Below, in pieces: positions 1 to 64,000 of a stretch of DNA of 64,000 nt; positions within the stretch are counted from its first letter, which is position 1; every line of letters begins with the position of its first letter. A model generated the notes under the pieces. That model ran no database searches and was not told the DNA's origin. It worked only from the letters and a program-made list of their open reading frames with translations. This stretch comes from Salisaeta longa DSM 21114 (GTDB lineage: Bacteria > Bacteroidota > Rhodothermia > Rhodothermales > Salinibacteraceae). The position numbers and the translations under genes are program-made. The stretch spans positions 2,953,001 to 3,017,000 of the forward strand of contig NZ_ATTH01000001.1 of the NCBI RefSeq assembly GCF_000419585.1, in the 5' to 3' direction.

Positions 1-851
1 TTTCGCGGGGCCGCCAAGACGAGTCGGCGCACCCGTTTACCACCGCCTTTGGCATCGATGACGTGCGCGTAACCACGCGGTACGATACGTCGTTCTTCCC
101 CACGGCCTTCTTCTCGATGCTCCACGAAGCGGGGCACGCGATGTACGAGCAGGGCCTGTCGCCCGACCTGGCGCGTACGCCCCTGGCCGAGGGCGCATCG
201 CTGGGCATGCACGAGTCGCAGTCGCGCCTCTGGGAAAACATGGTGGGCCGCAGCCGCGCCTTCTGGACGCACTACTTCCCCAAAGCGCAAGCGGCCTTCC
301 CCGACGCCCTCGCGGACACCGCGGCGGAGGCGTTCTACCGGGCCATCAACCGCGTGGAGCCGTCGCTTATCCGCGTGGAGGCCGACGAGGTGACCTATCC
401 GCTGCATGTGATGGTGCGCTTCGAGTTGGAGCGCGCCCTCATCGAGGAGCGCCTGACCGTAGACGAGCTGCCGGCGGCCTGGAACGCCCGCATGGACGAG
501 TACCTCGGCGTCGTGCCCGATTCCGATGCCAACGGCGTGCTGCAAGATGTGCATTGGTCGATGGGCGCGTTTGGCTACTTTCCCACCTACGCCCTGGGCA
601 CGCTCATGGCCACGCAGCTGTGGGACGCCATTGAACGAGACATACCCAACGTAAGAGCGCAGGTGGCGCAGGGGCAGACTAGCCACATCCTGGAATGGCT
701 GCGCACCCATATCCACCGGCACGGGCGGCGGCGCACGGCCGAGGAGCTGCTGCAGGATGCCACCGGCGAGGGCCTTACGGCCGACCCCTGGCTCGCCTAT
801 GTCCGCAAGAAATTCGGCGCCCTCTACGGATCGATTCCCCAAGCCGCATGA
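1..851 (+). CDS. Carboxypeptidase Taq (M32) family metallopeptidase, 5'-truncated
   Basis: This is the C-terminal part of a zinc carboxypeptidase that removes C-terminal amino acids in the cytoplasm. The reading frame is open from base 3, so the gene begins upstream of the window. About 282 residues remain of a family usually near 500. Visible family signatures are the SAHPF segment, DVRVTTRY, and the zinc-binding [11 protein letters not shown] (HExxH) about 36 residues into the visible part, followed by the downstream glutamate-containing segment [13 protein letters not shown]. The stop codon overlaps the rluD start as ATGA, which suggests translational coupling. No damage is seen in the visible portion. 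Confidence 0.93.
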
Positions 852-1939
852 GCGACGCGTTCGACCCCACCGCATACGACGCCGAGGTCACCCGCGCGGG
901 CAACGTCGTGGAAGTGACCGTGCCCACAGAAGCTACGCCCGTGCGCATCGACAAGTACCTGACGCGGTTTTATCCGCAGGCCTCGCGCACCAAAATTCAG
1001 CGCAGCATCAAGCAGGGCCACGTGAAGGTGAACGGTGCCGACGTCAAAAAGTCGTACCCGGTAGAGCCCGGCGACCAGATTGTGTGCCGCCTCATTCAGC
1101 CGCCCCCGCTCTCCGCCGATCCGGAGGCCATTCCGCTCGATGTGGTGTACGAAGACGAGCACCTGCTGGTGGTACACAAGCCCGCCGGCATGGTGGTGCA
1201 TCCTGCGCCGGGCCATCGCAGCGGAACGCTCGTGAACGCGCTGCTGCATCACGTCGACGGGGCCTCGGTGGCGCCGGACGATGAAGCGGCTGCCGATGAC
1301 GTCGGATTGTCGATGGTTAACGCCCTGCCCGCGCGCCCCAACCACCCCGTGGTGCGGCCCGGCATTGTGCACCGGCTCGACAAGGGCACCTCGGGCCTTT
1401 TGGTGGTGGCGAAGCGCGATACGGTGCACCGCGCGCTGGCGGCACAGTTCAAGGCCCACACCATCGATCGCGTCTATCACGCCATCGTCTGGGGCCGTCC
1501 CGATCCGCCTGCAGGCACAGTTTCCGGTGCCATCGGCCGCGACCCGAACCACCGGCAGCGCATGGCTGTGGTGCCGCCCGAGGACGGAAAGGCCGCTACC
1601 ACGCACTACGAGACAATCGGGGCGCTCACGCACGTGGCGCACATGCGCTTTCAGCTGGAAACGGGACGCACGCACCAGATTCGGGTACACGCCCGCCACA
1701 TGGGCCATCCCGTGCTGGGCGATCCCAAATACGACGGCGCCCGCGTGCGCTACGGAACGCAAAGCGGATCCCGCCGGCGCTTCTTTACCAATCTGTTCGA
1801 GACCATGCCCCATCCGGCGCTGCACGCGCACCGCCTCGGATTTACACATCCCGCGACCGGCGAGCACCTCACCTTCACCGCCGACTGGCCCGAGGACGTC
1901 GCGGCCGTGTGGGCGCGCCTCCAAAAAGCGGGCGAGTGA
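848..1939 (+). CDS. rluD: RluD-type 23S rRNA pseudouridine synthase
   Basis: A 363-residue RluA/RluD-family enzyme that isomerises uridines in 23S rRNA. An N-terminal S4 RNA-binding domain (about residues 30-90, RIDKYLTRFYPQASRTKIQ) precedes the catalytic domain. The active-site motif HRLDKGTSG is intact, with catalytic Asp178. QLETGRTHQIRVH and the HPVLGDPKY segment are typical of the family. The ATG at 848 overlaps the preceding stop by four bases and puts the S4 domain at the usual distance from the start. A longer open frame upstream is only the out-of-frame shadow of the peptidase gene. RluD is the best guess within the RluA/C/D group; exact target uridines cannot be read from sequence. 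Confidence 0.93.
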   Translation: MSDAFDPTAYDAEVTRAGNVVEVTVPTEATPVRIDKYLTRFYPQASRTKIQRSIKQGHVKVNGADVKKSYPVEPGDQIVCRLIQPPPLSADPEAIPLDVVYEDEHLLVVHKPAGMVVHPAPGHRSGTLVNALLHHVDGASVAPDDEAAADDVGLSMVNALPARPNHPVVRPGIVHRLDKGTSGLLVVAKRDTVHRALAAQFKAHTIDRVYHAIVWGRPDPPAGTVSGAIGRDPNHRQRMAVVPPEDGKAATTHYETIGALTHVAHMRFQLETGRTHQIRVHARHMGHPVLGDPKYDGARVRYGTQSGSRRRFFTNLFETMPHPALHAHRLGFTHPATGEHLTFTADWPEDVAAVWARLQKAGE

Positions 1940-1967
1940 CGGCGTGGTGCGAGGTCGCGTGTAGGGT

Positions 1968-3128
1968 TTACGGCGCAGGCGTCGGCTGGAAAAAGTCCAC
2001 AAGCACGTCGGCGAGGAGCTTTGTGGGCCCGTTTTGCAACCCGTGGCGCGCGCTTGGCACCACCGCCAGACGGCTGTCCGGGACGGCATCGTGCAGCGCA
2101 AGCACATCGCGTAGCGGAAAGAGATCGTCGCGGTCGTTGCCGCTCACCAGCGCCGGCACGCGTAGCGCCTGGGCATGAGCCTGCATCGTGTCGGAAGCCT
2201 CGGGCAGGGCGGGCACCCAGTCGTGCATGGTTTGGAAGAGCCGCCGCCAGTCGGTGTGTGCGGTGTCGAGCGATGCCGCCACGGGGCTCGGAACGGCGTC
2301 TGGGCGCAAGCGGCGCTGCATCCCTCGCACGAGCGCCGCGTCCCAGCTGACGGTGGTGCCGTGCATGGCCAACCGGCGTACGCGCTTCGGGTGGCGGAAG
2401 GCGTATTCGAGCGCCATGTAGCCGCCCATCGAGAAGCCAAACACGTGTGCGGTGTCGATGTCGAAGGCATCGAGCGCAGCCCGCGCGTTGGCCACAAACA
2501 GATCGGGGCCAAACGGCGCTTTGGCAAACGGCGACTGCCCGTGGCCGCTAAAGTCGACCGCCACCACCCGAAAATGCGCCTCCAGGCGGTGGATCAGCCC
2601 CGCGAGTTCGGTTTCCACCGAGCCGGCTGCGCCATGAAGTAGCAGCAGGGGCGGCAGGTGGCGCGCGCCGGCGGTGTACGCGGCCAGCGTGGTGTCGCGA
2701 AACGGAATGGTGTGTTGGTCGGGCGTGTACGCGGCCTCCTCGCAGCACTCAACGAGCACGCCGTGGGTGTCCTTGGGGTGCAGGAAGAAGATGCGTTTGC
2801 CATCGGCGCCCGGCTGGGGCGTGTCGCTGAGCGGTGTGTACCCGGCGTCGCGCAGTCGGTCGAGCGCGGCCTGCGCGTTGGGCACGTTGAAGGCAAGGTG
2901 GTGAATGCCGGGCCCGCGTCGTTCGAGGAAGGACGCGATGGGCGAATCGTCGGAGGTGGCCTCAAGAAGCTCCAGCTTGGCCGACCCGGCCGCGAGGAAA
3001 TGGGTGCGCACGCCCTGGACGTCCACCGTCTCGGTTTTGTAGGGCAGCACGCCGAGCAGGTCGCGGTAGCAGGCCCGAACCGCCGCGGCGTCATCCACGG
3101 CAATGCCAATGTGCTCAAGCGAGATCAT
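1968..3128 (-). CDS. Fusion: methylmalonyl-CoA epimerase-like VOC domain + alpha/beta hydrolase
   Basis: One uninterrupted 386-residue frame contains two enzymes. Residues 1-133 are a glyoxalase/VOC domain closest to methylmalonyl-CoA epimerase. It starts SLEHIGIAVDD, with candidate metal ligands H6, H76/H77 (GIHHLAF) and E127 (VLVECCE). Residues about 140-386 are an alpha/beta hydrolase with an LLLLHG oxyanion segment, the nucleophile elbow GFSMGG (S233), an acid in GNDRDDLF and the final His in SARHGLQ. Epimerases are normally stand-alone proteins of about 135-160 residues. The start at 3128 matches the start of the VOC fold. The gene ends 28 bp from rluD (convergent), and the TonB-like gene lies 81 bp upstream on the same strand. 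The hydrolase substrate is unknown; a CoA-thioester is a guess. Confidence 0.85.
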   Translation of the reverse strand: MISLEHIGIAVDDAAAVRACYRDLLGVLPYKTETVDVQGVRTHFLAAGSAKLELLEATSDDSPIASFLERRGPGIHHLAFNVPNAQAALDRLRDAGYTPLSDTPQPGADGKRIFFLHPKDTHGVLVECCEEAAYTPDQHTIPFRDTTLAAYTAGARHLPPLLLLHGAAGSVETELAGLIHRLEAHFRVVAVDFSGHGQSPFAKAPFGPDLFVANARAALDAFDIDTAHVFGFSMGGYMALEYAFRHPKRVRRLAMHGTTVSWDAALVRGMQRRLRPDAVPSPVAASLDTAHTDWRRLFQTMHDWVPALPEASDTMQAHAQALRVPALVSGNDRDDLFPLRDVLALHDAVPDSRLAVVPSARHGLQNGPTKLLADVLVDFFQPTPAP

Positions 3129-3209
3129 AGAAGGAAGCAGCGCAGGGAAACGAACGAGGGGTACCAAGAAGGCCGTTGCGCGGCCGTTCGTCAAGGCTGC
3201 ACGCAAATC

Positions 3210-3872
3210 TCACGAATCCCCAAGCACAAAGGTGAGCGTTGTTTCGGTAGGTACCGGCCGGCCTTTCGCGCGCGCCGGGCGGAAGTAGGCGCGGCGCGCC
3301 GCCGCCAGCGCGGCCCGCTCAATCACCGGCGGCAGCTGCTGCACCGGCACGGCCCGGCGGGCGTCGGCCGACCAGCGCCACCGCTGAATGATGGCAGCGC
3401 GCTCCACGCGTCCCAGGCTGTCGACGTGTACCGCCACGGTGACCCGCGCGCGGAGACGCTTCAGCACGTCGTTGGGCACGCGCGGCTGTACGGCGCGAAG
3501 GAGACGCGCGCCGACGTCTGGACGCGTACGGGCCGCTGTAGGGCCGTCATCGCCCCGCTGGGCGCGCGCATCCGTGCCAAAGAGCTCCGCCGGAATGGTA
3601 TCGTCGAAGTCGGTGCGCGCCGGAATGATGACGTCGTTGGGTACCACCACGGGCCGCGGGGGGCGCGGCGGGGGCGGACGCAGCTGTTGGGGCTGCTGCG
3701 TGGGCGGGATGTCCTGCAGCGTGATCACCTCCGCAGCGCGCGTGCTGTACGCATCGGCGGTGGAGGCCTGGCGCGGCATCGCAGGCCACAGGCGCACGGC
3801 GGCAATCAGCAGGGCCAGCACGCCGGCCAGGCACGCAAGCAATCGCAGCCGGTATCGAAGGCGCATCGGCAT
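3210..3872 (-). CDS. TonB-like energy transducer with TonB C-terminal domain
   Basis: A 220-residue protein with classic TonB layout: one N-terminal membrane helix (about residues 8-28, rich in L/A/V), a periplasmic linker with a proline-rich stretch (PPPPRPPRP, about residue 70), and a C-terminal TonB_C-like domain that ends RPVPTETTLTFVLGDS. TonB couples the inner-membrane proton motive force to outer-membrane receptors. No exbB/exbD lies next to it, so its motor partner must be elsewhere. The ATG at 3872 is preferred over an upstream TTG because it places basic residues just before the helix. It is divergent from carA. Two more TonB_C proteins occur at 5.5-6.5 kb. Confidence 0.8.
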   Translation of the reverse strand: MPMRLRYRLRLLACLAGVLALLIAAVRLWPAMPRQASTADAYSTRAAEVITLQDIPPTQQPQQLRPPPPRPPRPVVVPNDVIIPARTDFDDTIPAELFGTDARAQRGDDGPTAARTRPDVGARLLRAVQPRVPNDVLKRLRARVTVAVHVDSLGRVERAAIIQRWRWSADARRAVPVQQLPPVIERAALAAARRAYFRPARAKGRPVPTETTLTFVLGDS

Positions 3873-3936
3873 GGCACAACAACGCAAAAGACAGCGCAGC
3901 GAGAAACAGGCGACTGCGCAGATCCTCTATCCGCTT

Positions 3937-3966
3937 TTGATGCGCGGTTCACGCAGCCCGCATAAA
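3937..3966 (+). promoter_or_regulatory. Possible promoter for carA
   Basis: TTGATG (3937-3942) is followed 18 bases later by CATAAA (3961-3966), a weak match to a -35/-10 pair pointing to carA. A transcript from here would carry a leader of about 180 nt containing several hairpins. The match is imperfect and the housekeeping promoter consensus of this lineage is uncertain, so this is only a candidate. Confidence 0.3.
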
Positions 3967-4093
3967 TTACGAAACCATGACGGTTGCGTTGCATTCAGCA
4001 CCGAAGAGAAATTGAACAAACCTGCACCCTGCTGTGCACGCCACGTTACGGCATACGGCCCCCGGCGACGGGTGTCCATCGGATCAGACGCCG

Positions 4094-4153
4094 ATGCGGC
4101 ACGCCGCCCGCGTCGTTTTCCACCTTCCCATTCGTTGATGGGGAGGTTTTTTT
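4094..4153 (+). promoter_or_regulatory. Attenuator-like leader of carA: short leader ORF plus terminator hairpin
   Basis: ACCTTCCCA (4122-4130) and TGGGGAGGT (4139-4147) form a 9-bp stem with one G-U pair and an 8-nt loop, followed by a T run to 4153. This has the form of an intrinsic terminator, yet no + strand gene lies upstream, so it can only act on the carA transcript. The 3' arm contains GGGAGG, the Shine-Dalgarno of the ATG at 4154. A 14-codon frame (ATG 4094 to TGA 4136-4138) runs through the 5' arm and stops inside the loop, so a ribosome close behind polymerase would melt the hairpin. A second perfect hairpin, CATCGG/CCGATG, lies at 4077-4096. The structure is seen; the mechanism is inferred. 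Confidence 0.5.
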
Positions 4154-5344
4154 ATGCCTGTTTTTATCGGTTCTGCTGCCAACTGCCCGCTTTTTATGCC
4201 TCAGGACGCTGCTGCTTCCCACGATTCTTCCGCTCCCCCTGCTACGCTCGCCCTTGCCGATGGTACCGTTGTACATGGCACGGCCATTGGACACGTGGGC
4301 CTTACCGGCGGCGAGTTGTGCTTTAACACGAGCATGACCGGCTACCAAGAGATCATGACAGACCCGTCGTACGCGGGGCAGCTCATGATGATGACGTACC
4401 CGCACATTGGCAACTACGCGGCGAGCGACGAAGACATGGAGGCCGAGCGCCCGATGATTGCCGGGTTCATTGTGCGGTCGTTTACCGCCGACCCCTCAAA
4501 CCCGCAGGCCACCGAGACGCTCGATGCGTTCATGAAGCGATACGAGCTGGTAGGCATCACGGGTGTCGACACGCGGATGCTGGTGCGGCACATCCGGGAG
4601 AAGGGCGTCATGAACGCCGTCATCTCCTCAACGGAAATGGACGAGGCGGCGCTGGTGGAAAAGGCCCAGGCGTGGCCCAGCATGGAAGGGCTGGAGCTGG
4701 CGTCTCGGGTGAGCGTCGATGCGCCGTACACCTACGCCGAAGGCGACGGGCCGCGCATTGCGGTGTACGACTTTGGGGTGAAGCAAAACATTCTGCGCTC
4801 GTTCGCGGCCCGCGGGTGCACCGTGCGCGTATGGCCCGGCGAGACGCCGTTTGCCGAGGTGCAGGCCTGGCAGCCCGACGGCCTCTTTCTGTCGAACGGC
4901 CCCGGCGATCCGCGCGCGATGCCGGACGCGATTGAGACCGCGCGGGCGGCGTGTGCGAGCGGCACGCCGGTGTTTGGCATTTGCCTGGGCCACCAGCTGA
5001 TGGCGCTAGCGCACGGCGCCGACGTCTACAAAATGTTTGTGGGCCACCGGGGCGCCAACCATCCCGTGCAGAACCTCGACACGCAGCGCGTGGAGGTAAC
5101 GACCCAAAACCACGGCTTTGCGGTGGTAGAAGAGAGCATCGGCGACGACGTAGCCCGCGTTACGCACCGCAACCTCAACGACGAGACCGTTGAGGGGCTG
5201 CGCTTTAAGCAGTTTGCCGGGCTGTCGCTGCAATATCACCCCGAGGCCTCGCCCGGTCCGCACGACAGCCACTACCTGTTCGGCGAATTTCTGGACCTCA
5301 TTGAAGCGGTGGAGCAACCCGCCGGCCCGGCAGACCCGTCGTAG
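4154..5344 (+). CDS. carA: Carbamoyl-phosphate synthase small (glutaminase) subunit
   Basis: A 396-residue class I glutamine amidotransferase subunit. It hydrolyses glutamine and passes ammonia to CarB for carbamoyl phosphate, the precursor of pyrimidines and arginine. The N-terminal CarA domain shows LCFNTSMTGYQEIMTDPSY. The C-terminal amidotransferase domain has LSNGPGDP, the nucleophile Cys277 in GICLGHQ, and the His-Glu pair in YHPEASPGP. The ATG at 4154 has GGGAGG seven bases upstream. A second in-frame ATG at 4196 (MPQDAAASHD) could be the real start, which would put the terminator-like hairpin wholly in the leader. carB follows only after two lipoprotein genes, an unusual separation. 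Confidence 0.96.
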   Translation: MPVFIGSAANCPLFMPQDAAASHDSSAPPATLALADGTVVHGTAIGHVGLTGGELCFNTSMTGYQEIMTDPSYAGQLMMMTYPHIGNYAASDEDMEAERPMIAGFIVRSFTADPSNPQATETLDAFMKRYELVGITGVDTRMLVRHIREKGVMNAVISSTEMDEAALVEKAQAWPSMEGLELASRVSVDAPYTYAEGDGPRIAVYDFGVKQNILRSFAARGCTVRVWPGETPFAEVQAWQPDGLFLSNGPGDPRAMPDAIETARAACASGTPVFGICLGHQLMALAHGADVYKMFVGHRGANHPVQNLDTQRVEVTTQNHGFAVVEESIGDDVARVTHRNLNDETVEGLRFKQFAGLSLQYHPEASPGPHDSHYLFGEFLDLIEAVEQPAGPADPS

Positions 5345-5490
5345 CGCCAGCGGCTGCCTAGGTAGCCAACCTAAAGGACTTTCAGGCGACGCCTAAAATG
5401 CTGCAGCCCAGCGGAAAGTATCTAGCAGTAGCCGTCCAAAGCCAGGCTCCGGACATACGCAAGCCTCCTACACCTTTGCAAAGCTGAACA

Positions 5491-5937
5491 ATGACCAACA
5501 ATCACAAGCTGCTTGGCGTGGCCTGCATGCTATCAATCGTGTTTGTAAGTGCGTGTACGGCGAGCAACAACGCGCGTCAGACGTCGGGCCGCTCATGGAA
5601 AGTGGCTGACAAATACATCGTCGCATACGACACGGTGTACGCTGAGAACGATGTAGATACACCGCCTGCGCCGATAGGCGGTATGAAAGCCGTCTACCAA
5701 AACTTGGAATATCCCTCGGAGGCTCGGAAGAATAGAATTGAGGGGACGGTGCATGTGCGCGTTGTGGTTTCTCCGGAGAGCTTGGCGACAAATCCGGTGA
5801 TCATTCGGCCTGTGCATCCGACGCTGAACAAGGCGTCCGTACGAGCTATTTTGAAGTCTCGTTTTAAGCCGGGTCGGCACAACGGTCGAGCGGTGCCCAC
5901 ACAAATGACAATGCCGGTCAGTTTCGAACTGTTGTGA
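5491..5937 (+). CDS. TonB-C-domain lipoprotein, copy 1
   Basis: A 148-residue predicted lipoprotein with a signal peptide ending in lipobox VSAC (Cys22). After a short linker comes a TonB C-terminal-like domain with YPSEARKNRIEGTVHVRVVV and a tail reading GRAVPTQMTMPVSFELL, the pattern of TonB_C proteins in Bacteroidota. Unlike true TonB it has no inner-membrane helix or proline-rich spacer, so it would be tethered by lipid. It lies between carA and carB and is duplicated immediately downstream with exactly the same length. Its base composition looks more AT-rich than the flanking car genes. Function is unknown; no enzymatic motif is seen. Confidence 0.85.
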   Translation: MTNNHKLLGVACMLSIVFVSACTASNNARQTSGRSWKVADKYIVAYDTVYAENDVDTPPAPIGGMKAVYQNLEYPSEARKNRIEGTVHVRVVVSPESLATNPVIIRPVHPTLNKASVRAILKSRFKPGRHNGRAVPTQMTMPVSFELL

Positions 5938-6093
5938 CGACGCGCGCACCGGTTTTCTTCGGCGAACTGCACGGGCATCCAGAACACGTGCGTTCAATCC
6001 TTGAGCGCTCGGAGCCCGCGCAGCACGAAACATACTTGTCATGTATGTTGGGACGCTATGATCAATCCCTTTACAAATGTACAAGGAAAGCCG

Positions 6094-6540
6094 ATGCGCA
6101 ATGACCTCATGCGGTGCGCTCCGTTTTACATTCTGACGATTCTGTTTTTGAGTGCGTGTTGGAAAGGACCGAATGTAAGCCGCAAAGATGATCCGAAAGT
6201 GATATTTGCTGACCGGTATAATGTCCGTTACGACACGGTGTACGCCGAGAACGATATAGATACACCGCCCGCGCCCATTGGTGGGGTGATGGCCATCTAC
6301 AGAAAATTGAGCTATCCCACGTATGCCCGGCGGTACGGTATCGAAGGAGTCGTACGCATTCGTTTTGTCGTTTCGCCCGAAGGGCAGCCGACGAATCCAG
6401 TAATCGTTCATTCTGCGCATCGGTTGTTAGACAACGCTGCAACAAAAGCTTTATTAAAGTCAAGATTTGAACCGGGTCGGTACAACGATCAACCGGTGCC
6501 CACGCAGATGACTCTGCCGCTTACGTTCGGCTTGCGGTGA
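6094..6540 (+). CDS. TonB-C-domain lipoprotein, copy 2
   Basis: A 148-residue paralog of the preceding gene, with lipobox LSAC at Cys22 and the shared central segment YDTVYAENDIDTPPAPIGG. The C-terminal TonB_C-like domain includes YARRYGIEGVVRIRFVVSP and ends PVPTQMTLPLTFGLR. The ATG at 6094 has AAGGAAAG upstream and gives exactly the length of copy 1; an in-frame ATG at 6058 would add 12 residues before the signal peptide and is less likely. The stop lies 67 bp before carB, so both lipoproteins may be co-transcribed with the car genes. A role in pyrimidine or arginine synthesis is not implied by anything in the sequence. Confidence 0.85.
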   Translation: MRNDLMRCAPFYILTILFLSACWKGPNVSRKDDPKVIFADRYNVRYDTVYAENDIDTPPAPIGGVMAIYRKLSYPTYARRYGIEGVVRIRFVVSPEGQPTNPVIVHSAHRLLDNAATKALLKSRFEPGRYNDQPVPTQMTLPLTFGLR

Positions 6541-6607
6541 CGACGCGCGCCGGTTTTTCGACCCACTGCACGAGCATTCATCACACGCGAATTCAATCCT
6601 CTAGCAG

Positions 6608-9436
6608 ATGCCCAAGCGGACCGACATCGACACGATTTTGCTCATTGGCTCCGGGCCCATCGTCATTGGCCAGGCGTGCGAGTTTGACTACAGCGGCACG
6701 CAGGCCGCGCGGGCCCTGCGCGATGAAGGCTACCGGGTCGTGCTCGTCAACTCGAACCCGGCCACCATCATGACCGACCCGATGACGGCCGATGCGGTTT
6801 ACCTGCGCGACCTCACGCCCGACTCGATCAAGCAGATCGTGGCCGAGGAGCAGCCCGACGCGGTGCTGCCCACCATGGGCGGACAAACGGCCCTGAACCT
6901 GGCGCAAGACCTGAAGGACGAAGGGTTTTGGGCGGCCCACGGCATTGACGTGCTGGGCGTGGACATCGACACGGTGCAGATGACGGAGGACCGCCAGCAA
7001 TTCCGCGACTTGATGGAAACCATTGGCATGGATCAGGCGCGCAGCCGCACCGCCAAGAGTCTGCTGGAGGCCAAAGAAATCACGCAGGAGCTGGGCGGGC
7101 TGCCGGTGGTCATTCGGCCGTCGTACACGCTGGGCGGCTCGGGCGGCGGCATCGTGTGGAGCGCCGACGAGTTCGAGCAGAAAGTGACCCGCGGGTTGGA
7201 GCTCTCGCCGGTGCACCAGGTGCTCATCGAGGAGTGCTTGTTTGGCTGGAAGGAGTACGAGCTGGAGCTGCTGCGCGACGCCAACGACAACGTCATCATT
7301 GTGTGCTCCATCGAAAACGTCGACCCGATGGGTGTGCACACGGGGGACTCGGTGACGGTGGCGCCGCAGCAAACCCTTACCGACAAGCAGTACCAGCGCA
7401 TGCGCGACGGAGCGATCAAGGCCATGCGGTCCATTGGCACGTTTGCCGGGGGCTGCAACATTCAGTTTGCCTTTGAGCCCGGCACCGGCCGCATGATCGT
7501 CATCGAGATCAATCCGCGGGTGAGCCGCTCCTCGGCGCTCGCGTCAAAAGCCACCGGGTACCCCATTGCAAAGGTAGCCGCCCGGCTGGCCGCCGGATAC
7601 ACGCTCGACGAACTTCCGAACGAAATTACCGGCTCGACCAGCGCCTGCTTCGAGCCCGCCATCGACTACGTCGTCACAAAGATTCCGCGCTGGAATTTTG
7701 ACAAGTTTGAGGGCGTCGACGAGGAGCTGACGACGCAGATGAAAGCGGTGGGCGAGGTGATGGCCATCGGGCGAACGTTCCCCGAGAGCCTGCAAAAAGC
7801 ATGGCAGAGCCTAGAGATTGGCTACGCCGGCCTGGGCGCCGACCGAGCCGACGCCGACCGCGCCACCGTGCGCGAGCGGCTGAAGCGTCCACACTGGGAC
7901 GGGCTGCTGCATATCCGGCATGCGTTCCGCTACGGCGCGAGCGTCGAGGAGGTGTACGACATCACCAAGATCGACCCGTGGTTCTTGCACCAAATCCGGC
8001 AGCTGGTGGCGCTGGAGGATCGCATCCGCGAACACGCGCTCGAAGCCATCGACGCGGCCTTCATGCAGCGCATCAAGCAACACGGCTTCTCGGACACCCA
8101 GATTGCCTACCTCGTCACCGACGACGTGACGGAAGATGCCGTGCGCGCCTATCGGAAGGGCCTGCAGGTACAGCCCACGTACCAGGTGGTCGACACCTGT
8201 GCGGGCGAGTTTCCGGCCGAGACGCCGTACTTCTATTCCAGCTACGAGACGGCTAACGAGAGCGTTGCAACCGATAGCGCGAAGGTGCTCATTTTGGGCA
8301 GCGGCCCCAACCGCATTGGGCAGGGCATCGAGTTCGATTACTCGTGCGTGCACGGGGTGCGCGCGGCCCGCGAGATGGGCTACGAGGCCCTCATGCTAAA
8401 CTGCAACCCCGAAACGGTATCGACGGACTTCGACGTGGCCGACAAGCTCTACTTTGAGCCGGTCTTTTGGGAGCGCGTCCGCGACGTCATCGACCACGAG
8501 CAGCCCGACGGCGTGATCGTGCAGTTGGGCGGGCAAACCGCGCTGAAGCTGGCCGAGCGTTTCCATGCCGAAGACATCCCCATCTTTGGCACCGGCTATC
8601 CTACGATGGACCTGGCCGAAGACCGCGGCAAGTTTACCGGCGTGCTGCGTGACCTCGACATTCCATTCCCGGAGTACGGCGTGGCGCACACGGTAGACGA
8701 GGCCGTCGCGACCGCCGAATCCATTGGCTACCCCATCCTGGTGCGCCCCAGTTACGTACTGGGCGGGCAGGGCATGCGCATTGCCATCAACCGTGAGGAG
8801 GTGGCCACGTACGTGCAAAACATTCTGGACCTCTTTCCGGACAACGAGATTTTGCTCGACCGCTTCATCGAAGACGCGATTGAGCTTGACGTCGATGCGG
8901 TGTGCGACGGCGACGAGACGTGGATCACCGGCATCATGCAGCACATTGAGCCGGCCGGCGTGCACAGCGGCGACTCGACGGCCGTGCTGCCGCCGTACAG
9001 CTTGCACCCGAAGGCCGAGGCGAAGGTACGCACCTACGTCGCGCAGATTGCACAGGCGCTGGAAGTAAAGGGCCTGCTAAACACGCAGTTTGTGGTGAAG
9101 GGCGAGCAGGTGTACGTGATTGAGGCCAATCCGCGGGCCTCGCGCACGGTACCGTTTGTAGCGAAGGCCACGGGCGTGCCCATCGCGGCCATCGCTACGA
9201 AGGTGATGTTGGGCGCTAAACTGGCAGGATTTCGTGAGCAGGGGCTGCTCGAATCGTCGCTTACGGGCTACGCGCTCAAGGAACCCGTCTTTTCGTGGGA
9301 CAAATTTCCGGAGGTGCCCAAGGAGCTGGGTCCCGAGATGAAGTCGACCGGCGAGGCCATCGCATTTGTCGACGAACTCACCGACGCGCACTTCCAGCGG
9401 CCGTACGAGATGAAGGACCTGTACTTGTCGCGATAA
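6608..9436 (+). CDS. carB: Carbamoyl-phosphate synthase large subunit, short form without allosteric domain
   Basis: A 942-residue synthetase that makes carbamoyl phosphate from bicarbonate, ammonia from CarA and two ATP. The duplicated carboxyphosphate and carbamoyl-phosphate halves are both present: LLIGSGPIVIGQACEFDYSG at the start of the first and LILGSGPNRIGQGIEFDYS at about residue 560 of the second, each followed by an ATP-grasp domain (RPSYTLGG and RPSYVLGG loops). E. coli CarB is 1073 residues. Here the chain stops just after GPEMKSTGEAIAFVDEL with a short YLSR tail, so the C-terminal MGS-like domain that binds UMP and ornithine is missing. To my knowledge flavobacterial CarB ends in the same way, so this is a lineage form rather than a frameshift; no such domain is encoded downstream. 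Confidence 0.96.
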   Translation: MPKRTDIDTILLIGSGPIVIGQACEFDYSGTQAARALRDEGYRVVLVNSNPATIMTDPMTADAVYLRDLTPDSIKQIVAEEQPDAVLPTMGGQTALNLAQDLKDEGFWAAHGIDVLGVDIDTVQMTEDRQQFRDLMETIGMDQARSRTAKSLLEAKEITQELGGLPVVIRPSYTLGGSGGGIVWSADEFEQKVTRGLELSPVHQVLIEECLFGWKEYELELLRDANDNVIIVCSIENVDPMGVHTGDSVTVAPQQTLTDKQYQRMRDGAIKAMRSIGTFAGGCNIQFAFEPGTGRMIVIEINPRVSRSSALASKATGYPIAKVAARLAAGYTLDELPNEITGSTSACFEPAIDYVVTKIPRWNFDKFEGVDEELTTQMKAVGEVMAIGRTFPESLQKAWQSLEIGYAGLGADRADADRATVRERLKRPHWDGLLHIRHAFRYGASVEEVYDITKIDPWFLHQIRQLVALEDRIREHALEAIDAAFMQRIKQHGFSDTQIAYLVTDDVTEDAVRAYRKGLQVQPTYQVVDTCAGEFPAETPYFYSSYETANESVATDSAKVLILGSGPNRIGQGIEFDYSCVHGVRAAREMGYEALMLNCNPETVSTDFDVADKLYFEPVFWERVRDVIDHEQPDGVIVQLGGQTALKLAERFHAEDIPIFGTGYPTMDLAEDRGKFTGVLRDLDIPFPEYGVAHTVDEAVATAESIGYPILVRPSYVLGGQGMRIAINREEVATYVQNILDLFPDNEILLDRFIEDAIELDVDAVCDGDETWITGIMQHIEPAGVHSGDSTAVLPPYSLHPKAEAKVRTYVAQIAQALEVKGLLNTQFVVKGEQVYVIEANPRASRTVPFVAKATGVPIAAIATKVMLGAKLAGFREQGLLESSLTGYALKEPVFSWDKFPEVPKELGPEMKSTGEAIAFVDELTDAHFQRPYEMKDLYLSR

Positions 9437-9551
9437 ACCTGCTTGACCGCACAATGGAATAAAGTCTGCGGCGCGTAACGCTTGCCGAGATGCACACACT
9501 ACAGACGTGAAGAATCTGTTAGTGAAACGTGCATTGACCCGTGCCGTCATC

Positions 9552-10061
9552 ATGCCGACATCCAAAGCAGCAGCCCGGCCAACCAGCGATCACTCCAGCA
9601 CAAACGCCAACGATGCGGCCCGTCAGTTGAGCATACGGGCCGCGGCCACGGCTGGCCTCGTAGGCGGTGTGGCGTTTTGCGGCGTCGAATATGGTTTGCA
9701 AGCCGCTGGCGTCGAAACGCCGGTAGGGCCGGTGCATCTCATCCCGACGGTGCTGGGCTTTGAGCCCGGCCTGGGCCAGGCCTCTCTATGGCTTCCCGTG
9801 CTGTTTATTCATGTCATGGTGTCGCTGGGCGCGGCCCTCGGCATTGGCTGGCAGGTGCACCGCCGCAGCACAGCCCGTGCCATACTGTTCGGGGCTGTAA
9901 CAGGCCTTGGGCTGTACGCTTTCAGCTTTCAAATTATCAAGCCCGCCGTAGATACCGCCGGATTAGGCGTGCTGCAGCACTTTGGGGCTGTGCTAGCGTT
10001 TGCAGCGTATGGCGCAGGGGTGGCATGGATCTACCGCCGCGTGCAGGAACGTCTCTATTGA
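9552..10061 (+). CDS. Unknown integral membrane protein
   Basis: A protein of about 169 residues with a polar N-terminus of roughly 40 residues and four hydrophobic stretches likely to span the membrane: AAATAGLVGGVAFCGVEYGL, the WLPVLFIHVMVSLGAALGIG region, AILFGAVTGLGLYAFSF and HFGAVLAFAAYGAGVAWIY. It ends in a basic tail (RRVQERLY). No family was recognised. The ATG at 9552 is chosen; an in-frame GTG at 9507 would add 15 residues and cannot be excluded. It follows carB by 115 bp and may be independently transcribed. Confidence 0.7.
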   Translation: MPTSKAAARPTSDHSSTNANDAARQLSIRAAATAGLVGGVAFCGVEYGLQAAGVETPVGPVHLIPTVLGFEPGLGQASLWLPVLFIHVMVSLGAALGIGWQVHRRSTARAILFGAVTGLGLYAFSFQIIKPAVDTAGLGVLQHFGAVLAFAAYGAGVAWIYRRVQERLY

Positions 10062-10151
10062 CGGCCGACTATGGGCCAACCCGCAAGGTGAGCTAGGCTG
10101 TATGTTCTTCCTAAGCAGTGTACCAACGTTTTGAATACAGAAGGGAGTGCG

Positions 10152-11603
10152 ATGCGTGCAAGGTGGCACACCGGCGTTCTTGCAATTGCCGGAACTCTGT
10201 TGGCGCTGGGTCTTACGGGCTGCAGCCAGAGCCGGCCTCGCCCGGATCTGAATCAGCTGTACGACCGTGCCGCGCAGTACCACGGCATCGAGCGCAATCC
10301 TATCATTCTCATTCCGGGCATTCTCGGATCGAAGCTTACGCACGCGCCCTCCGGTACCACGGTATGGGGCGCATTTACCGGCGAATATGCCAACCCGGAA
10401 GAAGCCCGCGGCGCGCGCCTGCTGGCGCTCCCCATGCAGCGAGGAAAATCGTTGCGCCAGCTTACCGACAGCGTGTATGCCAATGGAGCGCTTCAGTCTA
10501 TCCGGCTTCGTGTGGCGGGGCTCCCCATTAAGTTAGGGGCCTACGTCAACATTATGCGCACTCTGGGGATTGGCGGATACCGCGACGCCTCGGGGGCTCT
10601 CAACGAGGTGAATTATGGAGCAGAGCACTTCACCTGTTTCCAGTTTGCCTACGACTGGCGCCGCGACAACGTGGAGAATGCCCAGCGCTTGCATGCCTTT
10701 ATTCAGGAGAAGAAAGCTTACCTACGCAAGGAGTACAAGGAGCGCTATGGCGTGACGGATCCCAACATCCAGTTCGACATCGTGGCCCATTCGATGGGCG
10801 GATTGTTGCTGCGGTATTACCTGCGCTACGGGGCGCAAGACCTTCCGAGGGACGGATCGCTGCCGACGCTGAACTGGGCCGGGGCCCAACAGGTGGATCG
10901 TGTGGCGCTGGTGGGTACGCCCAATGCGGGAGCAGCAAAGGCACTTTACGAAATGGCTCATGGGAAGGATCTCTCGCCGGTGACGCCCACGTATCCGGCC
11001 GCCCTGCTCGGCACGATGCCTGCGGCGTATCAGTTGCTGCCGCGAAGCCGGCACGGCGCCCTCCGCGACGCCCGCGATCCGTCGATCGCCGTAGACTCGA
11101 TTCTTAGCTACGACTTTTGGGTGCACATGCAGTGGGGGCTGGCCGACCCGGCCCAAGACCGTGTGCTTAAACAGTTGCTCCCCGAGGTGGAGCGCCGCAA
11201 GGAACGCCGGGCCATCGCGCTCAACCACCTGAAGAAGTCACTGCGCCGTGCGCGCCGCTTCTACCGATCGCTCGACACCACCGCTACGCGTCCCTCCGGG
11301 GTGCAAATGGCCCTCTACACCGGCGATGCGCTTCCTACGCTGCAGACGCTCACGGTCAATCGGCAGACCGGGGCGCTCAAAAAGTACGGCACCGCGCCGG
11401 GCGATGGCACGGTGCTTCGTAGCAGCGCCTTGATGGACGAACGTGTGAATGGTACCTGGCAGCCCTATCTGGTATCGCCCATCGACTGGTCAAACGTCAC
11501 CATGATTTTTGAGGACCACGTCGGCATGACGCAGTCTACCGCGTTTGCCGACAATCTGCTCTACTACCTGTTGTTGCACCCCTACCGCGACGAGCGGTCG
11601 TAG
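10152..11603 (+). CDS. LCAT/phospholipase-like lipoprotein (alpha/beta hydrolase)
   Basis: A 483-residue lipoprotein with lipobox LTGC (Cys24), so it should be lipid-anchored in the envelope. The fold resembles lecithin:cholesterol acyltransferase-like esterases. It has an N-terminal PIILIPGILGSKL segment, the nucleophile elbow AHSMGG (Ser214), GDGTV supplying the acid, and EDHVGM near the C-terminus supplying the histidine. An acyl-ester substrate, perhaps a phospholipid, is inferred from the family. GGGAG five bases before the ATG at 10152 decides this start over an in-frame TTG at 10131. The neighbouring genes give no functional clue. Confidence 0.85.
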   Translation: MRARWHTGVLAIAGTLLALGLTGCSQSRPRPDLNQLYDRAAQYHGIERNPIILIPGILGSKLTHAPSGTTVWGAFTGEYANPEEARGARLLALPMQRGKSLRQLTDSVYANGALQSIRLRVAGLPIKLGAYVNIMRTLGIGGYRDASGALNEVNYGAEHFTCFQFAYDWRRDNVENAQRLHAFIQEKKAYLRKEYKERYGVTDPNIQFDIVAHSMGGLLLRYYLRYGAQDLPRDGSLPTLNWAGAQQVDRVALVGTPNAGAAKALYEMAHGKDLSPVTPTYPAALLGTMPAAYQLLPRSRHGALRDARDPSIAVDSILSYDFWVHMQWGLADPAQDRVLKQLLPEVERRKERRAIALNHLKKSLRRARRFYRSLDTTATRPSGVQMALYTGDALPTLQTLTVNRQTGALKKYGTAPGDGTVLRSSALMDERVNGTWQPYLVSPIDWSNVTMIFEDHVGMTQSTAFADNLLYYLLLHPYRDERS

Positions 11604-11802
11604 CTGCACACACGGTCCATCCTCCCCCTATGAATCGAGGGCACCGGCCGGCTGGCCATGAACCCCTGTGGGGCGCATCCTGGCACCACGTCCCGGGATT
11701 TGCTCTCAAAGGGCATCAACGCAGTCCCGCATGAGCACGCGAACCCCTGTCGCATCACGTTCGTGAATGAAGTCCACTAGCTTGAGCAATGTCTGCCCCA
11801 CC

Positions 11803-12789
11803 ATGACCGACTCGTTTGACCGCGTAGACGACCTGCGCGAGGAGCCCCGCACCGACATCTCAATGGGCCACCGCATGCAGCGCTTTGTGGAGGCGCTCCA
11901 GCTGCGCATTACCCGGCGCTTAGAGGGGCTAGACCCCGACGGCGCGTTCAACGTAGAGCGCTGGTCGCATCGCGAAGGAGGCGGCGGCATCACGGCGGTT
12001 ATTGAAGACGGCGCCGTGTTTGAGAAGGGCGGCGTAAACACCTCGGCCGTGCGGGGCGAACTGCCCGCCCGCATGGCGCAGGCCTTCGAGGTCGAGCAGC
12101 AGCCGTTTTTTGCCACGGGGCTTTCGCTGGTCATCCATCCCCGATCGCCTCATGTGCCCACGGTGCACGCCAATTTCCGGTACTTTGCCCTGGGCGACGA
12201 CCTGATGGATCCGGTGGACCAGTGGTTTGGCGGCGGGGCCGACCTAACCCCGTACTACCCGCACCTGGAAGACGCGCAGCACTTCCACCGGGTATGGAAA
12301 GAGGTGTGCGACACGCACGACGACGTGGCCGACTACGACGCGTTTAAAACCGCGTGCGACGACTACTTCTACTTGCAGCACCGCGACGAAGCCCGTGGCG
12401 TGGGCGGTATCTTTTACGACTACCTGCGGGATGATCCCGAGGGTACGTTCTTTTTCAGCCGGGCGGCGGGCCGGCGGTTCTTGGAGTCGTACGTACCGAT
12501 CGTAGAGCGCCGCAAAGACACGCCGGTCACCGAGGCGCAGCGGGCCTATCAGGAAATTCGGCGCGGGCGGTACGTCGAGTTCAACCTTGTGTACGACCGC
12601 GGCACCAAGTTTGGGCTGGAAACCGGCGGCCGCACCGAGAGCATCCTCATGAGCTTGCCGGCCCACGTGCAGTGGCGCTACGATTGGGCGCCCGCGCCGG
12701 ACTCGCCCGAGGCGCATGCGCAGTGGTACTTCGCGGCCCGCGATTGGCTGCAGCTCACGCCAGACGACGTGCCGCCAGGGACGGCGTAA
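11803..12789 (+). CDS. hemF: Oxygen-dependent coproporphyrinogen III oxidase
   Basis: A 328-residue enzyme of haem synthesis that oxidatively decarboxylates coproporphyrinogen III to protoporphyrinogen IX using O2, indicating aerobic growth. Family signatures are strong: REGGGGITAVIEDGAVFEKG, the HPRSPHVPTVHANFR segment, GGGADLTPYYP, and the C-terminal RYVEFNLVYDRGTKFGLETG. Length is normal for HemF (about 300-330). The ATG at 11803 (MTDSFDRVDD) is preferred; an ATG at 11767 would add 12 poorly matching residues. It stands alone, without other haem genes nearby. Confidence 0.96.
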   Translation: MTDSFDRVDDLREEPRTDISMGHRMQRFVEALQLRITRRLEGLDPDGAFNVERWSHREGGGGITAVIEDGAVFEKGGVNTSAVRGELPARMAQAFEVEQQPFFATGLSLVIHPRSPHVPTVHANFRYFALGDDLMDPVDQWFGGGADLTPYYPHLEDAQHFHRVWKEVCDTHDDVADYDAFKTACDDYFYLQHRDEARGVGGIFYDYLRDDPEGTFFFSRAAGRRFLESYVPIVERRKDTPVTEAQRAYQEIRRGRYVEFNLVYDRGTKFGLETGGRTESILMSLPAHVQWRYDWAPAPDSPEAHAQWYFAARDWLQLTPDDVPPGTA

Positions 12790-12876
12790 CGCGCGGATCT
12801 ACAGGCGAGCGTCTCGGTACGTAACGCCGGCGCTCCGGTGCCTTCGTGCTTCTCTCGTTTGTAGCCCCTTTTGTCG

Positions 12877-13035
12877 ATGAAACGACTGCTCGTATTTACG
12901 GTGCTTGTACTTACCATGGGCCTTTCCTCGTGCCAGTGCTCCAACAAACCCCCGATGGCTCCGGTGGAGGATGAGCAGAGCCAGGCGGAGGTGCTGCCGC
13001 CCGCCGAGCCCCCCGCACGGGCCCTGCAGGCGTAG
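12877..13035 (+). CDS. Small 52-residue lipoprotein
   Basis: A very short gene: basic start MKRLLVF, a hydrophobic stretch, then lipobox LSSC with Cys19, followed by a second cysteine two residues later. The mature part is about 34 residues, rich in Pro, Glu and Ala (VEDEQSQAEVLPPAEPPAR), and has no recognisable domain. It lies 33 bp upstream of dnaG and could share its transcript. Small Pro-rich lipoproteins of this kind are common and often poorly conserved; support comes only from the well-formed signal sequence and the gap it fills. Confidence 0.6.
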   Translation: MKRLLVFTVLVLTMGLSSCQCSNKPPMAPVEDEQSQAEVLPPAEPPARALQA

Positions 13036-13068
13036 CGATGATTGGGGACGGGCGCAGGAGGTGCCGCC

Positions 13069-14958
13069 ATGGCTATTCCCGACGAAACCCTCGACGAGGT
13101 ACGCCACGCTGCGGATATCGTAGAGGTGGTGAGCGATTATGTGCGCCTCAAGAAAAGCGGATCGCGCTACAAGGGGCTGTGCCCGTTTCATAACGAAAAG
13201 ACGCCCTCGTTTAGCGTCGATCCGCAGAACAACCTCTACTACTGCTTTGGGTGCCAGCGCGGCGGCGATGTCTTTCGCTTCGTGCAGGAGATAGAAGGCG
13301 TCGGCTTCATGGAAAGCGTGCGCCTCCTGGCCGATCGCTTCGGCATCCCGCTGCCCGACGACACCCGCAACCCCGAGGCGGCCAACCGCAAGGAAGCGTG
13401 CTACCGCGCGTTGCGCTTTGCGGCGCGGCACTTCTACAAGCAGCTCACGCAAACAGCGGTGGGGGAGCCGGCCCTCGCCTATCTCAAGGATCGCGGCTTC
13501 ACGCCGAAAACGATCAAGCGGTTTGGGCTGGGCTATGCGCCGGACCGGTGGGACGGCCTGCTGGAGGCGGCGGCCGAGGCGTCGATTGCGCCCGACGTAC
13601 TCGAAGACGCTGGGCTTGTGTTGCCTCGCAAGCGGGGCGACGGGCACTACGACCGCTACCGCGGCCGCGTCATCTTTCCAATCTTCTCGCACATCGGAAA
13701 AGTGGTGGGCTTCGCGGGGCGCGTCTTGGACCGCGACAGCGACCAGCCCAAGTACATCAACTCGCCGGAGACGGACGTGTACCACAAGAGCAAGGTGCTC
13801 TACGGCCTCCGGCAGGCCAAACGCGCGATCCGCGACGTGGGCGAGGTGCTGGTGGTGGAAGGCTACACCGACGTCATCGCCCTGCATCAGGCCGGTGTTC
13901 AGCACGCGGTGGCCACATGCGGAACGGCGCTCATGGCGCAGCAGATTTCGATTCTGGATCGGTTTGCGCAGCGCGTGCTGTTGCTCTACGATGCCGATGC
14001 GGCCGGCGCGCGCGCGGCGGAGCGCGGCCTCGACCTCATCCTGGACGAGGGGCTGGGCGCCTACGTTGTGCAGCTGCCCGACGGCGAAGACCCCGACTCG
14101 TACGTGCGGGCGGAAGGGGCCGACGCCTTTCGGGCCTACGTGGCCGCCGAGCGCCAAGACCTGCCGGCGTTTCTGTACGACCGCGCCGAGCGCGAGGGCC
14201 GGCTCGATACGCCCGAGGACCGCGTGGACGTGCAACGTGCCATTATGACGTCGATCGCAAAGATTGACGACGAGAACCTGCGGCGCGAGTACGTGCAGCG
14301 CGCCAGCGACGTGCTTGCTGTGCCCGATGCGGGGCTCTTTCGGATGATGGAGAACGCCCGTGAGGAGCAACACTCCACCAAACAGCGGCGGGCCGCGCGC
14401 GAGCAATCGTCGGGGCCGGGCGGTACGTCGTCGCGCGAACGCCCCGATGCCCCGCCGGCCGAAGACCGCACCATGCGCCCCGAGGAGCACATTTTGTTGC
14501 GGGTCATGCTCGAAGGCGGTGCGCCGCTCATCAAGCACGTGATGAGCCATCTGGCCCTCAGCGAGTTTACCGAGGGCCCGCCGCGCACGATGGCGCGGCA
14601 CCTGCTGGAGATGTACCAGGCGGGCGACGTCCAAACCGATCGGTTTGCAAAGGGCGCCTTTGGCCCCAAGCTGCAGTCGCTCGCCACCGCCGTGCTGGCC
14701 GACGAGCACGAGCCCTCGGCCAACTGGTCGACGCGCGATGTGCGCGTACCCCGCCTCAACGAACATCCGACCGAAGCCGCCAACAGCTCCATGAAGCTGC
14801 TCAAGCTCGACCGCGTCGACGAAGCCATCGACGCGTGCCGCGCCACAACGTACCAAACCACCAACCCCGAAGAGGTGCGGCGCCTGCAGGAACGTCTGAG
14901 TGCGCTCCTCCAGCTGAAGCGCAAAATTAAAGCCGGTGCGTTTCTGAACAGCAACTGA
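13069..14958 (+). CDS. dnaG: DNA primase
   Basis: A 629-residue primase that synthesises RNA primers at the replication fork. The N-terminal CHC2 zinc-binding domain has C38, H41, C59 and C62 (LCPFHNEKTPSF and YYCFGC). The catalytic core includes the LGYAPDRWDGL region and GRVIFPIF, then a Toprim domain with VVEGYTDVIALHQ (Glu about 264) and the acidic LLYDADAAG motif. A polar Q/R/S-rich linker (about residues 435-465) precedes the helical C-terminal helicase-binding domain. AGGAGGTG just upstream supports the ATG at 13069. Length is normal. Confidence 0.97.
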   Translation: MAIPDETLDEVRHAADIVEVVSDYVRLKKSGSRYKGLCPFHNEKTPSFSVDPQNNLYYCFGCQRGGDVFRFVQEIEGVGFMESVRLLADRFGIPLPDDTRNPEAANRKEACYRALRFAARHFYKQLTQTAVGEPALAYLKDRGFTPKTIKRFGLGYAPDRWDGLLEAAAEASIAPDVLEDAGLVLPRKRGDGHYDRYRGRVIFPIFSHIGKVVGFAGRVLDRDSDQPKYINSPETDVYHKSKVLYGLRQAKRAIRDVGEVLVVEGYTDVIALHQAGVQHAVATCGTALMAQQISILDRFAQRVLLLYDADAAGARAAERGLDLILDEGLGAYVVQLPDGEDPDSYVRAEGADAFRAYVAAERQDLPAFLYDRAEREGRLDTPEDRVDVQRAIMTSIAKIDDENLRREYVQRASDVLAVPDAGLFRMMENAREEQHSTKQRRAAREQSSGPGGTSSRERPDAPPAEDRTMRPEEHILLRVMLEGGAPLIKHVMSHLALSEFTEGPPRTMARHLLEMYQAGDVQTDRFAKGAFGPKLQSLATAVLADEHEPSANWSTRDVRVPRLNEHPTEAANSSMKLLKLDRVDEAIDACRATTYQTTNPEEVRRLQERLSALLQLKRKIKAGAFLNSN

Positions 14959-15038
14959 TGCGCAGCCGTTGCGTGACAATACCGCAGCACACGGCGCCTG
15001 TACCGTACATGCCCTGTAGCCTTCTTACCTTTTCGCTT

Positions 15039-15611
15039 ATGAAAATGCCCATTGTACGCTGGACGCTTGCACTTTTATTGGGAATACTCGTGGCAGGCTG
15101 CGACGCGGGCGGGCTGAACGTGCCAGACACGAACACCATCGTGCTCAACGACCCGTCGAACCCCACCCAGGTCACGTACTCCTTTCGCTACACGCCCGAC
15201 GACGTAAACGGCCAGGGCGTCATCGAAGCCCTTTCGGAAGGGCGCGACAACCTCGGCGACATTCTCGCCCAGTACGGCTTTCGGCGGAGCGACATCGTGG
15301 CCGCGCAAGTGTCGAACGTCGTGCTTACGCGTATCTCCAACCAGTCAACCGCCAAGGTCTTTCCGTACCTAACGAGTGCCAACGTGTACCTGCAAGGCCC
15401 CAATGGGCCGCACATTGCCCGCCAGCGCCCGCTCTCCAGCGAAGCGCAGGTGGAGCTTCGCGTGTTGGATGCAAGCATCCTCAGCGTGCTGCAGGAAGAT
15501 CCTGCCCGCGGTTACCTGGAGCTTGAAGTGGCCGACCCGTCCAGCATTCCGTCGAGCGGCGACCGGGTGGAGGTGACCATCACCTACCGGATCGAAGTCC
15601 CGCAGCCGTAG
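15039..15611 (+). CDS. Lipoprotein of unknown function
   Basis: A 190-residue protein with a clear lipoprotein signal: KMPIVRWTLALLLGILVAGC, lipobox VAGC, Cys21. The mature domain looks like a beta-rich extracytoplasmic fold, with alternating polar and hydrophobic residues and an ending VEVTITYRIEVPQP. No family was recognised. The ATG at 15039 puts basic residues right before the hydrophobic core; an upstream open stretch would displace the signal peptide. It lies 80 bp after dnaG and 35 bp before the histidine kinase gene, so co-transcription with the kinase is possible. Confidence 0.8.
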   Translation: MKMPIVRWTLALLLGILVAGCDAGGLNVPDTNTIVLNDPSNPTQVTYSFRYTPDDVNGQGVIEALSEGRDNLGDILAQYGFRRSDIVAAQVSNVVLTRISNQSTAKVFPYLTSANVYLQGPNGPHIARQRPLSSEAQVELRVLDASILSVLQEDPARGYLELEVADPSSIPSSGDRVEVTITYRIEVPQP

Positions 15612-15646
15612 CCTGTGCTTGGGCCTTCACTTGAACACCCGCACCC

Positions 15647-18121
15647 ATGATTGAGATACTTGCGCACAGCATTGAGGCGTGGTTCCTGGCCTGCGGCGCG
15701 GCCGCTGCGGGGTTGGCCCTGCAACACCAAGAAGCGCCAACGAAGCCGTCGGGCGAACCGCCGGCCGATCTCCTGGCGCACGTCACCGACCTGCTATCGG
15801 TGTACAGCGCAGACGGCACCTGTCGCTACACGGCGCCCTCCATCCGGTCGGTCTTAGGCTACGCGCCGGAAGACGTGATTGGCACCAACACGCTGCGGCT
15901 CGTGCACCCCGACGACCACGAGCGCGTGCGCGAGGGTCAGCAGGCCGCCCTCAAAGGAGAAAACGTGCAACTGGAAGTGCGCGTGCGCCATGCCGATGGG
16001 CGCTACCGGTGGATTGAGCTGCGCGGCCGGCTGCGCGAGACGGAAGTGTCCGATGGCCCCGAGCTGGTGGTCACCGGACGAGACGTTACGCAGCGACGCG
16101 AACAGGAAGAAGCCCTGGAGCGCAGCAAAGCCCGGTGGCAACGGCTCGTCGAAAATCACATGGCGCCCATCCTCATCACGGTGCAGGGCACCATCCGCTA
16201 CATCAACGACAGCGGCGCGCGCTACTTTGGGGCCGAAGCGCCCGAAGAGCTGATCGGCCGGTCGGTACTGTCGTTCGTCGATCGGCCCACCGCCAACGTG
16301 CTCGCGCAGCGCGTCCAAAAGATTCAGGCGGGGCAGCCCACCGCGCCGTACGAGCACGCTTTGCATGCGCTCGATGGCACCACCCGGCGCGTCTCCTCCT
16401 ACTCGGTGCCCATCCAGTACGAAGGCGAGCGCGCCGCGCAAACCGTGGTGCGCGACGTGACCGACTGGCGCCGCACGCAAGCCAACCTGCGCTATCGCAT
16501 TCACCTGGAGCATCTCGTCGTGGACCTTTCCACGCGGCTCATCAAGACGCCCGCCGAGGCGACCGACGCGCTCGTGGAGGAGGCGCTGGGGCGCGTGGGT
16601 CCCGTGGTGGGCGCCGATCGTGCCTATGTCTTTCAGCTTGATGCGGCCCACGAGCGCATGTCGAACACCCACGAGTGGGTGGCCGAGGGCGTCTCGCCCG
16701 AAAAAGAAAACCTGCAAGACCTTCCGTTCGATGCCTTGCCGTGGTGGATTGAGCGGCTACAAACGCTGGAGCCCATCCACCTCACGTCGCTAGAGAGCCT
16801 GCCGCCCGAAGCCGAAGCCACCCGCGAGGTGCTCCAGGCCCAGTCCATTCAGTCGCTTGTGGTGGTGCCCATGACGAGCGGCGGCGCACTGACCGGGTTT
16901 GTGGGCTTCGATGCGGTACAGCGCCAGCGGACGTGGACCGACGACACCATCATGGTGCTGCGCGTGCTGGGCGATATTTTTACCAATGCGCTGGAGCGCA
17001 AACGATCGGAGGAGGTGCTGCGCAAGCGCGAAGCCCGCTATCGTACCGTCGTGGAAAACGTACACGACGTGGTATTTCGCGTGGATGCGCAGGGGCGCTT
17101 CACATTCCTCAACGATGCCTGGCCGCGCACCACCGGATTTACCACGGACGAAGCGCTCCACCAACCGCTGCAGCACTACCTCGACCCGCCCACCGACACG
17201 GCGCCGCCGCTGTTTCCGCAGCGCCCCCGGGCCACCCAGCGCGAGGCCCGCTTGTACACGGCCGAGGGCGACACCCGCTGGGTGCAGTTTGTGCTACAGC
17301 CGGTCCAAACGGGCGAGGGCGCGCCCAGCGAGTACGTGGGAACGCTTCACGACATTACCGGGCGCAAGCAGATGGAAGAGCAAACGCGGGAGGCGCTGGC
17401 CCGCGAGCGCGAACTGAGCCGGTTGCAGTCGAGCCTGGTGAGCATGGTCTCGCACGAATTCCAAACCCCGCTGGCCACCATCCGCAGCTCGGCCGAGATG
17501 ATCGCACAGCACTTTGAGCAGTGGGGCCCCGAAAAGCGCGAGAAATACCTGCGCCGCATCCGCAAGCAGGTCGACCGGATGTCGCGCCTCATGGACGACA
17601 TGATTACCACAAGCCGCCTCGATGCCAAACATGCCGAGCCAAAGTGGGACGCGGTGGCATGGCGGGCTTTTGTGGAGGACCTGATGGACGACCTGTCGCT
17701 GAATTACGCCGCCGTTCGCCGGCTAGAGGTTCAGGGGCCCGCGCAGGACACCATCACCGCCGATTCGGACCTGCTCTACTACATTGCCAGCAACCTGACA
17801 GAAAACGCGCTGAAGTACAGTCCGAACGACACGACGGTGCGCATGGCGCTGCAACAAACCGACGAACGGTTGCGCCTGACGGTTTCAGACAATGGCTACG
17901 GCATTGCTTCAGACGACCAGGAGCACCTCCTGGAGCCGTTCTATCGCGGAAAAAACGTGGAGCAGATCCCGGGATCGGGCCTTGGCCTCACCATTGTGCA
18001 GCGGGCCGTGAATATCTACGGCGGTACGCTGGCCATCGAGGGCACCGAGGCCCACGGAACCACCGTTACGGTGGATCTGCCGTTGGGGCCTGCGCTTTCC
18101 GCTTCCGGCGGCGCCGACTAA
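15647..18121 (+). CDS. Multi-PAS/GAF sensor histidine kinase
   Basis: An 824-residue hybrid of sensory modules and a kinase. After a short hydrophobic N-terminal segment (residues 9-25) come a PAS domain (about 40-155), a second PAS (about 160-285), a GAF domain (about 295-455) and a third PAS (about 465-590). The kinase core has HisKA with VSHEFQTPL (phospho-acceptor His about 603) and HATPase_c with the N box NLTENALKYS, G1 DNGYGIA and G2 GSGLGLTIVQ. No receiver domain is fused and no response regulator gene adjoins it, so the partner is encoded elsewhere. The hydrophobic N-terminus could be a single anchor, making membrane association plausible but weak. The ligand is unknown. Confidence 0.92.
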   Translation: MIEILAHSIEAWFLACGAAAAGLALQHQEAPTKPSGEPPADLLAHVTDLLSVYSADGTCRYTAPSIRSVLGYAPEDVIGTNTLRLVHPDDHERVREGQQAALKGENVQLEVRVRHADGRYRWIELRGRLRETEVSDGPELVVTGRDVTQRREQEEALERSKARWQRLVENHMAPILITVQGTIRYINDSGARYFGAEAPEELIGRSVLSFVDRPTANVLAQRVQKIQAGQPTAPYEHALHALDGTTRRVSSYSVPIQYEGERAAQTVVRDVTDWRRTQANLRYRIHLEHLVVDLSTRLIKTPAEATDALVEEALGRVGPVVGADRAYVFQLDAAHERMSNTHEWVAEGVSPEKENLQDLPFDALPWWIERLQTLEPIHLTSLESLPPEAEATREVLQAQSIQSLVVVPMTSGGALTGFVGFDAVQRQRTWTDDTIMVLRVLGDIFTNALERKRSEEVLRKREARYRTVVENVHDVVFRVDAQGRFTFLNDAWPRTTGFTTDEALHQPLQHYLDPPTDTAPPLFPQRPRATQREARLYTAEGDTRWVQFVLQPVQTGEGAPSEYVGTLHDITGRKQMEEQTREALARERELSRLQSSLVSMVSHEFQTPLATIRSSAEMIAQHFEQWGPEKREKYLRRIRKQVDRMSRLMDDMITTSRLDAKHAEPKWDAVAWRAFVEDLMDDLSLNYAAVRRLEVQGPAQDTITADSDLLYYIASNLTENALKYSPNDTTVRMALQQTDERLRLTVSDNGYGIASDDQEHLLEPFYRGKNVEQIPGSGLGLTIVQRAVNIYGGTLAIEGTEAHGTTVTVDLPLGPALSASGGAD

Positions 18122-18286
18122 CGATTCCGTTATGCGCGCCAGTCGTCACGTTCCAAGGTGTAATTCATCGGGGGCGCACGCGTAAATCACAGATATGGTG
18201 CGTTCTTTCATGAATTGATCTTGCGTTCTACGGGTAACGGTTGATAGGTTAAGGCACGAACCCCTTTTGGAAAGCGTATCGTTTAT

Positions 18287-19798
18287 ATGCTTGCTGTCTT
18301 GGAGGCCGTCATTCCGGCCCTCTACGCCATTTCGATTGGCGTGCTAACCCTATATGGTGGAAATTTGCTGTGGCTGGCGCTGCATCATGCCTGGAACACC
18401 CGCACAACGGATGGGCCGGTGCCGGTGTCTGACGCGCTGCCCACGCCGGATGCCACCTGGCCGGTGGTTACCGTGCAGCTGCCCATCTACAACGAGGCCG
18501 AGGTGGTCAAGCGCCTCATCGATGCCTGTGCGGCACTGGAGTATCCGCGCGACCGGCTGGAGATTCAGGTGCTCGACGACTCGACCGATCACACCAAGCA
18601 GCGGGTGGCCCGGCGCGTGGCCTACTGGCAAGCGAAGGGGCTCGACATTACGCACGTGCACCGCACCGACCGCACCGGCTACAAGGCGGGGGCGCTGGCC
18701 AACGGGCTGCAGGCGGCCCGCGGCTCGCTCATCGCCGTGTTCGATGCCGACTTCCTCCCGCAGGCCACGTTCCTTCGCGAGATGGTGCCGCACTTTGACG
18801 CGCCCGACGTGGGCATGGTGCAGGCCCGGTGGGGCCACATCAACCAAGACGACTCGCTGCTCACCAAGGTGCAGGCCTTTGGCCTCGATACCCACTTCGC
18901 CATCGAGCAGCACGTGCGCGAGCAGTCGGACTGCTTCATGAACTTCAACGGCACGGCCGGCATCTGGCGCAAGGCGTGCATCGAGGACGCCGGCGGCTGG
19001 CAGCACGATACGCTCACCGAAGACCTCGACCTGAGCTACCGGGCACAGCTCAAGGGCTGGCGCTTTAGGTACCGCCCGCGTGTTGAAGTGCCCGCCGAGT
19101 TGCCGGCCGACATCAACGCGCTCCGTACGCAACAATTCCGGTGGACGAAGGGCGCGGTGGAGACGGCCCTGAAGATGGCCGGCCGCCTGTGGTCGTCGGG
19201 CCAGCCGCTGCGCGTTAAGGCGGAAGGCACCATGCACCTCACGGCGCACTTCGCGTTTCCCTTCATCGTGCTGGCGGCCCTTACGCATGCGCCGCTGCTC
19301 TTTCTGAAGAACATTGGCTACGGGCCCGGCGAGCTGTTTTTCGGCATCATGGGCTTTGGCCTTTTCGGGTTTGTGGGGTTCTTTCTTGCGCAACTGTTTG
19401 CCCAGCGCGCGCTCTATCCGGATTGGGTGGAGCGCCTGAAGCTCTTTCCGGTGTTTATGGCGGGCAGCATGGGGCTCGCGCTGAGCAACACGCAGGCCCT
19501 GTGGCAAGCGTTGCGCGGCAAAAAGACGGCGTTCGTCCGTACGCCAAAGTATGGCGATTCGAACACCCGGCGCTGGTGGACGAGCCGCTACGCGATCTCG
19601 GAGCTGCCGCCCATGGTGTGGATTGAAGCAGCCTTTGCGCTCTATTGCACCATGGGACTCGGCGTTACGTTGGGCCTGGGCGAGTGGGCGGCTGTGCCGT
19701 TCCAGGCCCTATTTGCTGCTGGGTTTACAATGATTACCGTCTCCAACATTCAGCAGGTGCGCGCCGTGCAGCAATCCACCGCCCCCGTGCAAGCATAG
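18287..19798 (+). CDS. Membrane glycosyltransferase family 2 (cellulose-synthase-like)
   Basis: A 503-residue processive-type beta-glycosyltransferase. The N-terminal helix (about residues 8-32) is followed by a cytosolic GT2 domain with LPIYNEAEVV, the UDP-sugar binding aspartates LDDS (about 95) and DAD (about 153), the catalytic TED (about 244) and QQFRWTKG (Q/R-xx-RW, about 282). Three or four C-terminal hydrophobic helices would form the export channel. This architecture matches CesA/CslA-like synthases that polymerise and export a polysaccharide; the sugar cannot be inferred. No BcsB- or PilZ-like partner is present. The ATG at 18287 fits the first helix. Confidence 0.88.
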   Translation: MLAVLEAVIPALYAISIGVLTLYGGNLLWLALHHAWNTRTTDGPVPVSDALPTPDATWPVVTVQLPIYNEAEVVKRLIDACAALEYPRDRLEIQVLDDSTDHTKQRVARRVAYWQAKGLDITHVHRTDRTGYKAGALANGLQAARGSLIAVFDADFLPQATFLREMVPHFDAPDVGMVQARWGHINQDDSLLTKVQAFGLDTHFAIEQHVREQSDCFMNFNGTAGIWRKACIEDAGGWQHDTLTEDLDLSYRAQLKGWRFRYRPRVEVPAELPADINALRTQQFRWTKGAVETALKMAGRLWSSGQPLRVKAEGTMHLTAHFAFPFIVLAALTHAPLLFLKNIGYGPGELFFGIMGFGLFGFVGFFLAQLFAQRALYPDWVERLKLFPVFMAGSMGLALSNTQALWQALRGKKTAFVRTPKYGDSNTRRWWTSRYAISELPPMVWIEAAFALYCTMGLGVTLGLGEWAAVPFQALFAAGFTMITVSNIQQVRAVQQSTAPVQA

Positions 19799-19869
19799 CC
19801 CGAACGTTGGGGCGGGTCAGCACGTTATGTAAACTTCCCCGTTTGTTTTTCGGCATCCGCTTGGTGACT

Positions 19870-20832
19870 ATGGCCGTTTCGGATATTCAACAGGTGCTTA
19901 CCCTGCTGCAGCGCGATGCCATTGAGGAGGCCATTGCCCAGTTGCAAGCCAAGGTGGATGAGATGCCGGCGCATCTGACCGCCCACGTGCTGCTTGCGCA
20001 AGCGTACGAGTCGACGAAGCAGTGGCGCCTGGCGCTGCGCGCGTGGGAACAGGCGTACTTCCTGATGCCCACCAGTCCGGTGATCGCCCGCGGACGTCGG
20101 CGCACGCTCGATCAGCTGGGGGATACGCCCATCGAGGAACATCAGCTGCGCAAGGCATCGGTGCGGCATTACGCGCAGCAGGCGGCCGACGACGAATCCG
20201 ACGCCCGCGAGGATCCGCCCACCGACGAGTTCGAAACGGATGCGCCGGAGGGCCCGCCCACCGACGAATTTCAAGCACCCGGGGCGGCCAACGGCACCGC
20301 CGATGCCGACGCCCCGCAGACACTGTACGATGCTCGCCTCGATCCCGCAGATGCACAGGCGGCCGATGATGAAGCGGGTTCGGAGGAACCGGAGGCTGGC
20401 GATAGTGCTGACGATCCACTGAGTGGCCCGGCCGAGGGCGGACTGGAAGACTTGCGTGCCCAGGCCGACGCCGAGGCGCGTCGCACAAGCGAGCCGCAGC
20501 GCACACTTGAAGCGCTGGAGGAGGAGCTCCCCGACGCCCCGCGTTATGATGTGGGCACCGACGACCTGGACCGTCTCATTGAGGAGTTGGAAGCGGCACG
20601 CATCACGCCCAATCCCGACCTGAAGGACCTGCCCGAGCCTGACCTCACCGACACGTCGGACGATCTGGTTTCGGAGACGCTCGCCCGCATTTACGCCGCG
20701 CAGGGGCAGTTTCAGGAGGCGGCGCGCATCTATGTGAAGCTGGCTTCGCAGGAGCCGGGCCGCGCCCGCGAGCACCTGGAGCAGGCGGCTACAATGCGCG
20801 AACGTGCAGAAAATGACGAGGCCGATGCATGA
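19870..20832 (+). CDS. TPR-containing protein with acidic low-complexity linker
   Basis: A 320-residue soluble protein. The N-terminal 90 residues contain two or three tetratricopeptide-like helices (VLTLLQRDAIEEAIAQLQ, HVLLAQAYESTKQWRLAL) and the C-terminus another (SETLARIYAAQGQFQEAARI). Between them is a roughly 150-residue Asp/Glu/Ala/Pro-rich linker with a duplicated PPTDEF element. Such acidic linkers suit a protein soluble at high salt. The gene overlaps anmK by four bases (ATGA), so translation is probably coupled. Role unknown; protein-protein scaffolding is inferred from TPRs. The ATG at 19870 begins directly at the TPR region. Confidence 0.82.
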   Translation: MAVSDIQQVLTLLQRDAIEEAIAQLQAKVDEMPAHLTAHVLLAQAYESTKQWRLALRAWEQAYFLMPTSPVIARGRRRTLDQLGDTPIEEHQLRKASVRHYAQQAADDESDAREDPPTDEFETDAPEGPPTDEFQAPGAANGTADADAPQTLYDARLDPADAQAADDEAGSEEPEAGDSADDPLSGPAEGGLEDLRAQADAEARRTSEPQRTLEALEEELPDAPRYDVGTDDLDRLIEELEAARITPNPDLKDLPEPDLTDTSDDLVSETLARIYAAQGQFQEAARIYVKLASQEPGRAREHLEQAATMRERAENDEADA

Positions 20833-22034
20833 CCGCACCGCCGCCCGAGCGCCTCGTTGTTGGAGTGATGAGTGGCACGTCGCTAGATGGTATTGACGCG
20901 GCGCTTGCCCGCATTGCCGGCACGGGGCGCGCGCTCACCGTCGAGCCGTTGGCGTTTGCGCACACGCCCTACCCTATCGACCTGCAACAGCGCATCCGCG
21001 AACAATCAGCCCCCGAGACGTCTGCGGTGCCCGCCCTTGCGCGCCTCAATGTGCGCCTCGCCCGGGGCTATGCCGAGGCCGTGGACGCGCTCTTGGCCAA
21101 CGCATCCGTTCCACGATCGGCGGTGGATGTTGTGGGATGCCACGGGCAAACGGTGCAGCACGTCCCGGACGCTGCGCCGTGCGCGGGGGTGCCCACGCGG
21201 GCGACGCTGCAACTGGGGGACGGCCCCACGCTAGCCACTCTTCTGGACTGCCCGGTGCTCACCAACTTTCGCACCGCCGACATGGCGCGGGGCGGTCAGG
21301 GTGCACCGCTGGTGCCTTATTTCGACTACGCACGGTTTCAGTCGGAGGACCAGACGCGCCTGCTGCTGAACCTGGGCGGCATTGCCAACCTGACGCTGTT
21401 GCCAGCGGACGGCGCGCTTGGCGACGTGCGCGCCTTCGACACCGGTCCGGCTAACATGGTCATTGACGCACTCGCGGATTGTCTGTTTGACGCGCCCTAC
21501 GACCCCGACGGACAGCACGCGGCCGCCGGTACGCCGAACCACGACGTGCTCGCCGACTGGCTTTCGCATCCTTACTTTGCCGAGCCGCCGCCGAAGTCCA
21601 CCGGCCGCGAAACGTTTGGCGCATCGTTTGTCGAGCGGGTGCGCGCCGACCAGGAGCGCCACGGCCTCTCCGATGCCGACACCCTCGCGACCGCCACGTT
21701 GCTCACGGCCGCCTCGGTGTATCAGGCGTATGCCCGCTTCCTGCGTACCGAACATGCTGCCGACGCCCTCATCGTCTCGGGCGGCGGCGTGCACAACAGC
21801 ACGCTCCTGCAGATGCTGCGCGATGCGTTCTCTCCGATCCCCGTACACACCACGGCGCACTACGGCATCAACCCGGACGCCAAGGAGGCGCTGTGCTTTG
21901 CGGTGCTCGCGCACGAGTGGTGCAACGGCGTGGCGACCAACGTACCCGCCGTTACGGGTGCCGAGGGCCCGGCCCTGCTGGGCAGCCTGAGCCGTCCGCC
22001 GTCTGCCATCACCGCCCCCTGCGACTGCTTATGA
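20829..22034 (+). CDS. anmK: Anhydro-N-acetylmuramic acid kinase
   Basis: A 401-residue sugar kinase of peptidoglycan recycling: it opens and phosphorylates 1,6-anhydro-MurNAc to MurNAc-6-phosphate. Family signatures are the N-terminal GVMSGTSLDGIDAAL phosphate-binding motif, GCHGQTVQH, NFRTADMARGGQGAPLVPYFD, NLGGIANLT, FDTGPANMVID and, near the C-terminus, the VSGGGVHN ATP-binding loop. Length is somewhat over the usual 370. Four-base ATGA overlaps on both sides join it to the TPR gene upstream and the thioesterase gene downstream. No murQ or nagZ is adjacent. Confidence 0.95.
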   Translation: MTAPPPERLVVGVMSGTSLDGIDAALARIAGTGRALTVEPLAFAHTPYPIDLQQRIREQSAPETSAVPALARLNVRLARGYAEAVDALLANASVPRSAVDVVGCHGQTVQHVPDAAPCAGVPTRATLQLGDGPTLATLLDCPVLTNFRTADMARGGQGAPLVPYFDYARFQSEDQTRLLLNLGGIANLTLLPADGALGDVRAFDTGPANMVIDALADCLFDAPYDPDGQHAAAGTPNHDVLADWLSHPYFAEPPPKSTGRETFGASFVERVRADQERHGLSDADTLATATLLTAASVYQAYARFLRTEHAADALIVSGGGVHNSTLLQMLRDAFSPIPVHTTAHYGINPDAKEALCFAVLAHEWCNGVATNVPAVTGAEGPALLGSLSRPPSAITAPCDCL

Positions 22035-22783
22035 CGGATGCCCCTGCCGTTTGGCGCGAATCGTTTCCGGTGTATGCCCACCAGGTGCTGCCGCGCGGCA
22101 CGGCCTCGGTGCTCACGCTGAGCAACATCTTTCAGGAGGCGGCGGGGCACCACGCCGATGCGTTGGGCGTGGCCATGGAGGATCTGATGGCCGCGGGCCG
22201 CGCCTGGGTGATGGCGCGCTTTAAGATCGCCGTCGAGCGCCTTCCGCGTGCCGGCGACGCAGTTGCGGTAGCGACCTGGCCCTCTGGCCTGGACGGCGCG
22301 TACGCCACCCGCGAATTTATCCTGCGCACCCCCACCGGCGACCGCCTGGCGGCGGGATCGAGCGCGTGGCTGGTCATCGACACCGAGCAGCGGCGTCCGG
22401 TGCGCCCGCCGGCGGCCCTGCACGCCCTCACGCCGCCCGACCGCGAGCCGCCCGTGGCGCCGTCGTTTGCCTCCCTTAACGTGCCGTCTGCGCCGCCGCA
22501 CCGCCGGGCGTTCCGGGTGCGCTACCACGACCTCGACCTGAACGACCACGTGAACAACGTGCGCTACGCCGAGTGGGCCGTTGAGACGCTTCCCGTGGCG
22601 CACCTGCGCGGGCATCGGTGCACGGCACTGGAGCTCCACTTTAAGGCGGAAGCGGTGGCCGGGGATGCGGTGGAAGGCCATGCAGCGCCTGCGGAATCTC
22701 AAGCTTTTACGCATGCCATCGTGCGGCCCAGCGACGGGCAGACGCTGGCCCTGGCGCGCACCGCGTGGAGGCCCCTTGCGTAG
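22031..22783 (+). CDS. Acyl-ACP thioesterase (FatA/FatB-like, tandem hotdog)
   Basis: A 250-residue double-hotdog protein resembling bacterial acyl-ACP thioesterases, which release fatty acids from acyl carrier protein. The first half contains LSNIFQEAAGHHADALG and WVMARFKIAVERLPRAGD. The second half begins FRVRYHDLDLNDHVNNVRYAEW, whose Asp-x-Asn-x-His-x-x-Asn pattern is the family's catalytic region in plant and bacterial enzymes. The ATG at 22031 overlaps the anmK stop (ATGA). Why a thioesterase is coupled to anmK is unclear; shared envelope function is only a guess. Confidence 0.87.
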   Translation: MTDAPAVWRESFPVYAHQVLPRGTASVLTLSNIFQEAAGHHADALGVAMEDLMAAGRAWVMARFKIAVERLPRAGDAVAVATWPSGLDGAYATREFILRTPTGDRLAAGSSAWLVIDTEQRRPVRPPAALHALTPPDREPPVAPSFASLNVPSAPPHRRAFRVRYHDLDLNDHVNNVRYAEWAVETLPVAHLRGHRCTALELHFKAEAVAGDAVEGHAAPAESQAFTHAIVRPSDGQTLALARTAWRPLA

Positions 22784-22906
22784 CGCCTGCTGAGCTTCGC
22801 AACGCCTATGTGACGTTTGTAACGCAGCGGGCTCGCACGCTTGCACCCGCTTCCGACAGGCCCTACGTTACTTCATGATCTTCTCTCCAGACGCTTGCTT
22901 GCTGTT

Positions 22907-25900
22907 ATGACTCGTCGTTTGCTTCTCGTTTGTGCGATGCTGCTGGGCACGGTTGGCGCGGCCGCCGCACAAGACGATACGCCGCTCGTCCGTTTTCCGG
23001 CCCTTAGCCCCGATGGCGAATCGGTGGTGGTGTCGTACCAGGGCGATTTGTGGATGGTGCCCGCCACCGGCGGCCGCGCCCAACGCCTCACCGTACACGA
23101 GGCATACGATGCCCACGCCCGCTGGAGCCCCAACGGCAGCCAGATCGCCTTCACCAGCGACCGCTACGGCAACGACGACGTGTTTGTGATGAGCAGCACC
23201 GGCGGCCGCCCCGAGCGCCTCACCTACCACGAGGCCACCGATGCCTTGGGCGGCTGGACGCCCGACGGCGCGCTGCTGTTTTCCACCGACCGGATGTTTG
23301 TGCAGGCCGAGTGGGCCCGCGAGATCCACCGCGTGTCGGCACAAGGCGGCACGCCCCAACGCGTGCTCAACGCGGTGGGCTACATGCCGCGGATGTCGCC
23401 CGACGGCCGCTTTATCGCCATCGCCCGCGGCGCCAACCGAATCACCAAGAAAGGCTACACCGGCCCGGCAAACAAAAACCTCTGGATCTACGACACCCAG
23501 AACGAGACCTACCAGCAGCTCACCACCGAGCCGCATAACGACTACGCCCCGGTGTGGGCGGGGCCGCGCACGCTTCTCTTTATCAGCGAGCGCACCGGCA
23601 CCTACAACGTGCACCGCCTGGCCCTGACCGACGCCGGCGCCGCACAGGGCGCGCCCGAAGCCATCACGACGTTTACCGACACCGGCGTCCGCGCCTTTTC
23701 CGCCAGTGCCGATGGCCAGCGCATCGCCTTTGAGCGCGCGACGAGCGTGTACGTCATGGATGTGGGCGGCGCGCCGGAGCGCCTGAACATCACCGTCCCC
23801 TCCGATTACCGCTACCTGCCCACCACCAAGGAGACCCTGACCAACGGGCTGCGCGACTATGCCGTATCGCCCGATGGCGACCAGGTGGCGTTTGTGGTGC
23901 GCGGCGAGATCTTCGTCAAAGACCTTGACCCCGAGGAATCGCGGGCGGTGCGCCTCACCACGCATGCCTACCGCGACCGCGATGTGACGTGGCTGAGCGA
24001 CTCGACGCTCGCGTTTGTATCCGACCGCGCCGGCGATCAGTACGACGTGTACCGCCTCGCCTCGTCCGATCCCGAAACGACCGATCTGTACGAAGCGCTC
24101 ACCCACCGCGTCACGCGCCTCACCAGCACCCCCGAAGACGAGCGGCTGTTGGCCCTTGCGCCCAACCGCGAGCGTATCGCCTTTCGGCGCGGCTCGTTTA
24201 CGGGCTATGGCGCGGCGCAGCTGCTTACGGCACCGGTTACCGCCGATGGGTTTGGAGAAGAGACCGTGCTGGTGGACAGCTGGTCGGCCCCGGAGCGTGT
24301 GGCGTGGAGCCCCGACAGCAAGTGGCTGGCCTATGCGCGCCCCAACCTCAACTTTAACAACGACATCTTTATCCACGCGGCCGACGGCTCGCGGGCGCCG
24401 GTGAATGTGAGCCAGCACCCGCGCGGCGATTATCAGCCCGTGTGGAGCCCGGACGGCTCGAAGCTCGCGTTCGTCTCGGAGCGCAGCGGCGGCTCGCGCG
24501 ATGTCTGGTTCGCGTGGCTCACCGAAGAGGACTGGGAAAAGACCAAGCGCGATTGGCAGGAGCTCACGGAGGAAAAAACCGAAGGCGACGCTGCCAAGGA
24601 TGCCGCGGACGACACCCCGCCGACGGTCGAAATCGACTTTGAAGGGCTGTACGAACGGATGGTGCGTGTGACGGCGCTGCCTGCCAACGAGAGCAGCCCC
24701 GTCTTTACCAAGGACGGCGATACGATCTACTTCGTCGCCGGGCAGGGCGGCCGCACCGGCGACTACGACACCGATGTCGACTTGTACCGCATTAAGTGGG
24801 ACGGCACCGAGCGGACACGCGTCACCGAGGGCGACCGCTCGCCCCGTGGCGTGCGCCTTGGGCCTGCGGCCGAGCACGTATACTTCGTGCACGGCCGCGG
24901 CCAACTGGCGCGCGTGCCGGCCGGCAAGGATGCGCTGGAGCGCCTGCCCTTCCGCGCCGAGATGACGATCGACCATGCCGCCGAGCGGCAACAGATCTTC
25001 AGCGAAGTGTGGAGCGCGCTCAACCTTGGCTTCTACGATCCCGAGTTTCACGGCGATGATTGGGGCGCGCTCCGCGAACAGTATCGCCCGTGGGCCCTCA
25101 GCGCCTCCACCATGCGCGACTTTGCCGACATGGTAAACCTGATGCTGGGCGAGCTAAACGCCAGCCACATGGGCTACTACGCCGGCGACCGCGCCGAGAC
25201 CGGCGACACCGACACCGGTCTACTGGGCGTGGCGCTGCAGCCGGTGGCCAACGGCGTGCGGGTGGAACGCGTGGTGCCGCGCGGCCCGGCCGATCGTGAG
25301 ATGAGCCGCCTGTATGCGGGCGATGTCATTACGGCCGTGAACGGCCAATCGGTGGCCGAAGTGCCCAACGTGTATGCTCTGCTTGATGGCACCGTGGGCG
25401 AAGAGGTGCTGCTCACCGTGGCGGGCGATGACGGCACGCGCCGCGTGCGCATCCGCCCCACAGCCGACCTCGACGACGAGCTGTACCGCGAGTGGGTGGA
25501 GGAACGTCAGCGCTTGGTTGAAGAGTATTCCAACGGGCGCCTCGGCTACATTCACATTGAAGGGATGAACTGGGTGAGCTTTGAGCGCTTCGAGCGGGAG
25601 CTCTATGCCAACGCCCACAACAAAGAAGGGCTCATCATCGACGTGCGCTACAACGGCGGCGGCTGGACGACAGACTACCTGATGACGGTGCTGAATGTGC
25701 GCCGCCACGCGTACACCGTGCCGCGTGGGGCCACGCAGAACCTGGACGCCAACCACACCAACTTCCGCGCGCACTATCCCTTTGGCGAGCGGCTGCCGTT
25801 TGCGGCATGGACGAAGCCCACGGCGGCGCTGGCGAACAACAACAGCTACTCGAACGCCGAGATCTTCTCGCACGCCTTCAAGAACCTGAACCACGGCCCG

Positions 25901-26161
25901 CTGATTGGCGAGCCCACGTTTGGCGCGGTCATCTCAACCGGCGGCGCCCGCCTGATCGACGGCTCGTACGTGCGCATGCCGTTCCGCGGGTGGTACGTCT
26001 ACCAGACGAACAAAAACATGGAGCACGGCCCCGCGGTGCCCGACGTAATGGTGTCGAACCCGCCGGACGCGAAAGCCAAGGGCAACGACCCGCAGCTGCG
26101 TCGGGCCGTTAACGAGTTGCTGGAGACGATTGGCGGGCAGAGCGCCAGCGCCACCGAGTGA
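22907..26161 (+). CDS. Tricorn-like S41 protease, secreted
   Basis: A 1084-residue protein with a cleavable signal peptide ending GAAAAQ. The order matches tricorn protease: N-terminal beta-propeller repeats (PD40/WD40-like, about residues 30-340 and 340-570, with SPDGE, SPNGSQIAF and SPDGSKLAFVSER elements), a core helical domain with the SH pair (S753-H754 in LNASHMGYY), a PDZ domain (about 780-860), then the C-terminal S41 domain. The probable nucleophile is Ser982 in NNNSYSNAEIF; the residue after it is Asn where archaeal tricorn has Asp. A signal peptide implies periplasmic or extracellular action, unlike cytosolic archaeal tricorn. The start at 22907 places basic residues before the signal core. 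Confidence 0.92.
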   Translation: MTRRLLLVCAMLLGTVGAAAAQDDTPLVRFPALSPDGESVVVSYQGDLWMVPATGGRAQRLTVHEAYDAHARWSPNGSQIAFTSDRYGNDDVFVMSSTGGRPERLTYHEATDALGGWTPDGALLFSTDRMFVQAEWAREIHRVSAQGGTPQRVLNAVGYMPRMSPDGRFIAIARGANRITKKGYTGPANKNLWIYDTQNETYQQLTTEPHNDYAPVWAGPRTLLFISERTGTYNVHRLALTDAGAAQGAPEAITTFTDTGVRAFSASADGQRIAFERATSVYVMDVGGAPERLNITVPSDYRYLPTTKETLTNGLRDYAVSPDGDQVAFVVRGEIFVKDLDPEESRAVRLTTHAYRDRDVTWLSDSTLAFVSDRAGDQYDVYRLASSDPETTDLYEALTHRVTRLTSTPEDERLLALAPNRERIAFRRGSFTGYGAAQLLTAPVTADGFGEETVLVDSWSAPERVAWSPDSKWLAYARPNLNFNNDIFIHAADGSRAPVNVSQHPRGDYQPVWSPDGSKLAFVSERSGGSRDVWFAWLTEEDWEKTKRDWQELTEEKTEGDAAKDAADDTPPTVEIDFEGLYERMVRVTALPANESSPVFTKDGDTIYFVAGQGGRTGDYDTDVDLYRIKWDGTERTRVTEGDRSPRGVRLGPAAEHVYFVHGRGQLARVPAGKDALERLPFRAEMTIDHAAERQQIFSEVWSALNLGFYDPEFHGDDWGALREQYRPWALSASTMRDFADMVNLMLGELNASHMGYYAGDRAETGDTDTGLLGVALQPVANGVRVERVVPRGPADREMSRLYAGDVITAVNGQSVAEVPNVYALLDGTVGEEVLLTVAGDDGTRRVRIRPTADLDDELYREWVEERQRLVEEYSNGRLGYIHIEGMNWVSFERFERELYANAHNKEGLIIDVRYNGGGWTTDYLMTVLNVRRHAYTVPRGATQNLDANHTNFRAHYPFGERLPFAAWTKPTAALANNNSYSNAEIFSHAFKNLNHGPLIGEPTFGAVISTGGARLIDGSYVRMPFRGWYVYQTNKNMEHGPAVPDVMVSNPPDAKAKGNDPQLRRAVNELLETIGGQSASATE

Positions 26162-26206
26162 GCGCCGGTTCAGCGCTCCGCTTGGGCGTGCCGATCGGGG
26201 CCCGCC

Positions 26207-26914
26207 TCAGTCCGACACGTACTGCTTCAAGTAGTCGATGACGGCCGGCACGTCAGCGAGGCGATGCGTGGCGGCCGTCTCCCCGGCGCCCACTTTCACG
26301 GTGCAGGTGGGCCGGTTGAGCGTGTGCAGCGCTTCAAACGCATCCTCGTCGGTCACGTCGTCGCCAATGTACAGCGGCTGGCGGTCGGGGAAGCGCTCGG
26401 CGATGCGCGTGACGGCCGTGCCCTTGCTGAGGCCTTGCGGGCGCAGCTCCACCACCTTTTTGCCCCAGATGGCTTCCAGGAACGAGGGGATGGCGCGCGC
26501 CCACGTCTCGATGCGGGCGCGGGCTTCGTCCTCGTCGGCCTGGCGGTAGTGCAGGGCAAACGACTCGTCCTTGTCCTCAACCTCAACGCCGGCCACGTCG
26601 GGCACGGTGCGGCGCAGTTGCGCGAGCGCCGCGGCGGCATCTTCGGGCATCAGGCGCTGAATCTCGCCGCCAATAACGCCCTCTTGCGCGCCGTGCAGGC
26701 CAATAGCGTGCAGCGGCATGTCCACCAGCGTGGCCAGCGACTGCAAGTTGCGGCCCGTCACAATCCACAGCGGGTAGCGGGCATCCAGCGCCTCCAACAC
26801 CGGCGGGGCCTCGGGATGCGGATACGCCGCGCCGGGGTCGTCCACGATGGGCGCAAGCGTGCCGTCGTAATCCAGAAAAAAGAGCGGGTCGGCAAGTACA
26901 GGCGGGGGAGCCAT
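26207..26914 (-). CDS. otsB: Trehalose-6-phosphate phosphatase
   Basis: A 235-residue HAD-superfamily phosphatase that dephosphorylates trehalose-6-phosphate to trehalose. Motif I is FFLDYDGTLAP with nucleophile Asp15 and general acid Asp17. Motif II is IVTGR, a lysine lies in the LRPQGLSKG segment (motif III), and motif IV is GDDVTDEDAF. It lies 13 bp downstream of otsA on the same strand, forming the usual two-gene operon. Trehalose is a compatible solute and stress protectant, consistent with a salt-exposed organism. Confidence 0.95.
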   Translation of the reverse strand: MAPPPVLADPLFFLDYDGTLAPIVDDPGAAYPHPEAPPVLEALDARYPLWIVTGRNLQSLATLVDMPLHAIGLHGAQEGVIGGEIQRLMPEDAAAALAQLRRTVPDVAGVEVEDKDESFALHYRQADEDEARARIETWARAIPSFLEAIWGKKVVELRPQGLSKGTAVTRIAERFPDRQPLYIGDDVTDEDAFEALHTLNRPTCTVKVGAGETAATHRLADVPAVIDYLKQYVSD

Positions 26915-26927
26915 GACAGCGGGAGCA

Positions 26928-28292
26928 TTAGGCAGTCAGCGATGAGAGAAAAGCCTGGGCCCAGCGATGCACGTCCAGCTCGCGCACGCTCTGCTTGAGG
27001 CCGGTGAGGCGCTCGCGGCGGTCGGCGTCGGGCATCTCCAGGGCTTCTTTAATAGAGCGCGCCAAGCCGTTTTGGTCGTAGGGGTTGACCTGCAGCGCCT
27101 CGGGCAGCAGGTAGGCCGCACCGGTCAGTTCCGAAAGGATCAGCACGCCGTTTTGCGTGGCGGTGATAAACTCTTGGGTGACGACGTTCATGCCGTCGCG
27201 CAGGGGCGTGATGAGGGCCGCATCGGCCGCGCGGTAGAAGGCGCACAGCTCGAACTGTGTGTACGTGCGGTAGCGGTAGTTGACGGGCACCCAGTTGTCG
27301 CGTGCAAACTGTCCGTTGATGCGGCCTACCGCCTCGTCCACCTCGCGCTTCAGCTGCTGGTACGACTCCACCTTGGTGCGGCTGGGCGTGGCAATCTGGT
27401 AGAAGCTGACGCGCCCGTGGTATTCCGGATTTTCCTCCAGAAACTGCTCGAAGGCTTCCAGCCGCGAGAGCACGCCCTTCGTGTAGTCGAGGCGGTCGAT
27501 GCCAATGACAATGTGCTCGGTACCGAGACGCTGGCGGAGCTTCTGGGCCTTTTCTACGACGACCTCGTCTTCGGACATCTGCTCGAAGCGATCCACCTCA
27601 ATCCCGATGGGATGGGCCTCCACGCGGGTCGTATGGCCGTCGAAGTGCACGGCGTGATCGCTCACCTCGGCGCCCAACAACACACGGGCGCTCTCCTTAA
27701 AGTTCTCCACGTACTCCTCCACGTGAAAGCCAATCAGGTCGCAGCCCAGCATGCCGCGCAGTAGCTCGCGGGCCCAGGGCAAGATGCGGTACACTTCCAT
27801 CGCGGGCCACGGGATGTGCCAAAAATGCCCGATGGTGGCGCGGGGGCGCTCCTGCCGGATGAGGCGCGGCGCCAGCATCAGGTGGTAATCCTGAATCCAG
27901 ATGACCTCGTCGTCGCCTGTGGGGCTCTCGTCGAGCGTCGCCTCGGCAAACTGCCGGTTCACGTCGCGATAGGTTTCAATGAAGCCCTCGTGCAGGTCCA
28001 GGTGCTGGATCATGTAGTGCGAGAGCGGCCACAGGACGCGGTTGGCCATGCCGTAGTAGTAGCCGTCGAGCTCGTCCTCGGTGAGCGGCACGCGGCGCAC
28101 AAGAAAGTCGGGGTCATCGGCAGGAAACGGCTGCCGCACGGGCAGGTCGGGCTCTTCGCCCATGCCCACCCAAATGCCGCCCTGCTCCTCTAGCACCGGG
28201 AGCAAAGCCGTTGTTAGGCCGCCAACAGACGTTTCCCATCCGTTGTCGGTTGCGCGAATGGGGACGCGGTTTGCTACCACCGTTAAGCTCAA
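26928..28292 (-). CDS. otsA: Trehalose-6-phosphate synthase
   Basis: A 454-residue GT20 retaining glycosyltransferase that makes trehalose-6-phosphate from UDP-glucose and glucose-6-phosphate. It begins SLTVVANRVPI and shows VGGLTTALLPVL, IWIQDYHLMLAPRLIR, GFHVEEYVENF, the IGIDRLDYTKGVLSRL loop and the C-terminal LRDGMNVVTQEF nucleotide-binding segment. The start appears to be TTG at 28292: an in-frame stop lies just upstream and no ATG fits the family N-terminus. otsB follows after 13 bp. Confidence 0.95.
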   Translation of the reverse strand: MSLTVVANRVPIRATDNGWETSVGGLTTALLPVLEEQGGIWVGMGEEPDLPVRQPFPADDPDFLVRRVPLTEDELDGYYYGMANRVLWPLSHYMIQHLDLHEGFIETYRDVNRQFAEATLDESPTGDDEVIWIQDYHLMLAPRLIRQERPRATIGHFWHIPWPAMEVYRILPWARELLRGMLGCDLIGFHVEEYVENFKESARVLLGAEVSDHAVHFDGHTTRVEAHPIGIEVDRFEQMSEDEVVVEKAQKLRQRLGTEHIVIGIDRLDYTKGVLSRLEAFEQFLEENPEYHGRVSFYQIATPSRTKVESYQQLKREVDEAVGRINGQFARDNWVPVNYRYRTYTQFELCAFYRAADAALITPLRDGMNVVTQEFITATQNGVLILSELTGAAYLLPEALQVNPYDQNGLARSIKEALEMPDADRRERLTGLKQSVRELDVHRWAQAFLSSLTA

Positions 28293-28362
28293 AGCAATAG
28301 AAGATCTATGAAACGGAATGCAGGGGCGATGTCGCTAAGATAGGCGACGGCGGCTGTAAGAC

Positions 28363-28629
28363 TCAATGCCCGCCGGTCGGCGGTTCATCGGCGGTGTGGG
28401 CAGCGTCGTAGAGCGCCCGGTGCTTCACGGCATCGCCGAACAGGCTCAATCCGGCCCCAAGCGCAGCAAGGCCGGCGGTGCCCAGGGCGACCCAGTGCCA
28501 CGTGGGGGCGCGCTGGCTCTTTTTGATGGTGGCTTGCCCAACGACGCTCGCGCCGAGTCCAACGCCCAGCAAACCCAGCGGCGCCTGCCATTGCCAGCGG
28601 CGGTAGTGATGCGCAGGAGAAGCAGCCAT
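28363..28629 (-). CDS. Small unknown membrane protein
   Basis: A predicted 88-residue protein with a basic/aromatic N-terminus (HHYRRWQWQ) and two hydrophobic helices, LGLLGVGLGASVVGQA and WVALGTAGLAALGAGLSLFG, joined by a short basic loop, with a polar tail ending DEPPTGGH. The ATG at 28629 is chosen because it lies just before the basic stretch; an upstream extension would add an atypical N-terminus. It is 70 bp upstream of otsA on the same strand. No family is recognised. Confidence 0.6.
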   Translation of the reverse strand: MAASPAHHYRRWQWQAPLGLLGVGLGASVVGQATIKKSQRAPTWHWVALGTAGLAALGAGLSLFGDAVKHRALYDAAHTADEPPTGGH

Positions 28630-28810
28630 AGAACACAGCAGTTGGTTGGTAGAAAAATACTGATGAACGGCTGTATGCTGCACCGTCAAGCTAGGGCGGA
28701 AGGTCCGAAAAAAGTAGCGCCGAATAAGAACGTAACGAACGCGCTATGCAATGATAGGTATCAAGGAGGCGCGCATCGTTTCAACCCGTTCCACAACAAC
28801 GCGTCTCCTG

Positions 28811-29776
28811 ATGGCCCTTCCGGTAACCTACGATCACGTCGCGCAGGCCGCGCAGCGCCTGGACGGCATCGCGCATCGCACGCCGGTGCTGACGTCGCGC
28901 ACGCTCGACGCCCGTACGCAGGCGGCGGTGGCGCTGAAGTGCGAAAATTTCCAGCGCACTGGGGCGTTCAAGATCCGCGGCGCCTACAACGCACTCACGC
29001 GGCTGGTGGCCGATACCGAAGCAACGGATGTGCTCACGTACTCCTCCGGAAATCATGCGCAGGCGGTAGCCCTCGCGGCCCGCGAGCTGGGCGTGGCGGC
29101 GCACATCATCATGCCGGAGAACGCGCCCACCGTAAAGCTGGATGCCACCGCGGGCTACGGGGCCGACATCATCACGTACGATCCCGAGGCGACCACGCGC
29201 GAAGCCCTGGCCGATGACGTAGCCACCACGCACGGCTGGCCCATCATTCCGCCGTACGATCATCCGGATGTGGTGGCGGGGCAGGGCACCGTGGGCGACG
29301 AGCTGCTGACCGATGTGCCGGAACTGGATATGCTGCTGGTGTGCTGCGGCGGAGGCGGGCTGCTGTCGGGCTGCGCCATTGCGGCCAAAGAGCGCGCGCC
29401 GGGGTGCACCGTGATTGGCGTAGAGCCGGCACGCGCCGACGACGCCACGCGGTCGTTTCACACCGGCAGGCTGCACACCGTGCACAACCCCGACACCATT
29501 GCCGATGGCGCCCGCACGCCATCGCTCGGCGAGGTGACGTTTCCGCTGGTGCAGGCGCACGTCGACGACATGGTCACCGTCTCGGAGGCCGCGATTAAAC
29601 GGGCCATGTACTTTTTGTGGACCCGCATGAAGCTGGTGGTGGAGCCTACCGGGGCGCTGGCCACCGCTGCATTGCTGAGTGGTGCGGTGGGGGCGCCGGG
29701 CCAAACGGTGGGCGCCATCATCAGCGGCGGCAATGTGGATATGGCGCGGGCGGCGGCGCTATTCGAAGACGTGTAG
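28811..29776 (+). CDS. PLP-dependent threonine/serine dehydratase family enzyme
   Basis: A 321-residue fold-type II PLP enzyme. KCENFQRTGAFKIRGAYNAL carries the PLP lysine, SSGNHAQA binds substrate carboxylate, and CCGGGGLLSG binds the phosphate. The compact length without an ACT domain and the KCENFQR motif place it nearer to threo-3-hydroxyaspartate ammonia-lyase/serine racemase than to biosynthetic IlvA. Substrate assignment is inference. The ATG at 28811 matches the family N-terminus (VTYDHVAQAAQRL); an earlier ATG at 28751 would add 20 unrelated residues. It is not in an obvious operon. Confidence 0.88.
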   Translation: MALPVTYDHVAQAAQRLDGIAHRTPVLTSRTLDARTQAAVALKCENFQRTGAFKIRGAYNALTRLVADTEATDVLTYSSGNHAQAVALAARELGVAAHIIMPENAPTVKLDATAGYGADIITYDPEATTREALADDVATTHGWPIIPPYDHPDVVAGQGTVGDELLTDVPELDMLLVCCGGGGLLSGCAIAAKERAPGCTVIGVEPARADDATRSFHTGRLHTVHNPDTIADGARTPSLGEVTFPLVQAHVDDMVTVSEAAIKRAMYFLWTRMKLVVEPTGALATAALLSGAVGAPGQTVGAIISGGNVDMARAAALFEDV

Positions 29777-29987
29777 GCTCCGTGCGCTCCGGGGCATCCG
29801 CCGCGGCGGACGCCTGGGCCCGCACCGCTTCACGATTGCGGAGCAGGTGCTGGATGAGGCGCTGCCGCACCGCCTCGGGCAAGTTCGGATACATGTCGCC
29901 GCGAAGCGCTTCCAGCGCGCTGTCATAGTGCGACAAGGTATCGGTCGGCGTGTGCGCGGGGTGGGGCGAAGCGTTAGAAGACGACAT
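29721..29987 (-). CDS. Small hypothetical protein, antisense-overlapping the dehydratase 3' end
   Basis: An 88-residue frame starting MSSSNASPHPAH, with a helical core TLSHYDSALEALRGDMYPN and AVRQRLIQHLLRNREAVRAQ that looks like real protein. The tail is Pro/Arg-rich and overlaps the last 56 bases of the dehydratase gene on the opposite strand. No family is recognised. The stop could be later or earlier than the native one if the tail is a recent read-through extension. Confidence 0.45.
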   Translation of the reverse strand: MSSSNASPHPAHTPTDTLSHYDSALEALRGDMYPNLPEAVRQRLIQHLLRNREAVRAQASAAADAPERTEPTRLRIAPPPAPYPHCRR

Positions 29988-30175
29988 AACAGAAAACCTC
30001 GTTGGGAAAACGCGTCATCGGTAAGGTAGCACGTGCGCCGCGCCGGGGTGTAATGCGTGCATGACCGAACCAAAACGTTTCCGTGATGCGCCCTGCGCGG
30101 CGCATCGGAACCCCACGTTGCAGGCGGTAATTGCAGCACGCGCGGGGTAGCCGCTCACCGATGCATGAGGTCCGG

Positions 30176-32284
30176 ATGGAGCAATCGCTCGCGGCGCGCA
30201 TGCGCCAAGCACACGAGCAGCAGTTTGTGGGGCGTACGTCGTACCTTGAGACGTTCGAGGCGGCGCTTGCGTCGGCGGCCTCCTGGCACCTGTGGTGGGT
30301 GCACGGGCCCGGCGGTGTGGGCAAGTCGTCGCTGCTGCGCACCTTTCAGTACCGCTGTGCCGATCGTGGCGTGCCGGTGCAGTACCTTGACGCCCGCCAC
30401 ATAGAGCCCACGGTACCGGCGCTGCAGGCCGCCCTGCCGCTGCCCGACGCCCCGGCCGATGCCACGCCGCGCGTGCTGCTCATCGACACGTTTGAGGTGC
30501 TACAGCCGGTGTATCGGTGGCTGCGTACCACGTGGCTGCCGCAGCTCCCCGACGCGTGGCGCGTGGTGTGCGCGGGCCGCGCCGGGCCCCCGGCCGACTG
30601 GCGCACCGACCTGGGACTGCATGCGCTGTTGCGGGTGGATGCGCTCCGCAACCTATCACGCGCTTCCAGCGAGCACTACCTGGAGCAGCGGGCCGTGCCC
30701 GAGCCCGTACGGACGCGCATCCGCGACTTTGCGCACGGGCATCCGCTGGCCTTGGCCCTGGCCGCCGATGCGTACACACAGCAACCCACGGCCGACTTTG
30801 CGCCCGTCGATGCGCCGGATGTGGTGGGGACGCTGGTGCAGCGCTTCCTGGAACGCGTCCCGTCCGACGCCCACCGCAAGGCCCTGGAGGCCTGCGCGCT
30901 GGTGCGCGGACTCACCGAGCCGCTGCTCACCGCGCTCACAACCCTCGACGACCCGCGGGCCCTCTTCGATTGGCTGCGCGGGCTGTCGTTTATGGACGCC
31001 GGCGCCAACGGCCTCTTCCCGCACGACGTGGTGCGCACTGCCGTCATTGCCGATCTGCGCTGGCGCGCGCCGGACGCCTTCGCCGACTTGCACCGCCGCG
31101 CCCGTACGCAATACCTCGAACGGCTGAACGACGCCACGCAATCGTCCGACGACGCCCCGGGCCCGCGAAACGCGCAACACGTGCTGATGGACTACCTCTT
31201 CCTGTTTCGCCACAACCCGGTGGTGCAGCCCATCTTTCAGCGACTGCGGCGGGAATGGAATGCGCAACCGCCGCCCGTGCGCGATGCGGTGCAACCGGAC
31301 GACTGGCCGATCCTCCGGAGGATGGTGGCGGCGCACGAGGGCGAGGCAAGCGCTGCGGTGTTTGACCACTGGCGCGCCCACCAGCCGGATGACGTGCAGG
31401 TCTTTCGGGCGGCCGATGGCACGCCCGTCGGGTTTGTGTTTCCGCTCCACCTGGAGGCCACCACCCCCGACGCCCGCGCCGAAGACCCGGTGGCCACGGC
31501 GGCGTGGGAGCATCTGCAGGCGGAGGCCCCGCTGCGGGCCGACGAGCGCGCCACGCTGTTTCGGTTTTGGATGAGTGCGGACGCGTATCAGGACATCTCG
31601 CCGGTGCAAAGCCTGATTGCGGCCTACCGCGTGCGGTACTACCTGTCGACGCCCCGGCTGGCCTACACCATGGTGCCCTGCGCGGCCCCCGAGCAGTGGG
31701 CGCTGCTGTTTGCCTATGCCGACCTGCACCGCATGGAGGGCGCCGATGCAACGGTGGGCGACGTGACGTACGGGCTGTTTGGTCACGACTGGCGCGCGGT
31801 GCCCCCGGCGGCCTGGCTGGAGCTGCTGGCCGACCGCAACATCACCCCGTCGATGCCTACGCCCGGCGCCGAGGCGCAGCCTACCGTGCTTGTGCTGAGC
31901 CGCGAGGACTTTGACGCCGCGGTGAAAGCAGCGCTCAAGACCTTTGCGCGGCCGGCGGATTTGCACGACAATCCCCTATTGCGCTCGCGCCTCGTGGCGC
32001 GTCACGAGACGCTCGATGCACCGGTTGCGGAGCGGGCCGAAATCCTGCTCGACGACATCCACGCGGCTGCCGATGCCCTCCGCAGCGATCCCAAGACCGC
32101 AAAATACTACCGGGCGGTGGACGCCACCTACCTCGACCCGCAGCCCACACAAGAACGGGCCGCCGAATTTCTGGACCTGCCCTTTAGCACCTACCGCCGC
32201 CACCTGCGCCGCGGCATCGCACACATCGCCGATCGGCTGTGGCGCGTCGAGGTTGCGCAGGCCCCAACGAGCGAGCACGCGTAG
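30176..32284 (+). CDS. STAND-like P-loop NTPase with C-terminal helix-turn-helix-like region
   Basis: A 702-residue protein. The N-terminal NTPase domain has FVGRTSYLETFEAAL, Walker A GPGGVGKSSLL (about residues 45-55) and Walker B RVLLIDTFEV (about 100-110). A helical region with FAHGHPLALALAADAY (the GxPLAL element typical of STAND ATPases) follows. The middle part is not recognised. The last 70 residues, with AEFLDLPFSTYRRHLRRGI, resemble a winged-helix or HTH segment. STAND proteins act as switchable sensors in regulation or defence; the role here is unknown. No toxin-like effector domain was seen. GAGGT five bases upstream favours the ATG at 30176; an ATG at 30161 is also possible. Confidence 0.78.
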   Translation: MEQSLAARMRQAHEQQFVGRTSYLETFEAALASAASWHLWWVHGPGGVGKSSLLRTFQYRCADRGVPVQYLDARHIEPTVPALQAALPLPDAPADATPRVLLIDTFEVLQPVYRWLRTTWLPQLPDAWRVVCAGRAGPPADWRTDLGLHALLRVDALRNLSRASSEHYLEQRAVPEPVRTRIRDFAHGHPLALALAADAYTQQPTADFAPVDAPDVVGTLVQRFLERVPSDAHRKALEACALVRGLTEPLLTALTTLDDPRALFDWLRGLSFMDAGANGLFPHDVVRTAVIADLRWRAPDAFADLHRRARTQYLERLNDATQSSDDAPGPRNAQHVLMDYLFLFRHNPVVQPIFQRLRREWNAQPPPVRDAVQPDDWPILRRMVAAHEGEASAAVFDHWRAHQPDDVQVFRAADGTPVGFVFPLHLEATTPDARAEDPVATAAWEHLQAEAPLRADERATLFRFWMSADAYQDISPVQSLIAAYRVRYYLSTPRLAYTMVPCAAPEQWALLFAYADLHRMEGADATVGDVTYGLFGHDWRAVPPAAWLELLADRNITPSMPTPGAEAQPTVLVLSREDFDAAVKAALKTFARPADLHDNPLLRSRLVARHETLDAPVAERAEILLDDIHAAADALRSDPKTAKYYRAVDATYLDPQPTQERAAEFLDLPFSTYRRHLRRGIAHIADRLWRVEVAQAPTSEHA

Positions 32285-32296
32285 CGCGCACGACGG

Positions 32297-33163
32297 TCAA
32301 ACCGCGATGGGCGCGGAGATGGGCGGGTGCGGGTCGTACCCCACGAGCTGCACGTCGCTCAGGGTGTAATCGTCGATAGAGGGCGGCGCGGGCTCCGGGA
32401 GGCGAAGCGTGGGCAACGGCCGGGGCGTGCGCGTCAGTTGCGTTTGTACGGCGTCGCGGTGATTGTCGTAGATGTGACAGTCGCCGCCGCTGAAAATCAG
32501 CTCGCCCACGGCATACCTGGTTTGTTGCGCCAGCAGGTGCGTGAGCAGCGCGTAGCTGGCAATGTTGAACGGAAGGCCCAGGAAGCTGTCGACGCTGCGT
32601 TGCTGCCACATGAGCGACAGGCGGCCCGCATCTACGAAGCACTGGAAGGCGTAGTGGCAGGGCGGCAGGAGCATCGCGGGCACCGCGGGCGGATTCCACG
32701 CACTGACGAGGTGACGCCGCGAGGTGGGGGTGGCGCGCAGCCCGTCAATAAGCCGCTGCAGCTGATCGACGCCGTCGAAGTCGCGCCACTGTGCACCGTA
32801 GACGGGCCCAAGGTCGCCCCACGTAGCGGCAAAATCGGCGTCGTCCCGGATGCGCGCTTCGAAGGCCGTTTGTGAGAGGGCCTCGCCGGTGGCTTCGCGG
32901 TAGCGCTTGAGGGGCCAGTCGGTCCAGATAGACACGCCCTGTTGCACGAGCGGCCGGATGTTGTGGCTGCCGGACACAAACCAAAGCAGCTCCGCAGCCA
33001 CGCCCTTAAACCATACCTTTTTGGTGGTGAGCAGCGGAAAGCCCGCCGACAAATCGAACCGGAGCTGCCGCCCGAACACGCGCGTGGTGCCCGTGCCCGT
33101 GCGATCATCGGACCGGCGGCCGTTCTGCAAGATGTCCCGGAGGTAGTCAAGGTAGGGTCTCAT
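32297..33163 (-). CDS. thyA: Thymidylate synthase
   Basis: A 288-residue folate-dependent enzyme converting dUMP to dTMP. The N-terminus MRPYLDYLRDILQNG, the phosphate-binding RTGTGT, the catalytic Cys169 in LPPCHYAFQ, QRSVDSFLGLPFNIASYA and GDCHIYDNH are all intact. The length is close to the short bacterial form (264 in E. coli) with a small insertion near residues 90-115. It converges on the STAND gene with 12 bp between stops. No folA is adjacent. Confidence 0.97.
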   Translation of the reverse strand: MRPYLDYLRDILQNGRRSDDRTGTGTTRVFGRQLRFDLSAGFPLLTTKKVWFKGVAAELLWFVSGSHNIRPLVQQGVSIWTDWPLKRYREATGEALSQTAFEARIRDDADFAATWGDLGPVYGAQWRDFDGVDQLQRLIDGLRATPTSRRHLVSAWNPPAVPAMLLPPCHYAFQCFVDAGRLSLMWQQRSVDSFLGLPFNIASYALLTHLLAQQTRYAVGELIFSGGDCHIYDNHRDAVQTQLTRTPRPLPTLRLPEPAPPSIDDYTLSDVQLVGYDPHPPISAPIAV

Positions 33164-33329
33164 GCTAAGGGTGACTAAAGATAGAAAGTTTTGCCGCGGC
33201 CTTGTAGAGCCATCACGGCATCGTGATGAGGTTCTAGCGCAACCCATGGACTCATGACTTGTGGGGAACGCCCCAAACGCACGGTTCGTTTTCCAGACGC
33301 ACACCGATGATCAAACCTGAACGCCGCTT

Positions 33330-33596
33330 ATGGATCCGAATCTGCACGTAAAGCAAGCCGTCAATCATCTCAACCGCGTGCTCGACTATGCCCCGATGGT
33401 GGCCGAGGGCCGCGAAGCTACGGTGCACCTGACGCCCGAGGACTGGCAGGTGGTGGCCGATGCCCTCTTTCAGATGGACACGCCCGACGCGGCGCTGCCC
33501 GATGCCATCGCCGACTACGGCCTGGCGAACGAAAACCGCACCATCACGCTTACGACCGAGGACTACGACATTGCCCTGGAGATTATTCCGGGCTAG
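33330..33596 (+). CDS. Small acidic hypothetical protein
   Basis: An 88-residue acidic cytosolic protein starting MDPNLHVKQAVNHLNRVL, with helical first half and beta-like C-terminus (NRTITLTTEDYDIALEIIPG). No signal peptide, membrane segment or known motif is visible. Codon use matches neighbouring genes and the frame lies cleanly between thyA (divergent) and comF (convergent, 17 bp), supporting a real gene. Confidence 0.72.
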   Translation: MDPNLHVKQAVNHLNRVLDYAPMVAEGREATVHLTPEDWQVVADALFQMDTPDAALPDAIADYGLANENRTITLTTEDYDIALEIIPG

Positions 33597-33613
33597 TCGC
33601 GCAGAGGCACGGG

Positions 33614-34327
33614 CTACGTGCGGGCCAGCGCTAGGGTGGCAGCGTACACGGCCGTTGCGCCGCTTGCTTTGAGCGCCTTGGCCGCGGCGGCGACGGTGGA
33701 GCCGGTGGTAAGCACGTCATCAACCAAAACGTACGCGGCAGCATCAAGGGCTTCCGGGGCGTCAAACGCGTCGCCCACATTGGCCCACCGCGCGGCCCGC
33801 TCCAGTCCGGTTTGGGAACGCGTGGGTCGCGGACGGCGCAGCAGCTCCGGGCGATGCGGAACGCCCAGTTCTTCCGCAACGCCCATGGCAATGCGCGCCG
33901 CCTGGTTGTAGCCCCGCTCCAGGTACCGCACCCGATGCAGGGGCACCGGCACTACCGCAGCCACAGGCCCCAGGGCGTCGGCGCACGAGCGGGCCAGCAG
34001 GCGCCCCAGCGGCGGTCCGTACGCCGGGCGGTCGCCGTACTTGAGGGCATGTTGCAGCGCCTGCAGCGGGCCGTCTTTGTCGAAGATCCACAGTGCGTGG
34101 GCGCCGTCGAGCCAGCGGGTGGCCGCGGGCAGCCGGTCGAGGCGTCGCTGCACCGCGGTAGGGGTGGCGCGCTCCAACCCCTCAAGGCACGCTGCGCACA
34201 GGGGGCGTTTGGGGCCGAGGGCGCGGTCGCCGCAATGCAGGCAGCGCGGCGGATACAGCACGTCGAGGAGGCCGCGCCCCACGGCGCTCAGATGCTTGCC
34301 GAGCCGCGCGGTGGCTTCATGCAGCAT
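33614..34327 (-). CDS. comF: ComF family phosphoribosyltransferase-like protein
   Basis: A 237-residue protein. The N-terminus has a zinc-ribbon-like motif (CLHCG at about residue 32 and LCAACLEGL at about 52). The C-terminal phosphoribosyltransferase fold carries the PRPP-binding loop YVLVDDVLTTGST and upstream VVPVPLHRVRYLERGYNQA, a ComF hallmark. ComF proteins assist DNA uptake in naturally competent bacteria but are widespread outside them, so competence is not proven. It stands alone on the minus strand. Confidence 0.9.
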   Translation of the reverse strand: MLHEATARLGKHLSAVGRGLLDVLYPPRCLHCGDRALGPKRPLCAACLEGLERATPTAVQRRLDRLPAATRWLDGAHALWIFDKDGPLQALQHALKYGDRPAYGPPLGRLLARSCADALGPVAAVVPVPLHRVRYLERGYNQAARIAMGVAEELGVPHRPELLRRPRPTRSQTGLERAARWANVGDAFDAPEALDAAAYVLVDDVLTTGSTVAAAAKALKASGATAVYAATLALART

Positions 34328-34431
34328 GTTGCGTACGAATCACCAATGGGAGCGATCAATCTGCGTGCAACATATGTTGTAACGAAAGAAACCGCAATCC
34401 ACTTACGCACACGCAGCCCACGCGCGCAACC

Positions 34432-34677
34432 ATGGCCGACCGCAAACGGCGGGGAATGCTGATCAAAAACAACGGAAGCGACGCGGTGACGGTGCGTCTG
34501 GAGACGCGCACGCTCACCATTGCGCCGGGGGCGACGGTGCCGCTGGCGCCCGCGGAGGTACGTGACGGGGCCATGCGCACGGCGCTCCAAACGCGCACCA
34601 TTGCCATCGTGCGTCCGGCAACGCCCACTGAGGAGGCGGCGGCCCGGCAGGCCATTGATGAGGCTGCAGAGGGCTAA
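34432..34677 (+). CDS. Small hypothetical protein
   Basis: An 81-residue protein starting MADRKRRGMLIKNNGSD. The predicted beta-rich body (AVTVRLETRTLTIAPGATVPL, broken here by turns) ends in an acidic helix EEAAARQAIDEAAEG. No family or motif is recognised. It converges on the NUDIX gene with only 6 bp between them; the compact, gap-filling placement supports it being real. Confidence 0.6.
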   Translation: MADRKRRGMLIKNNGSDAVTVRLETRTLTIAPGATVPLAPAEVRDGAMRTALQTRTIAIVRPATPTEEAAARQAIDEAAEG

Positions 34678-34683
34678 GCGCGT

Positions 34684-35145
34684 CTACGGGGCGTCGGAGA
34701 TGACGAGCGACGGCGGAATGCCAAAGCGGAGCACCTGCGCGGCCAGTTGCACGAGGCGTTGTTGCTCGGGCCAGGCCAGCCGCTCGGCGGCCTCGGGCAC
34801 CGGAAGCCAGGTGAAGGCATTGTGTTCGTGATTGAGCACGGGGTCGTTCGTAATTTCCGCACCAAACGCCGGCGCCACGGTTACGCGGTCGTGCTGCCAC
34901 TCGTAAAACTGATTGGTGGAGGGCAGGGCCCAAAAGTGGATCGGCGCCTGTCCGGTTTCTTCCTTCAGCTCGCGATAGGCCGCGGCCCACGCGGTTTCTT
35001 CCGCTTGAATTTTCCCGCCCACCATGCGCCACTGTTCGGCATAGGGCACGTCGGCCGCCCGGCGCAGCAGAAGGAATTCGGGCGGACCGTCGTCTACGTG
35101 GCGGTACGGGTACACATCGACGGCGCGAATGGCGGTAGTGGGCAT
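34684..35145 (-). CDS. NUDIX hydrolase
   Basis: A 153-residue pyrophosphohydrolase. The complete Nudix box runs from GGKIQAEE through YRELKEETGQ (Gx5Ex7REUxEExGU). It starts with TTAIRAVDVYPYRHVDDGPPEF and has a C-terminal HNAFTWLPVPEAAERLAWPE typical of dATP/dihydroneopterin-triphosphate-type Nudix enzymes. The substrate cannot be decided; a link with folate synthesis is only suggestive. The ATG at 35145 is the family-consistent start although the frame is open far upstream. Confidence 0.9.
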   Translation of the reverse strand: MPTTAIRAVDVYPYRHVDDGPPEFLLLRRAADVPYAEQWRMVGGKIQAEETAWAAAYRELKEETGQAPIHFWALPSTNQFYEWQHDRVTVAPAFGAEITNDPVLNHEHNAFTWLPVPEAAERLAWPEQQRLVQLAAQVLRFGIPPSLVISDAP

Positions 35146-35284
35146 ACGGTTGGGGGCGCTAAGGCAACGAGTGGACCTACAACATACAAAACAGGCGGCG
35201 CGATGCCAGCGGACGCCGTGGGGAACCAGGAAGCCGTGCAGTGATTGTTCTGGATCGAGTCCTTGTCCTCCGTTCAGGGTACGT

Positions 35285-35644
35285 ATGCAGCGCTGGCGAT
35301 CGCACATAGCGCTTACGTTGCTCACACTTTTTGTGGGCGGCGGGTGGTTGGCCCCGGCGCTCCACCCGCTCACGCACGCGTTGCATGATGCAGCGCGCCC
35401 CGAGGGGTCGTGCCACATCGCGGCGGCCCATACGGCCACGAGCGCATCGTTTTCGTCGGACGCCAACCACGTCCACGACCCCGACTGCGACTGGTGCGCC
35501 ACGCGCCATGCGCCCGCCACACTCGTGGAGCAGCCCGCACCACTGCGCACGTTTGTAGTGCGCCATGTGCCGGTACAGCGCCCGTGGCGCCCCCACGTGG
35601 CCCCGCACACACAACCTGTCATTCGAGGCCCCCCGCTCGCGTAG
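35285..35644 (+). CDS. Small His/Cys-rich envelope protein upstream of TonB receptor
   Basis: A 119-residue protein with one N-terminal hydrophobic helix (IALTLLTLFVGGGWLAPAL) and a periplasmic part rich in His and Cys: HPLTHALHDAARPEGSCH, HVHDPDCDWCATRHAP, and a tail with further His. This spacing of H and CxxC resembles small metal-associated proteins found beside TonB receptors (DUF2946-like layout). It lies 50 bp upstream of the receptor gene and is probably co-transcribed. Metal binding is inferred from composition. The ATG at 35285 is picked because it precedes the helix with a basic residue cluster. Confidence 0.7.
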   Translation: MQRWRSHIALTLLTLFVGGGWLAPALHPLTHALHDAARPEGSCHIAAAHTATSASFSSDANHVHDPDCDWCATRHAPATLVEQPAPLRTFVVRHVPVQRPWRPHVAPHTQPVIRGPPLA

Positions 35645-35694
35645 CGGCACCTCCGGCCTTGCACTGATTGTCTCCTTTAGGTTGTGAACCTTCT

Positions 35695-38097
35695 ATGTCG
35701 TATCGCACACTATTGCTTTGCGCGCTCTGCGCGCTGTGGCCCGCCGTTGCCATGTCCCAACCAACGGCTATCCTTCAAGGCACCGTTCAGACGCCCGCCG
35801 GCGCGCCGCTCACCGGCGCGAACGTTGCCCTCCCCGATCTACACCGCGGAACGACCGTGGGGGCCGATGGCGCGTTTCGCATCGACAACTTGCCCCCCGG
35901 CACCTTCACGGTTGCCATCAGCTTTGTGGGCTACCAGACGGCATCGCGGACGGTAACGCTACAGGCGGGCGCTCCCACGCGCCTGACCGTTACGCTGCAG
36001 CCCAAAATCATCAATGCGGAGGAGGTGGTAGTTACCGGCACGGCGGTGGCCACCTCTACGCTGCGCTCGGTACAGGACGTAGACGTGCTGTCGCCCGAGA
36101 ATTTGGCCGTTGAGCGCACCGCTTCGCTCGGCGATCTGCTGGCGCAGAACGTGCCGGGCGTCTCGTCGATCTCCACGGGGTCGCAGGCCGGAAAGCCGGT
36201 GCTGCGCGGCTTAAGCGGCAACCGCATCGTGCTCCTCACGGATGGCATCTCCCAGGAGTTTTACCAGTTCGGGGTGCGCCACTTTCCGAACACCAATGCG
36301 AACGAAGCCGAGCGGATTGAGGTGGTGCGCGGCGCAAGCAGCATCCTGTACGGCTCAGACGCGCTAGGTGGGGCCATCAACATCATCACCCGGCGCACGC
36401 CCACCGCCGATGCGGAAGAGACCCTAGTGGGCGGCCGCGTGGGATCGCAGTACTACACGAACAACAACGAACGCGTGGGCACCGTGGAGCTGTACGGCGC
36501 ACGGGGCGCGACCGGCGTGCGGGTTGGGCTCGAGCGCCGCGTGGGTGATAACTACAAAACGCCCGATGTGGCGACGTTCTTTGAGACGACGCCCGACGAC
36601 ACACCCGTGTACAATGCGCCGAAGTATGCCGGCGAGATTCCGTTTACGAACTTCGAGCAGTGGTCGGGCTACGCGCAGGTGGGCCACGAATTTTCGGGCG
36701 GTCACGTGCAGCTCTATGCCGACCGCTGGGTGAACCGGCAGAACTTCCTGCTTCCGGTGGGCGGTCCGGCCGACGACACCCCCAACAGTCCGCCGCCGGT
36801 GGGGCTGGGCCAAAACCTCGCCCATACCAACGTCGCGTTGAAGGGCCACGTGCACGCGGGTCCGTTTGTGATCAAGCCCCGGCTCAGTTACCAGCGCGCG
36901 CTGCGGCAGGCGGCCCCCGGCGGCACCACGCTGGCCGACATCCGCGCAAACGGCGGCTACACCGGGTACGACTATCCGCTGGACCTGCTCACCAACATCT
37001 ACACCGGGCGCGTGGAGGCGCTGCACCCCGAGCTGGGCGGCCTGAGCGGCACCATTGGCGCCGAGGTGCAGGTGCAAGACGCCAACACCCGCGGCCCCGC
37101 CGAGCTGCAACCGTCGGGGCAAACCACCAACGTGGGCGTGTTTGCCTTTGAGGAATGGGAGCAGGGCAACCTGAAGCTCTCGGCCGGCGCGCGCGTCGAT
37201 TACATCCGCGTGACGGCGGTGCCCAACGAGCGGACCACCGATCCCGACTTGCTGGAAAATACCTACACCACCGCCTCGGGCGCGCTGGGCGGCAACTACC
37301 TGATCGCCGACGGCGTGGCGATAGCCTCCAACCTAAGCATGGGCTTTCGGGCGCCCACGCTCTTTGAGCTGTACGCCGACGGCGTGCACGGCGGCGTAGC
37401 GGCTGTGCAGCGCGGCACGCCCACGCTCGACCCCGAGCGCGCCTACAGCGCTGACCTCTCGCTGCGCGTCAGCCGCGCGCGCTTCTCCGGCGAGGTGACG
37501 GGCTACGTCAACTACATCACCAACTACATCTACCTGGCCAACACCGGCGCGACCGCCGCCAACGGGCTGCCGATCTACGAGGCGCGCCAGACCGACGCGA
37601 CGCTGCCGGGGCTGGAGGCCAAGGTGGAGGGCGCCGTGCAGCCGTGGCTACAGGTGGGCGCGCAAGCCGCGTTATTGCGCGGTTCGGGCGCGCGCATCGG
37701 CGATGCCACCACCGACAAGCTGCCGCTGCTGCCTGCCGACAACGTGAGCGGGTTTGTGCGGTGGCGGCCGGCGCTGGGCCCAAGCGTGCGCGATGCCTAC
37801 CTTGAGGGGCGCGTGCGCCACGTCTTTGCCTCTGATGCCGCCGGGCGCTACGAGCCGTTTGCGCAATTCGACGGTACGCCCTTCGGAACGGCCTCCACGC
37901 GGGCGTACACCACGCTGAGCGTGCGGGCCGGCGCTACCGTGGCGCTCGGCGCGGTGCCCGTGCAACTGCGCGTGGGCGTCGAGAACCTGACGGATACGGT
38001 GTACCGCGACTTCCTGGACACGTACAAGGGTTACGCCTTATCGCCCGGACGAAGTGTGCGCGTCGGGGTGTCGGTGCCCTTCGAGGCCCGCTGGTAG
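35695..38097 (+). CDS. TonB-dependent outer-membrane receptor with carboxypeptidase-like N-domain
   Basis: An 800-residue receptor. Signal peptide (about residues 1-22, WPAVAMSQ), then a CarboxypepD_reg-like domain (about 25-105: LQGTVQTPAGAPLTGANVAL), a plug domain (about 115-235: LSPENLAVERTASLGDLLAQ, VLRGLSGNRIVLLTDG, EVVRGASSILYGSDALGGAIN), and a C-terminal beta-barrel ending with the aromatic VSVPFEARW. It would import a ligand across the outer membrane using TonB energy. The upstream His/Cys-rich gene suggests a metal or metal complex, but this is inference. The ATG at 35695 precedes a standard signal peptide. Confidence 0.93.
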   Translation: MSYRTLLLCALCALWPAVAMSQPTAILQGTVQTPAGAPLTGANVALPDLHRGTTVGADGAFRIDNLPPGTFTVAISFVGYQTASRTVTLQAGAPTRLTVTLQPKIINAEEVVVTGTAVATSTLRSVQDVDVLSPENLAVERTASLGDLLAQNVPGVSSISTGSQAGKPVLRGLSGNRIVLLTDGISQEFYQFGVRHFPNTNANEAERIEVVRGASSILYGSDALGGAINIITRRTPTADAEETLVGGRVGSQYYTNNNERVGTVELYGARGATGVRVGLERRVGDNYKTPDVATFFETTPDDTPVYNAPKYAGEIPFTNFEQWSGYAQVGHEFSGGHVQLYADRWVNRQNFLLPVGGPADDTPNSPPPVGLGQNLAHTNVALKGHVHAGPFVIKPRLSYQRALRQAAPGGTTLADIRANGGYTGYDYPLDLLTNIYTGRVEALHPELGGLSGTIGAEVQVQDANTRGPAELQPSGQTTNVGVFAFEEWEQGNLKLSAGARVDYIRVTAVPNERTTDPDLLENTYTTASGALGGNYLIADGVAIASNLSMGFRAPTLFELYADGVHGGVAAVQRGTPTLDPERAYSADLSLRVSRARFSGEVTGYVNYITNYIYLANTGATAANGLPIYEARQTDATLPGLEAKVEGAVQPWLQVGAQAALLRGSGARIGDATTDKLPLLPADNVSGFVRWRPALGPSVRDAYLEGRVRHVFASDAAGRYEPFAQFDGTPFGTASTRAYTTLSVRAGATVALGAVPVQLRVGVENLTDTVYRDFLDTYKGYALSPGRSVRVGVSVPFEARW

Positions 38098-38158
38098 GCA
38101 CGCGGGCGGCGCGGGGTATGCGCTGCGGAGGAACGCCGCCCCCAATGATAGGACGACG

Positions 38159-38194
38159 AAGCGCCTGTCGGCCCTGTAGGCGGGCAGGCGCTTT
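38159..38194 (+). terminator. Probable terminator after TonB receptor gene
   Basis: AAGCGCCTGTC (38159-38169) pairs with the arm ending AGGCGCTT at 38193 (11-bp stem with one G-U, loop of 13). Only three Ts follow, so intrinsic termination may be weak. It lies 61 bp after the receptor stop and is the only strong hairpin there. Confidence 0.5.
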
Positions 38195-38786
38195 GGGCTA
38201 TGTGGCGCGGAGTGGCCGTAGCACCGGCCGCTGTGCTCTCTGCATGCGCCTACACAGCCCTGTATGCGCAACATACGGCCCGGGATGAGCAGCCAAGCAC
38301 CAGATGTCTGATATCTACAAGGAATTGTCCGATAGCTGAAAGACTTTACGCCCATATCTTCGACACTAGTGTGAGCGCAGCGGAATCTGCAATCATCCCG
38401 ACACGCATCATCATGGTCTCCCAATGAGCTCATACCCTCCTAATGAGCCCATACCAAGAACCGCCTGTATCCAGTGCGCTAATCGACACGCATCCAAAGA
38501 TCATCCGATGGTTCTGCTAAATTGCGCGCATGGCCAAAGCGAGTGTATGACAGAGGGGAAACTGCAGCGGTGGGCAGCCCCGCCTGTCATGACCGCGGAA
38601 GCATATTCGATGCGCTGTTCGCTGCAATTTAAGAAATCGGCCCCTAACGCGCGCGGACATTGTGCGTCCGTGCGTTTATTAGGTGCATAAAAGAAGTGGG
38701 AAAGCATTGCTTTTATCGATTGGTGTAAAATATACCCAACAACGTATGTAAAATACTCAGTAAGGACTACATTTTTAAGCAAACGG
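38195..38786. other. AT-richer gene-free stretch upstream of the giant surface-protein operon
   Basis: No convincing gene is seen on either strand; short open frames have poor codon use and no motifs. Composition is visibly more AT-rich than the flanks, especially 38690-38786. A terminator-like hairpin, CGCGCGGAC (38650-38658) with GTCCGTGCG (38666-38674) and then TTTATT, could end a short transcript or mark a lost gene. A 7-bp inverted repeat, ATAAAAG/CTTTTAT, lies near 38690-38720. Confidence 0.5.
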
Positions 38787-38815
38787 TTGAAACTAGGCCG
38801 TCGGAGCCCTATACT
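38787..38815 (+). promoter_or_regulatory. Sigma-70-type promoter of the giant surface-protein operon
   Basis: TTGAAA (38787-38792), a 17-bp spacer and TATACT (38810-38815) make a near-consensus -35/-10 pair. Transcription would start near 38822, leaving a leader of about 40 nt with AGGAG shortly before the ATG at 38863. Confidence 0.6.
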
Positions 38816-38862
38816 TTGCATCTGTAAGGTAAAAAAAGCACCCATCCAGGAGCCACGGTTCT

Positions 38863-41800
38863 ATGCTACATCGGTACCTCTGGGCAGTTGCTAGTCTGCT
38901 GACATTGTATTTGAGCGTTCCACATGCTGCCGTTGCGCAAACGGGCCCGGGCGGCGTGGGAGAAAATAATGGGACGTCCGATCTGCAACTTTGGATGCGG
39001 GCGGGCAGCATTACGGGTCTCACAGACGGGGCCTTCGTCAACACATGGCCCGATGCCTCGGGGTATGGCCATAATGCTGAACAGCCTGACGATAATGCGG
39101 CTCCTATTTACCGTTCTAATGGTCGTAATTCGCGACCGACCGTCGAGTTTGGCGGTCCAGATAGCCAAAACGGATTCCTCACCCAGGCCGATGCCGATGA
39201 AATGACTGGTGCGTTTGCGACAGCAACGGACGGGACAGTGACCTATTTCGTTGTTGGGAACAATGATGCAGTAACCCCTGTCGGCCCCGGCCCGGGAGGT
39301 TCTAATGGGCGTCGTGCTTTGGCTGCGTTTGACGGCGGGTCAGCCAGTAGCGCAGACAACCGTCTCTTCGTGGAAAAAGACGGCGTGAACTACTACGATG
39401 GGTCGACTGAGCGGAAAGGGGGGTCAATCAGTCAGGGCGCGTTTGTTTTCTTTGACGTTACCCACGACGGCAGCAGCATCGACGGGCGCTTGTTTGGAGA
39501 CAACGTCATTAGCGCCTCAGGTGATTCCAGTGGTGCCCTTAAAAAGTACCGACTGGGAAACGATCAGACCGGAGGCGACAACCTGGACGGTAACCTTGCG
39601 GAGGTCATTGTCTTCGACCGTGTGCTCAATGAGGCCGAGCGCCTCGTCGTTCAAAACTACTTGTCGTCTAAGTACGATATTGCTTTTGGAACGACGTCGA
39701 AGGACAAGTATGCCTACGACGGCATCTATGGGTTCGATGTGGCCGGAATTGGCCGCCAGTCGTCGTCGGCTACTCATCTCTCATCAAATAGCAGCATCTT
39801 GAACGTTAGCGCCTCCAGCTTCAGTGGAGATAGCCGCTACGTGTTTGTTGGTCACAACGATGGCGGGGCTGCCTCCTTTGGCTTCGAGGCCACCGAGCCG
39901 GTGAACGGCCTCTCGTCCAATGTAGAGCGCATGGCTCGCGAATGGCGCGTAGACTTGAGTGGGGTCGCCACAAAAACAGTCACGGTTTCGATTAAGGGTG
40001 CGAACCTACCCGCACGCTCGGACGGCACGTACGAATACTTTTTGTTTGTGGATGAAGGGGATGCGTTTAGTACCAGCCCCGTTGCGTACACCTTGCAGGA
40101 TGATGGTACGGGCACGTACACGGCCAATGTCGAGCTTTCCGATGGGAATTATCTGACCATTGGTGCTGGACGACGCGTCGTAAGCCTTGATGCAGCGACG
40201 GCGGACAACGCATTTGAGAACACCACAGCCTCGCCCAATGCATCGCTCACAGTGCAGTTGAATCTCCCGTACAGCAGTGCTTCCGGAACGGATGTGGGTG
40301 TTGCATTCACTAACACCGGTGACCTCGATGGCTCGGGAACCATCGAAGATTCAGGGACAGGGAATGTCAATGGGGTTTACGAAGCCAGCGCCTCAGATTA
40401 CAATGTAAGTACGACAAGCCCAGTCACGATTTCCGCTGGAAGCAGCACTGCCTCTGTCAATATCAACCTCACGGACGATGGAGGTGTTGAGCAGACAGAA
40501 AAGTTCAACGTTGCACTTGATGCTTCCGGCATAACCAACGCCGATATTGGCTCTAGCGATAACGTCACCTTTTCCATCAATGATGACGACGACCCACGTA
40601 AGCTGAGCTTCACGGACGTGTCGGTTTCTCAGTCCGAGGGAAGCGGAGGCGGGACGCGTATCGAGACCTTTGTCGTTACGATGCCTTCGTCTGAAGAGGC
40701 GGCAACCAAGGATCCACTTACCACGGTGGACTTCGAGATCATCGGCACAAGCACGGCCACGGCCGGAGATGATATTGCGATCGTCGATGAATCCGATCCG
40801 GGTGGCAATGCGGAATATCAGGAGGGTCTCTCCATGACCACGGGGCGTATCCATTTCTCCAGTGCTGACGGTACCACGACCGCTGAGCTAAAGTTAGCAA
40901 TTAGCGAAGACGACATTAGTGAAAACGACGAAAGTGTGGTTGTCAAACTCATCAATCCGGTGAGCAGTGCCCTGGCTGCTTCAGGAACCGAGCTCACCTT
41001 CACACTCACCGACGACGAAACGCCTCCTACGGTGCAGTTCGCTGCGGGTACCAGTGAGGGCGGTGAAAACGTGGATGGAACGATCAACGTGACGCTTTCT
41101 GAGCCTGCCGGAAATACCGTATCGGTCGACTTTGCGTTGGATAATGGAGCAAGCACAGCAACGCAAGGAAGTGACTTTGCTCTCCTGCCGAGTGGAAATA
41201 CGGTTACGTTTGCCCCCGGAAGTACCAGTGAAAGCATCACGGTTGACGTGAGCGATGACAGCCAGGCTGAGCTTGGTGAAGCGGTTGCTATTGACCTGAG
41301 TGCAGCCACAAACGCGACGCTCGGCTCGCAAACGCGCCACACCTATACGATCAACGACAACGATGCAACGACAGCGGGTTCCACGGGGCCCGGTGGCGTA
41401 GGTGGCGCCGCGAATAACAAACTCTGGTTGCGTGCATCTTCGCTCGACGGCCTAGGTACCGGAGCACCGGTTTCGGTGTGGGGTGACAGAAGCGGAAACG
41501 CCAATGACGCATCGCAGACCGGGAGCGCACGTCCGACGCTCCAGACGAATATTTTAAACTCCCAATCAGTGGTACGCTTCGACGGTACAAATGACAACCT
41601 GCGCGGCACGCTGTCGAAAGTCGACGGCATGACAATGATTGCTGTGGGTAACAGCAACGCCACGAATCGGAATGCCTTTGGGGAGATTTATCAGGGTGGT
41701 TCCGTGCGAAACGCAATGTTCGTTAATCCTGGAGCGAATCTCAACTACTACGATGGTAGCACCGAGCACAGGTACGGATCGGTGTCGCAGGGCGAGTATC

Positions 41801-44496
41801 TCATCTTTGGCGTCACCCACCAGGGTGCATCCATCGAGATGTTCAAAAATGGTGACTCCATCTTTTCGACGCTTTCCGGCAACACAAATGGGACTACGAC
41901 CGACTATGTCATTGGGAATGACGAGACCGGTGGCGATCTGTTGAATGGTGACATTGCCGAGTTCATCGTCTATAGCAGCGTGTTGAATGCGACCCAGCGC
42001 ACCATTGTGGAGAACTACCTGTCTGCACGATACGACATTGCGCTGAACACAGGGGGCACCGCTACTGACGTCTACGCCGGGGACACGAACGGAAACGGCG
42101 ATTATGACCGCGGCGTGTTCGGCATCGGACGTACCACAACGAATGACTTCCACGTGGCCGCCGAGACCGATGGCCTCCGCTTTGACAATCCCAGTGGCTT
42201 CGACAACGGCGAGTACCTCCTCGCAGGGCACAAGACGCCACAAAACGCTGTCAACACCACGGATGTGGGTGGCGTGAGCGGCCTCGACGCCCGGATGGAG
42301 CGTACCTGGTACTTGGATACCGATGCGCTGACTGCTGACGCTACGTTCGACCTGGCCGCCGCGGGCCTCTCGGGGCCAGCCGGCGCTGCCAGCGGGTATG
42401 TGCTCTTACAGCGCACGGCCGGCAGCGGTGGGGCGTGGACGCAGGTGGCTGCGGCGAGTAGCGTATCGGGCAGTACCATTACGTTCAGTGGCCTTGCGAT
42501 GGGGAGTGATCTTTCCGCGGGCGACGAAATTACCATTGGCACGACCGACCGCGCTGCGAGTCCGCTCACAAACAACGCCTTGCTCATTACCGGTACCTCC
42601 GGAACCGATGGCCGCGACCAAGGCTGGCGCTACCTGGGCTTACCAGTGACCGGCGGCACGGCAGGCGATCTCCTCGGGCCCGACGGTACGCCCTATATCG
42701 ACTTCAGCGTTGCGATGGCGTACACCAATCCTGGCGACGATGGCACCGGCAACGGATGGCAGCCCATCACCTCCGCGGCAAGCCCGCTCACCAACGGACG
42801 CGGATTTATCGTGTGGTTGTTTGACGATGCCGCCTATCCGGTAGACCCGTTCGTCACCCTGCGCCCGAGCGGCGGTCTGACGGGCCCCGGAGCCGCAAAT
42901 GTGACGGTGGGAGATGGCAGCGCGGCTATAGGTAGCGATCCGACCCTGGCAACTGATGACGAACAATTCTTGCTAGCCAACCCCTACAGCGTCCCGTTTT
43001 CGCTTGGGAGCCTTACGGCGAGCGGCTTCGACGATGTCGTGCAGATTTGGGCGCCCGATGCCGCGGCGCCCGCGGGGGTTGACGACGGCAATGCCGGCAG
43101 CTTCGTAACGCGCAGCCGTAGCGCCAACGATCGCGTTGCGCCCTGGCAAGGGTTCTTTCTCACGCGCACTACGGTGGGCAGCGGCGCGACCAAAGTGACG
43201 TTCAACAGCAGCGGGCGTGCAGCCGGGCAGGCAACGGGCTTTGTCGGGTCGAAGCAGCGCGCTGTGCCCGCCCCCAATGTTCCTTTGGTGCTGCGCGGGT
43301 ACGATGCCAACGGTGCGCTCGTCGCGCTGGACCGGGCCGCGTCGGTCGTTTTCCGAGCGGGCGCTACCGCGGGCCGCGATCGCTTCGACGCGCCCAAGCT
43401 GCAGCCCATGACGCAACGCTACGCTATCATCGCGCCGGTTGCCCCGGCCGGTGGCGGTGCCGGTGCCCTACGGGCCCGCGAGAGTCGGCCCCGGCCAACG
43501 ACGGGCGGCGCTGTCGAAATCCCGCTGGCCTTCGTGGCCAAAAACATCGGGCACACGTTCGACATTGCCATCCCAACCGGTAGGCAAGCGGCCACCGAAA
43601 CATACGCGGCCCCCGAGGACTGGCGGGTGCTGCTCGTGGATACGAAGCGCACGCCCACGCCGTCGGATGACGTAACGCATGAGCTGACGCCGGGCGGCGC
43701 GCCGTATCAATTTTCAGCTCTCCAGACCAGCAAGACCAGTGCGGTCTCTCGCAGTGCCCCGCGCGATCAGGTGCCCCAGCCTGCGGCTTCTCGCCTGCGG
43801 CTCCCACCACAACAGGCGGCTCGCACAGGCAATCAAAAGTCATCGCCCAAAGCCACGACGTCCGGCGCGCGCTTCCTGTTGCGCGTTGAAGCCACATCGG
43901 GTCCTCTGCCTGTCGAAATGGCGGAGCTGCAAGCTGCCGTTGGCGATCAGCGGTCGGTAACCCTCCAATGGACGACCGCCAGCGAGACCAACAATGCCGG
44001 CTTTTACGTGCAGCACCAACGCCTGACGGCTACCGACTCCACCGCTGATGCGGCCGACTGGGATGCGCTCGGCTTTGTGCCCGGCAGCGGGACGACAACT
44101 GCGGCGCGGTCGTACCGATTCACAACCGACGCGCTTGACTACGGGAGGCATGCCTTCCGGCTGCAGCAGGTGGATGCCAACGGCACTGTTGCTTACAGTA
44201 AAACGATAACCGCAGCGGTGCAACTCACCAAAGCCTTCGATGTGCAGGCGCCGTACCCCAACCCGGCACAACAGCGCGCAACGCTTCCTATCGCGGTGCG
44301 CAACACCCAGCGGGTGACGGTTGCCATCTACGACGTGCTCGGGCGTCGCGTATCGGTGGTGCACAACCAGACGGTACGCGGTCAGCAAACGAAGCAGGTG
44401 CAGGTACCAACCGGGCGCCTGGCCAGTGGGCTCTACTTTGTGCGGATTCGCGGCGAACGCTTTGCCACCACGCGCCGCCTCACGGTCGTCCGCTGA
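38863..44496 (+). CDS. Giant secreted protein A: LamG-like/GIGR modules, Calx-beta repeats, T9SS-type C-terminus
   Basis: A 1877-residue secreted protein. Signal peptide ends AAVAQ (about residue 26). Module 1 (about 40-430) is a LamG-like jellyroll (LQLWMRAGSITGL, NTWPDASGYGHNA) followed by a VAGIGR segment and GHNDGG. Calx-beta-like repeats follow (about 435-836; TYTINDND). Module 2 (about 840-1200) repeats the jellyroll (NNKLWLRASSLDGL) and GVFGIGR. A long pre-C-terminal region (GWRYLGLPVTGG, LLANPYSVPFSL) leads to LPVEMAELQ and TASETNNAGFYVQH (about 1680), then a T9SS type A-like sorting domain (about 1794-1877: APYPNPAQQ, YDVLGRRV, GLYFVRIRGE). It is predicted to be exported and displayed or released. 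Ligand unknown; adhesion or glycan binding is inferred from the folds. Confidence 0.9.
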   Translation: MLHRYLWAVASLLTLYLSVPHAAVAQTGPGGVGENNGTSDLQLWMRAGSITGLTDGAFVNTWPDASGYGHNAEQPDDNAAPIYRSNGRNSRPTVEFGGPDSQNGFLTQADADEMTGAFATATDGTVTYFVVGNNDAVTPVGPGPGGSNGRRALAAFDGGSASSADNRLFVEKDGVNYYDGSTERKGGSISQGAFVFFDVTHDGSSIDGRLFGDNVISASGDSSGALKKYRLGNDQTGGDNLDGNLAEVIVFDRVLNEAERLVVQNYLSSKYDIAFGTTSKDKYAYDGIYGFDVAGIGRQSSSATHLSSNSSILNVSASSFSGDSRYVFVGHNDGGAASFGFEATEPVNGLSSNVERMAREWRVDLSGVATKTVTVSIKGANLPARSDGTYEYFLFVDEGDAFSTSPVAYTLQDDGTGTYTANVELSDGNYLTIGAGRRVVSLDAATADNAFENTTASPNASLTVQLNLPYSSASGTDVGVAFTNTGDLDGSGTIEDSGTGNVNGVYEASASDYNVSTTSPVTISAGSSTASVNINLTDDGGVEQTEKFNVALDASGITNADIGSSDNVTFSINDDDDPRKLSFTDVSVSQSEGSGGGTRIETFVVTMPSSEEAATKDPLTTVDFEIIGTSTATAGDDIAIVDESDPGGNAEYQEGLSMTTGRIHFSSADGTTTAELKLAISEDDISENDESVVVKLINPVSSALAASGTELTFTLTDDETPPTVQFAAGTSEGGENVDGTINVTLSEPAGNTVSVDFALDNGASTATQGSDFALLPSGNTVTFAPGSTSESITVDVSDDSQAELGEAVAIDLSAATNATLGSQTRHTYTINDNDATTAGSTGPGGVGGAANNKLWLRASSLDGLGTGAPVSVWGDRSGNANDASQTGSARPTLQTNILNSQSVVRFDGTNDNLRGTLSKVDGMTMIAVGNSNATNRNAFGEIYQGGSVRNAMFVNPGANLNYYDGSTEHRYGSVSQGEYLIFGVTHQGASIEMFKNGDSIFSTLSGNTNGTTTDYVIGNDETGGDLLNGDIAEFIVYSSVLNATQRTIVENYLSARYDIALNTGGTATDVYAGDTNGNGDYDRGVFGIGRTTTNDFHVAAETDGLRFDNPSGFDNGEYLLAGHKTPQNAVNTTDVGGVSGLDARMERTWYLDTDALTADATFDLAAAGLSGPAGAASGYVLLQRTAGSGGAWTQVAAASSVSGSTITFSGLAMGSDLSAGDEITIGTTDRAASPLTNNALLITGTSGTDGRDQGWRYLGLPVTGGTAGDLLGPDGTPYIDFSVAMAYTNPGDDGTGNGWQPITSAASPLTNGRGFIVWLFDDAAYPVDPFVTLRPSGGLTGPGAANVTVGDGSAAIGSDPTLATDDEQFLLANPYSVPFSLGSLTASGFDDVVQIWAPDAAAPAGVDDGNAGSFVTRSRSANDRVAPWQGFFLTRTTVGSGATKVTFNSSGRAAGQATGFVGSKQRAVPAPNVPLVLRGYDANGALVALDRAASVVFRAGATAGRDRFDAPKLQPMTQRYAIIAPVAPAGGGAGALRARESRPRPTTGGAVEIPLAFVAKNIGHTFDIAIPTGRQAATETYAAPEDWRVLLVDTKRTPTPSDDVTHELTPGGAPYQFSALQTSKTSAVSRSAPRDQVPQPAASRLRLPPQQAARTGNQKSSPKATTSGARFLLRVEATSGPLPVEMAELQAAVGDQRSVTLQWTTASETNNAGFYVQHQRLTATDSTADAADWDALGFVPGSGTTTAARSYRFTTDALDYGRHAFRLQQVDANGTVAYSKTITAAVQLTKAFDVQAPYPNPAQQRATLPIAVRNTQRVTVAIYDVLGRRVSVVHNQTVRGQQTKQVQVPTGRLASGLYFVRIRGERFATTRRLTVVR

Positions 44497-44551
44497 CGCC
44501 ATGTGGCCCCGCGTTCGGTCTGCACTCCAGCTTTCAACAGAAGCAAACGCC

Positions 44552-47500
44552 ATGAAACAACAGATACAGTCCATGTCGCACGCCTCGAACTCCCCAACAC
44601 CGTGGGCCACGGTGCTTGCGGCTTTCCTGCTCCTTCTTCCGGCCGTAGCCGCGGCCCAGATCAATCCCGGGGAGCCGGCCCTTCCGGCCGTACCTGCACC
44701 CGAACGCGTGCTGTGGCTTCGTGCCGATCAAGACGTAACAGGCACCAGCGCGGTGTCGCTGTGGGAGGACCAGAGCGGCAACAACAACGACGCCACCCCG
44801 CGCAACCTGAACGGACCCGCGTTTGTGTCGTCCGTCACGGGGCTGAACGGTCAGCCGGCGCTTCAATTTGACCGGGCCAACGATGAGGGCCTGGGCCCCG
44901 ATGACACGCCGGATATCAATAGCGACGATGCGGGCTATGCACAACGGACCATCGCGCTGACCTTTCGGACGGGGGGCGATACCGGGACGCGCCAGATCAT
45001 TTATGAAGAAGGTGGTCAGACCAACGGATTCAACGTCTACCTGGAAAACGGCGATGTCGTAGCCTCGGCTTGGAGCCAATCGACCGGTTGGAGCGATCAC
45101 TATTCCCTCAGCGCGCCGGTATCGGCGAATACGTCGTATGTCCTCACGTTCGTGTTCGACAAAGACGCGAGCGATCAGCTGCAGCTATACCTGAATGGGG
45201 GAGCTGAAGGCGCCTTCTCGGATCCCAGCATCACAGATATGTCGGTGCATGGCGGCAACATTGCCATTGGAAATGTGAGTGAGGATACGCAGTTTGATGG
45301 AGCTACGCCCATTGAGGTGCCGGGCACCGGCGGGGAAGGATTCACCGGATATGTGGCGGAGGTTGTGCTGTCCAACGTGGCTTTTAACGATGCGCAGCGC
45401 CAGATTGTAGAAAGTGACCTGGCCGAGCGCTATGGAATTACGATCACGAACGACCGCTACGCCCTCAGTGGCTTTTTGGGAGACATTACCGGGGTGGGCG
45501 AGGCCCAGAGTGGCGACCGGCAGACGCGGGCGCAGTCGGGCATCGTATCGCTCGAATCTACCGGTTTTGGCACGGCGCCGAGTTTTGGGCTCATTGGCCA
45601 CAACCGGCAGCCCAACAGCTTTACCGAAGATACCGATCCCTCGGGCATTGGCACGCGACTAGAGCGCGTGTGGCGCTACGACGCAAAAAACACGGCCTCG
45701 TTTAACCTGTCGTTTGATGTGTCGGCGCTGCCCACGTTGGCTTCCGGCCAATCGTACCGGTTGCTTGTTGAGACCGATCCAACGTTCACCTCTGGCGCTA
45801 CGGTGGTTAGCGGGACCCTGAACAATGGTACGTTCACCGTCAGTGCCTCGGACTTGAACAGTGCCGGCTTTTCTGATGGCGACCACTTCACCCTGGCCAA
45901 AACAGATGTTGCCGGGCCCGCCTCGCTTGCCTACAGTCCCAATCCCCTGGCCGACCTACAGGGGAACTTGCCCCTCAGTGCTTCAGCCACGGTCACCGGT
46001 GCAAACGGTACGGTCACCTACAGGTTGGCCGACGTGAGCTCGAGTGACGGCGTGCCAACGGTGTCGTTTGACGACAACCCCAATGGAGATGCAGATGTTG
46101 AGATCGATACGCAAACGGGCGAGATTACGGTGAACGCGGGCGCACCGGTGGGCACGTACACGGCCACGGTCGAAGCAACCGACAGCGATGGAACAGTGAC
46201 CTTTCCGGATGTACTCACGATTACTGTCCAGGAGCCGGTCACAATCGCATACGACACGCCCTCGCAGGTGGTGATTTACGAGAATGGTTCGGCTGAATCC
46301 ATTCAACCGGCGATGCCCAATGCGCTGTCCATTGAGGACGGCACAGTGACGTACAGCATTGTGGACGGCAACGACCCAACGACGAACGGACTCACGTTTG
46401 ATTCTTCGACAGGCAAAATCAGCGGTACGCCCACAAGTCCGGGGCTCCTGCGTTTTGTGGTGGAAGCGGCCGGAAGCGGCGCTGCTGCCGGAACGCCCAC
46501 CGCAGAGGTGAACATCGCCGTGGTGGGGGGCGACGGTCCGGCCGGCGTGGGCGACGACGCATCCACGCTTGCAATCTTTGATGCCTCGTCGCTCTCCGCA
46601 GTCGACAGCAATCCGGTGAACACATGGCCCGATCTTGATGCTTCGCCCAACAGCAACGACGTTTCGGCCGATGGCGCCGCGCCAATCTACCGCGCGAGCG
46701 TCACCGGCCTCAACGGGCATCCGGCGCTGGACTTCTCCGAGACGACCGGCTTGCTCCGCATGCCCGACAACCCGCAGTTCAATAATGGCGGACAGCCGTA
46801 TGTGCAGCGCACGCTGGCGCTTGCCTTCCAAACCGGCAGTAGCGTCTCCAGCGGACCGCCCGAAGGCATCTACGCAGAGGGCGGCGGTACCCGGGGCATC
46901 AGCGTGTACGTGCGCGGCGGCGACCTGTACGTGGGCCTGTGGAACCTGAATCCCGATGACGGCTCAACCCCCTGGGGCCCGCACTTTTTCCGGGCCGAAA
47001 CGCAAGGAAGCGGCAGTGGCACGGTGACCATCGACCCCAACACCGCCTACGTGGTGACGCTCACGTACAACTATGCTGCAAACGTTATTGAGGCATACGT
47101 AAACGGCACGCTCATTGGCACCGCAACGGGGCCGGCGGACGTCGGACGGCTGTTTGACCACGACGACGTTACGATTGGCGGCGGCGACAACCTGGAATCT
47201 GATTCGGGAGACGCCAACTACAGCGAATTCACCGGTCAAATCGCCGAGGTCATTGCCTACGGCGTGGCCCTCTCCGATGCGCAGCGACGCCTCGTTGAAA
47301 GCAGCCTCGGCGCGAAGTACGGCATCGCCGTTGCCAACCCGGTGTACGACCTCAAGCAGACCGACGAATTCCTCACCGGTACAGACGTAGTGGGCATCGG
47401 GCGGACGAGCGGCGCAAACGCGCACGACCCAGATGTTGCATCGGAGCCCCTGCAGATCACCGGTGCTGATATTTCCAGTGGCACGCCATTCTTTACTATC

Positions 47501-50500
47501 GGACACGACAACGGCTCAGGCACGACATTCACAGCCGACAAAAGCTTGCCAAGCACGTCGGATGGAGAAGATGTCTCCAGCCGCCTGGCGCGCACATGGC
47601 GCGTTGACCTGAACGGCGGGTCGCCCACCTTCGATATTACCTTCAACGTCACAGACTTCAGCCTGGGCAACGGGCAGGAGTACGTGTTGCTTGTGGACAG
47701 CAAATCGGACTTTCGAAGCAACAGCGATGCCCTGCGGCCTACATCGGCCGATACAACCAGCAGTGGCGACGGGACGGTCACCTGGGCGTCGAGCGACCTA
47801 GGTGCGTTGGACGATGCCGATTACGTTACCATCGGAAAAACATTGGGCAACCCTTCGCCGCCTTCTAACCTGACCTACAGCCCCAATCCGCTGCGGGTGA
47901 GCGCGAATGCCATCACCGCGGCCCAAGCTACGCCTTCATACGATGGCGGACAGCCGGCGCCTACCTTCCAGATTACCAACGGTGCAGCCGCAGGCATTAG
48001 CATCGACTCAAACAGCGGCGTGCTCACGGTCGACCCGCAAACGGCTGCGCAAGACATCTACACCTTGACAATTGAGGCGTCTAACAAGCAAGGCAACGAC
48101 GGCGGCGCAACGACAACAACAGTAGACGTTGAGGTTTACGAGCCGCTCACGGATCTTTCGTACGCCGATGCGGTGCAGACGGTGACCACGGGCGATGCGA
48201 TGCAGACGGTGTTGCCTGCCTTCACACCGGCGCTGAGTACCATCACCAGCGAAACCATTACCTATAGCCTGCAGCGCGTGTATGTAAACAACAACACGCA
48301 GACCGATCTGTCGGGGACGGGGCTTACCTTCAATACTACTTCAGGAGAAATCAGCGGGACGCCCAGTCAGCTTGGGACGGTGTCGATCGTCGTGCAAGCC
48401 GTTGGCAGCGGCGGCGCGGGAGGCACCGTGACAGCGCCCGTCAAGATCACCGCCGTGGGCGACCAGGGCATTGCGGGTATCGGCGACGCCACGACGACGC
48501 TGCTTAACCTGACAGCCGATGCGGCGCAGTTCACCGGCAGTGGCACCGTGGACCTATGGCCTGATGCCAGTACATACGGTAACGATGCTACGCCGTCTAC
48601 AAGCGGTGCACAACCCACCTATTTGGCCAGTGGGCTGAACGGACGGCCTGCGCTGCAATTTGATGGGACCGATGATGTTGATGTGCTTGGCATTGCCGAT
48701 GCGGCGTCCCTCAACTCCGGTGACGGGCCCTATGTGCACCGTGCGCTCACGGTCGTGTTTGAGACGAGCAATGACGTGAGCAGCCGGCAGGTTCTCTATG
48801 AACAGGGCGGCGGCACCCGTGGCCTCAACATCTACATCAGCAATAACACGCTGTATGTGGGCGGGTGGAACGAACAAGACGACACGTTCTCGGGCGGAGG
48901 CGAAGATCCCACCACGCCGTGGGAAGGCGGCACCGACGACCAGTTCGTTGCGGCCAGCACGCCCATCAACACCAACACAGCGTACACGGCCACGCTGGTG
49001 TTTGACTACGCCAAAGGCACCATGGAGCTGCTGCTCAACGGGGCGGTCGCGGCTACAGCAACGGGCGTCGATGCCGGCGTCGGTCGCTTGTACGATCACG
49101 GCGGTGATATTGGCATCGGGGCAGTGCGGAACCAAACCAAATTTGAAGATGGAAGCGAACCCGAAAATGGGAATCACTTTACTGGAAAAATTGCGGCGCT
49201 CGTCTTTTACGAGGCGTCGCTGAACAGTGCGCACCGCACGCTCTTGCACAACGCGCTAGCGGCTCGGTACGGCATTGCTTTGGATACAGGCAACGGGGCG
49301 CAAGACGTGTATGCCGGCGACACCAACGGCGACTACGACCTTGGCGTCTTTGGCATTGGTCGCGACGGCGCAGCATCGGCGCATACCAAGGCGCGCCGCG
49401 GCGGCTTTCGGCTGGCGGCAGCGGGTGGCCTCGATGCGGGCGACTACCTCACCGCCGGCCACAAGACGCCCACCAATGCATCGACCACGAGCGACATCGG
49501 CGGTGTGACCGGGCTGCAGGCGCGCATGACGCGCATCTGGCGCTTCACGGCGATTGATCCGGCGGCAGATCTTAGTGCGAACGTCATCATGGACCTGTCG
49601 GAGGCCGGCTTTAGCACCGTGGCGGGAACAGCCGGCGACTACGTACTGCTCACGCGGGCCTGCGGAAGCACCAATTGGGCACAAGCGGCCACGGGAAGCA
49701 GCATTGCCAACGGCGATGAAATTAGCTTTGGTGCGGTTTCCTTCGCCGACGGTCAGTGCTACACGGTAGGAACCACCGATCAGGTAAACAGCCCCATTTC
49801 CAGCACCGCCCTCACGATTGTGGGCACGAGCGGAAGTAACGGAGGCGATGCTGGCTGGCGGGACATGGGAATGCCTGTGCTGGGAGGAACGGTTGCTGAT
49901 GTCCTGCAAGGCAACGGCAATCCGCTCTACAACGCAACCTCCATTTTCTACGCATGGGATGACGATGCTAACGTGAGTTCATCACCCCAGCGATGGACGC
50001 GGGTTGGCTCAAATGATCAATTGCCCAACGGTCGAGGGTTCACCGTGTACTTTAGAGACAAGGGCGCTACTGCCATTGACCCCACATTTACTGTTCAGGC
50101 AGCCAGCGGGCTTATACCTCCAGGAGATACAGATGTGATTGTTGGAGACGAGCAAAACCCAAATGATACACAGAACCTAGCTGATGATCCACTCAATGTG
50201 GAGGCACAGTGGCATTTTCTGGCTAATCCATACGGGGTGCCGTACGATCTGACCCACATGACTGGCGTGAGCGACTTTCAGGCAAACGTGCAGGTGTGGG
50301 ATGTGAGTAGTTCTGGATATGAGGTCATAAACCTTGTACCAACTAATCGAACAGGTATCACGGCATGGCAGGCGTTTTTCCTCGAGCGCACGGAGCCTGG
50401 TCTGCAGGGAGGACCTGAAACCGTAACTTTTGATGCTAGCGGGCGCCAACCCGCGGCTTCAAACACGAATGCTTTCTTTGGCAATAGCCAAAAGCAAGCG

Positions 50501-51676
50501 CCACAGCGTCCTCCTCGTTTAATCTCATTGGAAGTAATTGGTCGAGATAGCAGCGGGGTAGAAGTGGCGCGCGATGAAGCGGCAAATCTTCTGTTCTATG
50601 AGCGAGCATCCGCAGCATGGGGACGCTACGATGCCACAAAATTAACTCCTCCCGTAGCACGCTATATTGCTATTGCTCCCATGGGTGAAGGACGGACGGG
50701 AGAACCGATACCAAAGGCTCAAGAGGCCCGTCCGGTCCCGCAATCGCCTGTATCCATTCCGTTGGCGTTCACAAGTCGCCGCGTTCAAGGGCGTATTACG
50801 CTGCGTGCTGCACGGTGGGAAAATATCCCCGAAGGGTGGAGCGTTGAACTTGTCGACACGAAAGGTACCCCCGACACAACTGATGATGTAGTGCATTCCC
50901 TGGGGCCCAAAGCCGAAGGATATACGTTTAGCACTACTTCTTCGAAGGCCAAGGAAGCGTTGCAAAAGCGCGAGAGAACTCAGCGCTCGATGAACCTTCG
51001 TCCACAGGCGCTGCAAGCTTCAATGCAGAAGACAGGCGCGGTGCCAAATACGCGGTTTGTGATCCGTATTGATCCTGGAAGCAGTCCGTTGCCGGTCGAG
51101 CTGGCCACATTCGACGTATCAAAGGATGAAGAGCAGGCGTACGTGCACTGGCGCACCGCATCTGAGACCAACAATGCGGGGTTTTATGTTGAACACCAAG
51201 TGCTCAGTCCATCGGATAGCACAACGCGTGCCGCAGCGTGGAAGGCACTCGGGTTTGTAGAGGGCCACAATACAACGAACGAGCCCCAATCCTACCAATT
51301 CCGTACGGAGCGTTTATCGTATGGCTTGCATGCTTTTCGCTTGCGCCAAGTGGACCATGATGGTTCCGTGTCGTACAGCAAGGAAGTGATGCTTTCTAAC
51401 CGTCTGCGGGCTCCTGTAGCGGTTCGTGGCCCGTACCCCAACCCGTCGCGCGTGCAACCGACGCTCGAAGTCACCGTGCGGTCTACCCAACGCATTGCCG
51501 TACACGTGTATGACCTTCTTGGGCGCCGGGTAAAAACCGTGTTCAATGACGTTTTATCGGGACAGCAGACCCGCAAGCTATCCGTTGACGTGGGAGACCT
51601 AGCCAGCGGAACCTACTTCTTGCGTGTCCGAGGTACTTCCTTCGCACGGACCGAGCGTCTTACGGTCATTCGTTAG
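44552..51676 (+). CDS. Giant secreted protein B: three LamG-like/GIGR modules, Ig-like linkers, T9SS-type C-terminus
   Basis: A 2374-residue paralog in layout of protein A. Signal peptide ends AVAAAQ. Three jellyroll modules start near residues 50 (VLWLRADQDVTG), 662 and 1305, each with a GLNG-hydrophobic core line (LNGQPALQFD, LNGHPALDF, LNGRPALQFD). The GIGR-type signature is intact in modules 2 and 3 (VVGIGR, GVFGIGR) and altered in module 1 (ITGVGE). Modules are separated by pairs of putative-Ig/cadherin-like domains (about 459-663 and 1103-1306; SGTPTSPG, SGTPSQLG). The end repeats protein A: LPVELATFD, TASETNNAGFYVEH, then a sorting domain (about 2292-2374: GPYPNPSRV, YDLLGRRV, GTYFLRVRG). 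The ATG at 44552, 55 bp after gene A, starts the signal peptide; an upstream open stretch overlaps gene A out of frame. Co-transcription with A is likely. Confidence 0.9.
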   Translation: MKQQIQSMSHASNSPTPWATVLAAFLLLLPAVAAAQINPGEPALPAVPAPERVLWLRADQDVTGTSAVSLWEDQSGNNNDATPRNLNGPAFVSSVTGLNGQPALQFDRANDEGLGPDDTPDINSDDAGYAQRTIALTFRTGGDTGTRQIIYEEGGQTNGFNVYLENGDVVASAWSQSTGWSDHYSLSAPVSANTSYVLTFVFDKDASDQLQLYLNGGAEGAFSDPSITDMSVHGGNIAIGNVSEDTQFDGATPIEVPGTGGEGFTGYVAEVVLSNVAFNDAQRQIVESDLAERYGITITNDRYALSGFLGDITGVGEAQSGDRQTRAQSGIVSLESTGFGTAPSFGLIGHNRQPNSFTEDTDPSGIGTRLERVWRYDAKNTASFNLSFDVSALPTLASGQSYRLLVETDPTFTSGATVVSGTLNNGTFTVSASDLNSAGFSDGDHFTLAKTDVAGPASLAYSPNPLADLQGNLPLSASATVTGANGTVTYRLADVSSSDGVPTVSFDDNPNGDADVEIDTQTGEITVNAGAPVGTYTATVEATDSDGTVTFPDVLTITVQEPVTIAYDTPSQVVIYENGSAESIQPAMPNALSIEDGTVTYSIVDGNDPTTNGLTFDSSTGKISGTPTSPGLLRFVVEAAGSGAAAGTPTAEVNIAVVGGDGPAGVGDDASTLAIFDASSLSAVDSNPVNTWPDLDASPNSNDVSADGAAPIYRASVTGLNGHPALDFSETTGLLRMPDNPQFNNGGQPYVQRTLALAFQTGSSVSSGPPEGIYAEGGGTRGISVYVRGGDLYVGLWNLNPDDGSTPWGPHFFRAETQGSGSGTVTIDPNTAYVVTLTYNYAANVIEAYVNGTLIGTATGPADVGRLFDHDDVTIGGGDNLESDSGDANYSEFTGQIAEVIAYGVALSDAQRRLVESSLGAKYGIAVANPVYDLKQTDEFLTGTDVVGIGRTSGANAHDPDVASEPLQITGADISSGTPFFTIGHDNGSGTTFTADKSLPSTSDGEDVSSRLARTWRVDLNGGSPTFDITFNVTDFSLGNGQEYVLLVDSKSDFRSNSDALRPTSADTTSSGDGTVTWASSDLGALDDADYVTIGKTLGNPSPPSNLTYSPNPLRVSANAITAAQATPSYDGGQPAPTFQITNGAAAGISIDSNSGVLTVDPQTAAQDIYTLTIEASNKQGNDGGATTTTVDVEVYEPLTDLSYADAVQTVTTGDAMQTVLPAFTPALSTITSETITYSLQRVYVNNNTQTDLSGTGLTFNTTSGEISGTPSQLGTVSIVVQAVGSGGAGGTVTAPVKITAVGDQGIAGIGDATTTLLNLTADAAQFTGSGTVDLWPDASTYGNDATPSTSGAQPTYLASGLNGRPALQFDGTDDVDVLGIADAASLNSGDGPYVHRALTVVFETSNDVSSRQVLYEQGGGTRGLNIYISNNTLYVGGWNEQDDTFSGGGEDPTTPWEGGTDDQFVAASTPINTNTAYTATLVFDYAKGTMELLLNGAVAATATGVDAGVGRLYDHGGDIGIGAVRNQTKFEDGSEPENGNHFTGKIAALVFYEASLNSAHRTLLHNALAARYGIALDTGNGAQDVYAGDTNGDYDLGVFGIGRDGAASAHTKARRGGFRLAAAGGLDAGDYLTAGHKTPTNASTTSDIGGVTGLQARMTRIWRFTAIDPAADLSANVIMDLSEAGFSTVAGTAGDYVLLTRACGSTNWAQAATGSSIANGDEISFGAVSFADGQCYTVGTTDQVNSPISSTALTIVGTSGSNGGDAGWRDMGMPVLGGTVADVLQGNGNPLYNATSIFYAWDDDANVSSSPQRWTRVGSNDQLPNGRGFTVYFRDKGATAIDPTFTVQAASGLIPPGDTDVIVGDEQNPNDTQNLADDPLNVEAQWHFLANPYGVPYDLTHMTGVSDFQANVQVWDVSSSGYEVINLVPTNRTGITAWQAFFLERTEPGLQGGPETVTFDASGRQPAASNTNAFFGNSQKQAPQRPPRLISLEVIGRDSSGVEVARDEAANLLFYERASAAWGRYDATKLTPPVARYIAIAPMGEGRTGEPIPKAQEARPVPQSPVSIPLAFTSRRVQGRITLRAARWENIPEGWSVELVDTKGTPDTTDDVVHSLGPKAEGYTFSTTSSKAKEALQKRERTQRSMNLRPQALQASMQKTGAVPNTRFVIRIDPGSSPLPVELATFDVSKDEEQAYVHWRTASETNNAGFYVEHQVLSPSDSTTRAAAWKALGFVEGHNTTNEPQSYQFRTERLSYGLHAFRLRQVDHDGSVSYSKEVMLSNRLRAPVAVRGPYPNPSRVQPTLEVTVRSTQRIAVHVYDLLGRRVKTVFNDVLSGQQTRKLSVDVGDLASGTYFLRVRGTSFARTERLTVIR

Positions 51677-51733
51677 AACCTTGGCTGTCATTCGCTCAGC
51701 CCTTCATCATTACACCCGATCAGGTACAGCTGG

Positions 51734-52087
51734 ATGCTTAACTATACTCGTCTTGCTTTATGCGCAACTCTGTGGATTCTCCTATTGGGGGGAGTGCCTG
51801 ATTGCTGGGCGCAGTCGTCTGTGGGAGAGAACCCTTCGCTGCGCAGAGGGATGCAGTCGGCACCTGGGCAATTGCCTTCTTGGGCTGCGCCTAAGGCGAG
51901 ACCCAACCGGAAGGCTGATCGTGGAATGGGTATCTCACCGACACCACAGCCGTACGATTCTCCCGAAAGACCACCAGTGCCGGTAGACGGCGGCCTCGTG
52001 TGGCTGACGGCCGCAGGCGCCGCCTACGCGGCCCGCGAGCTGTCGAAGCGCCGCGGCGCTTCCGATACGGACGAAGACGACGCCTAG
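51734..52087 (+). CDS. Small secreted protein with PID-CTERM-like sorting tail
   Basis: A 117-residue protein. An N-terminal signal peptide (LALCATLWILLLGG, cleavage after about Ala26) is followed by a roughly 55-residue polar, Pro-rich segment with no fold visible. The C-terminus has P83-V-D-G-G87, a hydrophobic run LVWLTAAGAAYAA, a basic cluster RELSKRR and a short acidic end. This PVDGG / short helix / basic tripartite form matches the PID-CTERM putative sorting signal known from Bacteroidota, with Val replacing Ile and an extra acidic tail. It lies 57 bp after giant gene B on the same strand and precedes a terminator, so it probably ends that operon. Function unknown. Confidence 0.75.
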   Translation: MLNYTRLALCATLWILLLGGVPDCWAQSSVGENPSLRRGMQSAPGQLPSWAAPKARPNRKADRGMGISPTPQPYDSPERPPVPVDGGLVWLTAAGAAYAARELSKRRGASDTDEDDA

Positions 52088-52121
52088 CAGTACACAAGAC
52101 GCGCACCACGAAGCCATAGCA

Positions 52122-52152
52122 AAAGCCGAGTCGCGGCCTGCGGCTCGGCTTT
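52122..52152. terminator. Bidirectional terminator between surface-protein operon and folB
   Basis: AAAGCCGAG (52122-52130) and CTCGGCTTT (52144-52152) form a perfect 9-bp stem, extended inward by CGC/GCG. A-run and T-run flank the arms, so it can work for both converging transcripts. Confidence 0.8.
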
Positions 52153-52193
52153 CTGTGGCTCTATTGCAACCCGCTATCGGGAAGAGCTGCCCG

Positions 52194-52622
52194 TCACGCG
52201 TCATCTGTTGCGACGTGGCGGTACACGGCCTCGGCCCGGTCGCACGGCCCGCCCACGGGCGGATTCGGCTTGCGCACGGTCACCGCGATGGCGTGCACGT
52301 GCGGGTACGCCTCGGCCACGCGGTGCGCAATGCGGTACGCAAGCGTCTCAATCAGGTAGAAGTTGTTCTGGGTGACCAGCTCGGTGACGAGCGCGTACAC
52401 CGTCTCGTAGTCGATCGTGCGGTCGAGGTCGTCGTGCTGCGCCGCCGCCGCAAAGTCGAGGTCGGCCGACACGTCTACCTCATAGCGCCCGCCGATGCGA
52501 TGCTCTTCCTGCATCACGCCGTGGTGGCCGTAAAAGACCGCGTTGACGAGCCGGACGGTGCCCAGGTGGGCGGCGTTGGTCGTCGATGGAGCCGAAGCAG
52601 CGGGGGAGTCAGAAGGGACCAT
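52194..52622 (-). CDS. folB: Dihydroneopterin aldolase
   Basis: A 142-residue folate-pathway enzyme that cleaves dihydroneopterin to 6-hydroxymethyl-dihydropterin and glycolaldehyde. Signatures are VFYGHHGVMQEEHRIGGRY, TIDYETVYALV, NFYLIETLAYRIA and VTVRKPNPPVGG with the conserved lysine. A polar N-terminal extension of about 20 residues precedes the domain. It is 12 bp downstream of the PfkB gene and likely co-transcribed. Confidence 0.94.
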   Translation of the reverse strand: MVPSDSPAASAPSTTNAAHLGTVRLVNAVFYGHHGVMQEEHRIGGRYEVDVSADLDFAAAAQHDDLDRTIDYETVYALVTELVTQNNFYLIETLAYRIAHRVAEAYPHVHAIAVTVRKPNPPVGGPCDRAEAVYRHVATDDA

Positions 52623-52633
52623 GCCAAAGGGCG

Positions 52634-53566
52634 TTACGCCGGTTGAAAAGCAGAGAGCTCGGGGATGGCGGCAAGGTCGCGGAAGGCATGCGCCCGCTCC
52701 GCGATGCGCGCGGGCGTCAGGTTGAGCAGGCGCTCCGGACCGAAGCGCTCAACCACAAACGAGGCCATCGTGCTGCCGTAGATGATGGCGCGGCGCAACG
52801 TGGCATCGTCGAAGCGGTTGGCCCGCACCAGATGGCCCGCCAGCCCGCCGGCAAAGGTATCGCCGGCGCCGGTGGGGTCTTGGATGTCTTCCAGCGGATA
52901 GGCGGGCGCGCTGAAGATGGTATCGCCCGAAAAGAGGAGGGCGCCGTGCTCGCCTTTCTTTATGATGAGCGTCTCGGGCCCCATGCCGCGAATGCGATCG
53001 GCGGCCTTCACCAAATTGGGCTCATCGGCCAGCTCGCGCGCCTCGGCGTCGTTCACCACCAGGCAGTCCACCAGCGGAAGGGTTTCGCAGAGGCTGTCGT
53101 AGGTGTTCTCAATCCAGAAGTTCATCGTGTCGCAGATGACATACGCCGGGTTGTCAATCTGCGCCAGCACATCGCGCTGAATCTTGGGGTCAAGGTTGCC
53201 CAGGCACACGATGCGGCTGTCGTGGTAGGCCGCGGGAATGGTGGGCTCAAACGACTGTAGGACGTTAAGCTGGGTGTCGAGCGTGTCCCGCTCGTTCATG
53301 TCGTAGTGGTAACGCCCGCTCCAGGCAAACGTCTCGCCGTCCGCGTCGATCTCCAGCCCTTGCAGGTCGATGCCTCCGTCGCGCAGAACGCGCAGGTACT
53401 CCTCGGGAAAGTCGCCGCCGACCACGCCCACAAGCCGAACGTCGTCGCAAAAATAGCGGGCCGCGAGGGTGAGGTACGAAGCGCTACCGCCCAAGACGCG
53501 CTCGGCAGATTCGAAAGGGGTTTCAATGGAGTCGAAGGCGACGGTGCCTACCGCAAGAATGCTCAC
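52634..53566 (-). CDS. PfkB-family carbohydrate/nucleoside kinase
   Basis: A 310-residue ribokinase-fold kinase. The N-terminal VSILAVGTVAFDSIETP and LGGSASYLTLAARYF and the C-terminal catalytic motif DPTGAGDTFAGGLAGHL are clear, with the anion hole and base in GAGD. The start is GTG at 53566; the frame is open further upstream but the extension is not family-like. The substrate cannot be fixed; ribokinase or adenosine-kinase-like enzymes are nearest. It precedes folB by 12 bp. Confidence 0.88.
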   Translation of the reverse strand: MSILAVGTVAFDSIETPFESAERVLGGSASYLTLAARYFCDDVRLVGVVGGDFPEEYLRVLRDGGIDLQGLEIDADGETFAWSGRYHYDMNERDTLDTQLNVLQSFEPTIPAAYHDSRIVCLGNLDPKIQRDVLAQIDNPAYVICDTMNFWIENTYDSLCETLPLVDCLVVNDAEARELADEPNLVKAADRIRGMGPETLIIKKGEHGALLFSGDTIFSAPAYPLEDIQDPTGAGDTFAGGLAGHLVRANRFDDATLRRAIIYGSTMASFVVERFGPERLLNLTPARIAERAHAFRDLAAIPELSAFQPA

Positions 53567-53915
53567 GAGAAGATAAGAGGCTGTGATGCACAGTGAAAAC
53601 CAACAACCAACGTACACAACAGCACGCAGCTTGTGCAGTCTGCTTTGCGAAATCCGTGGCAATCATTGACGGCGAATCGCTTGCAGCGCCTCGGGGCCCA
53701 TGGCGGGCTGAATACCACGGGGGCATACAGCGCCAGTCCGAGGCTTCCCAGCCGTGATCCTTTTCGTGCATGTTTTCATCCAGGAAAAAGATGCACGCAT
53801 ATCCAGGGCACGTTGATAGATGCCGGCATGATGGATGCCAGTCACCTGGACTGGGTTCGTACTGGCTATCCCGGCGCCCACTTCTCATTGCCCCGTCCGC
53901 TCAAGACCGGAGCGC
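53567..53915. other. Gene-free intergenic region upstream of the PfkB gene
   Basis: No credible coding frame, RNA gene or strong terminator was seen on either strand in these 349 bases. It should contain the promoter of the PfkB-folB pair on the minus strand and the end of the acidic-protein gene transcript, but no clear -35/-10 pair stands out. Confidence 0.5.
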
Positions 53916-54245
53916 TTAGTCGCGCAGCATAGCGCCCGTAAACACGCCCACGGCAAACGAGCCGAGCAGGGCCGCGGTGCGATGCTCTTCAATCCAGGCG
54001 CGCGCCACATCTACCGAAAGCGCCGCTCCGGTGCGTACCGTCTCGCTGCGGTCCATGCCGCCCATACCGCCCAGGAGGGCCGACAGCAGCGCCCCGGCCG
54101 CCTGATCGTCGCCCCAGGCGTCGTCAAAGTCATCGTCAAAGTCGTCCGCGAAGTTGTCGTGAGGGAATTCTTCGTGCGGGGCATGGGCAGCGTCGGAAGA
54201 TTCGGACGAGGGCGCGTCGAACGGCATAGCGGCGTGGGCAGGCAT
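53916..54245 (-). CDS. Acidic protein with C-terminal hydrophobic anchor
   Basis: A 109-residue protein. The first half is extremely acidic (EEFPHDNFADDFDDDFDDAW), followed by a Gly/Leu-rich stretch (ALLSALLGGMGGM) and a C-terminal hydrophobic helix AALLGSFAVGVFTGAMLRD that could be a tail anchor. No signal peptide is seen. It is divergent from the large TPR gene, 118 bp apart. No family is recognised. The ATG at 54245 is one choice; one at 54227 (MPFDAPSSE) is six codons later and equally possible. Confidence 0.65.
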   Translation of the reverse strand: MPAHAAMPFDAPSSESSDAAHAPHEEFPHDNFADDFDDDFDDAWGDDQAAGALLSALLGGMGGMDRSETVRTGAALSVDVARAWIEEHRTAALLGSFAVGVFTGAMLRD

Positions 54246-54363
54246 GAGAAACCAAAGGGTGCGAGACGCTGTGCATAGTAGGCGACAGCGATAGCGCAGG
54301 CCCGCAGCAAAACGAGCCCGCGCGTATCGCACCCTTGTCTACCAATAGCGTTCCTTCGCCTTC

Positions 54364-57300
54364 ATGTCCATGACACGTATCTCTCGGTGGGTTGCGGTGC
54401 TGCTCGGGTTCCTCGTGATGATGGGCCGCCCGGCGGCTCACGCCCAGCAGGCGGCACCGACAGCGGAGGCCGTGTACAGCCAGGCGACCTCGTTTTACGA
54501 TCAGCAGCTCTACCTGCAAGCCATCGACCGGCTGGCGCAGTTTCGCGCGCGCTACCCCGAGCACGTCCTTGTGCCCGAAGCCCTCTACCAACAGGCCAAA
54601 GCGAACCTCGCCCTGGAGCGTCAGCAGCAAGCCCTTGCGCTGTTTCGGCAGCTGCAGCAGCAGTATCCGGGGCATCCCAAGGCCCAGGAGGCGCAGCTTA
54701 GCATGGCGCAGTACCTCATCGATCAGGGGAACGTAGCCCGCGGGCGGTCGATGCTGCAAGAGGTAGCGTCGAGCGGCCAGCCCGCCCTCGCGGCGCGCGC
54801 GCTCTACACGCTGGGCACCATGGCGCAAGACGCCGGACGGTACGCACAGGCCCTTGGCTACTATCAGCAGGTTACGCAGCAGTATCCGCAAAGCCCCGTG
54901 GCGCCGGCGGCCTACTATGCGCAGGGCGTTACGCAGGTGCAACTGGAGCGCTACGAGGCCGCGGCGCAGTCGCTCGAAGCGGTGGCGCGGCGGTATCCGC
55001 AGTCGCAGTACGTGCAAACCATCGGCACGGCGCTGGCCGAAGTGTACTACGAGCTGGGGCAGTACCAGCGTGTTGTGGATGAACTGCTGGGGCGCCTCCC
55101 CCAATTGCAGGGAGAAGCCAAGATGCGGGCTTACTTCTTCCTGGCCGAGGCGTACAATCAGCTGCGGCAGCCCCAGAACGCCCGCGTGTACTACGATCGC
55201 GTGCTGGCACAGGGCCCGTCGTCGGACTACCACCGGCCGGCGCTGGTGGGTATGGGCTGGAATGCGCACTTTCAGGGGCAGCACGCGCAGGCGGCCCAGT
55301 ACTTTATGCGGGCCGCAGCGGGCCACACCGATGCGCGGGCCGCGCGGGCGACCTACCAGGCGGCCGTCAACTACGAGCTTGCCGGACAGGCGCAAGAGGC
55401 CCTGCAGGCGTTTCAGACCGTTGTGCGCCAGTGGCCGCAGCACCGGCTCGTGTCCCAGGCGCGCTACGAGGTGGGCTACCTGCAGTACAAGCAAGGCAAC
55501 TACGCCGCCGCGGCGCGCGCGCTGCAGCAGGTCGTCGAGGCACCGGGCGAAACCGCGCCCACGGGCGAAGCGCTCTACTTGCTCGGCAATGCGTTGGTGG
55601 CGCAGGGCCAGCTAGACGCTGCGCTGAAACGCTACAACCAGGCCATCGCCCGCAACGCGGCGCCCGATTCGCTACGCGAGGAAATCCGCTTCCACAAGGC
55701 ATGGACGCTCTACCAAAACGGCCGCTATGCGGAGGCGGCCCCAGCCTTCGTTTCGGTTGCCCAAACGGCCCCGCGCAGCCAGCAGCGACGCGAGGACGCG
55801 CTCTTCTGGAGCGCCGAGAGCTTTTTCCAAACCGAGCAGTACCGCCGCGCGCTCGAGCAAGCCAACCAATACCTTCAGCAGTACCCCAACGGACGCCACG
55901 CCACCGCCGCGTACTACGTGCTCGCGTGGACGTACTTCAAGCAGGGCCGCTACCGCGAGGCCATTCCGGCGTTCCAGGCCTTTCTGAACCGACAGCCGCC
56001 CACGGGCAAGGTGCCGTATGTGCAAGATGCCCGGTTGCGGCTTGGCGACAGTCACTACGCGCTCAAGCAGTACGATGCCGCCATGCAGGCCTACCAGAAG
56101 GTCCGTGGCGCGGGGGGCGACTACGCGCAGTATCAAATCGGACAGGCCCATTATTTTGCGGATCAGCCGCAGGAGGCCATTGCCGCCTTCCGCACGCTTG
56201 TTCAGCAATATCCGCAGAGCCCATGGCGCCCCGAGGCCCTCTACCGCATCGGGCAGATTCAGTTTGAGCAGAGCAGTTACCAGGAGGCTATTGCCGTCTA
56301 CCGGCGCCTCATCGAGGCCTACCCGCAGTCGCAACGTGCTGCGCTGGCGCAGTACGGCATTGGCGACGCGCACTTCAACGCCGGTCGTATGCAGCAAGCC
56401 GTGCAGGCGTATCGGGCCGTGCTGAATCGCTATCCGCAGAGCGACGTAGTGGTCGATGCTGCATCGAGCATGCAGTATGCCTACATCGCCACGAATCAGG
56501 AGAACCAGATGCAGACCGTCATCGACTCGTTTGCGACGGCGAATCCGCAATCGGACCTGGTGGCGCGGCTGCGCTTTCAGCAGGCGGTGGCTACCTATCA
56601 GAGCGGCAACACGCAGGAGGCCCTTCGCGAATTTCAGCAGTTTGTTCGAACGTCTTCGAACGAGCGCCTGGTGCCCGCGGCCTATTACTACCTCGGCATC
56701 ATCAACGCCGATCGCGGCGCCGAGGATGTGGCCATCAACTACCTCAACCAGCTCATCACCAGCTATCCCGAGAGCGACCGACGGACGGAGGCGGGCCTAC
56801 GGCTGGGCGATATCTACCTGGCGAATGCGCAGTACGAGGAGGCGATGCGCGCGTATCGGGCCGCTGCAGAGGCGGCGCGTGCCAATGCCGAGCTGAAGGG
56901 GCAGGCGCGCTATGGCGAGGCCGTTGCGCTCTTGCAACTGGGACGCATCGACGACGCCGAGGCCCTCTTGCAAGACGTAGTGGGCAGCGCCGGTGGCGGC
57001 CCGCTGGCGGCCTCGGCACGGCTGGGGCTTGGGCGCGTATACGAAGCGCAGGGGCGCACCGAGGCGGCGCTCCAGGCCTACCGGCGTGTTGCAAACGGCA
57101 CGCAAACCGAGGCCGGTGCCGAGGCCCTCTATCGGCTCCGCCGCCTCCTGCGTGCGCAGGGCAAGCCGCAGCAAGCCATTGAGCAGCTGCAACGCATGAA
57201 CACGCTCTTTGCCGGCTATCCCGAGTGGCGCGCGCGGGCCTTGCTGGAACAGGCGCGCGCCTACGAGCAGATGGGGCAGACGGGCGAGGCGGTGCAGCTC

Positions 57301-57387
57301 TATCAACAAGTGGAAACGAACTACGCCGGAACGCCTTACGCCCAGACGGCGCAAACCGCCCGCCAGCGCCTCATGGACGCCTCCTAA
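54364..57387 (+). CDS. Large periplasmic/outer-membrane TPR protein
   Basis: A 1007-residue secreted protein with signal peptide ending AAHAQ, then nearly the whole chain as tetratricopeptide/Sel1-like helical repeats (for example AVYSQATSFYDQQLY, ALGYYQQVTQQYPQSP, AAQSLEAVARRYPQSQ). The repeat phrase QQYPQS or RYPQS recurs through the chain, marking repeat ends like those in YbgF/CpoB and BamD proteins. Glutamine is strikingly frequent. Such proteins scaffold envelope complexes; the partner is unknown. It is followed 49 bp later by a small acidic-protein gene on the same strand. Confidence 0.88.
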   Translation: MSMTRISRWVAVLLGFLVMMGRPAAHAQQAAPTAEAVYSQATSFYDQQLYLQAIDRLAQFRARYPEHVLVPEALYQQAKANLALERQQQALALFRQLQQQYPGHPKAQEAQLSMAQYLIDQGNVARGRSMLQEVASSGQPALAARALYTLGTMAQDAGRYAQALGYYQQVTQQYPQSPVAPAAYYAQGVTQVQLERYEAAAQSLEAVARRYPQSQYVQTIGTALAEVYYELGQYQRVVDELLGRLPQLQGEAKMRAYFFLAEAYNQLRQPQNARVYYDRVLAQGPSSDYHRPALVGMGWNAHFQGQHAQAAQYFMRAAAGHTDARAARATYQAAVNYELAGQAQEALQAFQTVVRQWPQHRLVSQARYEVGYLQYKQGNYAAAARALQQVVEAPGETAPTGEALYLLGNALVAQGQLDAALKRYNQAIARNAAPDSLREEIRFHKAWTLYQNGRYAEAAPAFVSVAQTAPRSQQRREDALFWSAESFFQTEQYRRALEQANQYLQQYPNGRHATAAYYVLAWTYFKQGRYREAIPAFQAFLNRQPPTGKVPYVQDARLRLGDSHYALKQYDAAMQAYQKVRGAGGDYAQYQIGQAHYFADQPQEAIAAFRTLVQQYPQSPWRPEALYRIGQIQFEQSSYQEAIAVYRRLIEAYPQSQRAALAQYGIGDAHFNAGRMQQAVQAYRAVLNRYPQSDVVVDAASSMQYAYIATNQENQMQTVIDSFATANPQSDLVARLRFQQAVATYQSGNTQEALREFQQFVRTSSNERLVPAAYYYLGIINADRGAEDVAINYLNQLITSYPESDRRTEAGLRLGDIYLANAQYEEAMRAYRAAAEAARANAELKGQARYGEAVALLQLGRIDDAEALLQDVVGSAGGGPLAASARLGLGRVYEAQGRTEAALQAYRRVANGTQTEAGAEALYRLRRLLRAQGKPQQAIEQLQRMNTLFAGYPEWRARALLEQARAYEQMGQTGEAVQLYQQVETNYAGTPYAQTAQTARQRLMDAS

Positions 57388-57436
57388 CGGCGCCCGCACC
57401 CAACCCGTAGCAACTGATTGATCTACCCAACGCTGT

Positions 57437-57871
57437 ATGGCCGACGACGCCCCAACACCCGAGTTCATTCCGGAATACAACAAGCCGGATGCGCCAGGCA
57501 TCCACATGAACTTCGACAACACGGTTTCGCTCTACCACATCGTGGCGGCCGATGATGACTTTGAGACGGCTGCGCACGATCTGTTCGCGCTGCTGAAAGA
57601 GGCCCAGGAGCGCTTTCCGGAGTGGCCCCGCGTGCTGTATCTGGACATTCAGGGCCATATGGATGATCAGGAGCGGTTCGACGACGAGATGGTAGAGCTG
57701 CAGCAGGAGTTTTTGATCGCGGCGATGGGCAAGTTCTTCACCGCACTGGCGCTTCCCATCGTGGCCGTCGTCAACCCCGACAAGCAGTCGAACGAGGTGC
57801 CCGACGAGCTCGTGCTGCAGGCGCCGGGCAGCGACCTTCCCGAAGACGCGTGGCCCCGCCCGCAGTCGTAA
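57437..57871 (+). CDS. Conserved-looking hypothetical protein
   Basis: A 144-residue acidic cytosolic protein beginning MADDAPTPEFIPEYNKPDAP. The core alternates helices (ETAAHDLFALLKEAQERFP) and strands (PRVLYLDIQGH), with a hydrophobic FFTALALPIVAVVNP segment that could be a buried strand/helix. No catalytic motif or family is recognised. It follows the TPR gene closely and precedes a strong terminator, so it probably ends that transcription unit. Confidence 0.78.
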   Translation: MADDAPTPEFIPEYNKPDAPGIHMNFDNTVSLYHIVAADDDFETAAHDLFALLKEAQERFPEWPRVLYLDIQGHMDDQERFDDEMVELQQEFLIAAMGKFFTALALPIVAVVNPDKQSNEVPDELVLQAPGSDLPEDAWPRPQS

Positions 57872-57905
57872 GCGTCATCTGCGCGCACATTGCAGTAGAA
57901 CCACG

Positions 57906-57938
57906 AAAGCCCCACATCGGCGACGATGTGGGGCTTTT
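57906..57938. terminator. Strong bidirectional terminator
   Basis: AAGCCCCACATCG (57907-57919) and CGATGTGGGGCTT (57924-57936) form a perfect 13-bp stem around a GCGA tetraloop, with A's before and TTTT at 57935-57938. It sits between the converging 57437 gene and sdhB. Confidence 0.92.
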
Positions 57939-57974
57939 GCATGCAATACTGCACGTGGAAATGGGGGAATGCCA

Positions 57975-58697
57975 TCAGCCGGCGGCCGAGGCCCCTGCCG
58001 TAACCGACTTGCGCTTCAGCGATGAGAGCCAGCGCGTGATGTCGATGTCCTTCGGGCAGGCCTCATTGCAGTTGAAGATGGTATAGCACTTCCAGAGGCC
58101 ATCGGCCGAATCGACCACATCGAGGCGCTCCTCTGCGCCGTCGTCGCGCGTGTCGAAGGTGTAGCGATACGCTTTGAGCATGGCGGCAGGCCCCAGGTAC
58201 TCAGGGTCGGCCCAGGTGGAGGGGCAGGCATGCGTGCACGCGCCGCACATGATGCATTTCGTGGCCTCCTCGATGACCTCGTGGTCTTCGGGGCTCTGCA
58301 CGAACTCGCGCTCAGGTGCGGGCCCTTCGGTCATGAGCCACGGCTTTACGGCGCGATACTTCTCAAAGAAGCGGCTCTGGTCGATGACCAGGTCTTTAAT
58401 TACAGGGGCCGCGGGAAGGGGGGCAAAGCGGAGCGTGTCGCCGTCGCCATCCACCAGGTCCTTCAAGAGCTGCGAGCAGGCCAGCTTGTTTTCGCCGTTG
58501 ATCTGCATCGCATCAGAGCCGCAGACGCCGTGGGCACAGCTTTTACGGAGGGTCAGTGTGCCGTCGATGTGCCATTTGATGTCGAGCAACACGCTCAGGG
58601 CACTGTCCAGCGGCTCGGCCTCTACTTCGTACGATTCCCAGTGGGGGGCGTCATCAGACGCGGGGTCGTACCGCTTAATTTCTACGTTGAGCTTCAT
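57975..58697 (-). CDS. sdhB: Succinate dehydrogenase iron-sulfur subunit
   Basis: A 240-residue subunit carrying electrons from SdhA flavin to quinone through three Fe-S clusters. The N-terminal 2Fe-2S site is RKSCAHGVCGSDAM with a later NKLAC. The 4Fe-4S site is CIMCGACTHACP, and the C-terminal cysteines (CNEACPKDID) complete the remaining clusters. The ATG at 58697 (MKLNVEIKRYDP) is the family start. It is the last gene of sdhCDAB, 75 bp after sdhA, with a strong hairpin in that gap. Confidence 0.96.
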   Translation of the reverse strand: MKLNVEIKRYDPASDDAPHWESYEVEAEPLDSALSVLLDIKWHIDGTLTLRKSCAHGVCGSDAMQINGENKLACSQLLKDLVDGDGDTLRFAPLPAAPVIKDLVIDQSRFFEKYRAVKPWLMTEGPAPEREFVQSPEDHEVIEEATKCIMCGACTHACPSTWADPEYLGPAAMLKAYRYTFDTRDDGAEERLDVVDSADGLWKCYTIFNCNEACPKDIDITRWLSSLKRKSVTAGASAAG

Positions 58698-58732
58698 AGA
58701 GTCGACAGGGTCAGAGGTAGCAAGAAGCAAGG

Positions 58733-58761
58733 GGCTGCGGGCCCATCGGGGCCCGCAAGCC
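58733..58761 (-). other. Intercistronic hairpin between sdhA and sdhB
   Basis: TGCGGGCCC (58736-58744) and GGGCCCGCA (58749-58757) form a perfect 9-bp GC stem with an ATCG loop, extended by three pairs beyond a single bulged base (58733-58735 with 58759-58761). It lies in the sdhA-sdhB spacer. No T-run follows on the transcribed strand, so it is more likely an RNA-stability or processing element than a terminator. Confidence 0.6.
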
Positions 58762-58772
58762 GAAGGGGGCGA

Positions 58773-60515
58773 TTAGTATTTACGCTCTTTGGGCTCGAAC
58801 TGCGTGATAACGACGTTCTTTTTGTCAAACTCGAACGAGCCGTTGCAGTCGCTGTGGAAGAGCGTGTGGTGGAGCCAGTCGTCGTCGTTGCGGTTCTGGT
58901 AATCCTCGCGCGAGTGGGCGCCACGGCTTTCGGTGCGGTGGTGTGCGCACGCCGCGATGGCCTCGGCGTAATCCACCATGAAGCCAATCTCCACCGCATC
59001 CATCAGGTCGGTGTTGAAGCGATCGCTTTTGTCATCGACGACCACGTGCTTGGCCCGCTCGCGGAGCGCGCGCAAGTCCTCAAGCGCAGTGGACAGCGTC
59101 TCGTCGGTGCGAAAGACCGAGACGTTCTCCATCATGGTTTCTTGCAGGTCGGTACGCACATTCACGATCGGCTCGCCATCGTCGCGCGTGTTGGCCAGTA
59201 GGCCGTCGAGCAGGTCGCGGGTCTCCCGCTCCGGATCGTCGGGCAGCGGAGCGAAGCCTTTGCCCTGCTTCACCTCTTCCGCCATGGCCATGCCGGCCCG
59301 GCGGCCAAACACCACGAGGTCGATGAGCGAGTTGGTGCCGAGGCGGTTGGCGCCGTGCACGCTCACGCAGCCGCACTCGCCGACGGCGTAAAGGCCCGGG
59401 ATGGAAGAACCGCGGGCGCCGCGCTCCACGCGGCCTTGTTCGTCAGTAGGAATGCCGCCCATGGCGTAGTGGCAGGTGGGCGCTACCGGAATGGGCTCCT
59501 CCTTGGGGTTGACGCCCATGTAGGTGCGCGAGAACTCCGAGATTTCGGGCAGCTTCTTGTCGAGCACCTCATCGCCCACGTGCGTCAGGTCGAGGTGCAC
59601 GTAGCCCTTGCCATTGACGCCACGGCCCTCGCGAATCTCCTTGTAGATGCACTGCGAGACCATGTCGCGGGGCGCGAGGTCCTTCACCGTGGGCGCGTAG
59701 CGCTCCATGAAGCGCTCGCCGTCCGAGTTGCGCAAGATGCCGCCTTCGCCGCGCGCGCCCTCCGTAATGAGGATGCCCAGGCGATACAGGCCGGTGGGGT
59801 GGAACTGCACAAACTCCATGTCCTCCAGCGGAATCCCTTTGCGCAGCATGATGGCCATGCCGTCGCCGGTGCCCGCGTGCGCATTGGAGGTTGTCTTAAA
59901 GGCCCGGCCGTAGCCCCCGGTCGCAAAGCACACGACCTTCGCGTGGAAGGTGTGGATTTCGCCCGTCAGAATCTCGTACGCCACCACGCCAGCGGGCTCG
60001 CCATCGTCGTTCATGATGAGGTCGAGCACCTGAAACTCCTCGTAGAAGCGCACGCCCTTGCGGGTGCACTGGTCGTAGAGGGTGTGCAGGATGGTGTGGC
60101 CCGTACGGTCGGCCGCGTGGCAGGCGCGCCGCACCGGCGACTCGCCAAAGTTGCGGGTGTGGCCGCCAAAGCGACGCTGCGAGATCTTCCCTTGTTTGTT
60201 GCGGCTAAAGGGCACCCCGTAGTGCTCAAGCTCCACAATGGTGCGGGGCGCGTCCTTGCACAGGGCCTCAATGGCGTCCTGGTCGCCCAGGTAATCGCTG
60301 CCCTTCACCGTGTCAAACGCGTGCCAGAGCCAGTGATCTTCTTCTTCGTTGCCGAGGGCCGCGCTGATGCCGCCCTGCGCCGCGCCCGTGTGCGAGCGCA
60401 ACGGGTGCAGCTTCGAAACCACGGCCACATCGGCCCCGCCTTCTTTTGCATACAGGGCGGACATAAGGCCAGAGCCACCGGCGCCGACAATTACTACGTC
60501 GTGAGAAAATTGCAT
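58773..60515 (-). CDS. sdhA: Succinate dehydrogenase flavoprotein subunit
   Basis: A 580-residue FAD-containing catalytic subunit oxidising succinate to fumarate. [18 protein letters not shown] is the dinucleotide-binding motif; [14 protein letters not shown] marks the covalent-FAD histidine region, and [20 protein letters not shown] the active-site/FAD region. The C-terminal domain includes [10 protein letters not shown]. The ATG at 60515 ([11 protein letters not shown]) fits the family. It lies between sdhD and sdhB. Confidence 0.97.
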
Positions 60516-60566
60516 AACAGGTTGAAGATTCGCGTGCAGTTGCAAGCAAGGGGCGGCAGGCGGAGG

Positions 60567-61070
60567 CTACAGCGGCGACGGCCAGCCGGCCGTGATGACC
60601 GAGTACATGCCAATCACAAGCAAGACCAGCGCCAGCCCCCATGAAAAGATGCGCGCTGTAACGCGCCCCAGGGGATTGCGGATGTAATCGGTAAGGACGT
60701 TGTTCAGTCCATAAAACCCGTGGTGCAGGGCCACAATCAGAAACAGAATGTTAAACCCCTTCCACAGCACCGCATACACCGGATCGGCCAGGCGGCGCAT
60801 CACCACGTCGTACGGCGTTACGGCCGCTTCCGTTGTGCCGGGGTCTACCGTAAGCTGCTGAACGGCCGCCTGCGCCTCCTTGGGGTACGTGGGCAGTTCA
60901 ACGTCGCCCGTGCTGTTCTGGACGACCACCTCGGTGGTTACCGAGGCGGACGTGTGGTCGTAGTGCTGCACCCAAAAGTGGGTAATCAGGAGGAAGACCA
61001 GCAGCGTGCCGGTAATCCGGTGCAAAAACCAGTTGATGGCGTTCGATTTCGAAGCGCGTCGCGTAGACAT
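60567..61070 (-). CDS. sdhD: Succinate dehydrogenase membrane anchor subunit, with enlarged loop
   Basis: A 167-residue membrane subunit binding haem b and quinone. TM1 is INWFLHRITGTLLVFLLITHF, TM2 is WKGFNILFLIVALHHGFYG (with the probable haem histidine), and TM3 is IFSWGLALVLLVIGMYSV. Between TM1 and TM2 lies a polar loop of about 60 residues (rich in T, V, E, P) where family members usually have about 15, so the protein is longer than typical (about 115-125). The ATG at 61070 is used. Confidence 0.88.
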   Translation of the reverse strand: MSTRRASKSNAINWFLHRITGTLLVFLLITHFWVQHYDHTSASVTTEVVVQNSTGDVELPTYPKEAQAAVQQLTVDPGTTEAAVTPYDVVMRRLADPVYAVLWKGFNILFLIVALHHGFYGLNNVLTDYIRNPLGRVTARIFSWGLALVLLVIGMYSVITAGWPSPL

Positions 61071-61119
61071 AAGCAATCAGGCAGAAAACAGTCGGAAGGC
61101 GGGCAGAGCAAGCGGGAAG

Positions 61120-61539
61120 TTATCCGCCAAAGTATTGCACCAGCGCGTAGATCGAGGGATAGCCGCCCACGGCAATCAGGATGAGCGCCACAGCGCCAAG
61201 CGTCCAAAACAATCGCTTCTGGTTGGGGCTCCATCCCATAAAGTCAATCAGCACGATGCGCAGCCCGTTCATGGCGTGGTACACCACGGCGGCAAGCAGC
61301 AGAAACTCGCCGACTTTAAAGATGGGCGCGTGATAACTGGCAATCAGTTCGTTGAAGGTCGCCTCGTTGGTCAGCGCCTTCAGCCCCCAGATGTGGATGA
61401 CGAGGTACACCACGAGGGCCACGCCGCTGAGGCGATGGGCCATCCAGGCAAACATGCCGGTGCGGATACGATACCGCTGAAAACGGCCACTCTTTTCGGC
61501 GGCCGCGGGGGCCGGGCGCTCTAACGTGTCGACAGCCAT
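61120..61539 (-). CDS. sdhC: Succinate dehydrogenase cytochrome b556 subunit
   Basis: A 139-residue membrane subunit. After a polar N-terminus come FAWMAHRLSGVALVVYLVIH (TM1 with SdhC HRxxG motif), FLLLAAVVYHAMNGLRIVLID (TM2, haem-ligand His in YHAMNGLR) and LGAVALILIAVGGYPSIYAL (TM3). The ATG at 61539 (MAVDTLERP) precedes the domain. It heads the sdhC-sdhD-sdhA-sdhB operon. Confidence 0.9.
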   Translation of the reverse strand: MAVDTLERPAPAAAEKSGRFQRYRIRTGMFAWMAHRLSGVALVVYLVIHIWGLKALTNEATFNELIASYHAPIFKVGEFLLLAAVVYHAMNGLRIVLIDFMGWSPNQKRLFWTLGAVALILIAVGGYPSIYALVQYFGG

Positions 61540-61641
61540 AGGAAAGTAGGTTGCTTCGGGCGCGGAGAAGGGGGGCACTGCGTAGGGCAGGCACCACAAA
61601 TCCGAATGATGCAGACCGCGCAAAGGTTTCGGGGAAAAGTG

Positions 61642-61670
61642 AAAACCGGGGCCCGTTTGGCGAGCCCCGG
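61642..61670 (-). terminator. Terminator after gltA
   Basis: On the minus strand CCGGGGC, an 11-nt loop and GCCCCGG (61646-61670) are followed by TTTT, then CAC and another TTTT. This is a good intrinsic terminator 11 bases past the gltA stop. It separates gltA from sdhC, which is 141 bp downstream and should have its own promoter or rely on read-through. Confidence 0.8.
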
Positions 61671-61680
61671 GTGCTGCGGG

Positions 61681-62823
61681 TTAGCGTTCGCTAATCGGCG
61701 TTACGGACTTGCCGGTGGCGCCCACGTACTCGGCCCGCGGACGGATGAGGCGGTTGTCGCTCCACTGCTCCAGCAGGTGGGCCGTCCAGCCGGTGGTACG
61801 GCTGAGGGCAAAGATGGGCGTGAAGAGGTCGGGGTCGAGGCCCATCATGTAGTACGTGGAGGCGCTGAAGAAGTCCACGTTGGGGTCCATCCCCTTCTCC
61901 TCCTTCATGGTGTTGAGGATGGCCATGCTGTAGTCGTACCACTTGCGGGCATCGCGCTCCTCGCTCAGGTCTTTCACCAGGTCGCGCAAAATCGCGGCCC
62001 GCGGGTCCATCGTCTTGTAGACGCGGTGGCCGAAGCCCATGATGCGCTCCTTATTGGCCAGGCGCTCTCTCACGTAGTCCGCCGGGTCGGCGCCTTGTTC
62101 GTCGATGTCGAGCAGCATGCGCATGACCTCGCGGTTGGCACCGCCGTGCAGCGGGCCTTTCAGCGCGCCGATGGCGCCCGTGACGGCCGAGTACATGTCC
62201 GAGAGCGTAGAGCCGATGACGCGGCTGGTGAACGTGGAGGCGTTCAGGCCGTGGTCGGCATGCAGCACGAGGCACACGTCGAAGGTGCGCTCGGCGGCCT
62301 CGCCCGGGGCCTCGCCGTTCAGCATGTAGAGAAAGTTGTAGGCCGTCGAGTGGGTGTCGAGCGGTTCCACCGGTTCGTGGCCCGAGCGGATGCGCGAGAA
62401 CGCCGCAATGATGGTCGGAATTTGGGCGAGCAGGCGGCTGGCCTTGCGGCGGTTGGCCTCGGGCGTGGCGGTGTCGGCCTCGTCGTCGTACAGGCCAAGG
62501 GCCGATACGGCCGTGCGCACAACGGCCATGGGGTGGGCGGTGTCGGGCGTGGCGCGGAGGAGGTCGAGCACCGGGGCCGGCAGGGCGCGTTCGCTCTGCA
62601 AGCGTTCGGTGAGCGTGTCGAGCTGCGCCTCGGTTGGCAATTCGCCGTTCCACAGCAGGTACACAACCTCCTCGAACGAGGCGTTTGCCGCCAAGTCGTT
62701 GATGTTGTAGCCGCGATAGACCAGCTCGCCTTGCTGGCCGTCGATGGAGGAAAGTTCAGACTCGAGAGCAATGACCCCCTCAAGACCTCGGGCCTTAATG
62801 GGCGTATCGGATTGGTCAGCCAT
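61681..62823 (-). CDS. gltA: Citrate synthase
   Basis: A 380-residue TCA-cycle enzyme condensing oxaloacetate with acetyl-CoA. GELVYRGYNINDLA, LHADHGLNASTF, GPLHGGANREVMRML and MGFGHRVYKTMDPRA (active-site His and substrate-binding Arg) are intact, and the C-terminus GATGKSVTPISER is typical. The length matches Gram-positive/archaeal-type (type I) synthases of about 370-380 residues, which lack the allosteric N-domain of E. coli GltA. It lies upstream of sdhC but is separated by a terminator. Confidence 0.96.
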   Translation of the reverse strand: MADQSDTPIKARGLEGVIALESELSSIDGQQGELVYRGYNINDLAANASFEEVVYLLWNGELPTEAQLDTLTERLQSERALPAPVLDLLRATPDTAHPMAVVRTAVSALGLYDDEADTATPEANRRKASRLLAQIPTIIAAFSRIRSGHEPVEPLDTHSTAYNFLYMLNGEAPGEAAERTFDVCLVLHADHGLNASTFTSRVIGSTLSDMYSAVTGAIGALKGPLHGGANREVMRMLLDIDEQGADPADYVRERLANKERIMGFGHRVYKTMDPRAAILRDLVKDLSEERDARKWYDYSMAILNTMKEEKGMDPNVDFFSASTYYMMGLDPDLFTPIFALSRTTGWTAHLLEQWSDNRLIRPRAEYVGATGKSVTPISER

Positions 62824-63725
62824 GATGAGATGTCGCGGATGTCTGTTGGAAAATCAATGCGGTGTCGCGCCAGTGGCGCCGGCGGCCCTGCGGCTATAGC
62901 ACCATGCGTGCTGCACGAAACCGTGCGAACCGGCCGTCTGCGCAAGCATCGCGTGGAGCGTACGGCGTGCGTGGGTGTGCGATCCTTCCAATGTACCGCG
63001 CCAGCCGCGAAGCGCCCGTGTGCGTGCCTGAAAGCCCTTTCAGCCACGTGCCGCCTAAAACAGCCTGTGCGTTATCGTGTGGGCTGCCGGTCTGTATCGG
63101 CAAATACATCCATGATATGCACAAGCGTAGCGGGATATGCAAGAATTTCTATTAAAGCGGTCTGCTGGGGGGTAAACGGCTGCGCCCCCACCCGCGGGCC
63201 GCGCGTGTCCATGCGCCTCCTGGGGCAGGCCGTGGGCGCCTGTCGATACCGCAAGCTGCCGGCAACGCCGGGCACAGGAGATTGGGATCATTTGGTGCAA
63301 TTCGGAGATACCTTACGTTGTAATGCCATACATGCGCTGTTGCGCTCCATCCGCTTGCCCCTTCAAGCGGATTCCTCCTGTGCACAGGGCGCCCGATTCG
63401 CTCGGGGGCCGCGTGCGCGCCGAGGGGGCGCCTCAGCGACCCGGGCCACCGACGGACCCCCGGCCCTTCATCCATTGAATCGTTTTTGTTCACAAAATAG
63501 AGCGAGCGTCCGGTTTCGGATCGTTCCCGCAGAGCTGCACGGCAGCTCGCATCATTCCGCTTCCTACTGTTTGTGTTTACCCATCGAGTTTCGTTGCGCG
63601 TAATGATGCCCGTACATCGCCCGAAAGCTCAACGCGTCATTCACCTTCCCATAAAAAACCACGGCGGATGATCGTTTACAGGGACCTGCACCATCGAACG
63701 GATTGCGCTGGCTCTTCAACCGCAT
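62824..63725. other. Gene-free region rich in inverted repeats between gltA and the RNase E/G gene
   Basis: No convincing coding frame was seen in 902 bases; open frames are Arg/Pro/Cys-rich and lack motifs. Inverted repeats are frequent: CTGAAAG-CC-CTTTCAG (63028-63043), ATCCGCTTG-6 nt-CAAGCGGAT (63349-63372) and the palindrome CCTGTGCACAGG (63377-63388), followed by more GC-rich potential stems to about 63460. Both neighbouring genes read away from it, so it must hold two promoters. A structured RNA is possible but no known family was recognised. Confidence 0.55.
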
Positions 63726-64000
63726 ATGTCAAAAGAAATTGTTGTCAACGTTGCCAATGAGCAAACCCGCATTGCGATCGTCGAGGACGACACGCTCGCC
63801 GAGCTGTACATCGAAAACGCGGATCACAAGCGCACCATTGGTAACATCTATCTGGGCCGCATCCGCAAGGTGATGCCCAGCATCCAAGCGGCGTTCGTCG
63901 ACATCGGTCAGGAGCAGGATGCGTTCCTGCACTTTTCAGATCTCTCGGAAAATGTGCCGTACCAGCTGCAGTTTTTGCAGCAGAATGAGCCACAGGTGCA
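63726..64000 (+). CDS. Ribonuclease E/G family protein, 3'-truncated
   Basis: The first 91 codons of an Rne/Rng-family endoribonuclease, cut by the window end. MSKEIVVNVANEQTRIAIVE and then RTIGNIYLGRIRKVMPSIQA, AAFVDIGQEQDAFLHFSDL are the family's N-terminal and S1-domain start. These enzymes process rRNA and degrade mRNA. Whether it is RNase E or G cannot be said without the C-terminus. The ATG at 63726 fits the family. Confidence 0.9.
   Translation, partial: MSKEIVVNVANEQTRIAIVEDDTLAELYIENADHKRTIGNIYLGRIRKVMPSIQAAFVDIGQEQDAFLHFSDLSENVPYQLQFLQQNEPQV

Follow-up and report, generated by a model that had tools for sequence, protein, structure and literature searches.

Genetic linkage of small PID-CTERM proteins to T9SS cargo genes and exosortase X in Salisaeta longa and other Bacteroidota

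We find, on the evidence of gene neighborhoods, that genes for small PID-CTERM proteins are genetically linked to T9SS cargo genes, porV, and the exosortase gene xrtX. The case described here is a three-gene unit in a 64,000-nucleotide stretch of the Salisaeta longa genome (the window), which encodes two giant proteins, A and B, and a protein of 117 residues, C. How C, exosortase X (XrtX), and the cargo would act together in processing and tethering we infer from sequence data: our preferred reading, in which our confidence stands midway, is that XrtX processes C, which then serves, anchored to membrane or glycan, as a tether for A and B, both of which carry an undescribed module ahead of their T9SS tails.

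Results

Organization of the Gene Unit

The features of the unit, with positions counted in the window, are as follows.

38787-38815, + strand: candidate promoter, TTGAAA-17-TATACT and then TTTG (from a consensus scan alone, which did not exceed chance)
38863-44496, + strand: gene for protein A, 1877 aa (ORF and family matches)
42616-43890, + strand: pre-tail module of A (aa 1252-1676), undescribed domain (profile built from PID-linked cargo)
44254-44487, + strand: T9SS type A sorting domain of A (aa 1798-1875; TIGR04183, PF18962)
44552-51676, + strand: gene for protein B, 2374 aa counted from ATG (ORF and family matches)
49847-51073, + strand: pre-tail module of B (aa 1766-2174; profile from PID-linked cargo)
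51434-51661, + strand: T9SS type A sorting domain of B (aa 2295-2370; TIGR04183, PF18962)
51734-52087, + strand: gene for protein C, 117 aa, small PID-CTERM protein (NF046080 match and conserved context)
51734-51811, + strand: signal peptide of C (aa 1-26), a hydrophobic stretch with likely cleavage between CWA and QSS
51872-51886, + strand: LPSWA motif of C (aa 47-51), of the form [LVIM]PxWA common to most PID proteins of the order
51977-52051, + strand: PID-CTERM signal of C (aa 82-106), VPVDGG, a weakly hydrophobic helix and a basic end, with an acidic tail after it
52112-52160, no strand assigned: hairpin resembling a bidirectional terminator, flanked by C and a convergent folB-like gene (fold)

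All three genes lie on the + strand, with gaps of 55 bp between A and B and 57 bp between B and C, confirming the coordinates of the original prediction. Their spacing, shared strand, terminator, and a gene order kept in other genomes suggest an operon. The closing bidirectional terminator is borne out by the hairpin at 52112-52160 (-34.7 kcal/mol, z -6.3; z -4.0 on the minus strand), which beats every shuffle on both strands; the standard terminator scan did not pick it up, probably because of its short T run. The “strong promoter” proposed upstream of A is not established: the candidate matches 10 of 12 consensus positions, but the scan yields fewer promoters than shuffled sequence does (2 observed vs. 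4.9).

Protein A combines a signal peptide, two LamG-like units, Calx-beta domains, the pre-tail module, and a T9SS type A tail; B has a signal peptide, three LamG/GIGR-like units, He_PIG/cadherin-like (putative Ig) domains, the module, and a type A tail. Both tails score above the curated cut-offs of TIGR04183 (A, 38.9 bits; B, 33.2 bits; cut-off 23) and PF18962 (42.9 and 34.1 bits; cut-off 27), and the two proteins are paralogs with 38% identity over about 1120 aa, in agreement with the view of A and B as T9SS-type surface proteins of common architecture. Type A tails are recognized by the PorV shuttle (PMC12618676), and PorV passes cargo to the attachment complex (PMC10936215). The unit is not one of type B cargo with a dedicated PorP/SprF shuttle: the tails of A and B match type A models, and C has no shuttle-family match.

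Protein C Is a Small PID-CTERM Protein

Protein C, predicted to have a sorting tail different from those of the giants, matches the PID-CTERM model NF046080 over aa 82-106 of 117, by a narrow margin (27.7 bits, cut-off 26). Its PID helix is weakly hydrophobic, no 17-residue window exceeding 1.2, a point against our preferred reading. The protein also has a Pro-rich stretch. A tblastn search of C against plasmids gave no match. The [LVIM]PxWA motif is a second conserved motif of PID proteins, located after the signal peptide; in Balneolia and Hymenobacter a short Pro-rich stretch stands in its place. One motif alignment (A3) includes a truncated protein (row 2) and served for motif display only. 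Some PID proteins are long (294-308 aa; loci L058 and L063) and contain, ahead of the PxWA motif, one more membrane segment and a stretch that resembles a coiled coil. Tandem or duplicated PID-CTERM genes occur beside one or two cargo genes (L051, L067, L144, and L145).

Most PID-CTERM Genes Examined Lie Beside T9SS Cargo Genes

The S. longa genome (3.4 Mb, 3 contigs) encodes 33 T9SS tails, two PID-CTERM genes above cut-off, and a weak one below it. All three PID genes adjoin a gene with a T9SS tail: C follows B, another lies 45 bp before a 1182-aa cargo, and a 977-aa cargo precedes the weak one at a distance of 187 bp. Among relatives, PID-CTERM proteins are found in 20 of 60 genomes and T9SS tails in all 60. 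We collected 74 PID neighborhoods, 34 from the relatives and S. longa itself and 40 from the wider phylum, and in 50 of them (21/34 and 29/40) the PID gene has a T9SS-tail gene on its own strand no more than 700 bp away, mostly at less than 120 bp. Roughly one in three of the PID genes examined has no cargo gene beside it, which weighs against our preferred reading. Against an assumed chance of 3% and 5%, respectively, this proximity gives P values of 7e-24 (34 loci) and 2e-29 (40 loci), which serve as indications, since related genomes are not independent; S. longa itself suggests a chance rate of 1-2%. The conserved neighborhood on which the original prediction depended does therefore exist. 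Its form is different: what recurs is no dedicated two-giant apparatus but one module-bearing T9SS cargo (sometimes two) plus a PID protein, which XrtX adjoins in some genomes while sitting elsewhere in others.

At least part of the export route is encoded in S. longa as well. PorV is present (307.7 bits, cut-off 250). A PorU-like sortase frame of 1822 aa (C1:2943186-2948078), separated by about 5 kb from the first position of the window, scores 175 and 64 bits, below the curated cut-off of 420, and is much longer than the PorU model; an exosortase, described below, is the candidate processing enzyme. In five relatives the PID gene lies directly 3' of porV, at 78-300 bp (L048, L050, L054, L059, and L060), and both PorV proteins checked in such loci score above the PorV cut-off.

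Exosortase X Is the Probable Processing Enzyme

Among 296 genomes with a completeness of 90% or more, 39 encode both PID-CTERM proteins and a strong XrtX, 10 PID-CTERM proteins only, 1 XrtX only, and 246 neither (P = 4e-38); at least some match to an exosortase of the XrtX type was found in all 49 PID-CTERM genomes. XrtX is probably the processing enzyme for PID-CTERM proteins because genomes with the latter almost always encode it. The GG of PVDGG had raised the idea of a rhombosortase, which we set aside given the close fit of XrtX. The XrtX alignment led to 53 named loci (Longimonas, Salinivenus, Balneolales, Fodinibius, Hymenobacter, Chitinophaga, and others). The PID gene is immediately 5' of xrtX in 22 of the 52 that were readable, and the order cargo-PID-XrtX is seen in 12 of the 52, mostly in Hymenobacter.

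These data bear on whether C might instead be an unprocessed inner-membrane assembly factor, chaperone-like and acting with PorV, that hands cargo to the T9SS and uses its PID helix as a mere anchor. The PID gene directly after porV in five relatives, and adjoining cargo in most others, would suit such a role, as would the second possible membrane segment and coiled-coil-like stretch in the N-terminal part of some PID proteins. We nevertheless think it rather unlikely, in view of the near-perfect co-occurrence of PID proteins with the exosortase, the position of xrtX as a direct neighbor, and the PID proteins of Balneolia, in which only about 12 residues separate the signal peptide from the PID helix, too short for a chaperone.

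The exosortase Cys, Arg, and His (C81, R122, and H141) are invariant across seven relatives. The sole XrtX frame of S. longa (C1:1848040-1848516) reaches 193 bits (cut-off 170) when read through one in-frame TAG, at about C1:1848338 (L080:8338-8340), between the catalytic Cys and Arg. The gene retains NGCNGL, NVVR, and DPLH flanking the TAG, which may mark a pseudogene, broken in this strain, or be a sequencing error. Since the TAG could mean that the enzyme is inactive in this strain, it counts against C as an XrtX-processed tether.

In several Rhodothermales xrtX adjoins genes of polysaccharide-export type; in the one locus tested, one neighbor matches Wzz/GNVR and another scores just below the SLBB cut-off. 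A membrane protein of 154-172 aa with no family match overlaps or trails xrtX in L081, L082, L085, and L086. The export-type genes would also fit an exopolysaccharide role of XrtX that does not involve the T9SS. XrtX and PID-CTERM would then tag biofilm operons, and the cargo and C would be co-regulated biofilm proteins that have no physical tie. The Wzz/GNVR kinase gene and the SLBB export-like gene beside xrtX, together with the classical link of exosortases to exopolysaccharide (PMC7468200), speak for this possibility. We doubt it about as much as the assembly factor, because the linkage concerns one cargo subclass with a C-terminal module rather than biofilm genes generally, and because adjacency to porV points to the T9SS itself.

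A Pre-Tail Module Defines the Linked Cargo

The LamG/GIGR modules (jellyroll/GIGR in the original prediction) are not what PID-linked cargo have in common; we rejected LamG as the common feature, since it is present in few partners. When PID-linked cargo are aligned over their C-terminal halves, what emerges instead is an all-beta module of about 370-425 aa ahead of the T9SS tail, with conserved W, NP, QxFF, D-DA-KL, and P-W features. It is found in 47 of 49 PID-adjacent cargo proteins (35 of 37 when the seeds of the profile are left out) vs. 14 of 33 other T9SS ORFs of the fetched loci (P = 5e-8), and most of those 14 are themselves in PID or XrtX loci. In S. longa the module occurs in five places, four of them in PID loci; 5 of the 33 T9SS cargo proteins there have it. 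Searches of Pfam, NCBIfam, and the PDB with the module profile gave nothing beyond a single weak hit. Its AlphaFold model is all-beta with a mean pLDDT of 60.6, and a Foldseek search of the model against the PDB gave nothing below E 0.001; hence we claim no fold. By these sequence comparisons the module appears to be an uncharacterized domain of about 400 aa. The module does not need C everywhere, because 44 of the 296 genomes have it without PID proteins, and we rejected it as a strict marker of PID/XrtX genomes on the same grounds.

Other small proteins were seen beside module-bearing cargo. In flavobacterial genomes, which carry XrtF-like enzymes, the gene that comes within 30 bp after such cargo in some cases encodes a tiny protein with a variant PID-like tail, PISG, PINN, PIQG, or PIDG (L225, L226, L227, L234, L235, and L241); we regard these proteins as candidate XrtF substrates. 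A different small partner follows module cargo in L230, L250, and L232; it has 52-59 aa, an N-terminal membrane segment, and the C terminus SPEPPGSGF or similar.

The distribution of the module also weighs on a more radical possibility, in which the XrtX-made conjugate of C would be the covalent acceptor for PorU-cleaved cargo, replacing the A-LPS or linking-sugar anchor. Type A cargo and PorV are indeed where the two sorting systems come together, and the extreme shortness of some PID peptides makes a bare linker plausible. Yet the module is found in a minority of T9SS cargo (in S. longa, the five proteins noted above), and mature PID peptides often start with Gln. An N-terminal Gln can cyclize and thereby lose its amine, which further disfavors an acceptor role. 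We consider this possibility very improbable.

Discussion

Of the proposals made for C, its membership with T9SS proteins in one conserved unit that includes a PID-CTERM signal stands; C may act as a chaperone, an anchor, or a signal, and exosortase substrate is the best-supported class. Under our preferred reading, that of an anchored tether, C would be exported by Sec and its PID helix seated in the inner membrane. XrtX, with its invariant Cys, Arg, and His, would cut C near PVDGG and attach to a lipid or glycan the peptide that remains, which is about 55 residues long for C but about 12 in Balneolia. Archaeosortase-kind and rhombosortase-kind enzymes cut near their motif and add a lipid-type group in the cases studied (PMC7157517; PMC7468200 and work cited there), and exosortases are proposed to cleave and conjugate likewise. 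The anchored peptide could then act as a tether or docking peptide for the A/B module on the cell surface or in exopolysaccharide. A and B, after shuttling by PorV and processing by PorU, would dock to it, and would thus be adhesin-like proteins of the cell surface that C holds in place or with which it is assembled. Extended to the phylum, two sorting systems would converge on one product: throughout Bacteroidota, the T9SS proteins that bear the module would have a surface anchor of their own, perhaps a covalent one, in the short lipid- or glycan-linked peptide made by XrtX. We regard this generalization as distinctly unlikely.

We know of no established substrate for the exosortases of Bacteroidota. 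The set of cargo, PID-CTERM protein, and XrtX, which takes its simplest, three-gene form in Hymenobacter, would supply concrete exosortase substrates and, in the module-bearing cargo, a class of partners for them. In Flavobacterium johnsoniae, xrtF is needed for biofilm formation and surface colonization, its substrates having been left open, and mutants of xrtF and of an xrtF-neighbor gene fall in the same phenotype row as porU and porZ mutants (PMC10936215). That likeness fits a coupling of XrtX and the T9SS, and the gene set offers an explanation for it. More broadly, giants, tiny PID proteins, and XrtX travel together across Bacteroidota, joining two export systems that, as far as we found in the open-access literature, are treated separately.

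Comparison with Known Systems

XrtX/PID-CTERM and the T9SS are each already known; judged against the open-access literature, their coupling appears to be new. Like other T9SS type A cargo (TIGR04183/PF18962), A and B have a signal peptide, a large repeat- or adhesin-like body, and a type A C-terminal sorting domain, but in their subclass an undescribed module precedes the tail, and a probable exosortase substrate is encoded alongside. As in the exosortase X/PID-CTERM system (NF046081/NF046080), C scores above the PID-CTERM cut-off and the read-through XrtX of S. longa above its own. The two families have consecutive accessions, which suggests that they are already paired at NCBI, and we did not find the names XrtX and PID-CTERM used for these proteins in the open-access literature. 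What is added here is the link to T9SS cargo and porV, as well as the very short length of the substrates.

The present unit resembles type B T9SS cargo genes that come with their cognate PorP/SprF-like shuttle genes (PMC12618676) in that the cargo gene adjoins a dedicated partner gene, but C is not an outer-membrane shuttle, and the type A tails of A and B use PorV. The PEP-CTERM/EpsH, GlyGly-CTERM/rhombosortase, PGF-CTERM/archaeosortase A, and MYXO-CTERM/myxosortase systems share with PID-CTERM/XrtX a tripartite C-terminal signal and a paired intramembrane enzyme, and in the cases studied they attach a lipid or other group to the new C terminus (PMC3237569, PMC7157517, PMC11980579, PMC7468200). 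In those four systems, however, the tagged protein is itself a sizeable surface protein, whereas here the tagged protein, C, is tiny and the giants exit by another route.
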